This document shows, piece after piece, positions 1 to 57,095 of a stretch of 57,095 nucleotides of DNA (positions are counted from its first letter, which is position 1; the number at the start of each line of letters is the position of its first letter). A program made the translations under genes and the position numbers. The notes under the pieces were generated by a model. The model made no database searches. It was not told the origin of the DNA and saw only the letters and a program-made list of their open reading frames with translations. The DNA is from Oscillospiraceae bacterium. Its GTDB lineage: Bacteria > Bacillota > Clostridia > Oscillospirales > Oscillospiraceae. Where the stretch lies: NCBI GenBank assembly GCA_017522015.1, contig JAFXAW010000011.1:1-57095 (forward strand). The letters are read 5' to 3'.

Positions 1-5
1 AGGGA

Positions 6-563
6 ATGAATTTGAAAAGAGTAAAAATTCTCACGATCTGTGAGGGCGCAATCAGCGTTGCACTCGCGCTTGCACTCAGTTATCTGAAAATCCCGATCGG
101 CGCAGGCTTCGGCGGCTGGGGTGGCAGCGTGGACCTTGTGATGATCCCGCTGATCATTTTTGCCTGTCACCGGGGGCTTTGGGGGCTGGGGGCAGGCTTG
201 GTTTTCGGCACGCTGAAGTTCTTTCTGGCGGGTGGCACTGCCATCAACTGGCAGAGTATGCTGCTGGACTATTCCGTGGCCTATATGTTTGTGGGCTTTG
301 CCGGGCTGATGAAAGGCCGCCGCGGAGCTCTGCCGCTCGGTGCTTTGATCGGCTGCGCTGCGCGCTTTGCCGTTCACTTTTTCAGCGGCGTGACGATTTA
401 TGCCATTCTCGCGCCGGAGGAGATCCTCGGCGTCATGACGGGCAGCTCTGCGCTGTACTCCCTGCTCTACAACGCAAGCTATATGCTGCCGAACACGGTT
501 CTTGCCGTTGTGCTCTGCGCGATTTTGCAAAAGCCGCTGAAAAAGTTTCTGGCGAAGCAGTAA
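6..563 (+). CDS. thiT: Energy-coupled thiamine transporter ThiT
   Basis: A 185-aa, almost wholly hydrophobic protein with about six membrane segments. It matches the ThiT/YuaJ S-component of ECF vitamin transporters: a GGSVDLVMIPL stretch near residue 39, an LLDY motif near residue 86, and a C-terminal NTV motif. ThiT binds thiamine in the membrane and works with a shared EcfT-EcfA-EcfA' module, which is not in this window. The first ATG follows AGGGA closely and only five bases precede it, so a leader (such genes often have a TPP riboswitch) would lie outside the window. Length is usual for the family. Confidence 0.85.
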   Translation: MNLKRVKILTICEGAISVALALALSYLKIPIGAGFGGWGGSVDLVMIPLIIFACHRGLWGLGAGLVFGTLKFFLAGGTAINWQSMLLDYSVAYMFVGFAGLMKGRRGALPLGALIGCAARFAVHFFSGVTIYAILAPEEILGVMTGSSALYSLLYNASYMLPNTVLAVVLCAILQKPLKKFLAKQ

Positions 564-605
564 GGCGTTGCCGCAAAGAAAAAACCATAGCGAAACATAC
601 GAAAA

Positions 606-651
606 CAGCGAGGGTTCGCTGCAGAACGAAAATTCCGCAGCACCCTCGCTG
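606..651 (+). terminator. Inverted repeat downstream of thiT, probable terminator
   Basis: Arms CAGCGAGGGT (606-615) and ACCCTCGCTG (642-651) are perfectly complementary, with a smaller nested GCTGC/GCAGC pair. It is followed by CTCTTATTTT. It lies between the convergent ends of thiT and the aminotransferase, so it may serve thiT. The T tract is imperfect. Confidence 0.5.
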
Positions 652-667
652 CTCTTATTTTGAGCTG

Positions 668-704
668 CGCTGTGTTTCACAGCGGAGCGGAGATTTTTGT
701 TTTT
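668..704 (+). terminator. Short hairpin followed by T tracts
   Basis: CGCTGTG (668-674) and CACAGCG (678-684) form a 7-bp stem with a TTT loop; two T runs (ATTTTTG, TTTTTTGG) follow from about 693. The gap between stem and T run is longer than ideal, so this is a weak second terminator for thiT. Confidence 0.35.
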
Positions 705-708
705 TGGA

Positions 709-1920
709 TTATTCCGCGTTGAAGACGTACTTGTCCATGCGCTGGAAAGCCTCCTGAATGCGGCTGAGCGGGGAGGCGAGGTTCATGCGCACATGGCAGG
801 GGCCGTGGAAGGCGCGGCCGTCCTGAATCGCAACGCCCACATCCCAGCAGGCCTTCAGAATGTCGTCAACAGTCTTGCCGTGTGCCTCGCACCACTTCGT
901 GCAGTCAACAAAGAGCATATAGGTGCCCTCGGGCTTGGAAACCTCAACGCCCTCAAAGTGATTCCAGATGTAATCACAGGCAAAGTCCACGTTGCCGCCG
1001 AGAACTTCAACGAGCTCATCCAGCCACTCGTAGCCCTCGGGCTTGTAGGCACCGATGAGCGCGTGCATGGACAGAACGTTCATGCCGTTGTAGTGGGACA
1101 GGCTGGACTCCTTGCGGATGCGGTCATGCCACCACTTGTTGTAAACAATGTGATAGCTGCCAACAAGGCCGGCCAGGTTGAAGGTCTTGGAGGGGGCGTA
1201 GAACGCTGCGGTGCGCTGACGCGCATCCTCGGAAACGGACTGCGTGGGGGTGTGCTTGTGGCCGGGGAGAATCAGGTCGGACCAGATCTCGTCCGAGACG
1301 ACGAAAACGTCATACTTCTTGAACAGCTCCATGGCCTGCTCAATTTCCTCGCGCTCCCAGACGCGGCCGCAGGGATTGTGCGGGTTGCAGAAGACGGCAG
1401 CATGGATGTTCTGCGTTTTGAGCTTTTCTTCCATGTCCGCAAAGTCCATACGCCACACGCCCTGCTCGTCCTGCACCAGCGGAGAGAGCACCATGTTGTA
1501 GCCGTTGTTGCCCAGGCAACCGGTGAAGCCGACGTAGGTGGGGGAGTGCAGCAGCACCTTGTCGCCCTTGCTGCAAACGCAGTTGAGCGCAGAGATCACG
1601 CCGCCGAGCACGCCGTTTTCATAGCCGATGTGCTCCTTCGCCAGGCCGGTGACGCCATTGCGCTTCTCCTGCCATTCGATAATTCCATCGTAGTATTCAT
1701 CACGCGCGCCAAAATAACCGAAAGCGTGATGCTGCACGCGCGCGGTGATTGCATCGGCGATGGTGGGAACCGTGGGGAAGTTCATGTCCGCAACCCACAT
1801 GGGGATGGCGTCAAAGCCCTCCTTCGGCGCAGCGGGCGCGCCGCGGCCCTTGCCCAGACCGTCAACCGCAACTGCGTCCATTCCGTGACGATCCATGATG
1901 GATGTGAAATCGTACTTCAT
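709..1920 (-). CDS. MalY/PatB-family PLP-dependent aminotransferase / C-S lyase
   Basis: A 403-aa fold-type I PLP enzyme. The N-terminus carries the PIWVADM-like motif of MalY/PatB proteins (here IPMWVADMNFP near 41), then CNPHNPCGR near 158, SDEIWSDL near 192 and the PLP lysine in APSKTFN near 227. Family members cleave cystathionine or cysteine (beta-lyase), and some repress transcription. The gene is monocistronic, opposite the downstream OYE gene, with an SD-like AGGAGAG before ATG. Substrate cannot be fixed from sequence: cystathionine beta-lyase, cysteine desulfhydrase and plain aminotransferase are all possible. Confidence 0.85.
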   Translation of the reverse strand: MKYDFTSIMDRHGMDAVAVDGLGKGRGAPAAPKEGFDAIPMWVADMNFPTVPTIADAITARVQHHAFGYFGARDEYYDGIIEWQEKRNGVTGLAKEHIGYENGVLGGVISALNCVCSKGDKVLLHSPTYVGFTGCLGNNGYNMVLSPLVQDEQGVWRMDFADMEEKLKTQNIHAAVFCNPHNPCGRVWEREEIEQAMELFKKYDVFVVSDEIWSDLILPGHKHTPTQSVSEDARQRTAAFYAPSKTFNLAGLVGSYHIVYNKWWHDRIRKESSLSHYNGMNVLSMHALIGAYKPEGYEWLDELVEVLGGNVDFACDYIWNHFEGVEVSKPEGTYMLFVDCTKWCEAHGKTVDDILKACWDVGVAIQDGRAFHGPCHVRMNLASPLSRIQEAFQRMDKYVFNAE

Positions 1921-1967
1921 AAGCTCTCCTCCTCATATATGTGAAAGCAAAATTTAGATCCGCTTTG

Positions 1968-1996
1968 AGTATATCCGACATTCTCCGGAAAATCAA
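1968..1996 (-). promoter_or_regulatory. Sigma-A promoter of the MalY-like gene
   Basis: Read on the minus strand: TTGATT (1996-1991), 17-bp spacer, TATACT (1973-1968), about 48 bp upstream of the start codon. Confidence 0.65.
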
Positions 1997-2025
1997 GCTT
2001 TGGTGTGCAGTAAACAGATATGGGC

Positions 2026-2054
2026 TTGTGTTTTGTGAAAATCTCCTATATAAT
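2026..2054 (+). promoter_or_regulatory. Sigma-A promoter of the OYE-type reductase gene
   Basis: TTGTGT (2026-2031), 17-bp spacer, TATAAT (2049-2054), 55 bp upstream of the ATG at 2110. Together with the MalY-gene promoter it forms a divergent regulatory region. Confidence 0.65.
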
Positions 2055-2109
2055 ATACATCGAAAGGTAAAAAACAAAAAACCATAAATAAAAAATGAGG
2101 TGTTAGAAA

Positions 2110-4077
2110 ATGAAGTATCCGCACATTTTTGAGCCCATCAAGATCGGTGACACGTTGTTCCGCAACCGCATCTTTGCCGCGCCCACCGGCCATCCGGACG
2201 CGAGCTTTGAGGGCAACTTCTCCGACGATGTCGTCGCCTACTATGAGGCGAAGGCCAAGGGCGGCGCGGCTGCCGTTACGCTCGGTGAAGCGATCGTGGA
2301 CAGCAAGTATGGCAAGCGCCATCACTTCCAGGTCAGCCTGGACTGCCGCAACGGCATTCACGGCCTCTCCAAGGTCGCGGACGCCATCCGCCGTCACGGC
2401 GCGGTGCCCTCCCTCGAGCTGCAGCACTCCGGCATGTCTGCCAACCCCGGCGTGATCACGCCCGAGCTCGGCGCAAGCTCCAGCATCATCTACGGCCCCT
2501 CCGCGATGGAGGTCAACGGCGTCCAGATTCAGGAGATGCCGGAAGAGATGATCCTCGAGATCATCGAGAAATTCGCCAATGGCGCAGCCTTCGCGCAGAA
2601 CTGCGGCTTCGGCATGGTCATGGTGCACGGCGGCCACGGCTGGCTGATCAACCAGTTCCTCTCCGACCGCGTGAACAAGCGCACCGACCGCTGGGGTGGC
2701 AGCATTGAAAACCGTGCGCGCCTCGCCGTGGAGATCTGCGATGCGATCCACAAGAAGTGCGGCGCCGGCTTCCCCATCGAGATGCGCATCAGCGCCTCCG
2801 AGGTTATCGACGGCGGCTACACGGTTGAGGAAGGCATTGCCGTTGCCAAGCTGCTCGAGGGTCATGCGGACATTATCCACTGCTCCGCCGGCTACGGCTT
2901 CGGTCTGCCCGATAAGTACAGAACCTTCAGCATCACGCACCCCTGCATGTTCAAGGAAGACGGCCTGAACGTGAAGTATGCGGCCGAGGTCAAAAAGCAC
3001 GTTAAGAACACCCCGATCGCCACCGTCGGCGCGCTGTCCAACCCCGATATGCTCGAGGAGATCATTGCCTCCGGCAAGGCGGACATCGTGGAGATGGCCC
3101 GCGGCCTCATCTGCGATCCGGAGCTGCCCAACAAGGCCCGCAGCGGCAAGGAAAACGAGGTCGTCAAGTGCATGCGTTGCTTCCATTGCTTCACCTCCGG
3201 CATGGACCGTGGTGCATTCTGGTGCGCGCTGAACCCGAAGACCAACCGCGAGCGTGCCTTCGCCCGCGTTGCGGCCACGGCCGAGAAGAAAAAGGTTCTC
3301 GTCGTTGGCGGCGGTATCGCCGGTATGCAGGCTGCGCTCACCGCGGCTGAGGGCGGACACGAGGTTATCCTCTGCGAGAAGAGCGATCATCTGGGCGGCC
3401 ACATCCGCTGCGAGGAGAAGGTTCCCTTCAAGAAGAACCTGTTTGATTACATCGCGCTGCGCGAAAAGCAGGTCGCCGATGCGGGCGTTGAAGTGCGCCT
3501 GAACACCGAAGTCACGCCCGAGTACGCCAAGAGCGTCGGTGCGGACGTGATTATTGCAGCGCTCGGCGCTGAGGCGATCAAGCCCAACATCCCGGGTATC
3601 GACGGCAGCAACGTGCTGCTCGCGGACGATGCCTACGTCAACGCGGAGAAGGTCGGCGAGAAGGCCGTCATCCTCGGCGGCGGTCTGGTCGGCATGGAGC
3701 TTGCGATCTACCTCAACTCCCTCGGCAAGAAGGTCGAGGTCGTGGAGATGGCAGAGCGCTTCAACCCCGGCCCGAACAAGCTGCACGGCAACGCCATCGA
3801 GATCAAGTGCAAGGAAGAGGGCGTCACCGCCCATTATTCCACCAAGGCCGCGCGCATCGACGAGGGCGGCGTGTGGTGCGAGACGCCGGAAGGCGAGAAG
3901 TACTTTGCAGCGGACACCGTGATCTATGCGGTGGGTCAGAAGGCGCGCACGGAAGAGACCAAGGCGCTCTACAATTGCGCCGGACTGTACTACCCGATCG
4001 GCGACTGCGTGCGCCCGCGCAACATCGCCGAGGCGAACCTCGAGGCCATGGCCGTCGCGCTGGACATCGGCAGATAA
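2110..4077 (+). CDS. NADH:flavin oxidoreductase (OYE / 2,4-dienoyl-CoA reductase / BaiCD type)
   Basis: A 655-aa multidomain redox enzyme. Residues 1-350 form an old-yellow-enzyme TIM barrel binding FMN (ELQHSG near 103, HGGHGWL near 175, DRWGGS near 196). Cysteines in CMRCFHC-x11-C near 354-372 should hold a 4Fe-4S cluster. A Rossmann FAD motif VVGGGIAGM is near 398 and a second NAD-binding motif ILGGGLVGME near 520. This order is that of 2,4-dienoyl-CoA reductase FadH, BaiCD and related enoate reductases, which use NAD(P)H to reduce an activated C=C bond. The start follows GAGGTGTTAGAAA. The URO-D-family gene follows on the same strand. Substrate unknown: a dienoyl/enoyl compound, a steroid or an aromatic-derived enone are possible. 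Confidence 0.88.
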   Translation: MKYPHIFEPIKIGDTLFRNRIFAAPTGHPDASFEGNFSDDVVAYYEAKAKGGAAAVTLGEAIVDSKYGKRHHFQVSLDCRNGIHGLSKVADAIRRHGAVPSLELQHSGMSANPGVITPELGASSSIIYGPSAMEVNGVQIQEMPEEMILEIIEKFANGAAFAQNCGFGMVMVHGGHGWLINQFLSDRVNKRTDRWGGSIENRARLAVEICDAIHKKCGAGFPIEMRISASEVIDGGYTVEEGIAVAKLLEGHADIIHCSAGYGFGLPDKYRTFSITHPCMFKEDGLNVKYAAEVKKHVKNTPIATVGALSNPDMLEEIIASGKADIVEMARGLICDPELPNKARSGKENEVVKCMRCFHCFTSGMDRGAFWCALNPKTNRERAFARVAATAEKKKVLVVGGGIAGMQAALTAAEGGHEVILCEKSDHLGGHIRCEEKVPFKKNLFDYIALREKQVADAGVEVRLNTEVTPEYAKSVGADVIIAALGAEAIKPNIPGIDGSNVLLADDAYVNAEKVGEKAVILGGGLVGMELAIYLNSLGKKVEVVEMAERFNPGPNKLHGNAIEIKCKEEGVTAHYSTKAARIDEGGVWCETPEGEKYFAADTVIYAVGQKARTEETKALYNCAGLYYPIGDCVRPRNIAEANLEAMAVALDIGR

Positions 4078-4113
4078 ATTCCCGCGTCCGGTCGGATTTT
4101 GACCCTGTATCTG

Positions 4114-4145
4114 ATTCAGCCGTTCCGGTCTCGGAACGGCTGAAT
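4114..4145 (+). repeat. 14-bp perfect inverted repeat without T tract between OYE and URO-D genes
   Basis: ATTCAGCCGTTCCG (114-127 of the 4-kb block) pairs fully with CGGAACGGCTGAAT around a GTCT loop. ATGTAGTAAAAT follows, so it lacks the U run of an intrinsic terminator. It could be a partial terminator, an mRNA-stability element or a protein-binding palindrome. Confidence 0.5.
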
Positions 4146-4193
4146 ATGTAGTAAAATATTCTGCATATCAATTTAATTGGAGGAGGAAACAGC

Positions 4194-5450
4194 ATGACAC
4201 CGGAGGCACAAAAACGCTATAACGAAAAATCGGCCAGAGTAGAGGCCGCAATCGCCCTGAAAGAGCCGGACATGGTACCCATGATCCCCTCTGCTTCTCT
4301 GTTCCCTATGCTCAATGCGGGCTACACGGTTGGCGAGGTCATTTATGACACCAGCCTGGAGAAGATGACCAAGAGCGTCGTGAAGTACCTTGAGGACTTC
4401 GATCCGGACTGCGGCCTGGATGCCGGCAACAACTTCGCAGGCCAGGGCCCCATGATGGAGCTTGAGCGCTCGAAGAACATGCGCTGGGCGGGTATGCCCG
4501 GCAACCTCATCGACATCAACTCCATTCAGCAGTTCATCGAGTTCCCCACGCTGCTGGACGAAGAATTTGAGGAGTTTTTCACCGACCGTACCGGCTGGAT
4601 GCTGCGTCGTGAGATCCCCCGCACCTCCGGCCTGCTGGAGCCGCTGGCTGACCTCTTCACGGGCCGCATCAGCGCCCGCGCCCTGTCCGCCAAGGTTTCC
4701 ACGCCCGAGTTCAAGGCCATGATCGAGGATCTCTGGAAGATCAACGAGCTCAACGAGGAATATCAGAAGAATTGCGCCAAGCTCAACGAGATCGTCTACG
4801 AAATGGGCTATCCCATCTTCAAGGGCGGCCAGGCTGCCGTTCCGTTTGACTCTTATTCCGACGGTTACCGCGGCACGCTGCTGTCTCTGCAGGACCTGTA
4901 TGCCAACCCGGATGAGATTGAGCGTTACATCGAGGCCGCCATCGGCCCCATGCTCGAGAACATCCACAAGATGGCCGAGCGTCCCAACGCCAAGGGCAAG
5001 CACGTGTTCATGGCGCTGCACAAGGGTATGGACGGTTTCATGAACGATGAGCACTACCGCAAGTACTACTGGCGTCACCTGCAGATGATCATCGAGGAGA
5101 TCATCAAGGTGGATATGGTGCCGTACATCTTCTGCGAGGGCAAGTACAACTCCCGTCTGGACTGCCTGACGGAAGTCACCCCCGGCAAGGTGTTCTATCA
5201 CTTTGAAGAGGTGGACATGGCGGTCGCCAAGGAGAAGCTGGGCAACATCGCCTGCATCTCCGGCAGCTTCAACACCAACCTCCTGCAGTTCGGCACGCCG
5301 GAACGCGTGCGGGACGAGGCCAAGCGTCTGCTGGACATCTGCGCCCCCGGCGGCGGCTTCATCTTCACCACCGGTTCCGGTCTGAGCCACGTCAAGCGCG
5401 AGAACGTCGAGGCCATGTTCGAGACCGTGAGAGAGTACGGTAAGTATTAA
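4194..5450 (+). CDS. Uroporphyrinogen decarboxylase (URO-D) family protein
   Basis: A 418-aa cytoplasmic protein of the URO-D fold family, longer than true HemE and without its PLLRAC-like start. It resembles the MtaA/CmuA-like branch that moves methyl groups between corrinoid proteins and cofactors, or acts in anaerobic demethylation. Visible segments are DCGLDAGNN near 64, a hydrophobic core ending in FCEGKYNSRLD near 308, and a C-terminal PGGGFIFTTGSG near 387 that is typical of the family. A good SD (GGAGGAGG) precedes the ATG. It follows the OYE-type reductase. No corrinoid-binding protein is adjacent, so a methyltransferase role is inference. Confidence 0.75.
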   Translation: MTPEAQKRYNEKSARVEAAIALKEPDMVPMIPSASLFPMLNAGYTVGEVIYDTSLEKMTKSVVKYLEDFDPDCGLDAGNNFAGQGPMMELERSKNMRWAGMPGNLIDINSIQQFIEFPTLLDEEFEEFFTDRTGWMLRREIPRTSGLLEPLADLFTGRISARALSAKVSTPEFKAMIEDLWKINELNEEYQKNCAKLNEIVYEMGYPIFKGGQAAVPFDSYSDGYRGTLLSLQDLYANPDEIERYIEAAIGPMLENIHKMAERPNAKGKHVFMALHKGMDGFMNDEHYRKYYWRHLQMIIEEIIKVDMVPYIFCEGKYNSRLDCLTEVTPGKVFYHFEEVDMAVAKEKLGNIACISGSFNTNLLQFGTPERVRDEAKRLLDICAPGGGFIFTTGSGLSHVKRENVEAMFETVREYGKY

Positions 5451-5483
5451 TCCTTTTGCAAAAACGAAACACATAAACGCAGG

Positions 5484-5520
5484 CGGCGTGCTGCTTTTTC
5501 GGAAGCGGCACGCCGTTTCT
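5484..5520 (+). terminator. Intrinsic terminator after the URO-D-family gene
   Basis: CGGCGTGCTGCTT (5484-5496) pairs with AAGCGGCACGCCG (5503-5515), 13 bp with one T-G pair, followed by TTTCTGTGT. The T tract is short. The remaining ~140 bases to the next promoter hold nothing recognisable. Confidence 0.6.
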
Positions 5521-5657
5521 GTGTCAGCGGGCTTGTCAGGCAAAGGGTCGGCGGATAGAATCGCAATCGGAGGCGTGGGGTTCCGTGCAGCATGAAGCGG
5601 CAGCCGTCTTTGCGAAAGAGCGGCTGCCGGGCTTATCCCTGCGGTCAAGGCACTTCA

Positions 5658-5686
5658 TTGACTTCCGGAGCGTATGCGTTTATAAT
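5658..5686 (+). promoter_or_regulatory. Sigma-A promoter of the dienelactone hydrolase/maturase operon
   Basis: TTGACT (5658-5663), 17-bp spacer, TATAAT (5681-5686). The start codon is 34 bp downstream. Confidence 0.75.
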
Positions 5687-5720
5687 TTAAGTAAATATGA
5701 AAATAAAGGAGGCAAAATCC

Positions 5721-6485
5721 ATGTGGAACGACATTGATGTCACGGCGAATGAAAAAATGATTGCCGAGACGGTGGAGTATGAGGGGCACGGCGGAAAGAC
5801 GATCCGCGCCTATCTCTCCCGCCCTGTGGTGGAGGAGCCCATCCCCTCGCTTGTGCTGATTTCGCACATGCCCGGTTGGGACGAGTGGTGCCGCGAAACG
5901 GCGCGCCGCTTCTCGCAGCACGGCTATGCAGTTGCCTGCCCGAATATCTACGGCGACTATTCCGGAAAAACGCCGGTGGAAGCCTCGGAATCCATGCGCG
6001 CCGCGGGCGGCGTGCCCGATGCGAACGTGATGGAGGATTGTGCGGGTTCGCTGCGCTATCTGAAGGAGCAGAGCTGGTCCAACGGCAAGGTCGGTGTCAT
6101 CGGCATGTGCTCCGGCGGGCGTCACGCCTTTATGGCGGCCTGCACGGTGGACGGCTTTGGCGCGGCGGTGGACTGCTGGGGCGGCGGCATTTTCCCGAAG
6201 CCGGAGGAGCTCACGCCCGCGCGTCCGGTAGCGCCGATTGATTATATTGACCGCCTGGAAATCCCGCTCATGGGCATTTTCGGCAACGAGGATTTCAGCC
6301 CCACGAAGGAGGAGGTTGACCGCCTGGAGGCGGCGCTGCAGGAGCGCGGCAAGGAATATGAATTCCACCGCTATGACGGCGCGGGCCACGGCATCTGGTA
6401 TTACCACAGCCCGATGTATCGCCGCGAACAGGCGATGGATTCCTGGGAAAAGGTGTTCGCCTTCTTTGAGAAGAATCTGAGATGA
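5721..6485 (+). CDS. Dienelactone hydrolase family protein
   Basis: A 254-aa alpha/beta hydrolase. The nucleophile elbow GMCSGG (about residue 129-134) has the Cys of the dienelactone hydrolase family in place of Ser. An acidic region follows (GNEDFSPT near 195) and a late His is in DGAGHGIWY near 221. Family members open lactones or hydrolyse esters in aromatic-ring breakdown. ATG at 5721 is preferred over the in-frame ATG at 5697 because AAAGGAGG lies 9 bases before it. Its stop overlaps the next start by 4 bp (ATGA), so the two genes are translationally coupled. Actual substrate unknown. Confidence 0.82.
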   Translation: MWNDIDVTANEKMIAETVEYEGHGGKTIRAYLSRPVVEEPIPSLVLISHMPGWDEWCRETARRFSQHGYAVACPNIYGDYSGKTPVEASESMRAAGGVPDANVMEDCAGSLRYLKEQSWSNGKVGVIGMCSGGRHAFMAACTVDGFGAAVDCWGGGIFPKPEELTPARPVAPIDYIDRLEIPLMGIFGNEDFSPTKEEVDRLEAALQERGKEYEFHRYDGAGHGIWYYHSPMYRREQAMDSWEKVFAFFEKNLR

Positions 6486-7744
6486 GCGCAGAGAAAGCGC
6501 CCTTCGTGGCGATGGCCAAGCCGGTCGGCTCAAAGTGCAACCTGCGCTGCGGCTACTGCTACTATCTGGGCACAGACGAGCGCATTGACAACGGCTGCGC
6601 CGCTGTGATGGACGACGAGACGCTCGAGTGCTTCATCCGGCGCTATATCGGGGAGAGTACGGGGCCAGCGGTGTCCTTTACATGGCACGGCGGCGAGCCG
6701 ACGCTGGCGGGGCTGGATTTTTTCAAAAAATGCGTCGCCCTGCAGAAGAAATATCTGCCCGCTGGCTGGGAATGCTGGAACAATCTGCAGACAAACGGTG
6801 TGCTTCTGGACGAGGAATGGTGCGCCTTTCTTGCCAAAGAACACTTTGATGTGGGTCTGAGCATCGACGGGGCAAAGAGCGTCCACGATAAGTACCGGAA
6901 AAACGCCGCCGGCGCCGAGACTTATGACGAGGTTCGTGCGGCAGCGAAGCGGCTTGTGGCGCACGGCGTCCGGCCGGATCTGCTGTGCACTGTCACCTCG
7001 GACAGTGCGGAAAATCCGCTTTCGGTTTACCGCGCGCTGCGGGAGCTCGGCACGGGCTGGGTGCAGTTTATCCCCATCGTCCGGCAGGATGAAAACGGGG
7101 ACGTGACGCCCGATTCCGTGACGCCGGAGGGCTACGGGAAGTTCCTTTGCGACGTTTTCGACGAGTGGATCTATCACGACCTCGGGAAAACCGGCGTGCA
7201 GTTCTTTTTGGAGTGCGCACTGGTGCTCTCGGGCGGGAGCGCCAGCCTCTGCTGGATGGCGCCCGTTTGCGGGCGCGTGCTGGTGACGGAGCGGGACGGC
7301 GGCGTTTACGCCTGCGACCATTTCGTGGACAGCGACCATCGGCTCGGCAGCGTGCAGACGGACGGCCTGCGCGCGCTTGTCGACAGCGAAAAGCAGGCGG
7401 CGTTCGGAAACGCAAAGCGGGAGAAGCTCACGGCACAGTGCCGCGCCTGTCCGTACCTGGCGCTGTGCAACGGCGGCTGCATGAAAGATCGCTTCGTCCG
7501 CTCGGAGGACGGCGAGGAGGGGCATGCCTATCTCTGCGCGGGGCTCAAAGCGTTTTTTGACCATGCGGTGCCGCGCCTGAAAACGCTCGCGCAGCTGCAG
7601 CGGGCGGGGCTTGCGCCGGGCGCGATTATGGAACGCCTGCGCGCGCAGGAGCTGCAGCGCTGGAAGGGGATCGGCCGAAACGATCCCTGTCCTTGTGGCA
7701 GCGGAAAAAAGGCGAAAAATTGCTGCTGGGACAAAAAGCCGTAA
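6482..7744 (+). CDS. Radical SAM/SPASM protein, anaerobic sulfatase-maturase (anSME) type, with C-terminal SEC-C motif
   Basis: 420 aa. The radical-SAM cluster motif CNLRCGYCYY (about 19-28) is CX3CX2C. FTWHGGEPTLAG near 62 and LQTNGVLLDEEW near 101 are typical of anSME/AtsB. The SPASM cysteines lie in the C-terminal half, including CRACPYLALCNGGCMKDR near 320. Family members oxidise an active-site Cys or Ser of a sulfatase to formylglycine. The last ~20 residues hold a SEC-C zinc motif (NDPCPCGSGKKAKNCC) seen in SecA and in part of this family. No sulfatase is in the window. The only coupled gene is the dienelactone hydrolase upstream (4-bp overlap), so the target is open. Confidence 0.85.
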   Translation: MSAEKAPFVAMAKPVGSKCNLRCGYCYYLGTDERIDNGCAAVMDDETLECFIRRYIGESTGPAVSFTWHGGEPTLAGLDFFKKCVALQKKYLPAGWECWNNLQTNGVLLDEEWCAFLAKEHFDVGLSIDGAKSVHDKYRKNAAGAETYDEVRAAAKRLVAHGVRPDLLCTVTSDSAENPLSVYRALRELGTGWVQFIPIVRQDENGDVTPDSVTPEGYGKFLCDVFDEWIYHDLGKTGVQFFLECALVLSGGSASLCWMAPVCGRVLVTERDGGVYACDHFVDSDHRLGSVQTDGLRALVDSEKQAAFGNAKREKLTAQCRACPYLALCNGGCMKDRFVRSEDGEEGHAYLCAGLKAFFDHAVPRLKTLAQLQRAGLAPGAIMERLRAQELQRWKGIGRNDPCPCGSGKKAKNCCWDKKP

Positions 7745-7803
7745 GATTTTTGTGAAAAATAATTTCGGAGGAAGAGAGGAAAATCCTCTCTGAATCGGAT
7801 AAG

Positions 7804-7838
7804 AAAAAGGCCGGAGGCGAACAGCCTCCGGCCTTTTT
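7804..7838. terminator. Bidirectional intrinsic terminator
   Basis: AAAAGGCCGGAGGC and GCCTCCGGCCTTTT form a 14-bp stem around GAACA, with A/T runs on both sides. It lies between the convergent maturase and 4Fe-4S protein genes and should serve both. Confidence 0.85.
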
Positions 7839-7849
7839 GTCTTTTTCCG

Positions 7850-8770
7850 TTACTTATTTTTGCGGCCTGCTTTCCGTCTGTTTGCGGCCGCTTGTTTTTT
7901 GTCAGAATTTTTCTGCGCCCCGATGCCGAGGTGCAGCGCGCCGTGCGGACAGGCGCGTGCGCAGCGTGTGCAGCGGATGCACTCCGTCGAAGCGTAATCT
8001 TTCACCGGGTCGATGCCCATGGGGCAGACCGCTTCGCAGGCGCCGCAGTGCGTGCATTTGTCCTCCGAATGCTGCAGATTCACGATCGCGATTCGGTTGA
8101 ACAGCCCATAGAAAGCGCCGAGCGGGCAGAGATAACGGCAGAATGGGCGGGAGATCAAAAGCGAGAGCAGCACAATCACGGCAAGCACGGCGATTTTCCA
8201 CCAGAAGAGCCCGCCTGCCTGCGATGCGAGCGCCGGATTCGCCAGCGTGAGCGGGATCGCGCCGAAGAGCATGCCGGACGGGCAGATGTACTTGCAGAAA
8301 AAAGGCACGGTGACCCAATCCCCGCTCAGGAACATGGGGAAAAGGATGCAAAGCAGCAGCAAAACCGCATATTTAATCCAGCGCAGCGCGCGGTCACCCC
8401 GGAAGCTGCGCAGCTTTTTGAAAAACGGGATCTTATAGAGCAAATCCTGCACGAAACCGAAGGGGCACAGGAATCCGCAGATCAGCCGCCCGAGCACTGC
8501 GCCGAACAGAATCAGCATGCCGAGCGCGTAATACGGAAAGCTTATCCGGCCGCCGTTTCGCACGGTGTTTTGCAGCGCGCCCATCGGACAGGCGCCGACC
8601 GCGCCCGGGCAGGAATAGCAGTTGAGTCCGGGCACGCAGATGCTCTTCGTCTTTCCCTGCGAGATGCTGCCGCTGAGAAAGTTCCACAGTTTGAAATTGT
8701 ATGCCAGCGTGACGGCGGCCTGTATGGCATGTCGCTTACCGTCACCCTTCACGCGCTTTTCTTTAGCCAA
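7850..8770 (-). CDS. NapH/CcoG-like membrane 4Fe-4S binding protein
   Basis: About 306 aa from the TTG at 8770. N-terminal cysteines in GLNCYSCPGAVGACPMGAL and two membrane-side CxxxCP motifs (CGFLCPFGF, CRYLCPLGAF) alternate with about four transmembrane segments. The C-terminus has two 4Fe-4S clusters (CTHCGACEAVCPMG, CIRCTRCARACPHG). Proteins of this class pass electrons across the membrane, here probably to the neighbouring TlpA-like thiol protein. The reading frame extends to 8848, but that part overlaps the small CxxC gene. TTG at 8770 (GGAG 10 bases upstream) or GTG at 8752 is more likely; the exact start is uncertain. Confidence 0.8.
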   Translation of the reverse strand: MAKEKRVKGDGKRHAIQAAVTLAYNFKLWNFLSGSISQGKTKSICVPGLNCYSCPGAVGACPMGALQNTVRNGGRISFPYYALGMLILFGAVLGRLICGFLCPFGFVQDLLYKIPFFKKLRSFRGDRALRWIKYAVLLLLCILFPMFLSGDWVTVPFFCKYICPSGMLFGAIPLTLANPALASQAGGLFWWKIAVLAVIVLLSLLISRPFCRYLCPLGAFYGLFNRIAIVNLQHSEDKCTHCGACEAVCPMGIDPVKDYASTECIRCTRCARACPHGALHLGIGAQKNSDKKQAAANRRKAGRKNK

Positions 8771-8900
8771 GCCCCACACACTCCAGACATACACGGATTG
8801 CTTTTTGCAGGACGAGCCCGGCCTGCCCGGACAGGACGCCGTATGCAATCAGGACAAGCCCGATTACGCCTGCTGCGATGCCGAAATACGCCCGCTTCAC
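8763..8900 (-). CDS. Small CxxC membrane protein, CD1871A family
   Basis: A 45-aa gene found by reading the gap between its neighbours. GTG at 8900 overlaps the TlpA stop by 4 bp (GTGA) and TAA lies at 8765-8763. The protein has a charged VKRAYFG start, one hydrophobic segment (about 7-32) and a C-terminal VCLECVGLG with Cys38 and Cys41. This matches the short CD1871A-type CXXC proteins that sit beside TlpA and 4Fe-4S genes in clostridia. The CxxC may relay electrons between the membrane FeS protein and the TlpA thioredoxin fold. That role is inference; the gene arrangement is direct. Confidence 0.82.
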   Translation of the reverse strand: MKRAYFGIAAGVIGLVLIAYGVLSGQAGLVLQKAIRVCLECVGLG

Positions 8901-9505
8901 GGCAGATGCTCCTCAACGGCGGCTTTCCACTGGTCATAGTTGCGCCCGCCGACCAGTGTGTCGCCGAGCTGCTCGCCCTTGCTGTTGAAAAATATGGACG
9001 CCGGGATATACATCTGTGCATTCACCAAATCCTGCAGGTCGTCACCGGGATAGAGGATGGGATAAGTGAGGCCGGCTTGCTCCACGATCTGCCGTGTTGC
9101 CTCCATGTCGCCGGTGTCGCACAGGACGCCCAGGAACAGGACATTGTCATATTCCTTGTATACGCGCTCAATGTCCGGCAGCTCGGCGACGCAGGGCCCG
9201 CACCAATAGGCCCAGATGTTCATAACGATCAGATCATAGCCTTCCAGAATCGACTCATCAACCGGATTGCCGTTTATGTCCACGGTTGAAAAGCGCAGCG
9301 CCGATGCAGACGGCGTGTCGGCTTCCGTTTCATCCGGATTCTGTGCGTCTTCGCCCGAAGCGCCGGAATTTTCCGTTTCAGTCTGCGCCGAATCCCCGGA
9401 CATTTCGGCGTCAGGCGTATCTTTGCCGTTGTTTGCCGCGCTGCACGCGGTCAGCATAGCAAGACAAAGCAGGAGAGAAAGAAGGGTGCATATACGCTTT
9501 TTCAT
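8897..9505 (-). CDS. TlpA-family thiol-disulfide oxidoreductase lipoprotein
   Basis: 202 aa from ATG at 9505 (SD GGAGG 8 bases upstream); the longer frame to 9622 lacks a good SD. A lipoprotein signal ends at LTAC with Cys21. An acidic, Ser/Thr-rich linker (about 22-65) follows, then a thioredoxin-like domain with WCGPC at about 101-105. It should be anchored outside the cell and reduce disulfides or methionine-sulfoxide partners. It is first in a three-gene operon with the CxxC peptide and the 4Fe-4S membrane protein, which together look like an electron path from the cytoplasm to extracellular thiols. Confidence 0.85.
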   Translation of the reverse strand: MKKRICTLLSLLLCLAMLTACSAANNGKDTPDAEMSGDSAQTETENSGASGEDAQNPDETEADTPSASALRFSTVDINGNPVDESILEGYDLIVMNIWAYWCGPCVAELPDIERVYKEYDNVLFLGVLCDTGDMEATRQIVEQAGLTYPILYPGDDLQDLVNAQMYIPASIFFNSKGEQLGDTLVGGRNYDQWKAAVEEHLP

Positions 9506-9634
9506 AATCTGACCTCCGGATGTGTTGTTTTTTCTTCCCGACTCCCGGCAGACGCTTACCGTCAAGACGGCAGACCGGCTCGCGCCCCTTTTCGTCCTTT
9601 GCCCGGGATACGTTCTCCACAATTTCCAAATAAA

Positions 9635-9662
9635 ATCATATCATAATGCACAGCAAAGTCAA
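9635..9662 (-). promoter_or_regulatory. Sigma-A promoter of the TlpA/CxxC/4Fe-4S operon
   Basis: Minus strand TTGACT (9662-9657), 16-bp spacer, TATGAT (9640-9635). The 5' leader to the ATG is about 120 nt, with no recognised element. Confidence 0.6.
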
Positions 9663-9679
9663 TCATTGCTTGAAAAGCC

Positions 9680-9708
9680 TTGTATCTTTTGATCGAATCC
9701 TATATACT
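9680..9708 (+). promoter_or_regulatory. Sigma-A promoter of the SDR/cupin operon
   Basis: TTGTAT (9680-9685), 17-bp spacer, TATACT (9703-9708), divergent from the TlpA operon promoter. Confidence 0.6.
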
Positions 9709-9755
9709 GACATCAGAAACGAAAAACAATAAACTGCATGGGAGGGGAACTCGAA

Positions 9756-10772
9756 GTGAGTAAGTATCTTGAGGGAAAAGTTGCAATCGTAACCGGTTCC
9801 GGCCAGGGCATCGGCCGCGCGATTGCCAAGACGCTCGCCGCTGAGGGCGCCAAGGTTGTGACGAACAACCGCAAGCCCGCCGGGGCGGTTGAGACGGGGC
9901 AGCTCACGCCGGAACGTTTAGCAAGACTGTCGCCGGAAGATCGCGCCTGGGTGCAGAAAGAAGCGGAAGCCTTTAACGGCGATGCGGAGACCACCGCGCA
10001 GCAGATCCGCGACGCGGGCGGGGAGGCGACAGCCTGTTTTGCAGATATCTCCGACTGGGATGAGGCGAAAAAGCTTGTGGACACGGCCGTGGAGACCTAC
10101 GGAAGCGTGGATATCGTGGTCAACGTGGCGGGCGCTTTCGGTTTTTGCGCCGTTGAGGAGATGCCCAAGGAGCTCTGGGACAAGGTCAACGCCGTCAAGC
10201 CCACCGGTTATTTCTATGTGATCCGTCATGCCGTGCCGTACATGATCCGCAACGGCTGGGGCCGCATTGTGAACTGCTCCTCCGGCGCTTTCCTCGGCGG
10301 GGAGATCCGCCAGAGCGAATATTCCGCTGCAAACGCCGGCGTGGTCGGCCTGACCCGCGCGCTGTCCTGGGAGCTGAACGAGCACAACATCACTGTCAAC
10401 GCCTTCTGCCCGGTCGCCAAGACCCGCGCATCCATCGATATGGAGCTCTTTGACAGAACTGTTACGGACGGCAAGACCTCCACACTCTCCGGAAAACCGC
10501 TCATGGGCTATGACGTGACGCCGTATCCGGAGGACTTTGCGCCTTTTGTGGCCTACATGTGCACGGAAGAGGCCGCCGATCTGACGGGCGCTGTGTTCAT
10601 GCTCAACGGCAAAACCATCAGCCTGTTCTCCAAGCCGCAGATCATCGCGTCCATGCGTCCGGAGAACGGCGAGGACTGGACGGTGGACAGCATTCTGCGC
10701 GCAGCCCCGGAGTCACTCCTGAAGGACTACCAGAATCCGCTGACCGCATTCAAAAAGAAACTTCAAAAATAA
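9756..10772 (+). CDS. Short-chain dehydrogenase/reductase with altered active site
   Basis: 338 aa from GTG at 9756. The in-frame ATG at 9738 is rejected because GGAGGGG at 9741-9747 is the SD for the GTG. The Rossmann motif TGSGQGIG is near 13-20 and VNVAGAFG near 121. The catalytic Ser is in NCSSGAF near 171. The active-site Tyr (about residue 189) is followed by Ser-Ala-Ala-Asn, so the usual YxxxK lysine is Asn193. Extra sequence at 40-80 makes it longer than the classical 250 aa. It is followed by a cupin-like gene 27 bp downstream. NAD(P)-binding is likely; activity with Asn at this position is uncertain. Confidence 0.83.
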   Translation: MSKYLEGKVAIVTGSGQGIGRAIAKTLAAEGAKVVTNNRKPAGAVETGQLTPERLARLSPEDRAWVQKEAEAFNGDAETTAQQIRDAGGEATACFADISDWDEAKKLVDTAVETYGSVDIVVNVAGAFGFCAVEEMPKELWDKVNAVKPTGYFYVIRHAVPYMIRNGWGRIVNCSSGAFLGGEIRQSEYSAANAGVVGLTRALSWELNEHNITVNAFCPVAKTRASIDMELFDRTVTDGKTSTLSGKPLMGYDVTPYPEDFAPFVAYMCTEEAADLTGAVFMLNGKTISLFSKPQIIASMRPENGEDWTVDSILRAAPESLLKDYQNPLTAFKKKLQK

Positions 10773-10799
10773 ATGAGAAAATATTGGAGGTAACAGAAA

Positions 10800-11351
10800 A
10801 TGTACGAAAAATTGGTGTTTGAGTTTCCGCAGGAGTACAACGAGATCGTCGCCGAGGGGGATGATCCCGGTTTTGTCGTCAAGCCGCAGGCTTATTTCCG
10901 CGGCGCCTCGCAGATTCCCGGAAGTGAGTTCAACTCCAGCTTCCAGATTTTTGTCAAGCCCTTCTTCCTCGACCGTGTGCAGCACCGTCATCCCAAGGAT
11001 GAGTATCTGATCTTCCTGGGCGCGTCTTTCCCGAACGTTTTTGATTTCGATGCGGACATCGAGCTGACCATTGGCAAGAAGGGCGAGGATGAGGAAGTTT
11101 ACCACATCACCAAGCCCACAGTTGTGCGCATTCCCGCCGGCGTCTATCATTGCCCGCTGCACTTCAAGCGCGTGGATAAGCCCGTGCTGTTCCTTGCGGC
11201 CTGCATGATGCCCATGTTCGGCGGCATTTACGACACGCCCGATGGCGGCACCAAGGAAATGTACTACAACGGCCCCATGCAGTGCAAGTATAACGAAAAC
11301 AAGAAGTGCGACTCCTGCGGAAAGTGCCTGCAGGAAGACTGGAAAGACTAA
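10800..11351 (+). CDS. Cupin-like protein with a four-cysteine C-terminal tail
   Basis: 183 aa, good SD (TTGGAGG) before ATG. The middle is beta-rich with cupin-type features: HRHPKDEYLIFLG near 61 and a second motif VVRIPAGVYHCPLHFKR near 108, which supply His/Glu metal ligands. The last 22 residues add Cys162, 170, 173 and 176 (C-x7-C-x2-C-x2-C), a likely zinc or FeS site not usual for cupins. It is the second gene of the SDR operon. The substrate is not recognisable. It may shape a product of the SDR or sense a metabolite. Confidence 0.6.
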   Translation: MYEKLVFEFPQEYNEIVAEGDDPGFVVKPQAYFRGASQIPGSEFNSSFQIFVKPFFLDRVQHRHPKDEYLIFLGASFPNVFDFDADIELTIGKKGEDEEVYHITKPTVVRIPAGVYHCPLHFKRVDKPVLFLAACMMPMFGGIYDTPDGGTKEMYYNGPMQCKYNENKKCDSCGKCLQEDWKD

Positions 11352-11396
11352 GCCTTGCGCAGTTTCCACGCGGGAAATAAGCGATAAAAACATAGA

Positions 11397-11437
11397 GAGG
11401 ATGCCCCGAATCCGGGGCATCCTCTCCTGTTTTTTGG
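11397..11437 (+). terminator. Intrinsic terminator after the SDR/cupin operon
   Basis: GAGGATGCCCCG pairs with CGGGGCATCCTC around an AATC loop, followed by TCCTGTTTTTTGG. Confidence 0.85.
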
Positions 11438-11528
11438 GGGGGGAGATGGACGGGGCGAAGCCTGCCCCGCGCCAAACTTATATATCTATGCCGCTACGCA
11501 TAACAAATGGAAATCGGTTTGCGCGGTG

Positions 11529-11984
11529 TTATTGAGGATTTTGGATGATGCGATAAACCGCGCCGTCGGTTTTTGAGCTTGCCTCACCGGCGGCCATGTC
11601 AAGGGAAAAAGATTCGTTCCATTCCCCGGTGATTATAAGTTCACCGTTCTCTATTTTCCAGGACAGGGCTTCCTGATGGAATGAGCCCTCTATGCTGTGA
11701 TGATATTCTCTTTTGGCCGTGGTCTCAGTGAGTGTAAACATCCACATGCCCATTCCCTCGGCCCTTCTAAGACAGAACGGGGTGCCATATTTTTCGAACA
11801 GTTCCGCTTTCAGAGCATCGTCACCATTCACAGGTGCGTCGGCAAGCGGATCGTTGTCCTCGGGATTGGCGGTTATATGGTTCTGCTCTGTTTGCGGGGC
11901 GGGATCGTGCGTAACCTTTTCAGAACAGCCGACTGTTCCCAAAACACAGAACAGGGCTAAAAAGAATACGATAAGCTTTTTCAT
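11529..11984 (-). CDS. Small lipoprotein of unknown function
   Basis: 151 aa from ATG at 11984, where AAGAAGGAG lies upstream; the longer frame to 12032 runs into the neighbouring gene. A signal peptide ends at a lipobox with Cys about residue 20 (VGCSEK). A polar, Asp/Asn-rich linker follows, then a C-terminal beta-rich domain (WMFTLTETTAKREYHHS, ELIITGEW). It is the second gene after the 104-aa membrane protein at 12001. No family was recognised. Confidence 0.65.
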   Translation of the reverse strand: MKKLIVFFLALFCVLGTVGCSEKVTHDPAPQTEQNHITANPEDNDPLADAPVNGDDALKAELFEKYGTPFCLRRAEGMGMWMFTLTETTAKREYHHSIEGSFHQEALSWKIENGELIITGEWNESFSLDMAAGEASSKTDGAVYRIIQNPQ

Positions 11985-12000
11985 AGACACATACTCCTTC

Positions 12001-12315
12001 TTAGTCGTATTGATTACGCTCCGCGTAATCACTTTCTATGGCAAAAAGGCCTTGCCCCAGGGAAACCGGGAAATACTTAGGGCCGATTACACAGCTGTAT
12101 GTGTTGCCGTCGCCGTCTTTGAATGTGATCAGATAATCCCCATAGACAGCGGCCCACTCCACATCCGTGCACTTGAGCTGCATTTCGGGGAAATGTTGGT
12201 TTACATAACTTTCGCCAGAGATTCTGGCAATTTGCTTTGGAATCACGCCTGTGAGCCACAAAACGACGGCCACGGCAAGGATCAAAACGGGAATCAGCCA
12301 CTTTTTCTGCTTCAA
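12001..12315 (-). CDS. Small single-pass membrane protein (DUF3139/YfjL-like)
   Basis: 104 aa with a TTG start preceded by AAAGGGGTG. A short basic N-terminus (MKQKK) is followed by one transmembrane helix (about 6-24). The external domain has a DVEWAAVYGDYLITFKDGDGN segment like DUF3139/YfjL-type proteins. Function unknown. It appears to form a two-gene unit with the lipoprotein 16 bp downstream. Confidence 0.6.
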   Translation of the reverse strand: MKQKKWLIPVLILAVAVVLWLTGVIPKQIARISGESYVNQHFPEMQLKCTDVEWAAVYGDYLITFKDGDGNTYSCVIGPKYFPVSLGQGLFAIESDYAERNQYD

Positions 12316-12349
12316 ACGATCACACCCCTTTATTAAAATCTAATCCAAT

Positions 12350-12371
12350 TTTGCATATTGTTTGCATATTG
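12350..12371. repeat. Tandem 11-bp direct repeat
   Basis: TTTGCATATTG occurs twice head to tail just upstream of the DUF3139-like gene. No clear sigma-A boxes fit around it, so it may be a regulator site or chance. Confidence 0.4.
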
Positions 12372-12445
12372 AGGGTGGGAAATCGGCAGAAAGTTCCGGA
12401 AGGTCTTTGAAATCAACCGGAGGCGGCAGCCATACCCCGTTGGCG

Positions 12446-12487
12446 AAAAAAAACAGACCCGCCGGCCTTGCAGGCCGCGGGTCTGTT
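12446..12487 (-). terminator. Intrinsic terminator of the trpXYZ operon
   Basis: AACAGACCCGC (452-462 of the 12-kb block) pairs with GCGGGTCTGTT (477-487), with a further GGCC/GGCC inner stem. On the minus strand it runs into eight Ts. Confidence 0.85.
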
Positions 12488-12501
12488 GCCTTTTTATCTT
12501 T

Positions 12502-13287
12502 TCAGCCCAGCAGGATCCGGTCGTTATCCAGCGCCTTGCCGGTTCCGACGCGAAAACGGGTCAGCAGGTCGTCCACGCACAGGCCTGCGCGCTCCTCGCC
12601 CTCGATGTCAAGCACGATGCCGCCGTCCGCCATCATCAGCGTGCGGTTGCCGAGATCCAGCGCCTGCTGCATGTTGTGCGTGACCATCATGCAGGTGATT
12701 TGTGACTGCTCCACGATCTCTTTTGTGAGCCGAAGCACCTTGTCCGCCGTGCCCGGATCAAGCGCCGCCGTGTGCTCGTCAAGCAGCAGCAGCTGGGGCG
12801 GAACCATGGTGGCCATCAGCAGCGTCAGCGCCTGCCGCTGGCCGCCGGAGAGCAGGCCAACCTTGCTGTTCATCCGGTTTTCCAGTCCCATATCCAGCAG
12901 CGCAAGACGATCGCGGAACATCTCCCGCTCTTTCTTTCGGATGCGGGAAAAGCTGCCGCCCTGTCCGGATGCCAGATAGAGGTTTTCTTCGATCGTCATG
13001 TTCGGCGCAGTGCCGCGCATCGGATCCTGAAACAGACGTCCGATCTGCTTGGAGCGCCGATGCTCCGGCATGAAGGTGATGTCCTTCCCGCCGAGAAGGA
13101 TTCTGCCCTGATCCGTGAGAAAGCTGCCGCAGACAGCGTTGAAGAGCGTCGATTTTCCCGCACCGTTTGAGCCGATGATGGTGACGAAATCGCCGGGCTT
13201 GACGTGCAGGGAGAAATCCCGCAGCGCGGCCTTTTCGTTGACGGTGCCGGGGTTAAAGGTCTTGCTGATGTGTTCGATCCTCAGCAT
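12502..13287 (-). CDS. trpZ: Tryptophan-type ABC transporter ATP-binding protein
   Basis: 261 aa from ATG at 13287. The upstream part of the frame lies inside the permease gene and is dropped. Walker A GSNGAGKST is near 41, the signature LLSGGQRQALTLL near 149, Walker B LLLLDEHTAALDP near 171 and the switch His in MVTHNM near 206. This is the ATPase of the PF04392-type uptake systems known as TrpXYZ in Streptococcus. It overlaps the permease by 7 bp. The Trp T-box upstream of the operon supports tryptophan as substrate. Confidence 0.85.
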   Translation of the reverse strand: MLRIEHISKTFNPGTVNEKAALRDFSLHVKPGDFVTIIGSNGAGKSTLFNAVCGSFLTDQGRILLGGKDITFMPEHRRSKQIGRLFQDPMRGTAPNMTIEENLYLASGQGGSFSRIRKKEREMFRDRLALLDMGLENRMNSKVGLLSGGQRQALTLLMATMVPPQLLLLDEHTAALDPGTADKVLRLTKEIVEQSQITCMMVTHNMQQALDLGNRTLMMADGGIVLDIEGEERAGLCVDDLLTRFRVGTGKALDNDRILLG

Positions 13288-14210
13288 TTTGTCCGCCCCC
13301 CTTTTCCGAAGCGACGCAGCAGCGTGTCCTTTTGGGATTTCAGATAAGGCAGGGAGATGGCCAGCACCACGATGACGGACGACACGGCCTTGAGCATAAA
13401 GGCCGGCATGTTGAAGCGCAGCGCGATCGTATAGACCAGACGGAAGATGATGGAGCCCAGCACAACGCCGATGGCCCGCACGGTGACGCCGCCCTTGCCC
13501 AGAATGGTTCCGCCGATGAGCAGTGAGGCCAGCGCGATGGTGACCATGCCGGTGCCGATGTTGATGTCCATGCTCTTCTGCGCCTGCGCCAGCAGACAGC
13601 CGGAAAGCGCTGTGATCGCGCCGGAGATGCACAGGCCGATGATGGTCATCCGGGCGGGGTTGATGGAGGAGGAGCGCACCATGTCGGGATTGTCGCCGGT
13701 GCAGCGGATGGACAGACCCAGCCGCGTCCGGAGGAAGAAGGAGAGAAACAGCACCACGATGGCAACGAACACCAGCGCAACAAGCAGCTTGTACTGGCCG
13801 GCCAGAGGCGTGTTTTCCAGCAGCGCCTTGACTTTGGTGAAAACGGTTTCGGTCTTGTTCAGGTTCAGCAGGGAGCTTCCGCCCATTATGGCGATGTTCA
13901 CAGAATACAAACCCGTGTTGACAATGATGCCTGCCAGCAGGCTGTTGACGCCCAGCTTGGTCTGAAGCACGGCCGTGATCAGGCCGGAACAGACGCCGGC
14001 CGCCATCGCAGCGGGGATGGACAGATACGGGTGTCCCGCCAGCGCGACCGCCGCACCCACCGCTGCGCCCATAGTGAAGCAGCCGTCGGTGGAAAGGTCA
14101 CAGACGTTGAGCATGGAATAGCTGAGATACAGCGCCAGCACGGTCAGTGCGCAGATGAGTCCCAGCTCAAACGCGGTCTGTACTGGGCCTAAAATTGCCG
14201 AAGCCGTCAT
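13281..14210 (-). CDS. trpY: Tryptophan-type ABC transporter permease
   Basis: 309 aa, about 8-9 hydrophobic segments, of the branched-chain/ribose-type permease family (BPD_transp_2). Conserved stretches are LSYSMLNVCDLSTDGCFTMGAA near 28 and LGLSIRCTGDNPDMVRS near 168, followed by ALASLLIGGTILGKGGVTVRA. SD AAGGATG precedes the ATG. It lies between the binding-protein and ATPase genes and forms the membrane channel of the importer. Confidence 0.85.
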   Translation of the reverse strand: MTASAILGPVQTAFELGLICALTVLALYLSYSMLNVCDLSTDGCFTMGAAVGAAVALAGHPYLSIPAAMAAGVCSGLITAVLQTKLGVNSLLAGIIVNTGLYSVNIAIMGGSSLLNLNKTETVFTKVKALLENTPLAGQYKLLVALVFVAIVVLFLSFFLRTRLGLSIRCTGDNPDMVRSSSINPARMTIIGLCISGAITALSGCLLAQAQKSMDINIGTGMVTIALASLLIGGTILGKGGVTVRAIGVVLGSIIFRLVYTIALRFNMPAFMLKAVSSVIVVLAISLPYLKSQKDTLLRRFGKGGRTKC

Positions 14211-14267
14211 GAAATCACATCCTTAAATCCGGTTAAATGCCAAATGGAACTTGCGTTCGACGAGGAC

Positions 14268-15320
14268 TCAGAAGTTCTCCGCAGTCTGGATGGGCTGAAC
14301 CTTCGTGCAGTAGGGCTCGAAGATTTTGACCAGCTCGTCGTAGTCATAGCCGATGGCCTCGCAGGTCTCGGTGTTGATGGTTGCGGTGCCGTTGTCGAAG
14401 GTGCGAACGGGCAGCTCGGCGGGATCGGCGCCGTTCACCAGAATTTCGCAGACCATTTGTGCGGTCTCGCGGCCCAGGTTGGCGTAGTCCACGCCGTAAC
14501 CCAGGAACGCGCCGTTGAGGGCGAAGGAGTCCGCGCCGGTGTAGTGCGGGATCTTGGCCTCGGCAAGCGCCTCATAGATGGCCAGCTCCGCGGTCATGAT
14601 GGTGTTGTCGGTGGGGGTGAAGACGGCGTCCACACCGTCGGCGATCAGCGCCTGCACGGCCTGAGAAACCTCGTCCGTGGTGGTGCCGGTGTATTCCTTA
14701 TAGGCAACGCCCTTGTTGGTCAGATATTCCTTTGCCGCGGCAATGGGGGTGGTGGAGGAATCCTCTCCGATGTTGTAAAGCAGGGCGATGTTGTCCGCAT
14801 CGGGATCGGCGGCAAAGATGAGATTCATCACAGCGTTGGTGTCCAGATAGTCAGAGGTGCCGGTGATGTTGGAACCGGGAGCCTCGAGCGAATCCACGAT
14901 CTGGCTGCCCACGGGGTCGGAAACCGCGGAGAACACAACGGGGATGCCGTTGTCCTCGGTGGCGGCCTGCATGGACGTTGCCACCATCGTCGTGATGCCA
15001 ACCATCAGGTCAACGTCATCGGCGATGAAGTTGGAAACGATCTGGTTAAGTACGGAAGCGTCGAGGTTGCAGACGTCATAGGAGATCTCGAACTTGACGT
15101 TGTTTTCTTCGCCAAGCTTTGCAAGCTCGGACTCAATGTTTTCCGCGATCTGCACCAGAGAGGCATCGTACACGAGGTTGCAAATGCCGACCTTATAGGT
15201 GGTGATGTCGTCGTCGCTGTTGTCGTCCGGCTTTCCGGCGGTGCCGCCGCAGGCGGCGAGCAGCAGAAGCGCAACAGCGCAAAGCAGAGCGGCCAGTTTT
15301 TTCATGGTCTTGATTTTCAT
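14268..15320 (-). CDS. trpX: Tryptophan-type ABC transporter substrate-binding lipoprotein
   Basis: 350 aa from ATG at 15320, with AAGGAG 10 bases before it. A lipoprotein signal ends at LLAAC with Cys about 24. The mature part is the ABC_sub_bind (PF04392) fold, recognised by KVGICNLV, ATEDNGIPVVFSAVSDPVGSQ and DAVFTPTDNTIM. The paralogue at 32673 shares this architecture. The leader carries a T-box with a Trp specifier, so binding of tryptophan is the best inference. Confidence 0.85.
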   Translation of the reverse strand: MKIKTMKKLAALLCAVALLLLAACGGTAGKPDDNSDDDITTYKVGICNLVYDASLVQIAENIESELAKLGEENNVKFEISYDVCNLDASVLNQIVSNFIADDVDLMVGITTMVATSMQAATEDNGIPVVFSAVSDPVGSQIVDSLEAPGSNITGTSDYLDTNAVMNLIFAADPDADNIALLYNIGEDSSTTPIAAAKEYLTNKGVAYKEYTGTTTDEVSQAVQALIADGVDAVFTPTDNTIMTAELAIYEALAEAKIPHYTGADSFALNGAFLGYGVDYANLGRETAQMVCEILVNGADPAELPVRTFDNGTATINTETCEAIGYDYDELVKIFEPYCTKVQPIQTAENF

Positions 15321-15370
15321 GGTTTTTTCTCCTTTTTGTTTGATTTGGGCGGCAGATGGCAAGTTGCGGA

Positions 15371-15640
15371 TAAAAAAACAGCCCCTGCCCCACACATGGG
15401 ACAAAAGCCGACTGCTTCTGCGATACCACCCAAATTGACGTATTCTACGTCCTCTCGCTTATGCGTTCCATCAAACGCATCCCGCCTGGTAACGGATGGG
15501 AACCCCGTCGATGCCTACTGAGGCGAATGAAGCCTGTTCGGGTCGCCCTCGGAAGTCCATTCATCAGCCGCTTGCCGCCCCGATTCCACCATCCGGAGCT
15601 CTCTGTGCGCTTGCCGCACTGATTACTTCTCTTCTTCAAA
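15371..15640 (-). ncRNA. T-box leader with UGG (tryptophan) specifier controlling trpXYZ
   Basis: On the minus strand the transcript starts with AGAAGAGAAGTAATCAG, then AGAGAGC and a GGATGGTGGAATCGG apical part typical of Stem I. The specifier lies in GATGAATGGACTTCCGAG, with TGG at 15559-15557 followed by A. The T-box core AATTTGGGTGGTATCGCAG is at 15436-15415. A terminator follows: GGCTTTTGTCCCA pairs (with G-U) with TGGGGCAGGGGC, then seven Ts at 15378-15372. Uncharged tRNA-Trp should favour the antiterminator and turn on uptake. Confidence 0.88.
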
Positions 15641-15665
15641 GGTTTATTTGTATAAACTTGCTTTT

Positions 15666-15693
15666 ATTATAAACATTCTTTTCGGTTTGTCAA
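15666..15693 (-). promoter_or_regulatory. Sigma-A promoter of the T-box/trpXYZ unit
   Basis: Minus strand TTGACA (15693-15688), 16-bp spacer, TATAAT (15671-15666); both boxes match consensus fully. Confidence 0.8.
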
Positions 15694-15750
15694 GCGGTAT
15701 CGGACAGTTATTTTTTGTGCATAAACCGCAGAATTTTGCTGTCTGCGCAG

Positions 15751-15799
15751 AAAAAACCGAAGCGGAGCGCTCCAAAGGGGAGACTTCGCTTCGGTTTTT
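15751..15799 (-). terminator. Terminator of the Stn-like operon
   Basis: CCGAAGCG (15757-15764) and CGCTTCGG (15787-15794) bound a long hairpin with an inner GGAG/CTCC pairing. The flanks are AAAAAA and TTTTT, so it can end transcripts from either side. Confidence 0.75.
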
Positions 15800-15830
15800 C
15801 ACGGTTTTGTGTGTTTCTGCCCGCTGATTT

Positions 15831-17855
15831 TTACAGCAGCTTCATTGCACCGGTGGGGCAGGCCTCGGCGCACTTGCGGCAATCGGCACAGCCCGCAATG
15901 GCGGCGCTCTCGCGGAATTCCGGCTTCACAACGGTACCGAAGCCGCGGCCGATCAGACCGAGCAGGCCCTTTCCGGCCACTTCATTGCACACACGCACGC
16001 ACAGACCGCAGAGGATGCATTTGCCCTGGTCGCGCTCGATGACCACCAGTCGTTTTTCGCTGTCGTGGCGGCGCTTTTCGCCCTCAAAACGCTCGGGATG
16101 GATCTCGTAGCGGTTGGCGTGGCGGATGAGCGTGCATTTTTCATAGTCATGGCAGCCGCATTCCAGGCAGCGGGATGCCTCGCGCATGGCCTCCTCCGCG
16201 GTGAAGCCGGTGTTGACGGGCTCAAAGTCGCCTCTGCGCGCCTGCGCGTCGCGGTTTTTGATCTGCACTCTCGGCTTTCTCTCGCGGTCAGCGTAATCCG
16301 CTGCGGTGACATATCTCTGGCTGACAAAGGGCTTTTTGCAGGGCACAAGCGCACCGTGGAGGTAGGAGTCCACCACGTCTGCGGCCCTGTTCGCCTCTCC
16401 GATGGCGGCAATGGCGATGTCCGCGCCGCCGTTCGTGGCGTCGCCTACCGCGAACACGCCCTCCAGACTGGTGAGGAAGCTGCACGCGTCCGCCACGATG
16501 TTGCCGCGCCGGTTCAGCTCGGCATCAATGCCCGTGGAATCCGTTTTCTGCCCGATGGCAGCGATGACGCAGTCCACATCCAGATATTCAAACTTGCCCT
16601 CCACGGGAACGGGGCTGCGGCGGCCGGAAGCATCGGGCTCACCGAGCTCCATCACCTGCAGCTTAACGGTCTTCACCTTGCCGTCCTCGCCCAGCAGCTC
16701 CGCCGGGTTCGTGAGGAACTTGAAGTTGACGCCCTCTTCGATGGCTTCTTCAATCTCGTCCGCTGCGGCAGGCATCTCCGCACGGGTGCGGCGATAGATC
16801 ACATAGACATTCTCCGCGCCAAGACGCACCGCGGTGCGGCAGGCGTCCATCGCGGTGTTGCCGCCGCCCACGATGGCGACGTTCTTCCCGATGGGCAGCG
16901 GGTCGTGGAGCGCCACGGAGCGCAGGAAGTCGATTCCGCCGTAGACGCCGTCCAGCGTCTCGCCGGGGCAGCCGAGCGGGCTGCTTTTCCATGCACCGAT
17001 GGCGAGCACCACGGCATCAAAGCGCGCGCGGTAATCGGCAAAGGAGATGTCCCGGCCGATCTTCACGCCGTTTTCCATCCGGACGCCGGCGGCAGCGATG
17101 TCGGCAATCTCCGCGTCCAGCACGTCCTTGGGCAGACGGTACTGCGGGATGCCGTAACGCAGCATGCCGCCCATCTGCGGCATCTGCTCTGTCAGCGTCA
17201 CGTCGTGGCCCTTGAGCGAGAGGTAATATGCAGCGGTGAGGCCCGCAGGGCCGCCGCCGATGACGCCCACGCGCTTGCCCGTCGGCGCGCTGCGCTCCGG
17301 CTGCCAGCGGTCGGCCTTTTTCAGCTCCGCCATGGACATGAAACGCTTGATGAGCGCGATGGAAATGGGCTCTTCTACCAGATTCCGGCGGCATTCCTTC
17401 TCGCAGGGATGCGGGCAGATGTGACCGATGGATGCGGGCAGGGGCAGCTTGTCTTTGACGATGCGAACGGCCTCGTGCGTGTTGCCCAGCGCGACCTGCT
17501 TGACATAGCTCTGGCAATCCGTCTCCGCCGGACAGGCCAGGCGGCAGGGACCCACGCAGTCGCCGTCATGATCGCTCATCAGCAGCTCCAGCGCGATTTT
17601 CCGCGCCTGAACTGCGCGCGCACCCTCGGTCTGGATCGCCATACCGTCGGTTGCAAGGGTGGAGCAGCCGCGCAGCAGCTTGGGGCTGCCCTCGTTCTCG
17701 ACAACGCACAGGCCGCAGGCGCCATAGTGCTGCACTTCTTCTTTGTGGCAGAGCGTCGGGATGTGAATGCCGTAGCGCTCCGCAATCTGCAAAATGGTCT
17801 CACCGGCGCTGCCGACGCAGGGCAGACCGTTGATGGTCAGTTTAATTTCAGACAT
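15831..17855 (-). CDS. NfnB/GltD-like FAD oxidoreductase with NuoG-type 2Fe-2S and 4Fe-4S domains (StnC-like)
   Basis: 674 aa. An N-terminal 2Fe-2S domain (Cys in PTLCHKEE, GACGLC and LLRGCS, about 36-64) is followed by a four-Cys 4Fe-4S segment (DCVGPCRLACPAETDC near 99). The GltD/NfnB part has FAD motif VIGGGPAGLTAA near 198, a GMLRYGIPQYRLPK motif near 230 and NADP motif IVGGGNTAMD near 333. The C-terminus carries two more clusters (CILCGLCVRVC, CADCRKCAEACP). With its NuoF- and NuoE-like partners this matches the three-subunit Sporomusa-type Nfn (StnABC), which links ferredoxin, NADH and NADPH. NADPH:ferredoxin roles are by family analogy. Confidence 0.82.
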   Translation of the reverse strand: MSEIKLTINGLPCVGSAGETILQIAERYGIHIPTLCHKEEVQHYGACGLCVVENEGSPKLLRGCSTLATDGMAIQTEGARAVQARKIALELLMSDHDGDCVGPCRLACPAETDCQSYVKQVALGNTHEAVRIVKDKLPLPASIGHICPHPCEKECRRNLVEEPISIALIKRFMSMAELKKADRWQPERSAPTGKRVGVIGGGPAGLTAAYYLSLKGHDVTLTEQMPQMGGMLRYGIPQYRLPKDVLDAEIADIAAAGVRMENGVKIGRDISFADYRARFDAVVLAIGAWKSSPLGCPGETLDGVYGGIDFLRSVALHDPLPIGKNVAIVGGGNTAMDACRTAVRLGAENVYVIYRRTRAEMPAAADEIEEAIEEGVNFKFLTNPAELLGEDGKVKTVKLQVMELGEPDASGRRSPVPVEGKFEYLDVDCVIAAIGQKTDSTGIDAELNRRGNIVADACSFLTSLEGVFAVGDATNGGADIAIAAIGEANRAADVVDSYLHGALVPCKKPFVSQRYVTAADYADRERKPRVQIKNRDAQARRGDFEPVNTGFTAEEAMREASRCLECGCHDYEKCTLIRHANRYEIHPERFEGEKRRHDSEKRLVVIERDQGKCILCGLCVRVCNEVAGKGLLGLIGRGFGTVVKPEFRESAAIAGCADCRKCAEACPTGAMKLL

Positions 17856-17867
17856 TTCGGCACCTCC

Positions 17868-19625
17868 TCAGTCTACCTGCACCGCGCCGAAGCGGCAGGC
17901 GCTCTGGCACGATCCGCAGCGGATGCACTTCTCCGAATCGACCGAGTGCGGCTTTTTCAGCTCGCCGGAGATGGCGCCGACCGGGCATTTGCGCGCGCAG
18001 GCGCCGCAGCCGATGCATTTCTCCGCGTCGATCGCATAGGTCAGAAGCGGCTTGCACTGTCCGGCAGGGCACTTCTTTTCGCGGATGTGCGCGTCATACT
18101 CGTTTCGGAAATAGCGGATGGTGGTCAGGATGGGGTTGGGCGCTGTCTGGCCGAGGCCGCAAAGCGCGCCGTCCTTGACGCTGCTGCAGAGCTCCTCGAG
18201 CAGCTCCACATCGCCCTCGCGGCCGTTGCCGCTGACGATGCGCTCAAGAATCTCGCTCAGCCGCTTGGTGCCGATGCGGCAGTGCACGCACTTTCCGCAG
18301 GACTCCTTGGTGGTGAACTCCAGGAAGAATTTGGCGATGCCCACCATGCAGGTGGTGTCGTCCATCACGACCATGCCGCCGGAGCCCATGATCGCGCCGG
18401 TTGCGCTGAGGTTTTTGTAGTCGATCACGGTGTCAAGCAGCGCGGCGGGCACGCAGCCGCCGGAGGGACCGCCGAGCTGCACGGCCTTGAATTCGCGGCC
18501 ATCCCGAATGCCGCCGGCGATGTCAAAGATGACGTCGCGCAGCGTCTTGCCCATGGGGATTTCCACGAGGCCGCCGCGGCGCACCTTGCCGGTGACGGCA
18601 AAGACCTTGGTGCCCTTGCTGTTTTCTGTGCCCATGGCGGCAAAAGCCGTGCCGCCGTTGAGAAGAATCCAGCTGACGTTGGCGAAGGTCTCGACATTGT
18701 TGATGTTGCTGGGTTTCTGCCAGTAACCCGATTCCGCGGGGAAGGGGGGCTTGAGCCGGGGCATGCCGCGGCTGCCCTCGAGCGATTCGATAAGGGCGGT
18801 TTCTTCTCCGCAGACGAAAGCGCCCGCGCCGGCCTTGATGCGGATGCTGCAGGAGAAATCCGTGCCCAGAATGTGATCCCCGAGATAGCCGTGTTCGCGC
18901 GCTGCATCAATGGCGGCGGTGAGCCGGACGATGGCAAGCGGATACTCGGCGCGGACGTAGACAACCGCCTCCTGCGCGCCCATGGCGTAAGCGGCGATCA
19001 GCATGCCTTCAATAAGGTTGTGGGGGTCGGATTCGAGAACCGCGCGATCCATAAACGCGCCGGGGTCGCCCTCGTCGGCGTTGCAGATCAGATATTTTTC
19101 CTCGCCGGCGCTGCTGCGCGCGGCGTTCCACTTAAACCAGGTCGGGAAGCCTGCGCCGCCGCGTCCGGCAAGGCCGGAGACTTTGATCTCCTCGATCACC
19201 TGCTCCGGCGTCATCGTTTTCAAAACCTTTTCCAGCGCCTGATAGCCGTCGTGTGCGATATAGTCCTCGATGCTCTCCGGGTCGATCACGCCGCAGTGAC
19301 GCAGCGCAATGCGCGTCTGCTTCGTGAGGAATTCCTCGTCCTCTTTTTCGATGAGAAGTGCGCCCAGAAGGCTGTAATCCTGCGTGCGCACAGCATCCAC
19401 GATGCGCTGCGCATCCTCCGGCTTCACCCGGACGCAGCGGTGCAGCGCGCCCTGTGCATCATAGACATCCACAATCGGCTCCAGATAGCACAGGCCGATG
19501 CAGCCGGTGATGCCCAGCGTGGCGGGCGCAGAAGCGTCCAGCAGCTGCGCAAGTGCGGAATAGACATCGGCAGCGCCCGCGGCCAGACCGCAGCTGCCCT
19601 GACCGACAACAATGCGTGCATTCAT
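17868..19625 (-). CDS. NuoF/HydB-like NADH-binding flavoprotein subunit (StnB-like)
   Basis: 585 aa. An N-terminal thioredoxin-like ferredoxin part (GSCGLAAG, GCIGLCY) is followed by the FMN/NADH domain: GRGGAGFPTWFKW near 173, NADEGDPGAFMDR near 198, FVCGEETALIESLEG near 277. The SLBB region and the 4Fe-4S motif ESCGKCVHCR near 452 follow, then two C-terminal 4Fe-4S clusters (CIGCGACARKCP, CIRCGSCQSACR). This is the layout of HydB/HndC/StnB subunits that take electrons from NADH. It overlaps the NuoE-like gene by 4 bp; the 674-aa partner starts 12 bp after its stop. Confidence 0.87.
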   Translation of the reverse strand: MNARIVVGQGSCGLAAGAADVYSALAQLLDASAPATLGITGCIGLCYLEPIVDVYDAQGALHRCVRVKPEDAQRIVDAVRTQDYSLLGALLIEKEDEEFLTKQTRIALRHCGVIDPESIEDYIAHDGYQALEKVLKTMTPEQVIEEIKVSGLAGRGGAGFPTWFKWNAARSSAGEEKYLICNADEGDPGAFMDRAVLESDPHNLIEGMLIAAYAMGAQEAVVYVRAEYPLAIVRLTAAIDAAREHGYLGDHILGTDFSCSIRIKAGAGAFVCGEETALIESLEGSRGMPRLKPPFPAESGYWQKPSNINNVETFANVSWILLNGGTAFAAMGTENSKGTKVFAVTGKVRRGGLVEIPMGKTLRDVIFDIAGGIRDGREFKAVQLGGPSGGCVPAALLDTVIDYKNLSATGAIMGSGGMVVMDDTTCMVGIAKFFLEFTTKESCGKCVHCRIGTKRLSEILERIVSGNGREGDVELLEELCSSVKDGALCGLGQTAPNPILTTIRYFRNEYDAHIREKKCPAGQCKPLLTYAIDAEKCIGCGACARKCPVGAISGELKKPHSVDSEKCIRCGSCQSACRFGAVQVD

Positions 19626-20116
19626 GCCTGCTGCGCCTCCTTTCGCAGATCCCGGAGGATCTGACGGACCTTATCCGGCGTGAGAGAGCCGTAGGTCTTT
19701 TCGTTAATCATCATTACCGGCGCCAGCGAGCAGCAGCCCAGACAGCTTACCAGACTCAGAGAAAACAGGCCGTCCTCCGTGGTTTCGCCGTCCCGGATGC
19801 CCAGCTCATCGAGGATGGCCTCCGCAATGCGATCCGCTCCGTTGACATAGCAAGCGGTGCCTTTGCAGAGCAGAATGAGATATTTTCCCACCGCCGTGAA
19901 ACGGAACTGGGAATAAAAAGTGGCCACACCCATGATCTTTGCGGGAGTCTCGCCGGTGCGCTCCGCAATATGGTAGACCGCGTCGGTGGGTATGTAACCG
20001 TAGATTTCCTGCGTATGCTGCAGAATGGTGATCAGGCTGCCCTTCACGGCGGCATACTCTGCCAGCGTGGGTTCCAGCAGCATCAGATCGACTTTGTTTT
20101 TCTGACACTCACACAT
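19622..20116 (-). CDS. NuoE-like 2Fe-2S thioredoxin-fold subunit (StnA-like)
   Basis: 164 aa. Two cysteine pairs, CKGTACY near 89 and CLGCCSLAP near 128, bind a 2Fe-2S cluster as in the 24-kDa subunit of complex I. An IYGYIPTDAVYHIAE stretch near 38 and GVATFYSQF near 62 are also typical. SD AAGGAAGG precedes ATG. It is first in the operon and is coupled to the NuoF-like gene by overlap. Confidence 0.87.
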   Translation of the reverse strand: MCECQKNKVDLMLLEPTLAEYAAVKGSLITILQHTQEIYGYIPTDAVYHIAERTGETPAKIMGVATFYSQFRFTAVGKYLILLCKGTACYVNGADRIAEAILDELGIRDGETTEDGLFSLSLVSCLGCCSLAPVMMINEKTYGSLTPDKVRQILRDLRKEAQQA

Positions 20117-20184
20117 GTTTGATGTTCCTTCCTTTGCTCATGCGGTGGGCAAAATGCATTTGCGGTGCATTCAACCAATTTATC

Positions 20185-20213
20185 ATTATACAACATTTTT
20201 CTGCCGACGCCAA
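20185..20213 (-). promoter_or_regulatory. Sigma-A promoter of the Stn-like operon
   Basis: Minus strand TTGGCG (20213-20208), 17-bp spacer, TATAAT (20190-20185), about 68 bp upstream of the first gene. The 20117-20494 gap otherwise holds only the antiporter terminator. Confidence 0.65.
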
Positions 20214-20364
20214 GAAATTTTATGTGGAAAACGAAGGATATTCATCATAGAAAGCCGGATTCTGCGCCTTCGCGGAAGATCAGCGGGAAACGGAGCGCAA
20301 TGATGCGTCCATTTCCGCCGGAAACGCGCCGTTTTTCAGCCGGACAAACGCCATTTCGCCGCAT

Positions 20365-20397
20365 AAAAACACCGCCCGATGTGTGCATCGGGCGGTG
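20365..20397 (-). terminator. Terminator of the cation/proton antiporter gene
   Basis: CACCGCCCGATG (20370-20381) pairs with CATCGGGCGGTG (20386-20397); on the minus strand TTTTT follows. Confidence 0.8.
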
Positions 20398-20494
20398 GGG
20401 TAGACAGGGAATCGCTTTGCCGGTGGGCCGAAAAAATTCGATTGCAGCTTCCGGCCTGCGCGGCTATGTATATGATTTGCGAAAATCTTTTTGC

Positions 20495-21802
20495 TCAGCG
20501 GTCGTGATGACGCTTCGGCATGGGCTTGGTGACGGCAGAGAGCTTTGCATCCCGTCGGTTGAGCACGTCCGAGCTCTTCGCATGAATGTCCCCGGCTTTG
20601 GTAAGCGCCATTTTGGCAAGGGAGGGGCCGACGATCTCGTAGATCAGCACACCGAAGAGGATGATGTTGCGCACAAAAGCGCCGTCTGCGCCCAGCCCCT
20701 TGGCGGCGGTTGCGCACATACCCAGCGCCACGCCCGCCTGGGGCAGCAGCGTAATGCCCAGATATCGGCGTACCATCGGGTCACTTTTCGACAGACCGGC
20801 ACTCCAGCGTGCGCCAAGAATTTTGCCGACGGATCGCGTCAGGATATACAGCACGCCCACGGCAACCACGGCCAGGTTGGTAAAGACATTCAGCTGCAGC
20901 GCAGCGCCGCTCAGAACAAAGAACAGCGTCAGCACCGGCGCGGACCACTTGTCCGCGATGTCCATCAGCTCTTCCGAGAGCGGGCAGAAGTTGCAAAACA
21001 CCGTGCCCAGCATCATGCACACCAGCAGCGGGGAAAAGGCAACGGTGAAGCGGCCGATGGGGAAGCTGCACTGAGAAACCGCCACCGCGATCAGCACCGC
21101 CATAATGACCAGCGCGTTGCGGTTACGGTTGGAGTTGAAGAAACGCTCCAGAAACGTGAGAAACAGGGCAACCACTCCGCCCAGCAGCAGCGAAGCGACA
21201 ATCTCAATCAGGGGCTGAACCAGCAAAACGGCAAGATTTGTGTTGCCGTTGGTCATGGCCTGCGCAGCGCCGAAGGAAACGGCGAATACAACCAGCCCCA
21301 CAACGTCGTCCAGCGCCACAACGGGGAGCAGCACATCGGTGACGGCGCCCTTGGCCTTGTACTGCCGCACCACCATCAGCGTGGCGGCCGGCGCGGTTGC
21401 AGCGGCGATGGCGCCCAGCGTGAGCGCGGCGGGGATGCTGATGAGGTCGGGGCGCAGGAAATGGAGCGCGATCAGCGCGGCGTCTACGAAAAGCGTGGCG
21501 ATGACGGCCTGAAGAATGCCGATGATGACGGCTTGCCGTCCGGTCTTTTTCAGGCTGGACAGGCGGAACTCGTGACCGATGGCAAAGGCGATGAAGCCCA
21601 GTGCCACGTCGGTAATCAGGCTCATGCTTTCCACCTGTTCAAAACTGGTGAATCCAATGCCCAGCGCGCCCAGGCAGCACGGCCCGATCAGAACGCCCGC
21701 CACCAGATAAGCGGTGACGTCCGGCAGCCGAAACCGGCTCATCAGGCGCGTCATGAGAAGCCCGCAGAGCAGGGCGAAAGCAATCAGCAGCAAATGCAGC
21801 AT
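20495..21802 (-). CDS. Cation:proton antiporter (CPA2/KefB-type)
   Basis: 435 aa from ATG at 21802 (AAAGGA 12 bases upstream; a TTG at 21823 is less likely). It has about 11-12 hydrophobic segments, with the N-terminal RLPDVTAYLVAGVLIGP typical of the Na+/H+ exchanger domain, an FIAFAIGHEFRLSSL segment near 78, and a conserved ALDDVVGL near 153 that carries the ion-binding Asp pair. No TrkA-N domain is present. It exports Na+ or K+ in exchange for protons. It is a single gene with its own terminator. Confidence 0.82.
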   Translation of the reverse strand: MLHLLLIAFALLCGLLMTRLMSRFRLPDVTAYLVAGVLIGPCCLGALGIGFTSFEQVESMSLITDVALGFIAFAIGHEFRLSSLKKTGRQAVIIGILQAVIATLFVDAALIALHFLRPDLISIPAALTLGAIAAATAPAATLMVVRQYKAKGAVTDVLLPVVALDDVVGLVVFAVSFGAAQAMTNGNTNLAVLLVQPLIEIVASLLLGGVVALFLTFLERFFNSNRNRNALVIMAVLIAVAVSQCSFPIGRFTVAFSPLLVCMMLGTVFCNFCPLSEELMDIADKWSAPVLTLFFVLSGAALQLNVFTNLAVVAVGVLYILTRSVGKILGARWSAGLSKSDPMVRRYLGITLLPQAGVALGMCATAAKGLGADGAFVRNIILFGVLIYEIVGPSLAKMALTKAGDIHAKSSDVLNRRDAKLSAVTKPMPKRHHDR

Positions 21803-22123
21803 AGCGGTAAGAATTCCTTTCAAAAGTACAGCGGCAGTCCGACTGAATTGCCGACTACCGCGCTTTGATTTGAACGGACTGTATTATAGCACGCATCGGC
21901 CAATACAGAAAGAGGAAAAACAACGAAAAGAGGCCGTCCGATTCGCCATCCTTTGGACAAAAGTGTTATAAGCGTATACAGAACGCGAAATGGCCGCCGC
22001 GGATACGCATTTTGCCGCCGCGTTTTTGAGCGGTGGGCGCGATCAGGTAAACGGGTTTGGACTGCGTTGTACGGATTGCGTTTCCCCGCGCGGTTTCGCA
22101 GCGCTTGACCCAAAATTGCGCGC

Positions 22124-22912
22124 CTATCCGAATATTTCGTACGGCACCATGGCCTCCGGAACCGTGATTTCAATCTGCGGATACAGCTCTCCCGCAAGGC
22201 GGACAAATTCCCGGGAGTCTATCCACTGCGAAACCGGCGGGAAGGCATTGTCGAAATGATCCAAAAGAACTTTCCGGGGGCGGAAACGCTCCAAAAACCG
22301 CAGGGAATATGTGGACAGATCGCTGCGGCCCTGATAGGGATAGACAAGAAGATCAATGTCGGACGGATAGGCAACATCCTCCCGAAAACCGGCCGTGCCA
22401 AAAAGTAGAATGCGCTTGCCTTGCGCGAGAATTTCATAGCTGAGCACATCGGTTTCCTTGTCGAGGTCAAAGCGGCTGTTGAGCTTTTGAAACCGCAGCC
22501 CGGCCCCGGTGTTCCACGGCAGGAGCGCCCGGGCATAGACGCCTGCAATGAGCTTTCGGTCAAATTCAACATGGCGGCTCTGGTGCGCTTTTACGGTGAA
22601 GGCGCCGAAAGTGAGCGTGTCGCCCGGTGTCAGGCAGCACAGCCGCGCCGAGTCAAAGCCATGCACCTGCGCAAGCTCTTTGCCGCGTCGGTTCACATAT
22701 ACGGGCGCGTCGCATGCGGCCATGACCTCTTTCGTGTCGGCAAAATGATCGAAATGGGGATGGGTGATGAAAACGGCGGCGACATCGCGGAGCGCATCGA
22801 GCGGAAACGGCGGCAAGTCCTTCCCACGCTTGCGCAGATACGGATCAAACAGCAGCTTCGTTTCGCCCAGTTCCAAAAGCACGGAGGCCGTGCCGAGCCA
22901 TGTGAGCTTCAT
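22124..22912 (-). CDS. MBL-fold metal-dependent hydrolase (YtkL/UlaG-like)
   Basis: 262 aa. The N-terminus MKLTWLGTASVLLE leads to FDPYL near 22 and the metal motif THPHFDHFAD near 50, with a later His in KAHQSRHVEFD near 109 and LLDHFDNAFPP near 216. This is the metallo-beta-lactamase fold; substrate unknown. It begins 38 bp after the U32 peptidase gene with SD GGAG, so it is probably co-transcribed with it. Confidence 0.78.
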   Translation of the reverse strand: MKLTWLGTASVLLELGETKLLFDPYLRKRGKDLPPFPLDALRDVAAVFITHPHFDHFADTKEVMAACDAPVYVNRRGKELAQVHGFDSARLCCLTPGDTLTFGAFTVKAHQSRHVEFDRKLIAGVYARALLPWNTGAGLRFQKLNSRFDLDKETDVLSYEILAQGKRILLFGTAGFREDVAYPSDIDLLVYPYQGRSDLSTYSLRFLERFRPRKVLLDHFDNAFPPVSQWIDSREFVRLAGELYPQIEITVPEAMVPYEIFG

Positions 22913-22950
22913 GTGTCAATTCTCCTGAAAATATGCGGTAGAATGGTCTG

Positions 22951-24978
22951 TTACAGCAGGTCGCGGTAATAGAGGCCGCCGGTGCGCGGTTCATTGGATT
23001 TTCTGCCGAGCAGGAAGTCCGAAACGACCTCCTCACAGCGCGCGCGATCCTCGGAAGTGAACCAGAGCAGCTGGTAGTCAAGCCCTCGCGTGTCGCGCTC
23101 GGCGATGTGCAGCGGCACGGAGTTGAGCAGCGTGGTGTAACGGCGATTGGTGCACTCGACCGGGAACTCGACGCCGAACCGGTCGGTAAGGTGCGCGCGG
23201 CCGCGGCAGCTTTCGCAGCCGATGCCGGCGCGGAGGGGGCAGTTGCGCAGCCGCATGAGCGGCGCGCGCCCGTATGCCAGAATGCCGCGCGGCAGCGCGC
23301 CGCCGAGGGCTTTGATTTTTTGCATGCTCAGCTCAAACGAGACGGTTACGCTTGCCAGAGCGCTGCGCTCTGCGCTGCGAAGCGCCTCGGTGTTGGTGAT
23401 GTTCAGGCAGGCGCCGCCGCGCACGGTGAGTCCCAGCCGCCGGCCAAGCTCGATGCCATAGATGTTGTCGGCATAAACCTCCCGCAGACCGGCCTCGGCG
23501 AGCGCGGAAAGCTGCAGCGCATTTTCCGCTTCGTCCTCCGGGAACACGACGGCGGGCAGCTCCGCCACGAGGGCGTCACCGAAGCGGGAAATCAGATCCT
23601 TTGTGATCTCCCGAAGCGGCAGAAGGATCTTCTCGAATTTATCCGTGCAGACGAGCTGCTCTGCGCTGGAAAAACGCGCCCAGAGCTTCGGCTCGCCCTC
23701 GGCGGAATAGGGCTTGATCGGCTCGAATGCAAAGGGCTCGGCCTCGTGCGCGGTGATCCGGCCGCGCTCCTCGAGCAGCGCATCCAGCGCGCTGCGCCGC
23801 AGGTTGTTGAGCGCAGACACCGGCAGCATCAGTCCCGGCGCAATCTCATGGGTGATGGCGGAAAAGTAAAACGGAGTGCCGCCGGTTTTTTTGAGGTTCT
23901 TTTCTGCGGTTAAGGCATCCGTCGGCCGGTGCTGTGCCGGCTCGGGTACGGGCCCCGGCACTTCGATGCTGTGTTTGCCGTCGCACACGCGCAGCGAGGA
24001 GCCGTTTGCGTCCATTTGAAAATGCCCTTCGAGCGGGATAAGCGGCGTTTCGGCGCGGTAAAGGCCGGCGAGCTCACCGAGAACCTTTTGCGCGAGTCCC
24101 ACATCCTCCTTGGTTCGCGCGCCAAACATCGTCCCGTCGCGCCGGGAGAGGAGATAGCCGTCCGAAAAGCCGCTGCGCGAAAAGACGGCGCGCAGGGTGT
24201 CCACATCGTAGGGGCGGCCTGCCAGCGCTTCGCGGCAGGCGGTAACCGCCGCGGCGACGTATTCGGGGCGCTTCATGCGCCCCTCAATTTTCAGCGAGGT
24301 GACGCCGATGCTTTCCATTTCGCGGATGTGCGGGATGAGCGACATGTCCTTGAGGGAGAGCGCATAGCCGTTTTTGCCGTTGTTCCAGTTGAGGCGGCAG
24401 GGCTGCGCGCAGAGTCCGCGGTTGCCGCTGCGCGTGCCGATCATGGACGAGAGATAGCATGCCCCAGACACGCTCATGCAATGTGCGCCGTGGACAAAGG
24501 CTTCGGTTTTGATGTTGACGGCCGAGCAGATCTGCTCCATCTCTTTGAGCGTCAGCTCGCGGGCGAGGACAATGCTGTCAAAGCCGAGGTCGCGCAGAAA
24601 CAGCGCACCGTCGACATTGTGCACAGCGGTCTGTGTGGAGGCATAGCGCTCCAGCGTCGGATAACGCGAGGCGAACAGCCGAAGCACGGCCATGTCCTGA
24701 ATGATAACGGCGTCTGCGCCCGACCGGGCGATCAAATCCGCCTCCTGCTCAAGCCGGGGAAGCTCCGAATCCAAAATAACGGTGTTGACGGTGACATAGA
24801 CCTTTACGCCGCGCGCATGGCAATAGGACACCGCCTGCGGCAGCGTGACTTCATCGAAGTTGGCTGCATTCCGGCGGGCGTTGAAGCCCTGCGCGCCGAG
24901 ATAGACCGCGTCCGCACCGCAGCGGACAGCGGCATGAATCTGTTCCATCCCCCCGGCGGGGGCGAGAATCTCAGCCAT
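22951..24978 (-). CDS. U32 family peptidase
   Basis: 675 aa. The N-terminus MAEILAPAGGMEQIHAAV and GADAVYLG are the usual U32 start. The signature FVHGAHCMSVSGACYLSS near 158 precedes the Cys region RGLCAQPCR near 184, and C-terminal cysteines (CPLRAGIGCESCRG near 580) may bind FeS. U32 proteins include collagenase-like peptidases and tRNA/rRNA hydroxylation enzymes (TrhP, RlhA). The C-terminal half includes the collagenase-type extension. Which role it has is not decidable here. SD GGAGAC lies before the ATG. Confidence 0.85.
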   Translation of the reverse strand: MAEILAPAGGMEQIHAAVRCGADAVYLGAQGFNARRNAANFDEVTLPQAVSYCHARGVKVYVTVNTVILDSELPRLEQEADLIARSGADAVIIQDMAVLRLFASRYPTLERYASTQTAVHNVDGALFLRDLGFDSIVLARELTLKEMEQICSAVNIKTEAFVHGAHCMSVSGACYLSSMIGTRSGNRGLCAQPCRLNWNNGKNGYALSLKDMSLIPHIREMESIGVTSLKIEGRMKRPEYVAAAVTACREALAGRPYDVDTLRAVFSRSGFSDGYLLSRRDGTMFGARTKEDVGLAQKVLGELAGLYRAETPLIPLEGHFQMDANGSSLRVCDGKHSIEVPGPVPEPAQHRPTDALTAEKNLKKTGGTPFYFSAITHEIAPGLMLPVSALNNLRRSALDALLEERGRITAHEAEPFAFEPIKPYSAEGEPKLWARFSSAEQLVCTDKFEKILLPLREITKDLISRFGDALVAELPAVVFPEDEAENALQLSALAEAGLREVYADNIYGIELGRRLGLTVRGGACLNITNTEALRSAERSALASVTVSFELSMQKIKALGGALPRGILAYGRAPLMRLRNCPLRAGIGCESCRGRAHLTDRFGVEFPVECTNRRYTTLLNSVPLHIAERDTRGLDYQLLWFTSEDRARCEEVVSDFLLGRKSNEPRTGGLYYRDLL

Positions 24979-25134
24979 AAAAGTCTCCTTTGTTGACGGG
25001 GTACACAGCCGGTACTGCGCGTCGTTTCCGTGACAGCCCCAGTATATTCACCGGACAACTTGCAGCTTCCTGCGTAAGCTCGGTTTCCCGGCGGGAATCT
25101 GCATCAATCTGCTGATTTCCGCCGCCTTTTCTGT

Positions 25135-25163
25135 AGTATAAAACTTTTGCGGCATAATAACAA
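25135..25163 (-). promoter_or_regulatory. Sigma-A promoter of the U32 peptidase/MBL operon
   Basis: Minus strand TTGTTA (25163-25158), 17-bp spacer, TATACT (25140-25135). The leader to the start codon is about 150 nt with no recognised element. Confidence 0.6.
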
Positions 25164-25196
25164 GATTTACCTTGATTTGAAAGCAAAAATGTGCGT

Positions 25197-25235
25197 AAAA
25201 AAGGAGCAAGGTGCGCGCAGACCTTGCTCCTTTTT
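25197..25235. terminator. Intrinsic terminator after the GNAT gene
   Basis: AAGGAGCAAGGT (25201-25212) pairs with ACCTTGCTCCTT (25221-25232); A and T runs lie on both sides. It ends the minus-strand acetyltransferase transcript. Confidence 0.85.
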
Positions 25236-25255
25236 GAATGCATTTGCTGTTTGGC

Positions 25256-25795
25256 TTAACAAATGGGATTTATCGCAATCCAAAATCTCTTCAGATTCAC
25301 TTTGGCGCCCGGTTCGTAAACGGTGGACTCATACACACCGCCGTTTGCAAGAATCGTCTTTTCGCTGCCCACATTACCGGCGATACAGGTGACAAGCACT
25401 TTGTTTATTCCGATCTCCGCACAATAGGGCAGCGCTTTTTTGAGCATCTTCCTGGCATATCCCTTTCGCCTTTCGCCCGGTCTTACGGAATACCCGATGT
25501 GTCCTCCGTACAGCTTCAAAAAATCGTTCAATTCATGTCTGATCTGAATCATCCCGACAAGCTTGTTGTCAAACGTGCGGATAAAAAGAAACTGTGTTGC
25601 CGGCACAAGGTTTTCGGGAACCGTGGCGCGCATCTCGCAAGTTTCACAGAAGCTTATGTACTCGCCGGGATCGGTCATTCTGCGAAGAGGGCCGGTTCCG
25701 TCCATGGAATCACCCGATTCAAGAAACGCTTTCCTGTATTCGGCGATTTGTTCCGCATATTCCATTGTGGGCTTAATCAGAATGTAATCTTCCAC
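25256..25795 (-). CDS. GNAT family N-acetyltransferase
   Basis: 179 aa from GTG at 25795, preferred because GGAG lies 7 bases upstream; the frame is open to 25828. The acetyl-CoA loop is GYSVRPGERRKGYARKML near 107. A downstream KVLVTCIAGNVGSEKTILANGG region near 138 fits GNAT motif B. The protein resembles the YjdJ/YkkB-like predicted acetyltransferases. Substrate unknown. Confidence 0.78.
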   Translation of the reverse strand: MEDYILIKPTMEYAEQIAEYRKAFLESGDSMDGTGPLRRMTDPGEYISFCETCEMRATVPENLVPATQFLFIRTFDNKLVGMIQIRHELNDFLKLYGGHIGYSVRPGERRKGYARKMLKKALPYCAEIGINKVLVTCIAGNVGSEKTILANGGVYESTVYEPGAKVNLKRFWIAINPIC

Positions 25796-25910
25796 GGTTT
25801 TTCTCCAATCGAACGCAAAAGAGCGCACGGATTTCTATTAACAATGTGTGCGAAAGCCCGGAAACGGCTGCGGTTTCCGAGCTTTGCTGTTGTGTTTTTT
25901 GCGGGAGCGT

Positions 25911-26903
25911 TTATTCGTAGACGGTGAAATCCTTGTCCCAGAAGCCGATGTTAAAGGGCATGTGCAGGCTGCCGGGCTTGCCCAGCGGCATATCCGCCGG
26001 GGTGACGGGGGCGCTGCCCTCCGGCACTTTCATCGGGGAAAACGCGGGCATCGGAGGCGGCGTGGCGGCGTCTCCGCCGTCGGCGCCGGGTGCCACCGAC
26101 ATCATGGGCGCGGGCTGCGGGAGCTTTTCCAGCCCGAGGTGATTCTGCAGGAAGCGCCAGCAGCAATCGAACCAGTCGTCCATGCAGGGGCCGACGGTTC
26201 CGTCGGGATTCAACGTGCGGTTGATGCTGCCGGTTGCGCCGTGATCACCCACGCTGGAGATGTAGCAGCCATAGGGGCGCTGCGCCTTCTCAAATGCATC
26301 CAGCATGGAAATGGTCTGGTACACGGAAACCAGCTTGTCCTGCCGCGCGTGGTGGAAGAATGTCGGCGGCGTCTGCGCTCCGACAAGGTCGCCGTTGGGC
26401 ACATAGACCAGCCCGTCATCCGTCTGCTGGCCGCAGAACATGGGGCCGTAGCCCACGACCATGGCGTTGGGCTTGCCCTCCTCGCCGGTGCAGCCGGCGG
26501 CTTCCATCAGATCGGGACGGTTCCAGAGGTTGCCGGTGGCCATGCAGATGAAAGCGCCGGCAGAGTGGCCGGAGATGACAATCTTATCCGGATCGATGCC
26601 CCATTCGTCCGCGTGTTCGCGAAGAATGCGGATGCTCTTCATCATGTCGATCACAACCTGGGGGAAACGGTAGTCTCCGCCCACGGGATACATATAGGAG
26701 CAGATGACGTTAAAGCCCTTGCCCAGCAGACGGGTGCCCAGCGGGAAGGTGTCTGACTCCAGGCAAAACATAAAGCCGCCGGCAGAGGCGTGGATCAGGG
26801 CGGGCGCTTTCACAGGACCGAAAAAGCCCATAGGCTCCTGCATTACGTTTACAAGCAGGTGGGCGGTGCTGTCCTCGCGCAGCGGGAAACGAAAAGTCTT
26901 CAT
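25911..26903 (-). CDS. Alpha/beta hydrolase (esterase/lipase-like)
   Basis: 330 aa from ATG at 26903 (AAAGGAG upstream). An oxyanion-type HASAGGF motif near 39 replaces the usual HGGGF. The nucleophile Ser is in VISGHSAGAF near 112, with a later FHHARQDK near 187 and a possible catalytic His in SVGDHGATGS near 219. After the fold (about residue 258 on) comes a Pro/Met/Ala-rich tail ending in GFWDKDFTVYE. No signal peptide. Esterase activity is inferred; substrate unknown. Single gene. Confidence 0.72.
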   Translation of the reverse strand: MKTFRFPLREDSTAHLLVNVMQEPMGFFGPVKAPALIHASAGGFMFCLESDTFPLGTRLLGKGFNVICSYMYPVGGDYRFPQVVIDMMKSIRILREHADEWGIDPDKIVISGHSAGAFICMATGNLWNRPDLMEAAGCTGEEGKPNAMVVGYGPMFCGQQTDDGLVYVPNGDLVGAQTPPTFFHHARQDKLVSVYQTISMLDAFEKAQRPYGCYISSVGDHGATGSINRTLNPDGTVGPCMDDWFDCCWRFLQNHLGLEKLPQPAPMMSVAPGADGGDAATPPPMPAFSPMKVPEGSAPVTPADMPLGKPGSLHMPFNIGFWDKDFTVYE

Positions 26904-26936
26904 AATCTGCTCTCCTTTATATACCAATATATAAAA

Positions 26937-26965
26937 ATACTACCGCGCCCGCAACGGCCTGTCAA
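26937..26965 (-). promoter_or_regulatory. Sigma-A promoter of the alpha/beta hydrolase gene
   Basis: Minus strand TTGACA (26965-26960), 17-bp spacer, TAGTAT (26942-26937), 34 bp upstream of the start codon. Confidence 0.65.
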
Positions 26966-26981
26966 GCCCGCATCCGAAAAG

Positions 26982-27020
26982 AAAGAGCCCGCTTCCGGAA
27001 ACTGCGGAAGCGGGCTCTTT
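26982..27020 (-). terminator. Terminator of the liv operon
   Basis: AAAGAGCCCGCTTCCG and CGGAAGCGGGCTCTTT form a 16-bp stem; on the minus strand TTTCTTTTC follows. Confidence 0.8.
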
Positions 27021-27041
27021 AAGTGTTGAAATAAGCGGAGA

Positions 27042-27752
27042 TCAGCCGCCGAGATAGGCTTTCTGCACAGCGTCGCTTGCCATCAGCTCCGCACCGGTTC
27101 CGGAGAGGACGATGTTGCCGGTTTCCAGAACGTAGGCACGGTGGGCAACGGAGAGCGCGGCCTGCGCATTCTGCTCCACGAGCAGAATGGTCGTTCCGGC
27201 CTCGTTGAGTTCGCGGATGATGTCAAAGATCTGCTCGACCAGAATCGGCGCAAGACCCATGGACGGCTCATCGAGCATCAGCAGCTTGGGCTTCGACATG
27301 AGCGCGCGGCCCATTGCGAGCATCTGCTGCTCACCGCCGGAGAGCGTGCCGGCGATCTGCTTGCGGCGCTCTTTCAGGCGCGGGAAGCGGGCATACGCGT
27401 CGGCCAGACCGGGGGCGATGGATGCGTTCGACTGCGTGTAAGCGCCCATCTCCAGATTCTCCTCAACCGTCATCTGCAGGAAGATGCGGCGGCCTTCGGG
27501 AACCTGAGCCAGGCCCTGCCGCACGATGTTGTGCGGGGCAATGCCGTGGAGGTCTTTGCCCTCGAAGGTGACGCTGCCGCTTCTGGCGTGCAGGATGCCG
27601 GAGATTGTGTTGAGCGTCGTGGACTTGCCGGCGCCGTTGGCACCGATCAGTGTGACGATTTCGCCCTCATTTACTTCAAAGGAAACGCCCTTGACGGCGT
27701 GGATGCTGCCGTAATAGACGTGGAGGTCATTGACTTCAAGAATCTTTCCCAT
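27042..27752 (-). CDS. livF: Branched-chain amino acid ABC transporter ATP-binding protein LivF
   Basis: 236 aa from ATG at 27752 (GGAGGC before it). Walker A GANGAGKST is near 38, VPEGRRIFLQMTVEENL near 87 identifies LivF, the signature LSGGEQQMLAMGRAL is near 136 and Walker B LLMLDEPSMGLAP near 156. It pairs with LivG as the ATPase dimer of the HAAT importer and is last in livJHMGF. Confidence 0.92.
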   Translation of the reverse strand: MGKILEVNDLHVYYGSIHAVKGVSFEVNEGEIVTLIGANGAGKSTTLNTISGILHARSGSVTFEGKDLHGIAPHNIVRQGLAQVPEGRRIFLQMTVEENLEMGAYTQSNASIAPGLADAYARFPRLKERRKQIAGTLSGGEQQMLAMGRALMSKPKLLMLDEPSMGLAPILVEQIFDIIRELNEAGTTILLVEQNAQAALSVAHRAYVLETGNIVLSGTGAELMASDAVQKAYLGG

Positions 27753-27756
27753 GCGC

Positions 27757-28596
27757 TCACGCCTCCTTCTTCTTTCCAAGGTAGGCTTCAATGACTTCGG
27801 GATTGTTCTGAATGTCATCGGGGCTGCCCTTGGCAATCACGCGGCCGAAGTTCAGCACGACGATGCCCTCGCAGATGTTCATAACAAGGTTCATGTCATG
27901 CTCGATCAGCAAAACGGCGATCTGGAACGTGTCGCGGATGGCACGGATGTTTTCCATCAACTCCGCTGTTTCGGACGGGTTCATGCCGGCGGCCGGCTCG
28001 TCAAGCAGCAGCAGGCAGGGATTCGTTGCCAATGCACGAAGGATCTCCAGTCTGCGCTGGGCACCGTAGGGCAGGCTGCCCGCCTTCGCGGAGGCGAAAT
28101 CCTCCATATGGAAGATGGACAGCAGCTCCATCGCGCGCTCGTGCGCGATTTTTTCGCCCTTCCAGTAGCTCGGCAGACGGAAAATGCCGCTGAACATGTT
28201 GTACTTAATACGGGGCTCCATTGCAACGGTGATGTTCTCCTCAACCGTGAGGTTTGAGAACAGACGGATGTTCTGGAACGTGCGGGCGATGCCGGCGTGG
28301 TTGATCTGCGCGGTGGAAAGACCGTGAATGTCCTTGCCTTCGAGCAGGATTGTGCCGTGCGTGGGCTGATAGACCTTGGTGAGCAGGTTGAAAATGGTCG
28401 TCTTACCGGCACCGTTGGGGCCGATGAGGCCGGCGATCTCCGTGCGGCCGATGGTGACATTGAAGTCGTCCACCGCTTTGAGGCCGCCGAAAGTGATGCC
28501 GAGGTTTACGGTTTCAAGGACGGGACTCTTATCAGCGTCGCGCTCGGGCAGGTATGCCTTGCGCGTTACTTCCACGAGCTTGGAGCGTTCTGCCAT
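27757..28596 (-). CDS. livG: Branched-chain amino acid ABC transporter ATP-binding protein LivG
   Basis: 279 aa. The N-terminal ~25 residues precede the ATPase domain. Walker A GPNGAGKTT is near 59, the LivG-typical ARTFQNIRLFSNLTVEEN near 104, the signature-like LPYGAQRRLEI near 174 and Walker B LLLDEPAAGMNPSE near 195. It starts directly after the livM stop (TAAATG). Confidence 0.92.
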   Translation of the reverse strand: MAERSKLVEVTRKAYLPERDADKSPVLETVNLGITFGGLKAVDDFNVTIGRTEIAGLIGPNGAGKTTIFNLLTKVYQPTHGTILLEGKDIHGLSTAQINHAGIARTFQNIRLFSNLTVEENITVAMEPRIKYNMFSGIFRLPSYWKGEKIAHERAMELLSIFHMEDFASAKAGSLPYGAQRRLEILRALATNPCLLLLDEPAAGMNPSETAELMENIRAIRDTFQIAVLLIEHDMNLVMNICEGIVVLNFGRVIAKGSPDDIQNNPEVIEAYLGKKKEA

Positions 28597-29595
28597 TTAT
28601 GCCCCCTCCTTTTCCTGCACTTGCTTTTTCGCGAGTCGATTGATGAGCTTGGTGGGCTTGATGCGCTCGAGCAGGTTCTTCATCCCGGCGCTGTTTCTTG
28701 CGAGCATGACGAGGATGAGAACGATGGCGTAGAGCAGCATGCGGTAGTCGGCAAAGCTGCGCATCGCTTCGGGCAGCGCCACGAGAATGATCGCTGCGAT
28801 GATCGAGCCGGGCACGCTGCCCATGCCGCCGAGCACAACGATGACCAGAATCTCAATGGACATGTTGTAGTCGAAGGATGCGGCCTTGACGTTGGCAAAG
28901 AAGTGACCGTAAAGCGTGCCTGCCGCGCCGGCAAAGAACGCTGCGATCATAAACACAACAAGCTTGAAGCGCGTCACGTTCAGACCAATGGATTCCGCGG
29001 CAATTCGGTTGTCGCGAATGGCCATGATGGCGCGGCCCTGCTTGGAGTTTTTCAGGTTCATCATCACGATCGTCGTCAGCAGCACCAGAACGATGGCGTA
29101 GGGCAGAAGCTGCTTCGGTGCAGAATAGATGCTGCCCGTGTTGAGGCCGAGTGCGCCGCCGGTAAGCTTCAGGTTGGTGATCACGTTTTTGATGATCTCA
29201 CCGCAGGCGAGCGTCACGATGGCGAGATAGTCGCCCTTGAGGCGCAGCGCCGGCAGACCGACCAGGAAGCCGAAGAAAGCCGCAACGAGACCGCCGATGA
29301 TCATGCAAAGCGGCAGACGCGCAACCATGGGAAGATAAGGTTCCAGCGCGATGGAGACAAGGCAGCCGGAGAAAATGCCGACGGACATGAAGCCTGCGTG
29401 ACCGAGCGACAGCTCGCCCAAAAGACCCACGACCAGGTTCAGTGATACCGCGAGCACGATGTAAACCGAGATCGGGATGAGCATGTTGGAGATCTGCCGC
29501 TTGAGGCCGCCGCTGTAAAGCAGAAAAGCGACCACGGCATAGGCCGCGATGACCAGGATGAGGGTCAGAAAGTTCAGATTCTTTTTCTTCTTCAT
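28597..29595 (-). CDS. livM: Branched-chain amino acid ABC transporter permease LivM
   Basis: 332 aa from ATG at 29595 (AAGG 10 bases upstream). An alternative GTG at 29604 overlaps the livH stop (GTGA). It has 8-9 membrane segments, and LVVGLLGELSLGHAGFMSVG near 55 plus GRAIMAIRDNRIAAESIGLN near 185 are hallmarks of LivM. The last residues are basic and Gln/Lys-rich. It forms the channel with LivH. Confidence 0.9.
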   Translation of the reverse strand: MKKKKNLNFLTLILVIAAYAVVAFLLYSGGLKRQISNMLIPISVYIVLAVSLNLVVGLLGELSLGHAGFMSVGIFSGCLVSIALEPYLPMVARLPLCMIIGGLVAAFFGFLVGLPALRLKGDYLAIVTLACGEIIKNVITNLKLTGGALGLNTGSIYSAPKQLLPYAIVLVLLTTIVMMNLKNSKQGRAIMAIRDNRIAAESIGLNVTRFKLVVFMIAAFFAGAAGTLYGHFFANVKAASFDYNMSIEILVIVVLGGMGSVPGSIIAAIILVALPEAMRSFADYRMLLYAIVLILVMLARNSAGMKNLLERIKPTKLINRLAKKQVQEKEGA

Positions 29596-29600
29596 GCCAC

Positions 29601-30479
29601 TCACACCTTCTCACTCATTTGCTTGCCGAGCAAGCCGGTAGGCTTGACCACGAGAACGACGACCAGAACGCCGAACACGATGGCATCCGCCCAGAGGGTA
29701 GAAATGTATGTTTTGGAAAACTGCTCGATGAGTCCGAGCAGAATGCCGCCAAGCATTGCACCGGGAATGGAGCCGATGCCGCCGAAGACCGCGGCGGTAA
29801 ACGCCTTGATTCCGGGCATGGCGCCGGTGGTGGGCTTGATATAGACATAAGTCATGCCGTAGAAAATGCTGGCAAAGGCGGCCAGTGCCGAGCCGATGGC
29901 AAAGGTCATCGTGATGGTACGGTTGACGCTGATGCCCATGAGCGAAGCGGCTGCCTTATCCTCAGAAACGGCGCGCATGGCTTTGCCGAGCTTGGTCTTG
30001 TTGATGAACAGCGTCAGCGCAATCATGATAACGGCAGTAACGGCAAGCGTCAGAATGGTGATGCCGTCAATCTGGATGCCACCGATGTTGTAGGTCGGGA
30101 AATCCGCTATGGTCGGATAAGCTCTTTGCTGAGAACCGAAGATGAGCAGCGCAATGTTCTGCAGGAAGTAGCTCACGCCGATGGCGGTGATGAGCACACT
30201 CAGAGACGGGGCGCTGCGCAGCGGCTTGTAGGCCAGAAACTCGATAAGCATACCGAGCACCGCGCAGATCACGATACTGAGAATGATGGCAATGACCGGA
30301 GGCAGGCCCAAAGACATGACCGTCACGATTCCGGCGTATGCGCCGATCATAATGACGTCTCCGTGCGCAAAGTTCAGCATCTTGGCAATGCCGTAGACCA
30401 TCGTGTAGCCCAGTGCGATCAGCGCATAGATGCTGCCGAGACTCAGGCCACTGATAAGTGTTTGAATGAAATGTAGCAT
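29601..30479 (-). CDS. livH: Branched-chain amino acid ABC transporter permease LivH
   Basis: 292 aa from ATG at 30479 (AAGGATG upstream); the longer frame lacks an SD. FIQTLISGLSLGSIYALIALGYTMVYGI at the N-terminus and LNFAHGDVIMIGAY near 34 are the LivH signature, and KAMRAVSEDKAAASLMGI near 167 matches the EAA-type loop. It is separated from livJ by 213 bp that hold a tandem repeat and a hairpin. Confidence 0.9.
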   Translation of the reverse strand: MLHFIQTLISGLSLGSIYALIALGYTMVYGIAKMLNFAHGDVIMIGAYAGIVTVMSLGLPPVIAIILSIVICAVLGMLIEFLAYKPLRSAPSLSVLITAIGVSYFLQNIALLIFGSQQRAYPTIADFPTYNIGGIQIDGITILTLAVTAVIMIALTLFINKTKLGKAMRAVSEDKAAASLMGISVNRTITMTFAIGSALAAFASIFYGMTYVYIKPTTGAMPGIKAFTAAVFGGIGSIPGAMLGGILLGLIEQFSKTYISTLWADAIVFGVLVVVLVVKPTGLLGKQMSEKV

Positions 30480-30540
30480 GTCAGATACATCCTTAAGGAA
30501 GGGCGTTGCACCCTTGCCGGTTTTCACGGGCGGATCGTCG

Positions 30541-30580
30541 CCCTTGCGTGGTTAAGCCCTTGCGTGGTTAAGCCCTTGCG
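30541..30580. repeat. Tandem 16-bp repeat between livH and livJ
   Basis: CCCTTGCGTGGTTAAG occurs twice head to tail (30541-30556, 30557-30572), with a partial third copy CCCTTGCG at 30573. AAGGGCGTTG is also repeated nearby (about 30499 and 30586). Confidence 0.7.
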
Positions 30581-30612
30581 TACATAAGGGCGTTGAATGC
30601 GGATTTTGGACG

Positions 30613-30646
30613 CAAAGTCTACCGGAGTAAAATCCGGTAGACTTTG
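30613..30646. repeat. 14-bp inverted repeat in the livJ-livH intercistronic region
   Basis: CAAAGTCTACCGGA (30613-30626) and TCCGGTAGACTTTG (30633-30646) form a perfect stem around a 6-base loop, without a T tract on either strand. It may stabilise livJ mRNA so that binding protein is made in excess over the membrane subunits. Confidence 0.65.
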
Positions 30647-30692
30647 GTGCATTGGATTCCTATAGATAGTAAGGTATTGCTGAGATTCTTAA

Positions 30693-31829
30693 TTACTTGA
30701 CAAAGAGGCTGCCCACGCCGTCCTTGTAGAGGATGGCGCTCGCGTTCTTGACGGTGTTGCCGTCCGCACCCCAGGTCATGGTGCCGGTCACGCCGGTGTA
30801 CTCGAGGGTGGTCATGGTCTTGGCGAGCTCTTCACCGGAGGTGGAGCCGGCGGCCTCGATGGCGGCCTTGATGATGTAAATGGCGTCGTAGCCGTCAGCA
30901 GCGAACTGGTCGGGAGTGGCGTTGTAAGCCTTCTTGTAAGCCTCGACGAAGGCCTTGACGTTGGCTTCTTCGGAATCAGCAGCGAAGGGGGTGAGCATCA
31001 GGACGTTGTCCGCAATGCTGGGATCCTGCTCGACCTTGCCGAGGATACCGTCCAGACCGTCGGCGCCGAAGAAGTAAACATCGCTGGCGAACTTGCCCTT
31101 GGCCTGGGTGAGGAAGGTGGAAGCTTCTTCAGCGTAGATGGGCATGAAGACCAGCTTGACGCCGGAGGCGACCAGCGCATCGATCTGGGTGGAGAAGTCG
31201 GTGGCAGTGGTGGTGGTGAAGGTCTGGGTCTCAACGATGCTCAGGTCGAGCTTCTCGCACTCGGCGACGAAAGCTTCGTACAGGCCGACGGAGTAGTCAT
31301 AGTCGCTCTCGTAGAGAACGCCGACTTCGGTGGCCATCTCGTTGTCCTTGATGTAGTTGGCAGCAGCAGCGCCCTGATAGGAGTCATAGAAGCAGACGCG
31401 GAAAGCCTTGTCGTTGCCTTCGATGGCCTTGTCAGCGGAGCCGGAGGGCGTGAGGAGCAGGACGTCGTCCGCAACAGCGGCTGCGGTGATGGAAGCAGTC
31501 TCGCCGGAGAACACGCCGCCGAGAGAAACATCCATGCCGTCGTCCATCAGCTTGCCGTAAGCGCTGACAGCGCTCTCGGGATCAGCCTGGGAGTCTTCGA
31601 ACAGCAGCTCGATCTGCTTGCCGTCGATGCCGCCCGCGGCGTTGATCTCGTCAACCGCGATCTTGGCACCGTTGCGCACGCTCGTGCCGTAGTTGGCGTA
31701 GCTGCCGGTCAGAGGGCCGATGCCACCGATCTTGATGACATCATCGTTGTTGTCGCCCTGGGCACCGCCGCAGGCGACCATGCAGGCCATCATCACGAGG
31801 GCCAGCATCATGCATAAAATCTTTTTCAT
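30693..31829 (-). CDS. livJ: Branched-chain amino acid ABC transporter substrate-binding lipoprotein LivJ
   Basis: 378 aa from ATG at 31829 (AAGGAG upstream). The lipobox ends at VAC with Cys about 20. The mature part follows the LivJ/periplasmic-binding type 1 fold (IKIGGIGPLTGSYANYG, AVDEINAAGGIDGKQIELL, DSQADPESAV). C-terminal YDAIYIIKAAIEAAG is also typical. It is first in the liv operon, behind a promoter, a leader peptide rich in Ile/Val/Leu codons and an intrinsic terminator. Leu/Ile/Val as ligands are inferred from family and leader. Confidence 0.9.
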   Translation of the reverse strand: MKKILCMMLALVMMACMVACGGAQGDNNDDVIKIGGIGPLTGSYANYGTSVRNGAKIAVDEINAAGGIDGKQIELLFEDSQADPESAVSAYGKLMDDGMDVSLGGVFSGETASITAAAVADDVLLLTPSGSADKAIEGNDKAFRVCFYDSYQGAAAANYIKDNEMATEVGVLYESDYDYSVGLYEAFVAECEKLDLSIVETQTFTTTTATDFSTQIDALVASGVKLVFMPIYAEEASTFLTQAKGKFASDVYFFGADGLDGILGKVEQDPSIADNVLMLTPFAADSEEANVKAFVEAYKKAYNATPDQFAADGYDAIYIIKAAIEAAGSTSGEELAKTMTTLEYTGVTGTMTWGADGNTVKNASAILYKDGVGSLFVK

Positions 31830-31875
31830 TTTCCTCGGTTCTCCTTCTAAAAAATTGGATTTTTGAGTTTTATAC

Positions 31876-31902
31876 AAAAAAACGGCATCACCGATGCGGT
31901 GA
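31876..31902 (-). terminator. Leader terminator (attenuator) upstream of livJ
   Basis: On the minus strand ACCGCATC-GGT-GATGCCGT forms a hairpin with one C-C mismatch, followed directly by Ts (31882-31876). A competing TCACCG-CAT-CGGTGA stem uses the same bases. It lies 47 bp before livJ and 89 bp after the leader peptide stop. Confidence 0.65.
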
Positions 31903-31990
31903 GGGCGCTTTACTGTATCCAAACAGGCCCGGGGTTCAGCGCGGAAGAACTCCGCCGAATCCGCTGCTTACATGAACAGAGGACGGGATA

Positions 31991-32122
31991 TCAAGCAAGA
32001 ATAAGCGCTGCCAGAGCAGCGCCCAAAATCACGATGGAGCACATACAGGAGAAATCAGCCTCTGTCATGGCGGTGGAGGCAAAACAAGCATTTTTCGCGC
32101 CTGCAAAAGCAAAACGCTTCAT
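31991..32122 (-). CDS. Predicted branched-chain amino acid leader peptide (liv attenuator)
   Basis: 43 codons, ATG at 32122, AGAGG 10 bases upstream, TGA at 31993. The last 14 residues (30-43) are Ile-Val-Ile-Leu, Gly-Ala-Ala-Leu, Ala-Ala-Leu-Ile-Leu-Ala, eight of them branched-chain, near the stop codon as in ilv/leu attenuators. It lies between a consensus promoter and an intrinsic terminator upstream of livJ. Four GCGCT/AGCGC-type segments (32016-32024, 32004-32011, 31936-31944, 31903-31909) can pair in alternative ways. It may instead be a short hydrophobic membrane peptide; position and terminator favour a leader. Confidence 0.6.
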   Translation of the reverse strand: MKRFAFAGAKNACFASTAMTEADFSCMCSIVILGAALAALILA

Positions 32123-32154
32123 GCTGCAACAGCCTCTTTTATTCATTTTATATG

Positions 32155-32183
32155 ATTATAGCGTTCGCGCCCTGTTCCGTCAA
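32155..32183 (-). promoter_or_regulatory. Sigma-A promoter of the liv leader/operon
   Basis: Minus strand TTGACG (32183-32178), 17-bp spacer, TATAAT (32160-32155). It gives a leader of about 320 nt before livJ. Confidence 0.75.
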
Positions 32184-32377
32184 GATGCATAACCGACAAA
32201 ATAGAACGCGGATTTTATGACGCGCTTGACCAAGAACGACAAAGAGAGGCCTTGGGATGGATAAATATACATATTAAATTTAACCGCGAAGCGGGCGAAC
32301 TGTTTTTGACAGCTTTCATTTGTCAATATGCAACAAAAAATGCGCCGGCTTGCCGCGAACATTGGGCAATCCTCCGC

Positions 32378-32406
32378 TTGACTTTATGACTGCAAAGCGT
32401 TACAAT
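32378..32406 (+). promoter_or_regulatory. Sigma-A promoter of the aromatic leader/ABC cassette
   Basis: TTGACT (32378-32383), 17-bp spacer, TACAAT (32401-32406). Transcription from about 32413 would give a 260-nt leader before the binding-protein gene. Confidence 0.75.
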
Positions 32407-32457
32407 GCAAAAAAATTAAAGCATTAAGCGCGAATGCGCAGGAAGGAGTCCGCTGTA

Positions 32458-32568
32458 ATGAAGAGCAAAGTCATCCGCAGTTGTGTTGAGTTTTATAGCT
32501 TTACGTTTGCTCGCTTTGCGGGCTATTTTGCGTTTCCCAAAAATGACCTTCCTGTGCGAGAAAGCTGA
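32458..32568 (+). CDS. Predicted Phe/Tyr leader peptide of a ribosome-stalling attenuator
   Basis: 36 codons with AGGAAGGAG 9 bases before ATG and TGA at 32566. Residues 12-26 hold six Phe (12, 15, 17, 20, 24, 26) and two Tyr (13, 23); every Phe codon is TTT and both Tyr are TAT. It lies between a near-consensus promoter and a 14-bp terminator hairpin, upstream of an aromatic-type ABC importer. When ribosomes stall for charged tRNA-Phe or tRNA-Tyr, GAGAA-A-GCTG (32558-32567) can pair with the 5' arm of the terminator; a ribosome at the stop codon would cover it. This fits pheA/pheST-style attenuation. Confidence 0.8.
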   Translation: MKSKVIRSCVEFYSFTFARFAGYFAFPKNDLPVRES

Positions 32569-32640
32569 ACTGCGCGTCTGAAATTTGTAGGTAAGCGGCT
32601 TCTCCCGGGAGGGAGGGGCCGCTTTCATTATTTTAACCAA
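32555..32640 (+). terminator. Antiterminator/terminator switch of the aromatic leader
   Basis: Terminator: AAGCGGCTTCTCCC (32593-32606) with GGGAGGGGCCGCTT (32611-32624), 14 bp, loop GGGA, then TCATTATTTT. Antiterminator: GAGAA(A)GCTG (32558-32567) pairs with CGGCTTCTC (32596-32604), 9 bp with one bulge and one G-T pair. The two are mutually exclusive. A 5-bp CTCGC/GCGAG pairing (about 32510-32514 with 32556-32560) could sequester the antiterminator strand. The T tract is broken. Confidence 0.72.
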
Positions 32641-32672
32641 AAAAATTTTTTAATCAAAAGGAGAGCCCCACA

Positions 32673-33662
32673 ATGAAAAAACTGCTTTCACTCATCCTCG
32701 CAGCGGTACTTTGCCTCTGCCTCGTCGCCTGCGGCGGCGAACCCGCCAAAGACAATAACGATGCAGGTAACGCCGATGGCGAGACCTATACCGTCGGCAT
32801 TTGCCAGTTGCTGCCGCATCCCTCGCTCGACAGCGCAACCCAGGGCTTCAAGGATGCGCTCAAGGAAGCCTTCGGCGACGCCGTTACCTTCAGCGAGGGC
32901 AACGCCGGCGGTGAAGCCACCAACTGCATCACCATCATCGACGGCTTCATCGCAGAGGATGTGGATCTGATCCTCGGCAACGCTACCCTGCCGCTGACGA
33001 CGGCGGCTTCGGCAACGGACACCATCCCGGTTCTGGGCACTTCCGTCACCGACTTTGCCTCCGCGCTGGGCATCACCGATTGGACCGGCACGGTTGGCGG
33101 CAACGTCTCCGGCGCTTCTGACCTTGCCCCGCTGGACGGCCAGGCCGAGGTGCTGCATGAGCTCTTCCCCGATGCGAAGACGGTGGGCCTGCTTTACTGC
33201 TCCGCTGAGGCCAACAGCATCTATCAGGTTGAAAACATCCGGAAGCATCTGGAAGGCTATGGCTACACCTGCACGAACTATGCGTTCAATGACGTGAACG
33301 ACCTTGCCAGCGTCACGCAGACCGCCTGTGACGGTTCGGACGTGATCTACATCCCCACCGACAACGTGGCTGCTGCCAACACCGAGACCATCGCCAACGT
33401 GGTTTTGGCTGCCGGCGTGCCGGTGATCAGCGGTGACGTCAGCACCTGCGGCGCATGCGGCGTGGCAATGCTTGGCATCGACTACTATGACCTTGGCTAC
33501 ACCACCGGTCAGATGGCTGTCCAGATTCTCAAGGGAGAGGCGGACATTTCCACCATGCCTGTCCAGTCCGTCACCGAATTCACCAAGGTTTACAATCCTG
33601 ACAACTGCGCTGCGCTCGACATCACGCCTCCCGAAGGCTACGTGAGCACCGCTGACCTGTAA
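32673..33662 (+). CDS. ABC transporter substrate-binding lipoprotein, predicted phenylalanine/tyrosine
   Basis: 329 aa. The lipobox ends at LVAC with Cys 20. The mature part is the ABC_sub_bind fold seen in TrpX: TYTVGICQLLPHPSLD, DTIPVLGTSVTDFASAL and DVIYIPTDNVAAANTE. It is a paralogue of the protein encoded at 14268-15320. SD AAAGGAG precedes the ATG. The leader peptide, rich in Phe and Tyr codons, suggests aromatic amino acids other than Trp as ligand. Confidence 0.82.
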   Translation: MKKLLSLILAAVLCLCLVACGGEPAKDNNDAGNADGETYTVGICQLLPHPSLDSATQGFKDALKEAFGDAVTFSEGNAGGEATNCITIIDGFIAEDVDLILGNATLPLTTAASATDTIPVLGTSVTDFASALGITDWTGTVGGNVSGASDLAPLDGQAEVLHELFPDAKTVGLLYCSAEANSIYQVENIRKHLEGYGYTCTNYAFNDVNDLASVTQTACDGSDVIYIPTDNVAAANTETIANVVLAAGVPVISGDVSTCGACGVAMLGIDYYDLGYTTGQMAVQILKGEADISTMPVQSVTEFTKVYNPDNCAALDITPPEGYVSTADL

Positions 33663-33758
33663 AAGACTGGTTACAAAAGCAGAGGAGAGGGCATGCCTTT
33701 CCTCTGCTTTCGGGCGTGAAATGCGCCCGCTTTATCACAATTTCCGGAGGAATGGGCT

Positions 33759-34706
33759 TTGGACTTCTTGTTAACATTTCTGCGTGCCACGCCCGGCTCG
33801 ATCGGTCAGGGTCTGATCTGGGGCATAATGGCCATTGGCGTTTACATCACGTATCGTGTCCTTGATATTGCGGACCTGACCGTGGATGGCTCTCTGTGCA
33901 CCGGCGGCGCACTGTGCGTTCTGCTGATTGTCAACGGCGTCAATCCCTGGGTCGCGCTGATCTGCGCTTTCCTTGTCGGCATGCTCGCCGGCCTGATCAC
34001 GGGATTGCTGCACACCGCCTGCGGAATACCGGCCATTTTGTCCGGCATTCTGACGCAGCTGGCGCTGTACTCCGTCAACCTGCGCATTATGGGCTGGGGC
34101 ACCGACGCCGGCACGCAGGCAACGCTGCCGGTCAGCGTGGACAAATTCCCGCTGGTGGTTTCTTCCCGCTTCGTGCGCGAGCTGGGCGTCAAAAACCCGA
34201 TTCTGATGCTCCTTATCCTCACGGTGATTGTGATCGGCGTCCTCTATTGGTTTTTCGGCACGGAGGTTGGCTGCTCGATTCGCGCCACCGGCGCCAATCA
34301 GAACATGGCACGTGCGCAGGGAATCAACACCAACGTCAACAAGGTTGTCGGCCTGATGGTCTCCAACGGTCTTGTTGCCCTTGCCGGCGGCCTTCTGGCA
34401 CAGTATCAGGGCAGCGCCACGATCGACATGGGGCGCGGCGCCATTGTGATCGGACTTGCCGCTGTGATCATCGGCGAAGTCGTTTTCAGCAAGGTTTTCC
34501 GCAATTTTGCCCTGCTGCTGCTTTCCTGCACCTTCGGTGCCATCATTTATTATTTTGTGATCCAGTTCGTGCTGCGGCTGGGCCTCTCCACAACAGATCT
34601 GAAGCTTCTCACTGCCGTTGTGGTGGCGATCTTCCTTGCCGTTCCCTATCTGAAGGGCAGGTATTTCTCAAAATCATCGAAAGCGAGGGCGTCCAGGCAT
34701 GCTTGA
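33759..34706 (+). CDS. ABC transporter permease of the aromatic cassette
   Basis: 315 aa, TTG start with CCGGAGGA 9 bases upstream. It has about 9 membrane segments, with GVYITYRVLDIADLTVDGSLCTGGAL near 27 and EVGCSIRATGANQNMARAQGI near 168, matching the TrpY-type permease at 13281. Its stop overlaps the ATPase start by 8 bp. It lies between the binding protein (97 bp gap) and the ATPase. Confidence 0.85.
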   Translation: MDFLLTFLRATPGSIGQGLIWGIMAIGVYITYRVLDIADLTVDGSLCTGGALCVLLIVNGVNPWVALICAFLVGMLAGLITGLLHTACGIPAILSGILTQLALYSVNLRIMGWGTDAGTQATLPVSVDKFPLVVSSRFVRELGVKNPILMLLILTVIVIGVLYWFFGTEVGCSIRATGANQNMARAQGINTNVNKVVGLMVSNGLVALAGGLLAQYQGSATIDMGRGAIVIGLAAVIIGEVVFSKVFRNFALLLLSCTFGAIIYYFVIQFVLRLGLSTTDLKLLTAVVVAIFLAVPYLKGRYFSKSSKARASRHA

Positions 34707-35493
34707 TGTTCAGAATATCGCTAAGACCTTCAACGCCGGAACGGTCAACGAAAAATGCGCGCTCGACAATCTCTCGCTGCATCTGAATGCCGGGGAGTTT
34801 TGCACGGTCATTGGCGGCAACGGCGCGGGAAAGTCCACGCTGCTCAACGCCGTGGCCGGCGTTTGGCCGGTCGATCGCGGCAGCATCTTCATCGACGGCC
34901 TGGATGTGACGCATCTGCCGGAATACAAGCGCGCAAAGTATATCGGGCGTGTGTTTCAGGATCCGATGACCGGCACGGCCGCCTCCATGCAGATCGAAGA
35001 AAATCTGGCGCTCGCCATGCGTCGCGGAAAAAAGCGTACGCTTCGCCGCGGCATCACAAAAGCAGAGCGTGAAGTGTATTATGAAAAGCTCAAAACGCTG
35101 GGGCTTGGGCTGGAGAGCCGCATGACCGCAAAGGTCGGCCTGCTTTCCGGCGGTCAGCGTCAGGCGCTGACGCTGCTTATGGCCTCGCTTCAGCAGCCGA
35201 AGCTCCTGCTGCTCGACGAGCACACCGCCGCGCTCGATCCGGCGACGGCGGCCAAGGTGCTGGAACTGTCCGACCGGATCGTGCAGGAGAACCAACTCAC
35301 CTGCCTGATGATTACGCACAACATGAGCGACGCCATCCGGCACGGTAACCGGCTGATTATGATGAACAACGGCCGCATTATTCTGGACATCTCGGGCGAA
35401 GAAAAGCGGCATCTCACGAAGTCGGAGCTGCTGGAAAAATTTGCCGAGGTTGCCGGCGTGCAGGAAGAGACCGATTCGGTGCTGCTGTCCTAA
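34699..35493 (+). CDS. ABC transporter ATP-binding protein of the aromatic cassette
   Basis: 264 aa. Walker A GGNGAGKST is near 39, FQDPMTGTAASM near 93, signature LLSGGQRQALTLL near 151, Walker B LLLLDEHTAALDP near 173, and H-loop MITHNMSDAIRHG near 208. It is a close paralogue of TrpZ at 12502. A hairpin (35513-35546, CCCGGC/GCCGGG) follows, with a weak T tract. Confidence 0.86.
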   Translation: MLDVQNIAKTFNAGTVNEKCALDNLSLHLNAGEFCTVIGGNGAGKSTLLNAVAGVWPVDRGSIFIDGLDVTHLPEYKRAKYIGRVFQDPMTGTAASMQIEENLALAMRRGKKRTLRRGITKAEREVYYEKLKTLGLGLESRMTAKVGLLSGGQRQALTLLMASLQQPKLLLLDEHTAALDPATAAKVLELSDRIVQENQLTCLMITHNMSDAIRHGNRLIMMNNGRIILDISGEEKRHLTKSELLEKFAEVAGVQEETDSVLLS

Positions 35494-35602
35494 GAAAATT
35501 ATTTTGATGATTTGCCCGGCTGCATTCTGCATTGGAAGCGGCCGGGTATTATTCAATTCGTTGGATTTAGACAATAAAGATTGCAGAAAGAGCGAAACAC
35601 GA

Positions 35603-36289
35603 GTGAGCAGATCTGTTCTGAAAAAAGCAATTAAGGATACATTTCCTGTTCTGACCGGCTACCTGGTTATCGGACTGAGCTTTGGAATTGTCCTGAGCAG
35701 CAGAGGCTACGGTCCGCTGTGGGCGGCCGGCTCCAGCCTGTTTATTTATGCTGGAACGATGCAGTTCGTGGCGGTGGAGCTGATGTACAGCGGGGCAAGC
35801 CTGCTGACCACGGCGCTGACCACGCTGGCGGTGAATATGCGGCATCTGTTTTACGGGTTGTCCATGATCGAACGCTATCGGGATACGGGAAAAGCCAAGC
35901 CCTATCTGATTTTCGGACTCACCGATGAGACCTTTTCGCTTGTCTGCGCGCCGACAGCGCTGGAACCGGGCAAGGAGAAGCTGTATTACTTCCTGGTTAC
36001 GCTGTTTGACCAGCTCTACTGGGTTCTGGGCTCCGTTCTGGGCTGCGCGCTGGGCTCTGTGCTTCCGTTCAATACGAAAGGCATTGATTTTGCGCTCACG
36101 GCGCTGTTTGTTTCGGTGGTGACCGAGCAGTGGCTCAGCAGCGATGACCATGTCCCGGTGCTGATGAGCATCGGGATCTCGGTGCTGTGCCGGCTGATTT
36201 TCGGAGCGGATCAGTTTCTGATTCCGGCCATCGTGCTGATATGGCTGGGGCTGACCCTCTATCGGAAGAGAGCGGAGGGCAAGGCATGA
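35603..36289 (+). CDS. azlC: AzlC-type branched-chain amino acid transport protein
   Basis: 228 aa from GTG at 35603. The frame is open further up, but the preceding part reads through the ABC gene end and is not AzlC-like. TFPVLTGYLVIGLSFGIVL near 13, SSLFIYAGTMQFVAVELM near 44 and LTTLAVNMRHLFYGLSM near 75 are typical of AzlC. AzlCD export branched-chain amino acids or analogues such as azaleucine. A weak AAAGAG is the only SD, so the start is not certain. Confidence 0.82.
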   Translation: MSRSVLKKAIKDTFPVLTGYLVIGLSFGIVLSSRGYGPLWAAGSSLFIYAGTMQFVAVELMYSGASLLTTALTTLAVNMRHLFYGLSMIERYRDTGKAKPYLIFGLTDETFSLVCAPTALEPGKEKLYYFLVTLFDQLYWVLGSVLGCALGSVLPFNTKGIDFALTALFVSVVTEQWLSSDDHVPVLMSIGISVLCRLIFGADQFLIPAIVLIWLGLTLYRKRAEGKA

Positions 36290-36606
36290 TGCATTCGGTG
36301 CTGATTATTGCGGTCGCCGCGGTGGTGACGGTTGCGCTGCGCTTTTTGCCCTTTGCGCTGTTCGGGGGCAAGCGGGAGACTCCGCCGTACATTCAATATC
36401 TGGGGCGGGTTTTGCCCTGCGCCGTCATGGGAATGCTGGTGATTTACTGCCTGCGGAACATCAATTTTACGGCCTCGCCCTTCGGCGTGCCGGAGCTGAT
36501 TGCCTGCGCAGTGGTGGTTGGCTTGCATATCTGGAAGCGCAGCTCGATTCTGAGCATTCTCGGCGGAACGGCCTGTTATGTGCTGCTGGTGCAGTTCGTG
36601 TTTTGA
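36286..36606 (+). CDS. azlD: AzlD-type branched-chain amino acid transport partner
   Basis: 106 aa, ATGA overlap with azlC. It has four hydrophobic helices. ALRFLPFALFGGKRETPPYIQYLGRVLPCAVMGMLVIYCLRN matches AzlD, including the conserved RxLPFA and the PxxxMxxLVxYCL region. It forms the exporter with AzlC. Confidence 0.88.
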   Translation: MMHSVLIIAVAAVVTVALRFLPFALFGGKRETPPYIQYLGRVLPCAVMGMLVIYCLRNINFTASPFGVPELIACAVVVGLHIWKRSSILSILGGTACYVLLVQFVF

Positions 36607-36633
36607 CACTGCGATTCGGATTTTTGAAAGCAT

Positions 36634-36672
36634 AAAACAAGGAGTGGGATATTTGTCCCACTCCTTGTTTTG
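36634..36672 (+). terminator. Terminator after azlCD
   Basis: AAAACAAGGAGTGGGA pairs with TCCCACTCCTTGTTTT, 16 bp, then GTTATTC. It ends the plus-strand transport block. The rest of the gap to 36844 holds nothing recognisable. Confidence 0.8.
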
Positions 36673-36844
36673 TTATTCTGTACAGTTTTGAAATCAGGCT
36701 TTCTGCGGGGGATGCCGCTTTTCGACGCTCCTTTTGCGCCCGGCTTGGAAAGCTGTTGCAGGCAGCGGGAGACAGGCGCATCCCGCACGTTGGCAGGGGG
36801 CAAAGGCTTTTGCCATTGCAGTTTGCCGCCTGAAAACGAAGACC

Positions 36845-38077
36845 CTATCCGGCCTGGGGGCCCTTGTCCGCGTGGGCGTTGACCCATGCGCGGGAGTGCT
36901 CGACCTGCGCGTCGCTCATGTGGAGGATTGTCTTGTCCTTCACGAGGATGGCCTGCAGCTCCTTGATGTCGACCTCGCCCTTGGCGGCCATCAGCATGGC
37001 GGCTGTGCCGGCAGCCTGGCCGGTCATGGCGCAGGTGGGGATGCCGCGGAAGACGTCGACAAGAATGCGTCCGGCGGCAAAGACATTTTTAACGGCGCTG
37101 CTGCAGAGCTCGCGGAAAGGAACCTCGTAAACGAGACCCTGATCTCCCCGGATTCCGGTGCAGCCGATGGAGTCCTCATACCGGATGCCGGCATCGTTGC
37201 GGCTGGAATTGTGCAGACCGTCGATGCGGCGGGTGGTGCGGAACTGTGCCTGGCTGGGGAAGGAGGTGTAGATCAGGCTGGGATCGCGCTTGAGCCGCTT
37301 CAAAGCCAGCTCGCGGCCGTCCAGCAGGAATCTTGTGGTCTCCTGCACGCTGCAGCCGTGATATTTGCCTTTGTACTCCTCCGGCAGATCGCCGCCGCCG
37401 GCCAGCCCGAGCGCCATCACCTTGACGTACTTCGGCGGAGTGCCGCCGGGGCGGAAAATATTTTCGCTGGTGTCAGACTGGCAGTAAGCCCAGTAAGCAA
37501 GGGTATTGGTTCCGTCGATCAAAGGCGCGCCCGCGTGGAAAAACACGTCCGCGTCGCCGGTGGCGTCCACAACCGCTTTGCAGAGATAGGCCTGTCTGCC
37601 GGATTTGTTTTCCACAATGACCGCCTTGCAGACGTCGCCATCCATAACGACATCACAGACCACGGTGTCCAGCAGCAGATCAATGCCGGCCTCCTTGATC
37701 TTTTCATCCAGCGCCAGCACGAACGCAGGGGCGTTGAAAACGGTTTCATAGCGCTCTTTGGTGTCCGCCTCCATCGGGCCATCCCGCCATGCATCGGGCA
37801 GGCTGTCGTAGCCGTATTGGATGGAGGTGTGGAGGAGCTCCTCGCACAGACCGCCGATGACCTTGTGCCCCATGCCGTCGTCGATGGGGAAGTACAAAAT
37901 CACAAGTCCGGAGGTGGCAAGGCCGCCCAGAACGGTGGTTTTCTCCAGCAGCAGCACGCGGGAGCCGTTTCTCGCCGCGGAAAGCGCTGCGGCAACACCG
38001 GCAACACCGCCGCCGGCGACGATTACGTCATACTCTCCGCAGATTTCGGTTTGCTTATGCTCGGTTATAAACTGCAT
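36845..38077 (-). CDS. FAD-dependent oxidoreductase (FAD_oxidored, PF12831 type)
   Basis: 410 aa from ATG at 38077 (GAGGAG upstream). The FAD-binding motif DVIVAGGGVAGVAAALSAAR is near 17 and VLLLEKTTVLGGLATSG near 41. CKAVVDATGDADVFFHAGA near 170 and the C-terminal VFAAGRILVDVFRGIPTCAMTGQAAGTAAML near 333 are typical of this family. The substrate is unknown; many members sit in gut anaerobe catabolic clusters. It is a single gene with a strong promoter. Confidence 0.8.
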   Translation of the reverse strand: MQFITEHKQTEICGEYDVIVAGGGVAGVAAALSAARNGSRVLLLEKTTVLGGLATSGLVILYFPIDDGMGHKVIGGLCEELLHTSIQYGYDSLPDAWRDGPMEADTKERYETVFNAPAFVLALDEKIKEAGIDLLLDTVVCDVVMDGDVCKAVIVENKSGRQAYLCKAVVDATGDADVFFHAGAPLIDGTNTLAYWAYCQSDTSENIFRPGGTPPKYVKVMALGLAGGGDLPEEYKGKYHGCSVQETTRFLLDGRELALKRLKRDPSLIYTSFPSQAQFRTTRRIDGLHNSSRNDAGIRYEDSIGCTGIRGDQGLVYEVPFRELCSSAVKNVFAAGRILVDVFRGIPTCAMTGQAAGTAAMLMAAKGEVDIKELQAILVKDKTILHMSDAQVEHSRAWVNAHADKGPQAG

Positions 38078-38157
38078 GATCTTTCTCCTCTCTCTCCGTG
38101 AAGCCGGAGGGCAGAATTCGTTCTGCTGCCCGGCCAAAAGTATCCTGTTCTAAAACC

Positions 38158-38186
38158 ATTTTAGCCCATAAGTCATGGACTGTCAA
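38158..38186 (-). promoter_or_regulatory. Sigma-A promoter of the FAD oxidoreductase gene
   Basis: Minus strand TTGACA (38186-38181), 17-bp spacer, TAAAAT (38163-38158). Confidence 0.7.
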
Positions 38187-38250
38187 TCAAACGGAGCCCC
38201 GTTTGCCGCTTCGGAGGCAGCGCTCGGGCGCTGTGACTGGCCTTGCCGTG

Positions 38251-38297
38251 CGAAAAGAAAAAGCTGCCAGACCTTGTGATTGAAAGTCTGTCAGCTT
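38251..38297 (-). terminator. Terminator of the nrdDG operon
   Basis: AAGCTGCCAGAC (38261-38272) pairs with GTCTGTCAGCTT-type sequence ending at 38297 with one mismatch; on the minus strand TTTTTCTTTTC follows. Confidence 0.7.
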
Positions 38298-38373
38298 GAT
38301 TTATCAAAAGTGCTTTGCCGCGCGATGCCCGGGAGAGCGGGCGCGAAAGCCGAAACGAATCGTATTCGCCCGT

Positions 38374-38895
38374 TTACGGCTCCCAAAGGGTCAGCGCGCC
38401 GGTGCTTCGGGTCGCGTTTAAGTCGATCAGCCGCTGGTTGCTGCTGCCGCGAAAGAGCAGGCCGATGTCGTGCAGTGCCTCCTCATACCGGCCGTCCACC
38501 AGCACATCCATCAGCGCGAGCAGTGCATCCGTTGCCTCACAGCGGCAATGCTCCTCCGGCCGGTGCAGCTGCTCATAGGTGAAGCCGGTGAAGCACCAGA
38601 TGCTTTTTTGAGGATAGCGCTCCCTTACCCGGCGCAGGAAGGGCAGCAGCGCGCGCTGATTTTCCGGCTCCATAGGCTCGCCGCCCAAAAGCGTCAGGCC
38701 GCTGATGTAGTCCGGCGAGAGCATATCCAAAAGCGTTTGCTCGGTCTCCTCCGTGAAAGGCTGCCCGTAGCAAAAGTCCCAGGTCTGAGGCTGAAAACAA
38801 TGGGGGCAGTGATTGGTGCAGCCGGATACAAACAGGCTCACCCGAACGCCAATGCCGTTTGCAATATCACAATTTTTGATTTCTCCGTAATACAT
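38374..38895 (-). CDS. nrdG: Anaerobic ribonucleotide reductase activating enzyme NrdG
   Basis: 173 aa from ATG at 38895 (GGAG 5 bases upstream; a GTG at 38901 is in frame). The radical-SAM motif is FVSGCTNHCPHCFQP near 25 (CX3CX2C). LTLLGGEPMEPEN near 70 and IWCFTGFTYEQL near 99 are NrdG-typical. It forms the glycyl radical on NrdD and lies 62 bp downstream of it. Confidence 0.92.
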   Translation of the reverse strand: MYYGEIKNCDIANGIGVRVSLFVSGCTNHCPHCFQPQTWDFCYGQPFTEETEQTLLDMLSPDYISGLTLLGGEPMEPENQRALLPFLRRVRERYPQKSIWCFTGFTYEQLHRPEEHCRCEATDALLALMDVLVDGRYEEALHDIGLLFRGSSNQRLIDLNATRSTGALTLWEP

Positions 38896-38907
38896 AGACA
38901 CTCCATG

Positions 38908-38951
38908 AAAGGAAAGAGCGGCAAAAGCCGCTTCTTTCCTCTTTGTTTTTT
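38908..38951 (-). repeat. Hairpin between nrdD and nrdG
   Basis: GGAAAGAGCGGC and GCCGCTTCTTTCC pair around AAAA. On the minus strand no T run follows; it lies just before the nrdG SD, so it may tune nrdG translation or partly terminate. Confidence 0.5.
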
Positions 38952-38962
38952 ATTCCGGATTA

Positions 38963-41161
38963 TTAAAGATGCAGAACGCGTTCCTTAATCTCCTGCGTGC
39001 GGCCCTGGTTCCAGAACTGCGTGCCGATATAGCCGCAGGTGCGGCGCGCGACGTTCATTTTGTTTTGATCGGTGTTGCCGCATTTGGGGCATTTCCAGAT
39101 GAGCTTGCCGTTCTCTTCCACGATTTCGATCTCGCCGTCCCAGCCGCACTCCTGGCAATAGTCGCTCTTGGTGTTCAACTCGGCGTAGATGATGTTGTCG
39201 TAGATGAACTTCATCACCTGCAGTACGGCCTCGAGGTTGTTTTGCATATTGGGCACCTCGACATAGCTGATCGCACCGCCGGGGGACAGGGCCTGGAACT
39301 GGGATTCGAACTGCAGCTTGGCGAAAGCGTCAATCTCCTCAGAAACATGGACGTGGTAGCTGTTGGTGATGTAGCCCTTGTCCGTCACGCCCTCCACGAT
39401 GCCGAAACGGCGCTGCAGGCACTTGGCAAATTTGTAGGTGGTGGACTCCAGCGGCGTGCCGTAAAGGGAGTAGTCAATATCCTCCGCCTTCTTCCACTCG
39501 GCGCATTTGTCGTTCATCTTCTGCATGACCTGCAGGGCAAAGGGTGTGGCGCTGGGATCGGTGTGGGACTTGCCGGTCATATACCGGACGCATTCGTACA
39601 GCCCCGCATAGCCCAGCGAGATGGTGGAATAGCCGCCGTAGAGCAGCTTGTCGATGGGCTCGCCCTTTTTCAGACGCGCACAGGCACCGTACTGCCACAG
39701 GATGGGCGCCGCGTCGCTGAGCGTGCCCTTCAGGCGCTCGTGACGGCAGCGCAGCGCGCGGTGGCACAGCTCCAGCCGCTGCTCAAAAATATCCCAGAAC
39801 TTTTCGACGTTGCCGCCGGAGGACAGCGCCACATCCGGCAGGTTGATGGTCACAACACCCTGATTGAAGCGGCCGTAATACTTGCGCTTGCCCGGCTCAT
39901 AGTTGCCCGCGTTGGCAATGTTGCCGACACCCGCGGCCGTGAAACGGTCCGGCGTCAGGAAGCTGCGGCAGCCCATGCAGGTGTACACGTCGCCCTTGAG
40001 CTCAAGCATCTTTTTCTCGGAGATATAGTCCGGCACCATGCGCCGTGCCGTGCATTTTGCCGCCAGCTTGGTCAGGTAATAATAGGGGGAATCCTCATGG
40101 ATGTTGTCCTCCTCCAGCGTGTAGATCAGCTTGGGGAAGGCGGGCGTTACCCAGATGCCCTGCTCGTTCTTCACGCCCTGGTAGCGCTGCTCGAGCATTT
40201 CCTCGATAATCAGGGCAAGGTCATGCTTCTCCTGCTCGTTGCGCGCTTCGTTCAGATACATGAAAACCGTGATGAAAGGTGCCTGGCCGTTGGTGGTCAA
40301 AAGGGTTACCACCTGATACTGAATGGTCTGTACACCGCGGCGGATCTCCTCCCGCAGACGGCTTTCCACCACCTGGGCGATCTTTTCCTCGTCGGGCTCT
40401 GCGCCGAGCACTTCGACCTCGGCGAGCACCTGCGCGCGGATCTTCTGACGCGAGACATCGACAAAGGGCGCCAGATGCGTGAGCGAAATGCTCTGGCCGC
40501 CGTATTGGTTGGATGCGACCTGCGCGACGATCTGCGTTGCGATGTTGCAGGCCGTGGCAAAGGAATGCGGCCGCTCGATCAGCGTGTCGGTGATGACCGT
40601 GCCGTTTTGCAGCATGTCCTCCAGATTGACAAGATCGCAGTTGTGCATGTGCTGGGCATAATAGTCCGCGTCATGGAAATGGATGATGCCGTCTTCGTGC
40701 GCGCTGACAATATCCGCTGGGAGCAGGATCCGGTTTGTCAGATCGCGGGAGACTTCGCCCGCCATATAGTCGCGCTGCGTGGAGTTGACCACCGGGTTCT
40801 TGTTGGAGTTCTCCTGCTTGGCCTCCTCGTTGTTGCATTCAATCAGAGAGAGAATCCGGTCGTCCGTGGTGTTGGATTTGCGCACGAGGGAACGGGTGTA
40901 ACGGTATGTAATGTAACGTTTGGCCACCTCAAATGCGCCGTGTGCCATGATCTGACTTTCGACAAAGTCCTGAATCTCCTCCACGGTGGGCGCGCGGTTC
41001 ATACGCTCGCAATCCAGCTCAACCCGCTGGGCAATGCGCTGGATCTGCAAAGGGGTCATGCGCTCCGCCTCTTCCACCACCTCGTTCGCCTGCGTAATGG
41101 CGATGATGATTTTGGTGATGTCAAAATCAACCTCTGTGCCGTTGCGCTTGATAACTCGCAT
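38963..41161 (-). CDS. nrdD: Anaerobic (class III) ribonucleoside-triphosphate reductase NrdD
   Basis: 732 aa from ATG at 41161 with GGAAG upstream. An N-terminal ATP-cone (MRVIKRNGTEVDFDITKI) provides allosteric control. The core has VTINLPDVALSSGGN. The C-terminal zinc site (CQECGWDGE...CPKCGN) and the glycyl-radical segment RRTCGYIGTQF, with the radical Gly at about 710, are intact. It reduces NTPs to dNTPs under anoxia. NrdR boxes lie in its promoter region. It forms an operon with nrdG. Confidence 0.95.
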   Translation of the reverse strand: MRVIKRNGTEVDFDITKIIIAITQANEVVEEAERMTPLQIQRIAQRVELDCERMNRAPTVEEIQDFVESQIMAHGAFEVAKRYITYRYTRSLVRKSNTTDDRILSLIECNNEEAKQENSNKNPVVNSTQRDYMAGEVSRDLTNRILLPADIVSAHEDGIIHFHDADYYAQHMHNCDLVNLEDMLQNGTVITDTLIERPHSFATACNIATQIVAQVASNQYGGQSISLTHLAPFVDVSRQKIRAQVLAEVEVLGAEPDEEKIAQVVESRLREEIRRGVQTIQYQVVTLLTTNGQAPFITVFMYLNEARNEQEKHDLALIIEEMLEQRYQGVKNEQGIWVTPAFPKLIYTLEEDNIHEDSPYYYLTKLAAKCTARRMVPDYISEKKMLELKGDVYTCMGCRSFLTPDRFTAAGVGNIANAGNYEPGKRKYYGRFNQGVVTINLPDVALSSGGNVEKFWDIFEQRLELCHRALRCRHERLKGTLSDAAPILWQYGACARLKKGEPIDKLLYGGYSTISLGYAGLYECVRYMTGKSHTDPSATPFALQVMQKMNDKCAEWKKAEDIDYSLYGTPLESTTYKFAKCLQRRFGIVEGVTDKGYITNSYHVHVSEEIDAFAKLQFESQFQALSPGGAISYVEVPNMQNNLEAVLQVMKFIYDNIIYAELNTKSDYCQECGWDGEIEIVEENGKLIWKCPKCGNTDQNKMNVARRTCGYIGTQFWNQGRTQEIKERVLHL

Positions 41162-41188
41162 ATTGCTTCCCGCCTTCCAAAAAAACAA

Positions 41189-41204
41189 ACACAATATATA
41201 GTGT
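41189..41204. promoter_or_regulatory. NrdR box 1
   Basis: ACACAATATATAGTGT is a 16-bp near-perfect palindrome matching the NrdR consensus. It lies 28 bp upstream of the nrdD start, downstream of the -10. Confidence 0.75.
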
Positions 41205-41221
41205 GTTAAATAAAATTACAA

Positions 41222-41237
41222 CTACATTATATAGGAT
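41222..41237. promoter_or_regulatory. NrdR box 2 (degenerate)
   Basis: CTACATTATATAGGAT matches box 1 at 11 of 16 positions and lies 33 bp away, about three helical turns, overlapping the -10. Confidence 0.5.
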
Positions 41238-41254
41238 TTATTTTACATTTGCAA
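41226..41254 (-). promoter_or_regulatory. Sigma-A promoter of nrdDG
   Basis: Minus strand TTGCAA (41254-41249), 17-bp spacer, TATAAT (41231-41226), inside the NrdR region. Confidence 0.65.
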
Positions 41255-41362
41255 GAGCATTGCACATGAATTTTTCCATAAAAAACGACGACATCCTTGG
41301 TGAATGTGCATTTTTCGAGAAAAAAACCACAGTTTTTCCGAAAACACAAAAATACAAAGATG

Positions 41363-41391
41363 GTGACACATCCCGCTTGCTGTGATAAAAT
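41363..41391 (+). promoter_or_regulatory. Probable promoter of the prepilin-like gene
   Basis: GTGACA (41363-41368), 17-bp spacer, TAAAAT (41386-41391), about 120 bp upstream of the ATG. Confidence 0.5.
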
Positions 41392-41511
41392 GACCTGACT
41401 AAAAATGGGAAAAGAGGGTGCGCTGCGGACGAAGCTGCGCGGCGTTTGTGCTGTTGTTTGCAAAACCCGTTTTTGGCGCCGGGAACATAAAGAACAAGAG
41501 GGGAAAGCCTT

Positions 41512-42705
41512 ATGGCGAACAAAAGAAATGCCGGCTTCACGCTGGTGGAGCTGATTGTGGTCATTGTCATCCTTGCGATTCTCGCGGGCGTGGGCACCGT
41601 TGCCTACGGCGCTTACATCAAAAAGGCCAATGAAGCCAAGGATGCGCAGCTTCTGGGAGACATCCGCTATGCCGGAGCACTGGGTGCCTACACGAATCCG
41701 GGCGTGGATGGCATCGTTTATGTGTATACCGACGCGGACGCGGTGGCGGCAGGGCGGACTGCCGCGGATGATGCCGCGGTGATCGGGGAATGGATGGAAA
41801 ATGCGTTCGGAAGTGGCTGGGCGGAAACGCTGCGATGGAAAACCGAAACATACAGCACGATGTACGCCGGCGGAATTTATCTTCTGCAGATCACAGAGGA
41901 GCAGAAAAATGCGGTTTCGGACATTCTCAATTCCGGCTATGCCGACAAAACGGAAGCGCTGCTCAGCAGCGCGGGCAATCCGGCGAATATTCTGGCGAGA
42001 GGGAAGAATAATCTTCCCATGACGCTTGCGATGGATGCGGGCTATGCAGCCTGGGCATATCAATGGCTGCAGGACAAAGGTCTGGACAGCCTGCTCACAA
42101 GCGCGCCGGATGGCAGCATCACGGGCGCGAACTGGGACGGATTAACAGACGCGCAGCTCACGCAGCTTGTCAATGAGACCGCGCTTTACATTGCCTCCGC
42201 CACGAAGGGAACCGGCGTAGAGGATGCGTATGGCGGCATCTGCATGGTCGCGGCTGCCGCACAGAGCGGGGACGGGAGCGCCGTTATGAATGCAATGCGT
42301 CAGGTTGTGACCGACGAAAACGGAAACGGCATGATGCTTCCCTCGCTGGCGCTGCTCTATTCCACCACGGTGGGCTATCTGAATTCCGAGCAGTATTCCG
42401 GAGATCAAAGCTATACCATCCGCGACGGCAGAGGCAACCCGATTACCGGCACGCTGGAGGAGCTGTCCGTCAAGGCCCAGGGCGTATCCTCCATGATGGA
42501 ATATCTGTCGGCCGTCATGTCGGATCCCGGGTATTATCAATATTTCACGGGTGCAGACGGTCGGTATCAGCAGGATGTTGCCGCCTACATCGGCGTTATG
42601 AATCTGCTTGACAATTACAGCGATGAGATTCAGACCGACCGCGAATCGGCCCTCACCGACCCCGGCGTTGTTGCCCTGATTAACAATTTGCTGGCTGCGG
42701 GCTAA
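41512..42705 (+). CDS. Type IV prepilin-like (pseudopilin) protein with large C-terminal domain
   Basis: 397 aa. The N-terminus has the prepilin peptidase site and helix: a basic MANKRNAG, then FTLVELIVVIVILAILAGVG with Glu at +5. The remaining ~360 residues are Ala/Gly/Tyr-rich and polar, with no recognised domain; they are far longer than a standard major pilin (about 150 aa). SD AGAGGGGAAA. No peptidase, ATPase or other pilin is nearby, so its assembly partners must be elsewhere. A role as pilin, pseudopilin or surface protein is open. Confidence 0.75.
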   Translation: MANKRNAGFTLVELIVVIVILAILAGVGTVAYGAYIKKANEAKDAQLLGDIRYAGALGAYTNPGVDGIVYVYTDADAVAAGRTAADDAAVIGEWMENAFGSGWAETLRWKTETYSTMYAGGIYLLQITEEQKNAVSDILNSGYADKTEALLSSAGNPANILARGKNNLPMTLAMDAGYAAWAYQWLQDKGLDSLLTSAPDGSITGANWDGLTDAQLTQLVNETALYIASATKGTGVEDAYGGICMVAAAAQSGDGSAVMNAMRQVVTDENGNGMMLPSLALLYSTTVGYLNSEQYSGDQSYTIRDGRGNPITGTLEELSVKAQGVSSMMEYLSAVMSDPGYYQYFTGADGRYQQDVAAYIGVMNLLDNYSDEIQTDRESALTDPGVVALINNLLAAG

Positions 42706-42731
42706 GACATTTTCACATGGAAGAACGATCT

Positions 42732-42764
42732 GTCGGCAGCGGGGCAAGATGCTCTGCTGCCGAC
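42732..42764 (+). terminator. Terminator after the prepilin-like gene
   Basis: GTCGGCAGC and GCTGCCGAC bound a 15-base loop, then TGTGATTTTGC. The T tract is weak. Confidence 0.6.
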
Positions 42765-42850
42765 TGTGATTTTGCCCCGTGCGCGCGGAAACTTGTGTAA
42801 TGCGGCATAAAAGACGGATGTTTTTCGGGCAAAGTTTGGTTGGAAATAAA

Positions 42851-42900
42851 TTGACTTTAACGCAGTAGCGTGCTATATTGTTAGCATAGTAGCACGATAA
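42851..42900 (+). promoter_or_regulatory. Histidine operon promoter with overlapping HisR-like palindromic sites
   Basis: TTGACT (42851-42856), 17-bp spacer, TATATT (42874-42879). Two related half-palindromic stretches overlap it: AGTAGCGTGCTA (42864-42875) and TAGCATAGTAGCACGATA (42882-42899); TAGCRYGCTA-like symmetry recurs. The first gene encodes a TrpR-family protein, so autoregulation is likely. Confidence 0.65.
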
Positions 42901-42912
42901 GGAGAAAACGCT

Positions 42913-43209
42913 GTGAAGAAAGGGAATGAAAAAGCCATCCGGCAGCTTTGCGAAGTGCTGGCCGGGATGCAGAATGTCGACGATGTCGCGGCATTTTTGG
43001 ACGATTTGTGCACCGTTTCGGAGATAGAATCCCTGTCTCTGCGGCTTGAGGTGGCGCGCTGTCTTGACGGCGGGATGAACTATGCCAAGGTAAACGAAAC
43101 GACCGGGGTAAGCTCGGCGACAATATGCCGGGTGAACCGCTGCCTGAACTACGGTGCGGGCGGTTATAAAACAGCGCTCAAGCTGATCGAAAAGGAAAGC
43201 ACAACATGA
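42913..43209 (+). CDS. yerC: YerC/YecD (TrpR-related) regulator, likely HisR
   Basis: 98 aa, GTG start with AAGGAGA 8 bases upstream. It has a TrpR-superfamily helix-turn-helix: a helical N-terminus and SEIESLSLRLEVARCL near 37, then YAKVNETTGVSSATICRVNRCL near 57. Members of this family at the head of Firmicute his operons are predicted histidine-responsive repressors. Its stop overlaps the hisZ-hisG start (ATGA). Confidence 0.85.
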   Translation: MKKGNEKAIRQLCEVLAGMQNVDDVAAFLDDLCTVSEIESLSLRLEVARCLDGGMNYAKVNETTGVSSATICRVNRCLNYGAGGYKTALKLIEKESTT

Positions 43210-44759
43210 TGATTGACGAGCAAATTCTGAATCCGGACGAGGCGATCGCGCTCAGGCTGCGCAGCCTCTATCGCCAAAACGGCTACCGGCAGTTCCGGAT
43301 GAGCAAATTTGAGGAATATGACCTTTACATGAAGAACAAGGACTTCCTCATTTCCGACGGCATCATCACGTTTAATGATACCAACGGCCGTCTTTTGGCG
43401 CTGAAGCCGGACGTGACGCTGTCCATTGTGAAAAACGGACGGGACATTCCGGGCCAGGTGGAAAAGCTCTATTACGACGAGAACGTATATCGCATTTCCG
43501 GCACGACGCGTTGCTTCAAAGAGATCATGCAGACCGGACTTGAGTGCGTGGGCGATACCGATGAGCAGGACACTGCGCAGGTTGTCCGCCTGGCGCTGGA
43601 GAGCGCCGAAATCATCCGGGAGGACAGCCGTTTCCAGTTTACGCACGTGGGCTTTGTCAAGGCCTATCTCTCCGCGCTGGGAATTGATGCGGAAACCGAC
43701 AGCCAGCTTTGCCGGGCGTTTTTCGGCAAGAATGCCGATGCGCTGCGCGAGCTGTGCACAGAGGCGCAGTTTGCCGCGCTGGAGCCTTTGATGGGCAGTT
43801 ATCCGGACCCGACAGCGGCAGCCCTGGCGCTGGAAGCCTATTGCAGCAGTGCGGCCGCGGCGGCGCTGGCGGAGTTTGGCGGGCTGTGGCAGCGGGTGTT
43901 CCCGGAGGGAAGCTCCGGGCGCTGTGCGGTGGACTTTACGATGTCCAACACCACGGGCTATTACAGCGGCATTGCGTTTCGGGCCTATGTGAGCGGCATA
44001 TCCGACCCGGTGCTGTCCGGCGGACAGTACGACGGCCTGATGAAAAAGCTCGGGCGCAGTTCCCGCGCCATTGGCTTTGCCGTGTATCTGGACACATTGG
44101 AAAATCTCGGCAGCGAGGCGGAAAACGACGACTGGATCCATGTGGCTCTGCCCAAGGGCCGCCTTGGCAAACAGGTGTACGACATGTTTGAGCGTGCCGG
44201 CTATGACTGCCCGGCCATCCACGAAAACAACCGCAAGCTGATTTTTGAGAATCCGGAAAAGCGCATCCGATACTTCTGGGTGAAGCCCTCGGATGTGGCG
44301 ATCTATGTGGAGCGCGGGGCGGCGGACATCGGCGTTGCCGGACGGGATATTCTTTTGGAGTATGAGCCGGATGTGTATGAGCTCTGCGATCTGAACCTGG
44401 GCAAGTGCCGCATGGCGGTGGCCGCAAGGCGGGATTTTCAGGACGCGCCCTCCCGGACGCTGCGCGTGGCAACGAAATTCCCGAACATCGCGCAGCGGTT
44501 TTACGGCGAAAAGTGCCGGCAGATTGATATCATCCGGCTCAACGGATCCATTGAGCTTGCCCCGATTCTGGGCCTGTCCGATGTGATTGTGGACATTGTG
44601 GAGACCGGCAAGACGCTGCTGGAGAACGAGCTGACCGAGGTGGAGGAAATTCTGCCCATCAGCGCCCGGCTCATCGCCAACAAGTCGGCATATCAGTTCA
44701 AAAAGAGCGCGCTGAACAGGCTGCGCGAAAAAATACAGGATCAGGTGAAACGCGTATGA
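43206..44759 (+). CDS. hisZG: HisZ-HisG fusion: ATP phosphoribosyltransferase regulatory and catalytic parts
   Basis: 517 aa in one frame. Residues 1 to about 305 are HisZ, the HisRS-like regulatory subunit (LRPDVT-type LALKPDVTLSI near 65, RISGTTRCFKEIMQTGLEC near 98, SGGQYDGLM near 271). From about 310 the short-form HisG begins (WIHVALPKGRLGKQV), with ADIGVAGRDILLEY near 376 and the PRPP motif DVIVDIVETGKTL near 459. Normally two genes (hisZ, hisG) make the heteromer of the first histidine step. Here they are fused, with no stop or frameshift. It overlaps its neighbours by 4 bp on each side. Confidence 0.92.
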   Translation: MMIDEQILNPDEAIALRLRSLYRQNGYRQFRMSKFEEYDLYMKNKDFLISDGIITFNDTNGRLLALKPDVTLSIVKNGRDIPGQVEKLYYDENVYRISGTTRCFKEIMQTGLECVGDTDEQDTAQVVRLALESAEIIREDSRFQFTHVGFVKAYLSALGIDAETDSQLCRAFFGKNADALRELCTEAQFAALEPLMGSYPDPTAAALALEAYCSSAAAAALAEFGGLWQRVFPEGSSGRCAVDFTMSNTTGYYSGIAFRAYVSGISDPVLSGGQYDGLMKKLGRSSRAIGFAVYLDTLENLGSEAENDDWIHVALPKGRLGKQVYDMFERAGYDCPAIHENNRKLIFENPEKRIRYFWVKPSDVAIYVERGAADIGVAGRDILLEYEPDVYELCDLNLGKCRMAVAARRDFQDAPSRTLRVATKFPNIAQRFYGEKCRQIDIIRLNGSIELAPILGLSDVIVDIVETGKTLLENELTEVEEILPISARLIANKSAYQFKKSALNRLREKIQDQVKRV

Positions 44760-46036
44760 TCAGAATTTTGCGTTCCGGCATCAACAGTGCCGACGAGATA
44801 TTTGACCGCAGCATTCCAACGGACGATGTAAGCGAAGTCGTCCGCGGGATCATCGAGGATGTCAGAGTCAACGGCGACAGGGCGCTTTTGGCCTACTGCG
44901 AGAAGTTTGACAAGGCAAAGCTCGACACGCTGGAAGTCTCCGAGGAGGAGATTGCCGCCGCCTTTGAGGCCGTGGAGCCGGAATTTATCGAGACGCTCCG
45001 CCTCGCGGCGGAGAACATCCGCGCGTTTCACAGCCATCAGAAGCGCAGCAGCTTCGTCATCAGCGAACAGGCGGGCGTCATCACCGGGCAGAAAATAACG
45101 CCGATTGAAAAGGTGGGGCTTTATGTCCCCGGCGGCACGGCGGCCTATCCCTCCACGGTGCTGATGGACAGCATCCCCGCGAAGATTGCAGGCTGCAGCG
45201 AGATGTGCATCACAACGCCGCCCTCCCCGGACGGGAGCGTGAATCCCGCCATTCTGGCAGCGGCCAGGATTGCGGGCGCAGACCGCATTTTCAAGGTGGG
45301 CGGCGCGCAGGCCGTGGCCGCGCTGGCCTACGGCACCGAGACGATTCCCAAGGTGGACAAGATTGTTGGCCCGGGCAACGCCTTCGTCGCAGAGGCCAAG
45401 CGGCAGGTGTTCGGCATGGTGTCCATCGACATGATCGCCGGACCGAGTGAGATTCTGGTGATTGCCGACGGCAAGAGCAACCCAGCTTTTGTCGCGGCGG
45501 ATATGCTCTCCCAGGCGGAGCATGACAGAAACGCCGCCGCCGTACTCGTGACGGATGACCTCGCGCTGGCGGAGGCGGTCAGCGCGGAGCTCGAAAAGCA
45601 GCTGCCTCTGCTGCCGCGGTATGAGATCGCCCGCGCGTCGATCGACAACAATGGCAAAATCATCGTTGTGGAGAACTTTGACAGCGTCATAGACGTGGCA
45701 AATGAGATTGCGCCGGAGCATCTGGAGCTGTGCGTGGACAATCCCTTTGATTATCTGGACAAGGTGAAAAACGCCGGCAGCATTTTCATGGGGCGCTATT
45801 GCCCCGAGGTTCTGGGCGATTATCTTGCCGGACCCAACCATACGCTGCCCACCTCGGGCACAGCCCGGTTCTCCAGCCCCCTGTCGGTGGACGATTTTGT
45901 GAAGAAGTCCCAGTTTACCTATTACACCGGCGAGGCGCTGTCCGCCGTGGCCGATAAGCTGGCGCTGTTTGCTGAGAAGGAGGGGCTTTCCGCCCATGCA
46001 AGGAGCGCGCTTGTGCGTTTTGAGGAGAAAAAATGA
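44756..46036 (+). CDS. hisD: Histidinol dehydrogenase HisD
   Basis: 426 aa. GLYVPGGTAAYPSTVLM near 121 and VDKIVGPGNAFVAEAKRQVFG near 199 are the HisD signature, with DMIAGPSEILVIAD near 222 and QAEHD near 257. EIAPEHLEL near 320 and GPNHTLPTSGTARFSS near 362 contribute zinc and active-site residues. It oxidises histidinol to histidine in two NAD-dependent steps. ATGA overlap on both sides. Confidence 0.95.
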   Translation: MIRILRSGINSADEIFDRSIPTDDVSEVVRGIIEDVRVNGDRALLAYCEKFDKAKLDTLEVSEEEIAAAFEAVEPEFIETLRLAAENIRAFHSHQKRSSFVISEQAGVITGQKITPIEKVGLYVPGGTAAYPSTVLMDSIPAKIAGCSEMCITTPPSPDGSVNPAILAAARIAGADRIFKVGGAQAVAALAYGTETIPKVDKIVGPGNAFVAEAKRQVFGMVSIDMIAGPSEILVIADGKSNPAFVAADMLSQAEHDRNAAAVLVTDDLALAEAVSAELEKQLPLLPRYEIARASIDNNGKIIVVENFDSVIDVANEIAPEHLELCVDNPFDYLDKVKNAGSIFMGRYCPEVLGDYLAGPNHTLPTSGTARFSSPLSVDDFVKKSQFTYYTGEALSAVADKLALFAEKEGLSAHARSALVRFEEKK

Positions 46037-47094
46037 GCCGATTTATGAATGAGAAATACGCCGGTTTGGAGGCGTATACCCCCGGAGAACAGCCCCGGGA
46101 TCAGCAGTATATTAAGCTCAACACCAATGAATCCCCGTTCCCCCCGTCTCCGGGCGTGCTGTCCGCCGTGAACGCCGCAGAGCTTGAAAAGCTGCGGCTG
46201 TACTGCGACCCCGCCTGCACAGAGCTTCGGGCAAAGCTGGCGGAGCTTTACGGCGTGAAGCCGGAAAATGTCTATCTGGCCAACGGTTCGGATGACATTC
46301 TGAATTTTGCCTTCATGGCCTTCGGCGGGGACGGCGTGGTGTATCCAGCCATAAGCTACGGGTTTTACAGTGTGTTTGCCGCGCTGCACGGCGTGGAGGC
46401 CGAGGAGATCCCGCTCGAGGCGGATTTTGGCATAGATGCGGAGAAATATTGCGGCAGGAACAAGCTGGTGGTCATCGCAAACCCCAACGCACCAACCGGG
46501 CTGAGCATATCGCTTGACGACATTGAGCGGCTGCTGCAGCGCAATCCGGACCATGTGGTGCTGATCGACGAGGCCTATGTCGATTTCGGGGGCGAGAGCT
46601 GCCTGCCACTGCTGAAACGCTATGACAATCTGCTCGTGGTGCAGACCTTTTCCAAATCCCGCTCTCTTGCCGGGGCGCGGCTGGGCTTTGCTTTCGGCAG
46701 CGAGGCCGTGATTGCGGATCTGGAAAAGATCAAGTATTCCACAAACCCCTATAACGTCAACCGCCTGACCCAAATCGCCGGCATTGCCGCCTTGGAGCAG
46801 GATGAATATTATAAGGAAAACTGCCGCCGCATCATGGAGAACCGGCGCTATACGGCCGACGCGCTCAAAGCGCTGGGCTTTACGGTGCTGGATTCAAAGG
46901 CAAACTTTGTTTTTGCAAAGTCGGAGCGAATTGACGGTGAGGCGCTGTATCTGGAGCTGAAGCGGCGCGGCGTGCTGGTGCGCCATTTCGGCCGGGAGGA
47001 GATCTGCCAGTTCAACCGCATCACGATCGGCAGCCGGGAGGAAATGGAGCGGTTCATTGAGACCGTATCGGAAATATTGGAGGAGATAGCATGA
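46033..47094 (+). CDS. hisC: Histidinol-phosphate aminotransferase HisC
   Basis: 353 aa. YIKLNTNESPFPPSP near 28, ANPNAPTGL near 153, and the PLP lysine in QTFSKSRSLAGARLGFAFG near 203. The C-terminal VLVRHFG near 315 is also typical. It converts imidazole-acetol phosphate to histidinol phosphate. It overlaps hisD and hisB by 4 bp. Confidence 0.94.
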   Translation: MSRFMNEKYAGLEAYTPGEQPRDQQYIKLNTNESPFPPSPGVLSAVNAAELEKLRLYCDPACTELRAKLAELYGVKPENVYLANGSDDILNFAFMAFGGDGVVYPAISYGFYSVFAALHGVEAEEIPLEADFGIDAEKYCGRNKLVVIANPNAPTGLSISLDDIERLLQRNPDHVVLIDEAYVDFGGESCLPLLKRYDNLLVVQTFSKSRSLAGARLGFAFGSEAVIADLEKIKYSTNPYNVNRLTQIAGIAALEQDEYYKENCRRIMENRRYTADALKALGFTVLDSKANFVFAKSERIDGEALYLELKRRGVLVRHFGREEICQFNRITIGSREEMERFIETVSEILEEIA

Positions 47095-47678
47095 GGACAG
47101 CGGAAATCACGCGCAACACCGCGGAAACACAGATCAGCCTGAGTCTGAACATTGACGGCGGCGGCACCGCGGTTGTGGACACCGGCTGCGGCTTTCTGGA
47201 TCATATGCTGACGCTGTTTGCCCGCCACGGCCGTTTTGACCTGAGCCTGCGCTGCATCGGGGATACCGTCGTGGACGATCATCACACCACAGAGGATGTC
47301 GGCATCGCTTTGGGGCAGGCTTTTGCCGCGGCGCTGGGCGAAAAACGCGGCATCGAGCGCTATGGCAGCTTTCTTCTGCCCATGGATGAAGCGCTTGTCC
47401 GCTGCGCTGTGGACATCTCCGGCCGGAGCTGCCTGGTTTATCGGCTGGATATTCCCGCGCAGAAGGTGGGCAGCTTCGATACGGAACTGGCGGAGGAATT
47501 TTTCCTTGGCTTTGTGCGCCATGCTGCGGTGACGATGCATCTGCATCAGCTGGAGGGTAAGAACTCCCACCATATTCTGGAGGCTGCGTTCAAGGCCGCT
47601 GCCCGTGCGCTGGCGGCAGCCTGCCGGATTGACCCGGATTATGCCGATCAGATCCCCTCTACGAAAGGCGTACTGTAA
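47091..47678 (+). CDS. hisB: Imidazoleglycerol-phosphate dehydratase HisB
   Basis: 195 aa, monofunctional (no phosphatase part). DTGCGFLDHMLTLFARHG near 28, DDHHTTEDVGIALG near 63, FLGFVRHAAVTMHLHQLEGKNSHHILEAAFKA near 140. The manganese-binding His residues are intact. It is 2 bp from hisH. Confidence 0.95.
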   Translation: MRTAEITRNTAETQISLSLNIDGGGTAVVDTGCGFLDHMLTLFARHGRFDLSLRCIGDTVVDDHHTTEDVGIALGQAFAAALGEKRGIERYGSFLLPMDEALVRCAVDISGRSCLVYRLDIPAQKVGSFDTELAEEFFLGFVRHAAVTMHLHQLEGKNSHHILEAAFKAAARALAAACRIDPDYADQIPSTKGVL

Positions 47679-47680
47679 AA

Positions 47681-48289
47681 ATGCTTGCGATTGTTGACTA
47701 TGGCGTGGGGAATCTGTTTTCCCTGCGCTCATCCCTGAAATTCATCGGTGTGGACGCTGTGATTACCGGCGAGGCTGCCGAGCTCCGGGCGGCGGAGCGG
47801 ATCATTCTGCCCGGCGTCGGCGCTTTTGGAGATGCCGCCGAAGCGCTTCGCTGCCGCGGATTGGATGAAGTGCTCTGCCGGGAAGCCGCCGGAGGGAAGC
47901 CGCTGCTTGGCATCTGCCTGGGGATGCAGCTTCTGTTTGAAAAGAGCTATGAATACGGTGAGCACCGGGGGCTGGGGCTGCTGGAGGGTGAAGTTGTGCC
48001 CATGCAGGGCAGGCTGGCCCCGTCGCTGCGGCTGCCTCATATCGGCTGGAACGCCCTGCACATCAAAAAGCCCTGCCCCATTCTGAAATATGTGGGCGAG
48101 GGCGAGCATGTCTATTTTGTCCACTCTTTCTTTGTGCCCGGGGAGAATGAAAACACCTGCGCCGTGGCGGAATACGGCGAATGGGTGACGGCGACTGCGG
48201 CAAAGGACAATGTCTTCGGCTGCCAGTTCCATCCGGAGAAAAGCGGAGAAACGGGGCTTGCGATCCTCCGCGCCTTTTGTGAGCTTTGA
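47681..48289 (+). CDS. hisH: Imidazole glycerol phosphate synthase glutaminase subunit HisH
   Basis: 202 aa class I glutamine amidotransferase. VDYGVGNLFSLRSSL at the N-terminus, the nucleophile elbow LLGICLGMQLLFE near 75 (Cys about 79) and the catalytic His/Glu in CQFHPEKSGETG near 182. It supplies ammonia to HisF. Confidence 0.95.
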   Translation: MLAIVDYGVGNLFSLRSSLKFIGVDAVITGEAAELRAAERIILPGVGAFGDAAEALRCRGLDEVLCREAAGGKPLLGICLGMQLLFEKSYEYGEHRGLGLLEGEVVPMQGRLAPSLRLPHIGWNALHIKKPCPILKYVGEGEHVYFVHSFFVPGENENTCAVAEYGEWVTATAAKDNVFGCQFHPEKSGETGLAILRAFCEL

Positions 48290-48302
48290 GGAGGTTGCGC
48301 TT

Positions 48303-49016
48303 ATGATCCTGTTTCCTGCGATTGATCTTTATAACGGCTGCGCCGTCCGCCTGCTCAAGGGCGATTATCAGCAGATGACCGTGTACAGCGATCACCCGCT
48401 GGATGTGGCGCGGGATTTTGAAGCCTGCGGCGCGGAGTGGATTCACATGGTGGATCTGGAGGGGGCGAAGGACGGCACGGCGCCCAATATGGCAACCGTG
48501 GCGGAAATTGCCCGCAGCACCGCCCTGAAAGTGGAAATCGGCGGCGGCATCCGCAGCATGGAGGTCGCCCAACAATATCTGGACTGCGGCGTGGCGCGCA
48601 TCGTGCTGGGCACGGCGGCGGTGAAGGACAGAGCATTTCTCTGCCGCGCGATCGAAGAGTTTGGGGATAAGCTTGCCGTGGGCGTGGACGTCAAAGACGG
48701 CAGCGTTGCCATCCACGGCTGGACGGAGTCCTCCGGCATAGACTGCTTTGATTTTTGTCGGGATATGGCGGAGCTGGGCGTCCATACCATCATCTGCACG
48801 GACATATCCAAAGACGGCGCCATGGCCGGCACGAATCGGGAGCTGTACCGTCAGCTGAGTCAGCGCTTTTCCCTGCAGATCACCGCCTCCGGCGGTGTGT
48901 CCTCCATGGACGACATCGTTGCGCTGAGAAAACTGGAGCTGTACGGCGCCATCATCGGGAAAGCCTATTATACCGGCGCCATTTCCCTCAGGGATGCACT
49001 GGAGGCGGCGAAATGA
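48303..49016 (+). CDS. hisA: ProFAR isomerase HisA
   Basis: 237 aa from ATG at 48303 (GAGGAGG upstream; the frame opens earlier inside hisH). ILFPAIDLYNGCAVRLLKGDY at the N-terminus, WIHMVDLEGAKDG near 46, VEIGGGIRS near 78, and the acid Asp in CTDISKDGAMAGTN near 168. It isomerises the aminoaldose to the aminoketose. It overlaps hisF by 4 bp. Confidence 0.95.
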   Translation: MILFPAIDLYNGCAVRLLKGDYQQMTVYSDHPLDVARDFEACGAEWIHMVDLEGAKDGTAPNMATVAEIARSTALKVEIGGGIRSMEVAQQYLDCGVARIVLGTAAVKDRAFLCRAIEEFGDKLAVGVDVKDGSVAIHGWTESSGIDCFDFCRDMAELGVHTIICTDISKDGAMAGTNRELYRQLSQRFSLQITASGGVSSMDDIVALRKLELYGAIIGKAYYTGAISLRDALEAAK

Positions 49017-49771
49017 TTACAAAACGAATTATCCCCTGCCTGGATGTGCGAAACGGCCGGGTGGTGAAAGGCGTCAATTTTGAGGGCTTGATTGATGTGT
49101 CCTCCCCGGTGGAACTGGGGAAGTATTACAGCGATCATGGCGCGGACGAGCTGGTTTTCTATGACATTACCGCCTCTTACGAGGAGCGGAAGCTGTTCAC
49201 GGACATCCTGACGCAGGTGGCCGAGACCATCTTTATCCCGCTGACGGTGGGCGGCGGCATCAACACGCTCGAGGATTTCGACCGGGTGCTCAAGTGCGGC
49301 GCAGACAAGGTCAGCGTCAATTCCGGCGCAATCCGCAACCCCCGCCTTGTCTCGGAAGCGGCGGAGAAATACGGCGATCAGTGCGTGGTGCTCTCCTGTG
49401 ATATCAAGCGGGTGGACGGCGTGTTCCGGGTCTTTGCCAAAGGCGGCAGAGAGGATACCGGCATGGAGGCCATTTCGTGGATTTGCCGCTGTGTGGAGAT
49501 GGGTGCCGGCGAGGTGGTTGTCAACTCCATTGACACGGACGGCGTGAAGGGCGGTTTTGACATTGAGATGCTCAAAGCGGTGCGCGCGGCGGTAAATGTG
49601 CCGGTCATCGCCTCCGGCGGCGCGGGGAAGGCCGAGGACTTCGTCACGCTGTTTCGGGAGATTCCGGATATGGACGCTGGCCTTGCCGCCTCCATTATCC
49701 ATTTTGGCGAAGTGAGCATCGGCGAGATCAAGAGCCTGCTGCTGAAAAACAACATCCCTGTGAGGTTATGA
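49013..49771 (+). CDS. hisF: Imidazole glycerol phosphate synthase cyclase subunit HisF
   Basis: 252 aa. [21 protein letters not shown] with the catalytic Asp about 11, [10 protein letters not shown] near 45, [13 protein letters not shown] near 79, [13 protein letters not shown] near 169 with the second catalytic Asp, and [12 protein letters not shown] near 198. It forms the synthase with HisH. It is 1 bp from hisIE. Confidence 0.96.
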
Positions 49772-49772
49772 T

Positions 49773-50438
49773 ATGATTAACATTGACGAGCTGAAATTTG
49801 ATGAAAAGGGTCTGATCCCGGCGGTTGTGGTGGACGCTGTAAGCAAGCGCGTTCTGACGCTGGCCTACATGAGCCGTGAGAGTCTGCAAATCTCCATGGA
49901 AAAGGGGCTCAGCTGCTTTTTCAGCCGCTCCCGGCAGGAACTCTGGCTCAAGGGGGAGACCAGCGGCAACTATCAGCACATCGTCTCCATCACGGCCGAC
50001 TGTGATCGGGATGCGCTGACCGTTCTGGTGGAGAAGGACGGCCCTGCCTGCCATCGGGGCACGGACTCCTGTTTCGAAGATCTTCTCTGGCAAAGCGGGG
50101 AGCGCAGCGCGTTTTCTCTGCAGGCGCTGTATGCGCTGCTGCAGGCGCGGAAGGAAGAGCTGCCGGAGGGGTCCTACACCAGCTATCTGTTTGAGAAAGG
50201 CGTGGATAAGATTCTCAAAAAGGTGGGCGAGGAATGCACGGAAGTCATTATTGCTGCCAAGGACAATGACAAGCGGGAAACCGTTTATGAGATTGCGGAC
50301 CTTGCCTATCACGTGATGGTTCTGATGGTGGAGATGGGCATCTCCGTGGAGGATATCCATAAGGAGCTGGCCTCCCGCCACGTGATCGACCACAAGGTCA
50401 AGCAGGAAAAGATGACCGGCGACAGCGATTCGCTGTGA
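49773..50438 (+). CDS. hisIE: Bifunctional phosphoribosyl-AMP cyclohydrolase / phosphoribosyl-ATP pyrophosphatase HisIE
   Basis: 221 aa. Residues 1 to about 105 are HisI ([37 protein letters not shown], zinc Cys in [10 protein letters not shown] and [12 protein letters not shown]). From about 120 is HisE ([46 protein letters not shown]). Steps two and three of the pathway are thus joined. It closes the operon. A histidinol-phosphatase gene is not present. Confidence 0.94.
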
Positions 50439-50477
50439 GACCTTTGGCGTACGTGACGCGGACAGCGTTTTAACAGG

Positions 50478-50513
50478 AAAAAGCCCGAAACCGTGATGGT
50501 TTCGGGCTTTTTT
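50478..50513 (+). terminator. Terminator of the histidine operon
   Basis: AAAAGCCCGAAACC and GGTTTCGGGCTTTT form 14 bp around GTGAT, then TTTTG. Confidence 0.88.
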
Positions 50514-50694
50514 GTTCCGTAGCCGGTTCGCCGGAAGTAACGGGGGAGAAGGTGGCGTTGGCGGATGTGCTTTTCCGGGATGTGCCGCAGCCTTGGATTT
50601 TTTCCGGGCTTTGGGGGAAAGAAGATGCAAGACGGATACACCTGCGCGCTACGCTGGATTCATTCTCAGATGATCTGTACCCGGAGGTTACGCG

Positions 50695-51105
50695 ATGAAA
50701 AACTTTTTTTGGTTGTTGATGGCTTTGTGCCTGCTGCTTGCCCTGTCCGCCTGCGGCGGGAATGTCCAGAATGTGGAGGTCGCCGAATGGAAGCCATCCG
50801 AAATCTATACCGACGATGATATTCAAGAAGCCATTTCCGTCGTAAAAGGCTATTTTAAGGCGGAGTTTTCGGGCTGCACGCTGACACATATCCGCTATCC
50901 CGGTGACGATTCCGCGGCAGAGTTTGAAGAGTGGGCGGAGCAGTATGGAGCGGACGAGGCGATTGTGCTCTATTCCTCGTTTGATGTGGGTGCCTCCGGC
51001 GGGGACGGTTCGCTCAATGCAAACTCCACCTATACAAACTGGAAATGGGTTTTGATCCGAAATGACGGCGGACGCTGGGAACACAAAACGCACGGCTACG
51101 GTTAA
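50695..51105 (+). CDS. Small lipoprotein of unknown function
   Basis: 136 aa. CCGGAGG precedes the ATG. The signal peptide ends at LSAC with Cys about 19. The mature domain resembles secreted DUF4829-like proteins (DDIQEAISVVKGYFKAEF near 40, a C-terminal NWKWVLIRNDGGRWEHKTHGYG). No partner gene. Function unknown. Confidence 0.65.
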   Translation: MKNFFWLLMALCLLLALSACGGNVQNVEVAEWKPSEIYTDDDIQEAISVVKGYFKAEFSGCTLTHIRYPGDDSAAEFEEWAEQYGADEAIVLYSSFDVGASGGDGSLNANSTYTNWKWVLIRNDGGRWEHKTHGYG

Positions 51106-51195
51106 GCCCGATCTGCTGCGCCGGCTTCATGAACGAAGCTGTACGGCAATGTGATACGGCAAAAGCAAAGATGGCGGCCTGTGTGTCAGGACATA

Positions 51196-51243
51196 AAAAG
51201 AGCAGTCCCCGGAAACCGTTTGGGTTTCCGGGGGCTGTTTCGT
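51196..51243. terminator. Bidirectional terminator
   Basis: CAGTCCCCGGAAACC (51203-51217) pairs with GGTTTCCGGGGGCTG (51223-51237), 15 bp with one G-T, between convergent genes, with AAAAAG and TTTCGTTTT flanks. Confidence 0.82.
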
Positions 51244-51247
51244 TTTG

Positions 51248-52036
51248 CTATTCGATAATGGATTTTAAGATGCCAAGCAGTTCTTTCGCCGTCAAACCGT
51301 GGGTAAAAATCCGAAAGCCCGTGTTTTGATACTTGAACTCTGCATACAGTTCTCCGTATGGCGTCTGCCCGATTCCGACCTCAACGCCGTTAATGACAGA
51401 CCTTGTCTGAATGTCAGCAAACAAATTGGAAAAATCAAAGGGCATGCCGTCCTTGTCCACGTTTACACTCACGCCTCTTGAGCTGTCCGCGTTGAGGTAT
51501 TCGATCCTGTTGCCGTCGTAATACACGTCACCCGTGGCCTTTCGTTTGTAAATGCCGAAACGCTGCGTTTTGATCTCGAGATCATCCGGCACGGCGGGGA
51601 AAATATCCACCCCGTAATATGCGTTTATTTCGTCCCGGGTCATGCTGATGAAATCACCGGTCATAAGAGCAATGAACATCTTGCTTTGCGTGTTGGGCAG
51701 CGCTTCGATTTCCTGAAAGTGGATCTGATCTTGTGTATCCGCATTGTTTGGCGGCGCCGGGGTGTTTTGGGTTTGGCTTATGTCAGCGCCGGTGTTTGGA
51801 GTCTGTTGCGCCACTCTGTCATTGTCGGAATTATGAATGGGACTCGCAGACGCAACAGGCGTTTTGGCTTCAAACATTCCGCTTTTCCACACGCCAAAGC
51901 CGAGCAGAGCCACAAGGCAAACACAGGCAGCGGAGCTTGCAGCGCGCAGCGCGGTTTTTCTCTTTCTCTTTTGGTCTGCAATATAACAATCTCTGCGTGC
52001 AAGCAAATCCTTCGTCAATTCGTCATAGTTCTTCAT
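51248..52036 (-). CDS. Probable anti-sigma-like single-pass membrane protein
   Basis: 262 aa from ATG at 52036 (GGAGGGC upstream), overlapping the sigma gene by 14 bp. A charged cytoplasmic N-terminus (about 1-35) is followed by one transmembrane helix (about 36-52) and an extracellular domain with a Gln/Asn-rich linker and a DEINAYYGVDIFPAVPDDLE segment near 145. Context and topology suggest it holds the adjacent ECF sigma factor. No ZAS zinc motif is visible, so the role is inferred from gene order. Confidence 0.6.
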   Translation of the reverse strand: MKNYDELTKDLLARRDCYIADQKRKRKTALRAASSAACVCLVALLGFGVWKSGMFEAKTPVASASPIHNSDNDRVAQQTPNTGADISQTQNTPAPPNNADTQDQIHFQEIEALPNTQSKMFIALMTGDFISMTRDEINAYYGVDIFPAVPDDLEIKTQRFGIYKRKATGDVYYDGNRIEYLNADSSRGVSVNVDKDGMPFDFSNLFADIQTRSVINGVEVGIGQTPYGELYAEFKYQNTGFRIFTHGLTAKELLGILKSIIE

Positions 52037-52580
52037 AAACAAAGCCCTCCTTGTCAAGTTCTGATTTCAAAGCGCTTTTGGCACGGTAAACGAGGTTTTT
52101 CATTTGACGGGAGCTTTTTTTCATAATGACCGAAGCTTCTGCATTCGATAATCCTTCAAAATAGAGCAGCCAAAGGATCTGCCTGTATTCTGCGTTTAAT
52201 TTTTTCAGCGCCCTGTGTACGGGAATCTTGCGCTCTTCCATGATGTAGAGCCTTTCAAGGTTGTACTCGTCCTGCACAGAATTTGCCAAATCCTCAAGCG
52301 ATGCATCGGACAGCTTTGCCTTGCGGCGGAGGTAATCAATCGCAACATTTCGCCCGATGGTATACAGCCAGGTTTTGAAGGAATATTTTGCATTGAATTT
52401 TGGCTTTTTCGTTATGATTTTGAAAAAGCTTTCTTCCATCAGCTCTTCGGCAACAGATATATTATTCACAATGCCGTTGAGATAAAGGATCAGCCCGTCG
52501 CTGTAATTCCTGACGATTTCCGCCAAGCCTTTGTCATCCCCATCAAGGAAACGGCGGTAGCTACTTGCACCGTTATCCAT
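52023..52580 (-). CDS. ECF-type sigma-70 family RNA polymerase sigma factor
   Basis: 185 aa. Region 2 is residues about 20-95 (DGLILYLNGIVNNISVAEELMEESFFKI, then KTWLYTIGRNVAIDYLRR). Region 4 is about 125-178 with an HTH (LNAEYRQILWLLYFEGLSNAEASVIM, KNLVYRAKSALKSEL). The tail overlaps the anti-sigma-like gene. It should direct polymerase to a few promoters upon an extracellular cue. Confidence 0.88.
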   Translation of the reverse strand: MDNGASSYRRFLDGDDKGLAEIVRNYSDGLILYLNGIVNNISVAEELMEESFFKIITKKPKFNAKYSFKTWLYTIGRNVAIDYLRRKAKLSDASLEDLANSVQDEYNLERLYIMEERKIPVHRALKKLNAEYRQILWLLYFEGLSNAEASVIMKKSSRQMKNLVYRAKSALKSELDKEGFVYEEL

Positions 52581-52786
52581 TGACTTGCTCCTTTCCGAAA
52601 GGTTTTTGCCCTTTCACTTATTAAACGGATGAGAATGCAAAAGGTCTCACCTGATTTGCCCCGTTGCAAACGCGGAGGCTTTCAGGGAGTGGGAAGCATC
52701 TGTGTTCGTTTTGCCAAAGAACGTCATTCGTACTGTGCGATTCCTGAGGATGGCTTAGTCAGTGCGCGGCGAAATCGCCGCTGAAA

Positions 52787-52815
52787 TTGACTTTGCTGTC
52801 GCATCTGTTTATAAT
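52787..52815 (+). promoter_or_regulatory. Sigma-A promoter of the CPBP protease gene
   Basis: TTGACT (52787-52792), 17-bp spacer, TATAAT (52810-52815), 34 bp upstream of the ATG. The gap from 52581 also must contain the divergent sigma-gene promoter, which I could not place. Confidence 0.75.
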
Positions 52816-52849
52816 CAATATACCACATCCGCATGAAAGGGGAAGCGCC

Positions 52850-53809
52850 ATGATTTCCATCAAAAACAACTGCATGCCGGCGCTGGCACGTCAGGCCCGT
52901 TTTCAGCCGAAATTAATTATTCAGATTCTGCTGTTTCTGGCGGTGTTCGGGGTGGGCAACGCTGCTGCGTCCATAATCCTGATCGTTCCGATGATAATCG
53001 GAATTTTCGGGGATCCGGAGTTTCTTTCCGGCGTCGTTTCCGGTGATGTAAGAAGCGCGATTTCCGCGGCGATGTCCGTGATGGAAAAACCGTGGATCAT
53101 GCTGATCTCTCTGTTTGCAACAGTCGCAACCACGCTGATCTGTATTTTATATTGCCGCAAGATCGAGAAGCGCTCTATGGCCTCTATGGGCTTTCGGAAG
53201 TCCGGGTGGCTGGGGCGTTACCTGAAAGGCTTTGTCATCGGCACGGCTATGCTGCTGCTGTGCGCGCTGATCCTGTGGCTGACGGGCGATCTGGATTTCG
53301 CCTTTGCAAAGAATATCCCTGTGCTCTATATACTGGCATTCTTTGTGGGATTTGTGATTCAGGGCATGTCCGAAGAGGTGCTCGTCCGCGGCTATTTTAT
53401 GGTCTCGCTCGGCAATCGCTGTCATACGGCGGTTGCGGTTGGCATCAGCTCTGTGGCGTTTGCGCTGCTGCATTTGGCCAATCCCGGCATCAGCCTTCTC
53501 GCCTTGCTGAATCTGACGCTCTTTGGCGTGTTTATGGCGGTCTATGTGCTGCGCACCGATGATCTTTGGGGCGCCTGTGCCATCCACAGCGCGTGGAACT
53601 TTGCCCAGGGAAATCTTGTGGGAATTCGGGTCAGCGGCATGACACAGATGCCCACGGTGGCGATCATGAACCCGGTAGGGGAGCGGGCGCTGTTTCATGG
53701 TGGCGCTTTCGGACTTGAGGGTGGCTTGATCGTGACCTTTGTGACCCTTGCGGCGATCGCCTTGACGCTTTTCCTGCCCAAAAAACAAAGCCCGGCGAAG
53801 TCCCTGTGA
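52850..53809 (+). CDS. CPBP family intramembrane metalloprotease
   Basis: 319 aa from ATG at 52850 (AAAGGGGAA upstream; the earlier in-frame start at 52787 is inside the promoter). About eight membrane segments. The CPBP motifs are EEVLVRGY (EExxxR) near 182, FALLHLANPG near 205 and the third motif AIHSAWNF near 247. Relatives process prenylated or peptide substrates or give bacteriocin self-immunity. No bacteriocin gene was seen nearby. Confidence 0.85.
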   Translation: MISIKNNCMPALARQARFQPKLIIQILLFLAVFGVGNAAASIILIVPMIIGIFGDPEFLSGVVSGDVRSAISAAMSVMEKPWIMLISLFATVATTLICILYCRKIEKRSMASMGFRKSGWLGRYLKGFVIGTAMLLLCALILWLTGDLDFAFAKNIPVLYILAFFVGFVIQGMSEEVLVRGYFMVSLGNRCHTAVAVGISSVAFALLHLANPGISLLALLNLTLFGVFMAVYVLRTDDLWGACAIHSAWNFAQGNLVGIRVSGMTQMPTVAIMNPVGERALFHGGAFGLEGGLIVTFVTLAAIALTLFLPKKQSPAKSL

Positions 53810-53905
53810 CGCGCCTGTGAGCGGGGAGCTCACTTCGGTCTGTCCCGCGGCGGCAGCGCCTGTGCGGTAACCGACGAGCGAAAGTTTCATCTCTGAATGC
53901 AATAG

Positions 53906-53942
53906 CAAAAGCCGGCAGCCCTTTTGGGCTGCCGGCTTTTTT
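53906..53942 (+). terminator. Terminator after the CPBP gene
   Basis: AAAAGCCGGCAGCCC and GGGCTGCCGGCTTTT form a 15-bp stem with a TTTT loop and a T run. Confidence 0.88.
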
Positions 53943-53990
53943 CGCATTGCGTTGATTTGGATGTCGGGATGGTTTCAGAACACGAACAGA

Positions 53991-54320
53991 TCAATTGCGT
54001 TTTGCGCCACACTTGCTGCAAAACCGGTCACCCTCGCCAAACTTGTTTCCGCATTTGGCGCAATAAAGCTCCTTGAAGTTGCCGCTGCCGGGTGCGCAGG
54101 TGTTCTCCTGGGGGGCTGCGGCAGGGCGATTCGGCGCGTCAATCGCATAGCGTTCGTTATGACGCAGATGGCTTTTGCATACGGGGCAATCTACGTATCC
54201 GTCCGGATACCACGGACGGAAATCCAAAGCCTCGTCCGTGTAACGAACAAGGTTTTTGCAGGTTTCGCAAAGCTGCTGATAGGTTAAACCGCTGTGCCAC
54301 TGTGCTCTTTGGTATCCCAT
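53991..54320 (-). CDS. Zinc-ribbon protein with two CxxC pairs
   Basis: 109 aa. AAAGGAGG precedes ATG. The N-terminal half has CETC near 18 and CPVCKSH near 45; the C-terminal half is a zinc-ribbon (YCAKCGNKFGEGDRFCSKCGAKRN). A Pro/Ala-rich linker joins them. Function is unknown; such proteins bind zinc and may contact RNA or protein. Confidence 0.7.
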   Translation of the reverse strand: MGYQRAQWHSGLTYQQLCETCKNLVRYTDEALDFRPWYPDGYVDCPVCKSHLRHNERYAIDAPNRPAAAPQENTCAPGSGNFKELYCAKCGNKFGEGDRFCSKCGAKRN

Positions 54321-54369
54321 GTCGAAGCCTCCTTTATGAGATCAATTAAATCAACCGTTAATTTCCATA

Positions 54370-54399
54370 AGTATAGCATAAAAATAAGATGAAATTCAA
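54370..54399 (-). promoter_or_regulatory. Promoter of the zinc-ribbon gene
   Basis: Minus strand TTGAAT (54399-54394), 18-bp spacer, TATACT (54375-54370). Confidence 0.6.
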
Positions 54400-54425
54400 G
54401 CGTTTCAGGTATCCGTTTGTTTGCG

Positions 54426-55793
54426 TTATTCTTCGCTGCCTATTTTCTTCAGCGCTTTTTTGAACTGGAATGCAAACAGGATGGCCGTAAAGGTCACGGC
54501 GAGCACGTCGGCAATCGGTTCCGCCATATATACGCCGACGGTTTTGTTGTTTGCCAGATTCGGCATAATGTAAATCAGCGGCAGAAGAAGTACAAATTTT
54601 CTCACCACGGCCACGATCACGGAGGACGGCGCATTTCCGAGCGACACGAATGTCATCTGACACGCGATCTGAATACCGAAGAGGATCATGCCGCAATAGT
54701 AAATGCGCAGCATCCGCGATGCAAAGGCGATCAGCTCCGCTTCCGGCGTGAAGATGGAAACAAAGGCGCGCGGGAATAGCATAACGGCCGCCCAAACCGC
54801 TATCGAATAGATCAGACACGTTTTCAAAAGAAGCGCATACGTCCGCTTCACGCGCTCTGCATTCTTTGCGCCGTAGTTATAACTGAGTATGGGCTGCGCG
54901 CCCTGGGCGATGCCGAGGGGAGGCAGCATGGCAAACTGCATAACGCTCGAGAGGATGGTCATGGCGCCAACGGCGATGTCGCCGCCGTATTTGAGGAGCG
55001 AGGAATTGAAGCATACCGAGATCACGCTGTCGCTCGCCTGCATGATGAAAGATGCCGTGCCGAGCGCGATGCAGGGCAAAACGATTTTGGGTGACGGGAT
55101 AAAATGCTTCGGCTTGAGTCTGAGCATCGTCCGTTTGCCGCAGAGGAACGAGAGCACCCACGCGCAGGAAAGCGCCTGCGAAAGGATCGTGGCCAGCGCC
55201 GCGCCCCGAACGCCCATATCGAGCGCGTAAATAAAGATCGGGTCGAGAATGATGTTGGCAACTGCGCCAACGATCACCGAGATCATAGAGGTTTTGGTAA
55301 ATCCCTGCGCGGTGATAAAGGCGTTCATACCAAGCGTCAGCTGCACGAAGACCGTGCCGATCGCGTAAACGCGCATGTAGGCGGTGGCATATTCTATGGT
55401 ATGCTCGCTCGCACCGAAGGCCAAAAGAAAATCGCGATTCCAAATGAGCAAAACGGCCGTGAGCACGGCGGAAACGATGATCTGAAGACCGAAACAGCCG
55501 CCGAGCGCCTTCTCTGCGCGCTCCATATCTTTTTGACCCATGAAAATGGATGCGCGCGGCGCGCCGCCCGCGCTGACAAGCGCGGCAAACGCGGACACGA
55601 TCAGAATGACGGGCATGCACACGCCCACACCCGTGAGCGCAAGGTTGCCGTTTCCGGGCATGTGCCCGATGTAGATGCGGTCCACAATGTTATAGAGCAT
55701 GTTGATGAGCTGGGCAATGACCGTCGGAACGGCGAGCTTAAACAGCAGCTTGCCGATCGGCGCGGAGCCAAGCATTTCTTTTGTGTCTGCCAT
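54426..55793 (-). CDS. MATE family efflux transporter
   Basis: 455 aa, about 12 membrane segments. MLYNIVDRIYIGHMPGNGNLALTGVGV near 37 and the second-half equivalent near 275 (VMQFAMLPPLGIAQGAQPILSYNYGAK) are typical MATE/NorM-DinF features. It exports cationic drugs or metabolites with Na+ or H+. It follows the DUF1295 gene by 14 bp and is probably co-transcribed with it. Confidence 0.9.
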   Translation of the reverse strand: MADTKEMLGSAPIGKLLFKLAVPTVIAQLINMLYNIVDRIYIGHMPGNGNLALTGVGVCMPVILIVSAFAALVSAGGAPRASIFMGQKDMERAEKALGGCFGLQIIVSAVLTAVLLIWNRDFLLAFGASEHTIEYATAYMRVYAIGTVFVQLTLGMNAFITAQGFTKTSMISVIVGAVANIILDPIFIYALDMGVRGAALATILSQALSCAWVLSFLCGKRTMLRLKPKHFIPSPKIVLPCIALGTASFIMQASDSVISVCFNSSLLKYGGDIAVGAMTILSSVMQFAMLPPLGIAQGAQPILSYNYGAKNAERVKRTYALLLKTCLIYSIAVWAAVMLFPRAFVSIFTPEAELIAFASRMLRIYYCGMILFGIQIACQMTFVSLGNAPSSVIVAVVRKFVLLLPLIYIMPNLANNKTVGVYMAEPIADVLAVTFTAILFAFQFKKALKKIGSEE

Positions 55794-55807
55794 AAGAAAG
55801 AATCCTT

Positions 55808-56662
55808 TTATTTTTTGATGGGAAGCAGCATCCTGGTTTGCTTTTTGTATTCACCAAAGCCTTCTTTGCGGGACTGCCTGTTATCTGCCATCGGGATGCT
55901 GACCACTAAAAACAACACCGTATTGGCGGCTGCTCCGGCCAGGAGGAACCATGCGCGCGGTGCTGCACACACAACGGAGAGCCCGACGCCCCACCACATC
56001 AGAATCTCGCCGAGATAGTTGGGATGGCGCGAGAACTTCCAAAGTCCGCGACGAATAAATGCCCCGTCGCGGTTTTTGCGAAACTTATGCATCTGGATAT
56101 CGGCTGTGCCTTGCATGATGGCAGCGCCGAGCGAAACACAAAGGAACAGGACGCTTGCTGCGTTCGCCTCAAGTCCTGCGCGGATGGCATAAACGGCAGG
56201 CAGCGTGCATCCGTAAACCACTAAGGTCGGAACCATATGAATGCCTATGAAGTTGATAAGGGGATAGAACGCTCCGGTCTTTTCGTGGAGCATCGTGTAG
56301 CGCCAGTCTTGATGATTGAGATTTGCGAAAGTGTATGCCCAGTTTGCCGTCAGACGAATGGCCCAAAAGGACACGACTGCCAGCAGAAGAACTCCGAACA
56401 GCGTCAAATCCTTACCAACGGCAAACGCCACGAGAATGACGGGCGGCTGCACGCTCCAATAGGGATCATAGACCGACGCGTTGCCAAATATTAAGCTGAA
56501 GATAAAGGTTACCACGGTTGCAATCACATCTGCAATCAGAAGGGACAACCAAAAGTCAAAGTCGAGTGCGCGATAGCTAAGAACACCTACGAGAGCGGAG
56601 ATTATGTAAACCAATGTGACGACGATAAAGCTTGCCGTGCGGCTTTGCTTTAATGCTTTCAA
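55808..56662 (-). CDS. DUF1295 / isoprenylcysteine-methyltransferase-like membrane protein
   Basis: 284 aa from TTG at 56662, chosen because AAGGAGG lies 8 bases upstream; the GTG at 56680 overlaps this SD. It has about seven membrane segments. YDPYWSVQPPVILVAF near 70 and WAYTFANLNHQDWRY near 113 are typical of DUF1295. RRGLWKFSRHPNYLGEILMWWGVGL near 208 is the SAM-binding RHPNYLGE motif of the ICMT/steroid 5-alpha-reductase superfamily. Substrate unknown. Confidence 0.82.
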   Translation of the reverse strand: MKALKQSRTASFIVVTLVYIISALVGVLSYRALDFDFWLSLLIADVIATVVTFIFSLIFGNASVYDPYWSVQPPVILVAFAVGKDLTLFGVLLLAVVSFWAIRLTANWAYTFANLNHQDWRYTMLHEKTGAFYPLINFIGIHMVPTLVVYGCTLPAVYAIRAGLEANAASVLFLCVSLGAAIMQGTADIQMHKFRKNRDGAFIRRGLWKFSRHPNYLGEILMWWGVGLSVVCAAPRAWFLLAGAAANTVLFLVVSIPMADNRQSRKEGFGEYKKQTRMLLPIKK

Positions 56663-56712
56663 TTTGTTTGCCTCCTTCACAACAGTTAAAGGATTTTGAA
56701 AGTGCTTTTTAT

Positions 56713-56741
56713 ATTACACCATGATTTTACAAGTTTTTCAA
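56713..56741 (-). promoter_or_regulatory. Probable promoter of the DUF1295/MATE operon
   Basis: Minus strand TTGAAA (56741-56736), 17-bp spacer, TGTAAT (56718-56713). Confidence 0.55.
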
Positions 56742-56752
56742 TCATTTCAGCG

Positions 56753-56785
56753 AAAAAGGCTTGCCGAAAAGCAATTCGGCAAGCC
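56753..56785 (-). terminator. Terminator of the MBL-fold gene at the window end
   Basis: GGCTTGCCGAA (56758-56768) pairs with TTCGGCAAGCC (56775-56785); TTTTT follows on the minus strand. Confidence 0.8.
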
Positions 56786-56853
56786 GCGTAGGGGGCGCGT
56801 CCGGTTCAGGCTGCGCTGCGGGAAGCGCAGTGAACTGACGCGTTGCGGATTTT

Positions 56854-57095
56854 CTAAAGCTCGATCACATTGCCGGATGTAATGGCCTGCAAACGCTTTC
56901 CCATCACGCTTTTGAGCAGTTTGTACTGTTCCTGCCCGGTGCAGTGGCCGGTGTAATAGCGCGTCGGGTATGTGCAGAGCGTCTGCGCGGCATCCGTAAT
57001 GAACTTTGCGTCATCGCCGGTGGTTCCCAGCTCCATAAAATGGAAGCCGCCGATCAGGACGTCGGGCTTAAACCACGCGGCAATGTTGAGGATGC
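56854..57095 (-). CDS. MBL-fold metallo-hydrolase, C-terminal part (truncated by the window edge)
   Basis: The last ~80 residues of a gene that enters from the right edge. KPDVLIGGFHFMELG, then YPTRYYTGHCTGQEQYKLLKSVMG and a final TSGNVIEL match the C-terminus of MBL-fold hydrolases of the RFA-phosphate-synthase-like group (GHCTG...YxxLK). The metal-binding HxHxDH part lies outside. Role not decidable. Confidence 0.75.
   Translation of the reverse strand, partial: ILNIAAWFKPDVLIGGFHFMELGTTGDDAKFITDAAQTLCTYPTRYYTGHCTGQEQYKLLKSVMGKRLQAITSGNVIEL

Follow-up and report, generated by a model that had tools for sequence, protein, structure and literature searches.

A putative phenylalanine/tyrosine leader-peptide attenuator precedes an aromatic amino acid importer operon in an Oscillospiraceae bacterium

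The 5′ leader of an ABC importer operon in an Oscillospiraceae bacterium is very probably a ribosome-mediated transcription attenuator, which would sense the charging of tRNA-Phe and tRNA-Tyr. Comparative sequence analysis demonstrates a leader open-reading frame (ORF), its enrichment in Phe and Tyr codons, a hairpin inside the ORF, an intrinsic terminator and the gene context; from these we infer that the ribosome stalls, which strand acts as antiterminator and in which direction the operon responds. We class the leader as a new family of ribosome-mediated attenuators, a known mechanism. It lies in a 57,095 nt stretch of DNA, analysed whole (which we refer to as the window), from a 1.87 Mb genome in 49 contigs (91% complete), and the substrate-binding protein encoded behind it is 97% identical to that of ‘Oscillospiraceae bacterium isolate SIG483’, the closest named record found. 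The initial annotation of the window had proposed a Phe/Tyr leader-peptide attenuator in front of an aromatic importer, and this core claim is supported by the leaders of relatives, in which the ORF is kept together with its Phe/Tyr codon class and the terminator, and by the same element in front of phenylalanine biosynthesis genes.

All features of the locus are on the forward strand. A sigma-70-type promoter, TTGACT-17-TACAAT (32378-32406, 10 of 12 consensus matches), is followed by the Shine-Dalgarno (SD) sequence AAGGAG (32443-32448) and a 36-codon leader ORF running from an ATG at 32458 to a TGA at 32568 (32458-32568; peptide MKSKVIRSCVEFYSFTFARFAGYFAFPKNDLPVRES). Phe codons occupy positions 12, 15, 17, 20, 24 and 26 and Tyr codons positions 13 and 23, which places six TTT and two TAT in codons 12-26, the 15-codon run originally described; the near-consensus promoter, the SD and the coordinates and codon counts of the initial annotation were likewise correct. 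An ORF of this kind, short, preceded by an SD and with the codons of the regulated amino acids clustered, is what a leader-peptide attenuator is expected to carry. The hairpin GCTCGC-TTT-GCGGGC is embedded in codons 18-22 (32509-32523, attenuator strands 1 and 2), the ORF ends in GAGAAAGCTG (32558-32567), which on the minimum-energy fold is the candidate antiterminator strand in this genus, and the intrinsic terminator hairpin (strands 3 and 4, 32593-32624) with its U-rich tail (32625-32634) stands before the importer SD (32658-32663). The importer itself consists of a TrpX-like substrate-binding lipoprotein (PF04392, 32673-33662), an ABC permease (BPD_transp_2, 33759-34706) and an ABC ATPase (34699-35493), directly 3′ of which lie azlC and azlD (35525-36606), close behind the importer genes and perhaps in the same operon or co-regulated. 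In the spacer of the promoter (32378-32406), as in those of orthologues, TTAAAG often follows TTGACTTTA, and TTGACTTTA...TTAAAG reads as an inverted repeat across the core promoter, a possible operator.

Matches to the binding protein at an E-value of 1e-75 occurred in 183 of 400 family genomes, and 121 orthologue upstream regions from the same family (41 from search loci and 80 fetched), a subset of all those matching, were examined for leaders. A rule calling for an SD, 8-75 codons and at least five Phe, Tyr or Trp within 20 codons flagged 42 regions, 36 of which were kept after inspection by eye; the six dropped (L045, L048, L094, L103, L113 and L121) were unlike the rest and lacked the motif described below. 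Relatives lacking the ORF or its Phe/Tyr codons had been named as grounds for abandoning the proposal: both are kept where a leader exists, 85 of the 121 regions are leader-less by the rule, and the proposal has therefore survived this test only among the leader-bearing regions. One leader with only four Phe/Tyr codons (G119) was missed by the rule and later matched by a covariance model. The leader-less relatives mostly have their promoter close to the gene (by eye), and a TTGACT box was found by a simple rule at the equivalent promoter place in 28 of the 36 leader-bearing regions.

Pooled, the 36 leaders contain 178 Phe (12.9%), 133 Tyr (9.7%) and no Trp in 1375 codons (for example MKQSSGFYFIYAARFYAGRYFAVRVYPSYEA, MMSRFYFRYTASRFAGRYFAMSF and MKQLIVCTMNNVNSVSFYAQARNAFAGFFGFVYFYFYFF). 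The order of residues is free across leaders and the Phe/Tyr codon class is kept; many share a recurring peptide motif, R-x(0-2)-[FY]-A-G, outside which the peptide is not conserved (by eye). The sister species has an identical leader peptide and its terminator keeps all 14 pairs. An SD, an ORF with at least five Phe/Tyr in 20 codons and a terminator occurred together in 27 of the 118 orthologue upstream regions (of the 121) that were at least 300 nt long, versus 0.0 per set in five dinucleotide-shuffled sets, and ten other residue pairs put through the same combination gave 0 to 15 regions, the 15 belonging to Ala+Gly.

The recurring R..AG of the leader peptides is encoded by the stem GCTCGC...GCGGGC inside the ORF, a hairpin which did not feature in the initial annotation. 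Its hexamer was found in 32 of the 36 leaders (26 paired at 6/6, five at 5/6 and one at 4/6), giving the hairpin (1:2) overlapping the control codons which is typical of leader-peptide attenuators. These 32 leaders, comprising 31 distinct rows, were aligned; L114, L124, L128 and L133, which have no hairpin hexamer and, by eye, no [FY]AG motif, were excluded. Across the distinct rows two-sided changes occur in five of seven pairs, none of 500 shuffles reached any of the five measures, and slid versions of the hairpin pair at 26-50%. The Ala codon of the motif is GCG in 26 of 29 cases and GCA in three; in the rest of these leaders, as in background ORFs (the long ORFs of the fetched loci, under a rough filter), GCC and GCT together supply 66% of the Ala codons. 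A permutation test of the hairpin gave 1/10000; both this test and the Ala-codon count lean towards pairing, because the list of 3′-arm hexamers was drawn up post hoc, without GCC or GCT, and the loop length was picked for best pairing, and the fairer count is that by column, with 96.3% of hairpin cells paired (0 of 500 shuffles).

TnaC is an arrest peptide which senses Trp, and the short motif that recurs in so many of the present leaders could be taken for the arrest motif of a peptide sensing free Phe/Tyr in the exit tunnel. We regard this as very unlikely because the motif follows the pairing of the RNA: a 5′ arm that reads CTC or TGC instead of CGC has a partner that reads GAG or GCA, respectively, instead of GCG, so that R becomes L or C and, in the former case, A becomes E; outside the motif no conservation is apparent by eye, and Phe and Tyr are retained as a codon class, with Trp absent. 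Since these compensatory changes alter the peptide, and the synonymous choice of Ala codon is fixed, RNA pairing rather than the peptide appears to be under selection at the in-ORF hairpin.

The terminator (32593-32624) has 14 pairs, nine of them G-C and two G-U, such that the earlier description of a perfect 14-bp GC-rich hairpin holds for its length and composition, ‘perfect’ being slightly too strong, and its U tract is poor (TCATTATTTT). Across the aligned leaders 96.6% of terminator cells are paired, a level reached by none of 500 shuffles, and 71 cells are changed on both sides; two-sided changes occur in 12 of 13 pairs, a number which 5 of 500 shuffles reach. By a fixed rule a terminator-like stem was found for all 36 leaders, that of L128 being poor, with T-rich tails following, and an intrinsic terminator thus lies between the leader ORF and the first gene, as in known leader-peptide attenuators. 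It is conceivable that the ORF is translated and the terminator real, yet the output is translational, through access to the importer start site, or the terminator is constitutive and sets a basal level. This would suit the poor U tract of the window's copy and the weakly supported antiterminator (see below), but it fits badly with covariation in 12 of 13 terminator pairs with T-rich tails behind them; a codon-specific ORF immediately upstream would be superfluous to a constitutive terminator, and the importer SD at 32658-32663 falls outside the proposed switching helices, and overall we judge such an output very improbable.

Under transcription attenuation, the ribosome would translate the 36-codon leader behind RNA polymerase. 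With ample Phe and Tyr it would reach the stop codon and cover the leader end, the GC-rich terminator (3:4) would form and transcription of the importer would stop. Scarcity of Phe or Tyr would cause it to stall on the Phe/Tyr cluster overlapping the in-ORF hairpin (1:2), a downstream strand would then pair with the terminator 5′ arm, the terminator would fail and the aromatic importer would be made; this downstream strand would be the 3′ arm of the hairpin in many relatives and the leader end in this genus.

The initial annotation had paired the leader end with the terminator 5′ arm: GAGAAAGCTG (32558-32567) can indeed pair, bulged, with CGGCTTCTC (32596-32604), and does so in the minimum-energy fold lacking strand 4 with no ribosome at the stop codon, although the pairing is readable in this genus only, where covariation is no test of it because the two leaders of the genus are identical. 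In many relatives the 3′ arm of the in-ORF hairpin can pair with the terminator 5′ arm instead, and in the window's copy a further alternative fold pairs the 3′ side of the hairpin with the leader end. Over a wide region, duplex energies hardly differed from those of shuffled sequences (mean z −0.69, 32 leaders), and as they are indistinguishable from shuffles on average, no single pairing is claimed for all leaders. For strand 2:3, own pairs did only marginally better than swapped ones, with 1062 of 20000 permutations reaching the same level and a rank-based Wilcoxon p of 0.26. A helix of the hairpin 3′ arm and the next codons with the terminator 5′ arm was 84.1% paired versus 81.5% when shuffled (8 of 500), its covariation score was reached by 8 of 500 shuffles and it paired at 47-54% when slid, and its number of pairs with two-sided change (306 of 500) and of pair types (355 of 500) was no better than shuffles; this family-wide 2:3 pairing is poor in the window's own copy (−5.8 kcal/mol). 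Folds of the ribosome states, which use footprints of assumed size, predict more upstream pairing of strand 3 for a ribosome stalled 5′ of the hairpin than for one that has reached the stop codon in 25 of the 32 leaders, and more than in the absence of a ribosome in 21 of them (means of 0.61 stalled, 0.50 at the stop codon and 0.54 with no ribosome). In the window's copy, antiterminator pairing is 0.65 with no ribosome, the same when stalled and 0.34 with a ribosome at the stop codon; because the fold without a ribosome allows the antiterminator here, the untranslated state may read through, which the untranslated E. coli trp leader does not. Alignment of related leaders, the check first suggested for this locus, thus retains the Phe/Tyr codon run and shows covariation of the in-ORF hairpin and the terminator, the modelled antiterminator helices, in both the hairpin-arm and the leader-end versions, being weakly supported.

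The same element also occurs in front of other genes. A covariance model (R1) built from 32 aligned leaders found one strong site in this genome, that in the window (89 bits, E-value 3.5e-24; the next scored 26 bits). Across the 400 family genomes at an E-value of 1e-8, in a search of a size (over 40 genomes) at which weak matches are lost, R1 gave 56 matches in 51 genomes and 20 of 106 genera, 32 of which are matches by construction because the model was trained on them. Contexts, taken from fetched neighbourhoods and from positions beside binding-protein matches, place 42 of the 56 before the importer, ten of them outside the training set (nine of the ten with at least five aromatic codons in 20), and seven before prephenate dehydratase (pheA-type) genes, with shikimate pathway genes beside some. 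A further three precede phenylacetate-CoA ligase genes, one precedes a chorismate mutase-dehydroquinate synthase (aroB) fusion with a leader of only four aromatic codons in 20, one, in a leader rich in Ile/Leu/Val, precedes a livJ-type gene, and two resemble, by eye, the ends of unrelated genes with terminators. The fusion (L233:1477-2766, reverse strand) holds a CM_2 chorismate mutase and a 3-dehydroquinate synthase in one ORF, downstream of the weak aromatic leader. Two of the three phenylacetate-CoA ligases (PaaK) were scored by NCBIfam at 511 and 522 bits, below the cut-off of 646; the three leaders are L168, L231 and L240, and by eye indolepyruvate oxidoreductase-like genes lie upstream in L168, a context which suggests arylacetate salvage into aromatic amino acids.

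Prephenate dehydratase genes were present in 121 of a sample of 150 genomes and were preceded by the element in three of the 121; for that of this genome (C32:11489), the nearest R1 match scores 19.7 bits and lies ~6 kb away. At a loose threshold (E-value 0.05) R1 matched in 106 of the 150 genomes, many of the matches being short and covering only the terminator part. Among 197 genomes of the order, seven had an R1 match, five of them outside the family: four genomes, all from a single genus in another family, have it at the importer, and the fifth, from a third family, has it both before the importer and before a DUF554-pheA pair. Were the ORF a chance occurrence in the 5′ UTR, with a DNA-binding repressor controlling the operon through the shared promoter element TTGACTTTA...TTAAAG, then it would be hard to explain why the codon class, the hairpin and the terminator are conserved and recur in front of other genes of aromatic metabolism, and we consider this extremely unlikely, even though a simple promoter call places TTAAAG in the spacer of 14 of 36 leader-bearing and 17 of 82 leader-less regions; a repressor may work alongside the leader rather than in its place.

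The T-box covariance model (RF00230) gave no match at the leader, either in the window at gathering score or in 32200-32800 up to an E-value of 5, and Rfam 15 at gathering score gave none at this leader nor at the leaders of 22 other loci, other Rfam families matching elsewhere in those loci. Rfam has amino acid leader families for Phe, Trp, His, Leu and Thr, none of which matched at gathering score in the window or the 22 leader loci, or up to an E-value of 5 within 32200-32800. With no match at the leader, its identification as a T-box or another Rfam family was rejected. The one T-box found by Rfam 15 at gathering score within the window (15394-15648, reverse strand, 102 bits) precedes a paralogous importer operon (substrate-binding protein at 14349-15305) and has the specifier GAA-UGG (Trp), read by the rule GAA...XXXA as set out in a PMC5794164 legend. 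Outside the family, one orthologue (L015) has a T-box reading GAA-UAC (Tyr) and another (L034) a T-box with UUC (Phe) if right-aligned with L015, GUU being the other possible reading.

The three solved relatives found for the binding protein, which show its fold, bind Tyr, Trp and Phe, and Glu263 gives CD0873 its Tyr preference, according to the sections available of PMC6816091. Asp255 occupies the place of Glu263 in the window's protein, which suggests Tyr as a ligand; the residue there is Glu or Asp in 42 of the 43 leader-class proteins of the set and in 42 of its 43 leader-less ones, whereas the Trp-T-box paralogue has Ala. Two details fit poorly: L034, with its possible Phe specifier, also has Asp at this place, and at the second selectivity site, which is Gln in the S. 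pneumoniae Trp binder, the paralogue retains Tyr. Loss of a C. difficile transporter, with a binding protein modelled on 3LFT, has been tied to lower Tyr and Phe uptake (PMC5951980, in part). From homology, T-box specifiers, this published transporter and gene context, we infer that the window's importer carries Tyr/Phe, and by homology and the literature the controlled gene would, as in other attenuators, make or import the sensed amino acid. The name TrpX was rejected for the binding protein because its score of 209.5 bits is below the equivalog cut-off of NF041285 (390); the Trp-T-box paralogue also reaches only 210.2.

A quick tree covering 89 binding proteins (43 with a leader, 43 with neither and three with a T-box, class labels being assigned by hand) requires the leader to have been gained or lost 16 times, at least nine of these events being forced by well-supported branches, versus a shuffled mean of 29.8; the leader therefore clusters on the tree yet comes and goes. 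In two genomes the binding-protein genes of the importer stand in tandem, each behind a Phe/Tyr leader of its own (L038 and L084 in G075, L055 and L069 in G369).

A second candidate leader lies on the opposite strand of the window (31991-32146), its ORF ending in CSIVILGAALAALILA and accompanied by an internal hairpin and terminator-like stems, before a livJ-type gene (30693-31829); it is short, with no clear SD at the first ATG. Elsewhere, strongly Ile/Leu/Val-rich leader ORFs with a terminator (by eye) precede livJ-type genes in G232 and G035; in G123 an Ile/Leu/Val-rich open stretch with an ambiguous start and a terminator by eye does so, and that of G120 is weaker. A close livJ relative occurred in only 5 of 120 genomes.

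The pheL-pheA and pheM-pheST attenuators of enteric bacteria share with the present leaders a Phe-rich leader ORF, overlapping hairpins and an intrinsic terminator, and some relatives here likewise control chorismate mutase/prephenate dehydratase; the present family differs in its Bacillota hosts, its mixed Phe and Tyr codons, its mainly importer targets and the lack of an Rfam match at the leaders searched. A further correction to the initial annotation is that published work already includes leader peptides in Bacillota (PMC2965389, PMC5794164, PMC8632094; sources available in part). Excerpts of these describe a His leader of hisS*/hisZ in bacilli, a leader peptide replacing a T-box in Bacillota, though for another amino acid, other genes and Bacilli (Naville and Gautheret 2010, PMC2965389), and a Leu-rich ilv-leu attenuator of Staphylococcus aureus with experimental support, again leader-peptide attenuation in Bacillota, though of branched-chain amino acid biosynthesis (PMC5794164). 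Closer in codon content are uORFC-13-1, with Phe codons before aroF in Acholeplasma, a different host (PMC8632094), and two uORFs associated with the shikimate pathway that contain Phe and Tyr (PMC6429828), all of them short ORFs before aromatic pathway genes; the available portions of these two sources mention no importer target. T-box control of TrpXYZ importers, for example in Streptococcus suis (PMC9382623, in part), concerns the same transporter family and tRNA-charging logic, unlike the present leader in that tRNA is bound directly; the window's own T-box is on the paralogue, with a Trp specifier. Among the matches listed from the open-access literature, without most subscription journals or supplements, none described a Phe/Tyr leader, either for this importer or within this bacterial family.

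It is plausible, if somewhat short of probable, that a branch of the Clostridia (the window's family and single genera of two neighbouring families) has built a leader-peptide regulon, possibly independently of the Proteobacteria and alongside or replacing T-boxes, in which Phe/Tyr leaders would govern the uptake of aromatic amino acids, the synthesis of phenylalanine and the salvage of phenylacetate, and Ile/Leu/Val-rich leaders the uptake of branched-chain amino acids; candidates of either type face one another in the window. The attenuator proposed here would extend E. coli-type attenuation through Phe/Tyr codons to one group of gut Clostridia, where T-boxes would be expected, and suggests Tyr/Phe as substrates for importers that are often named for tryptophan. 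This one transporter family offers three states for comparison, leader peptide, T-box and neither, and the evolutionary swapping of regulators is therefore directly testable within it.
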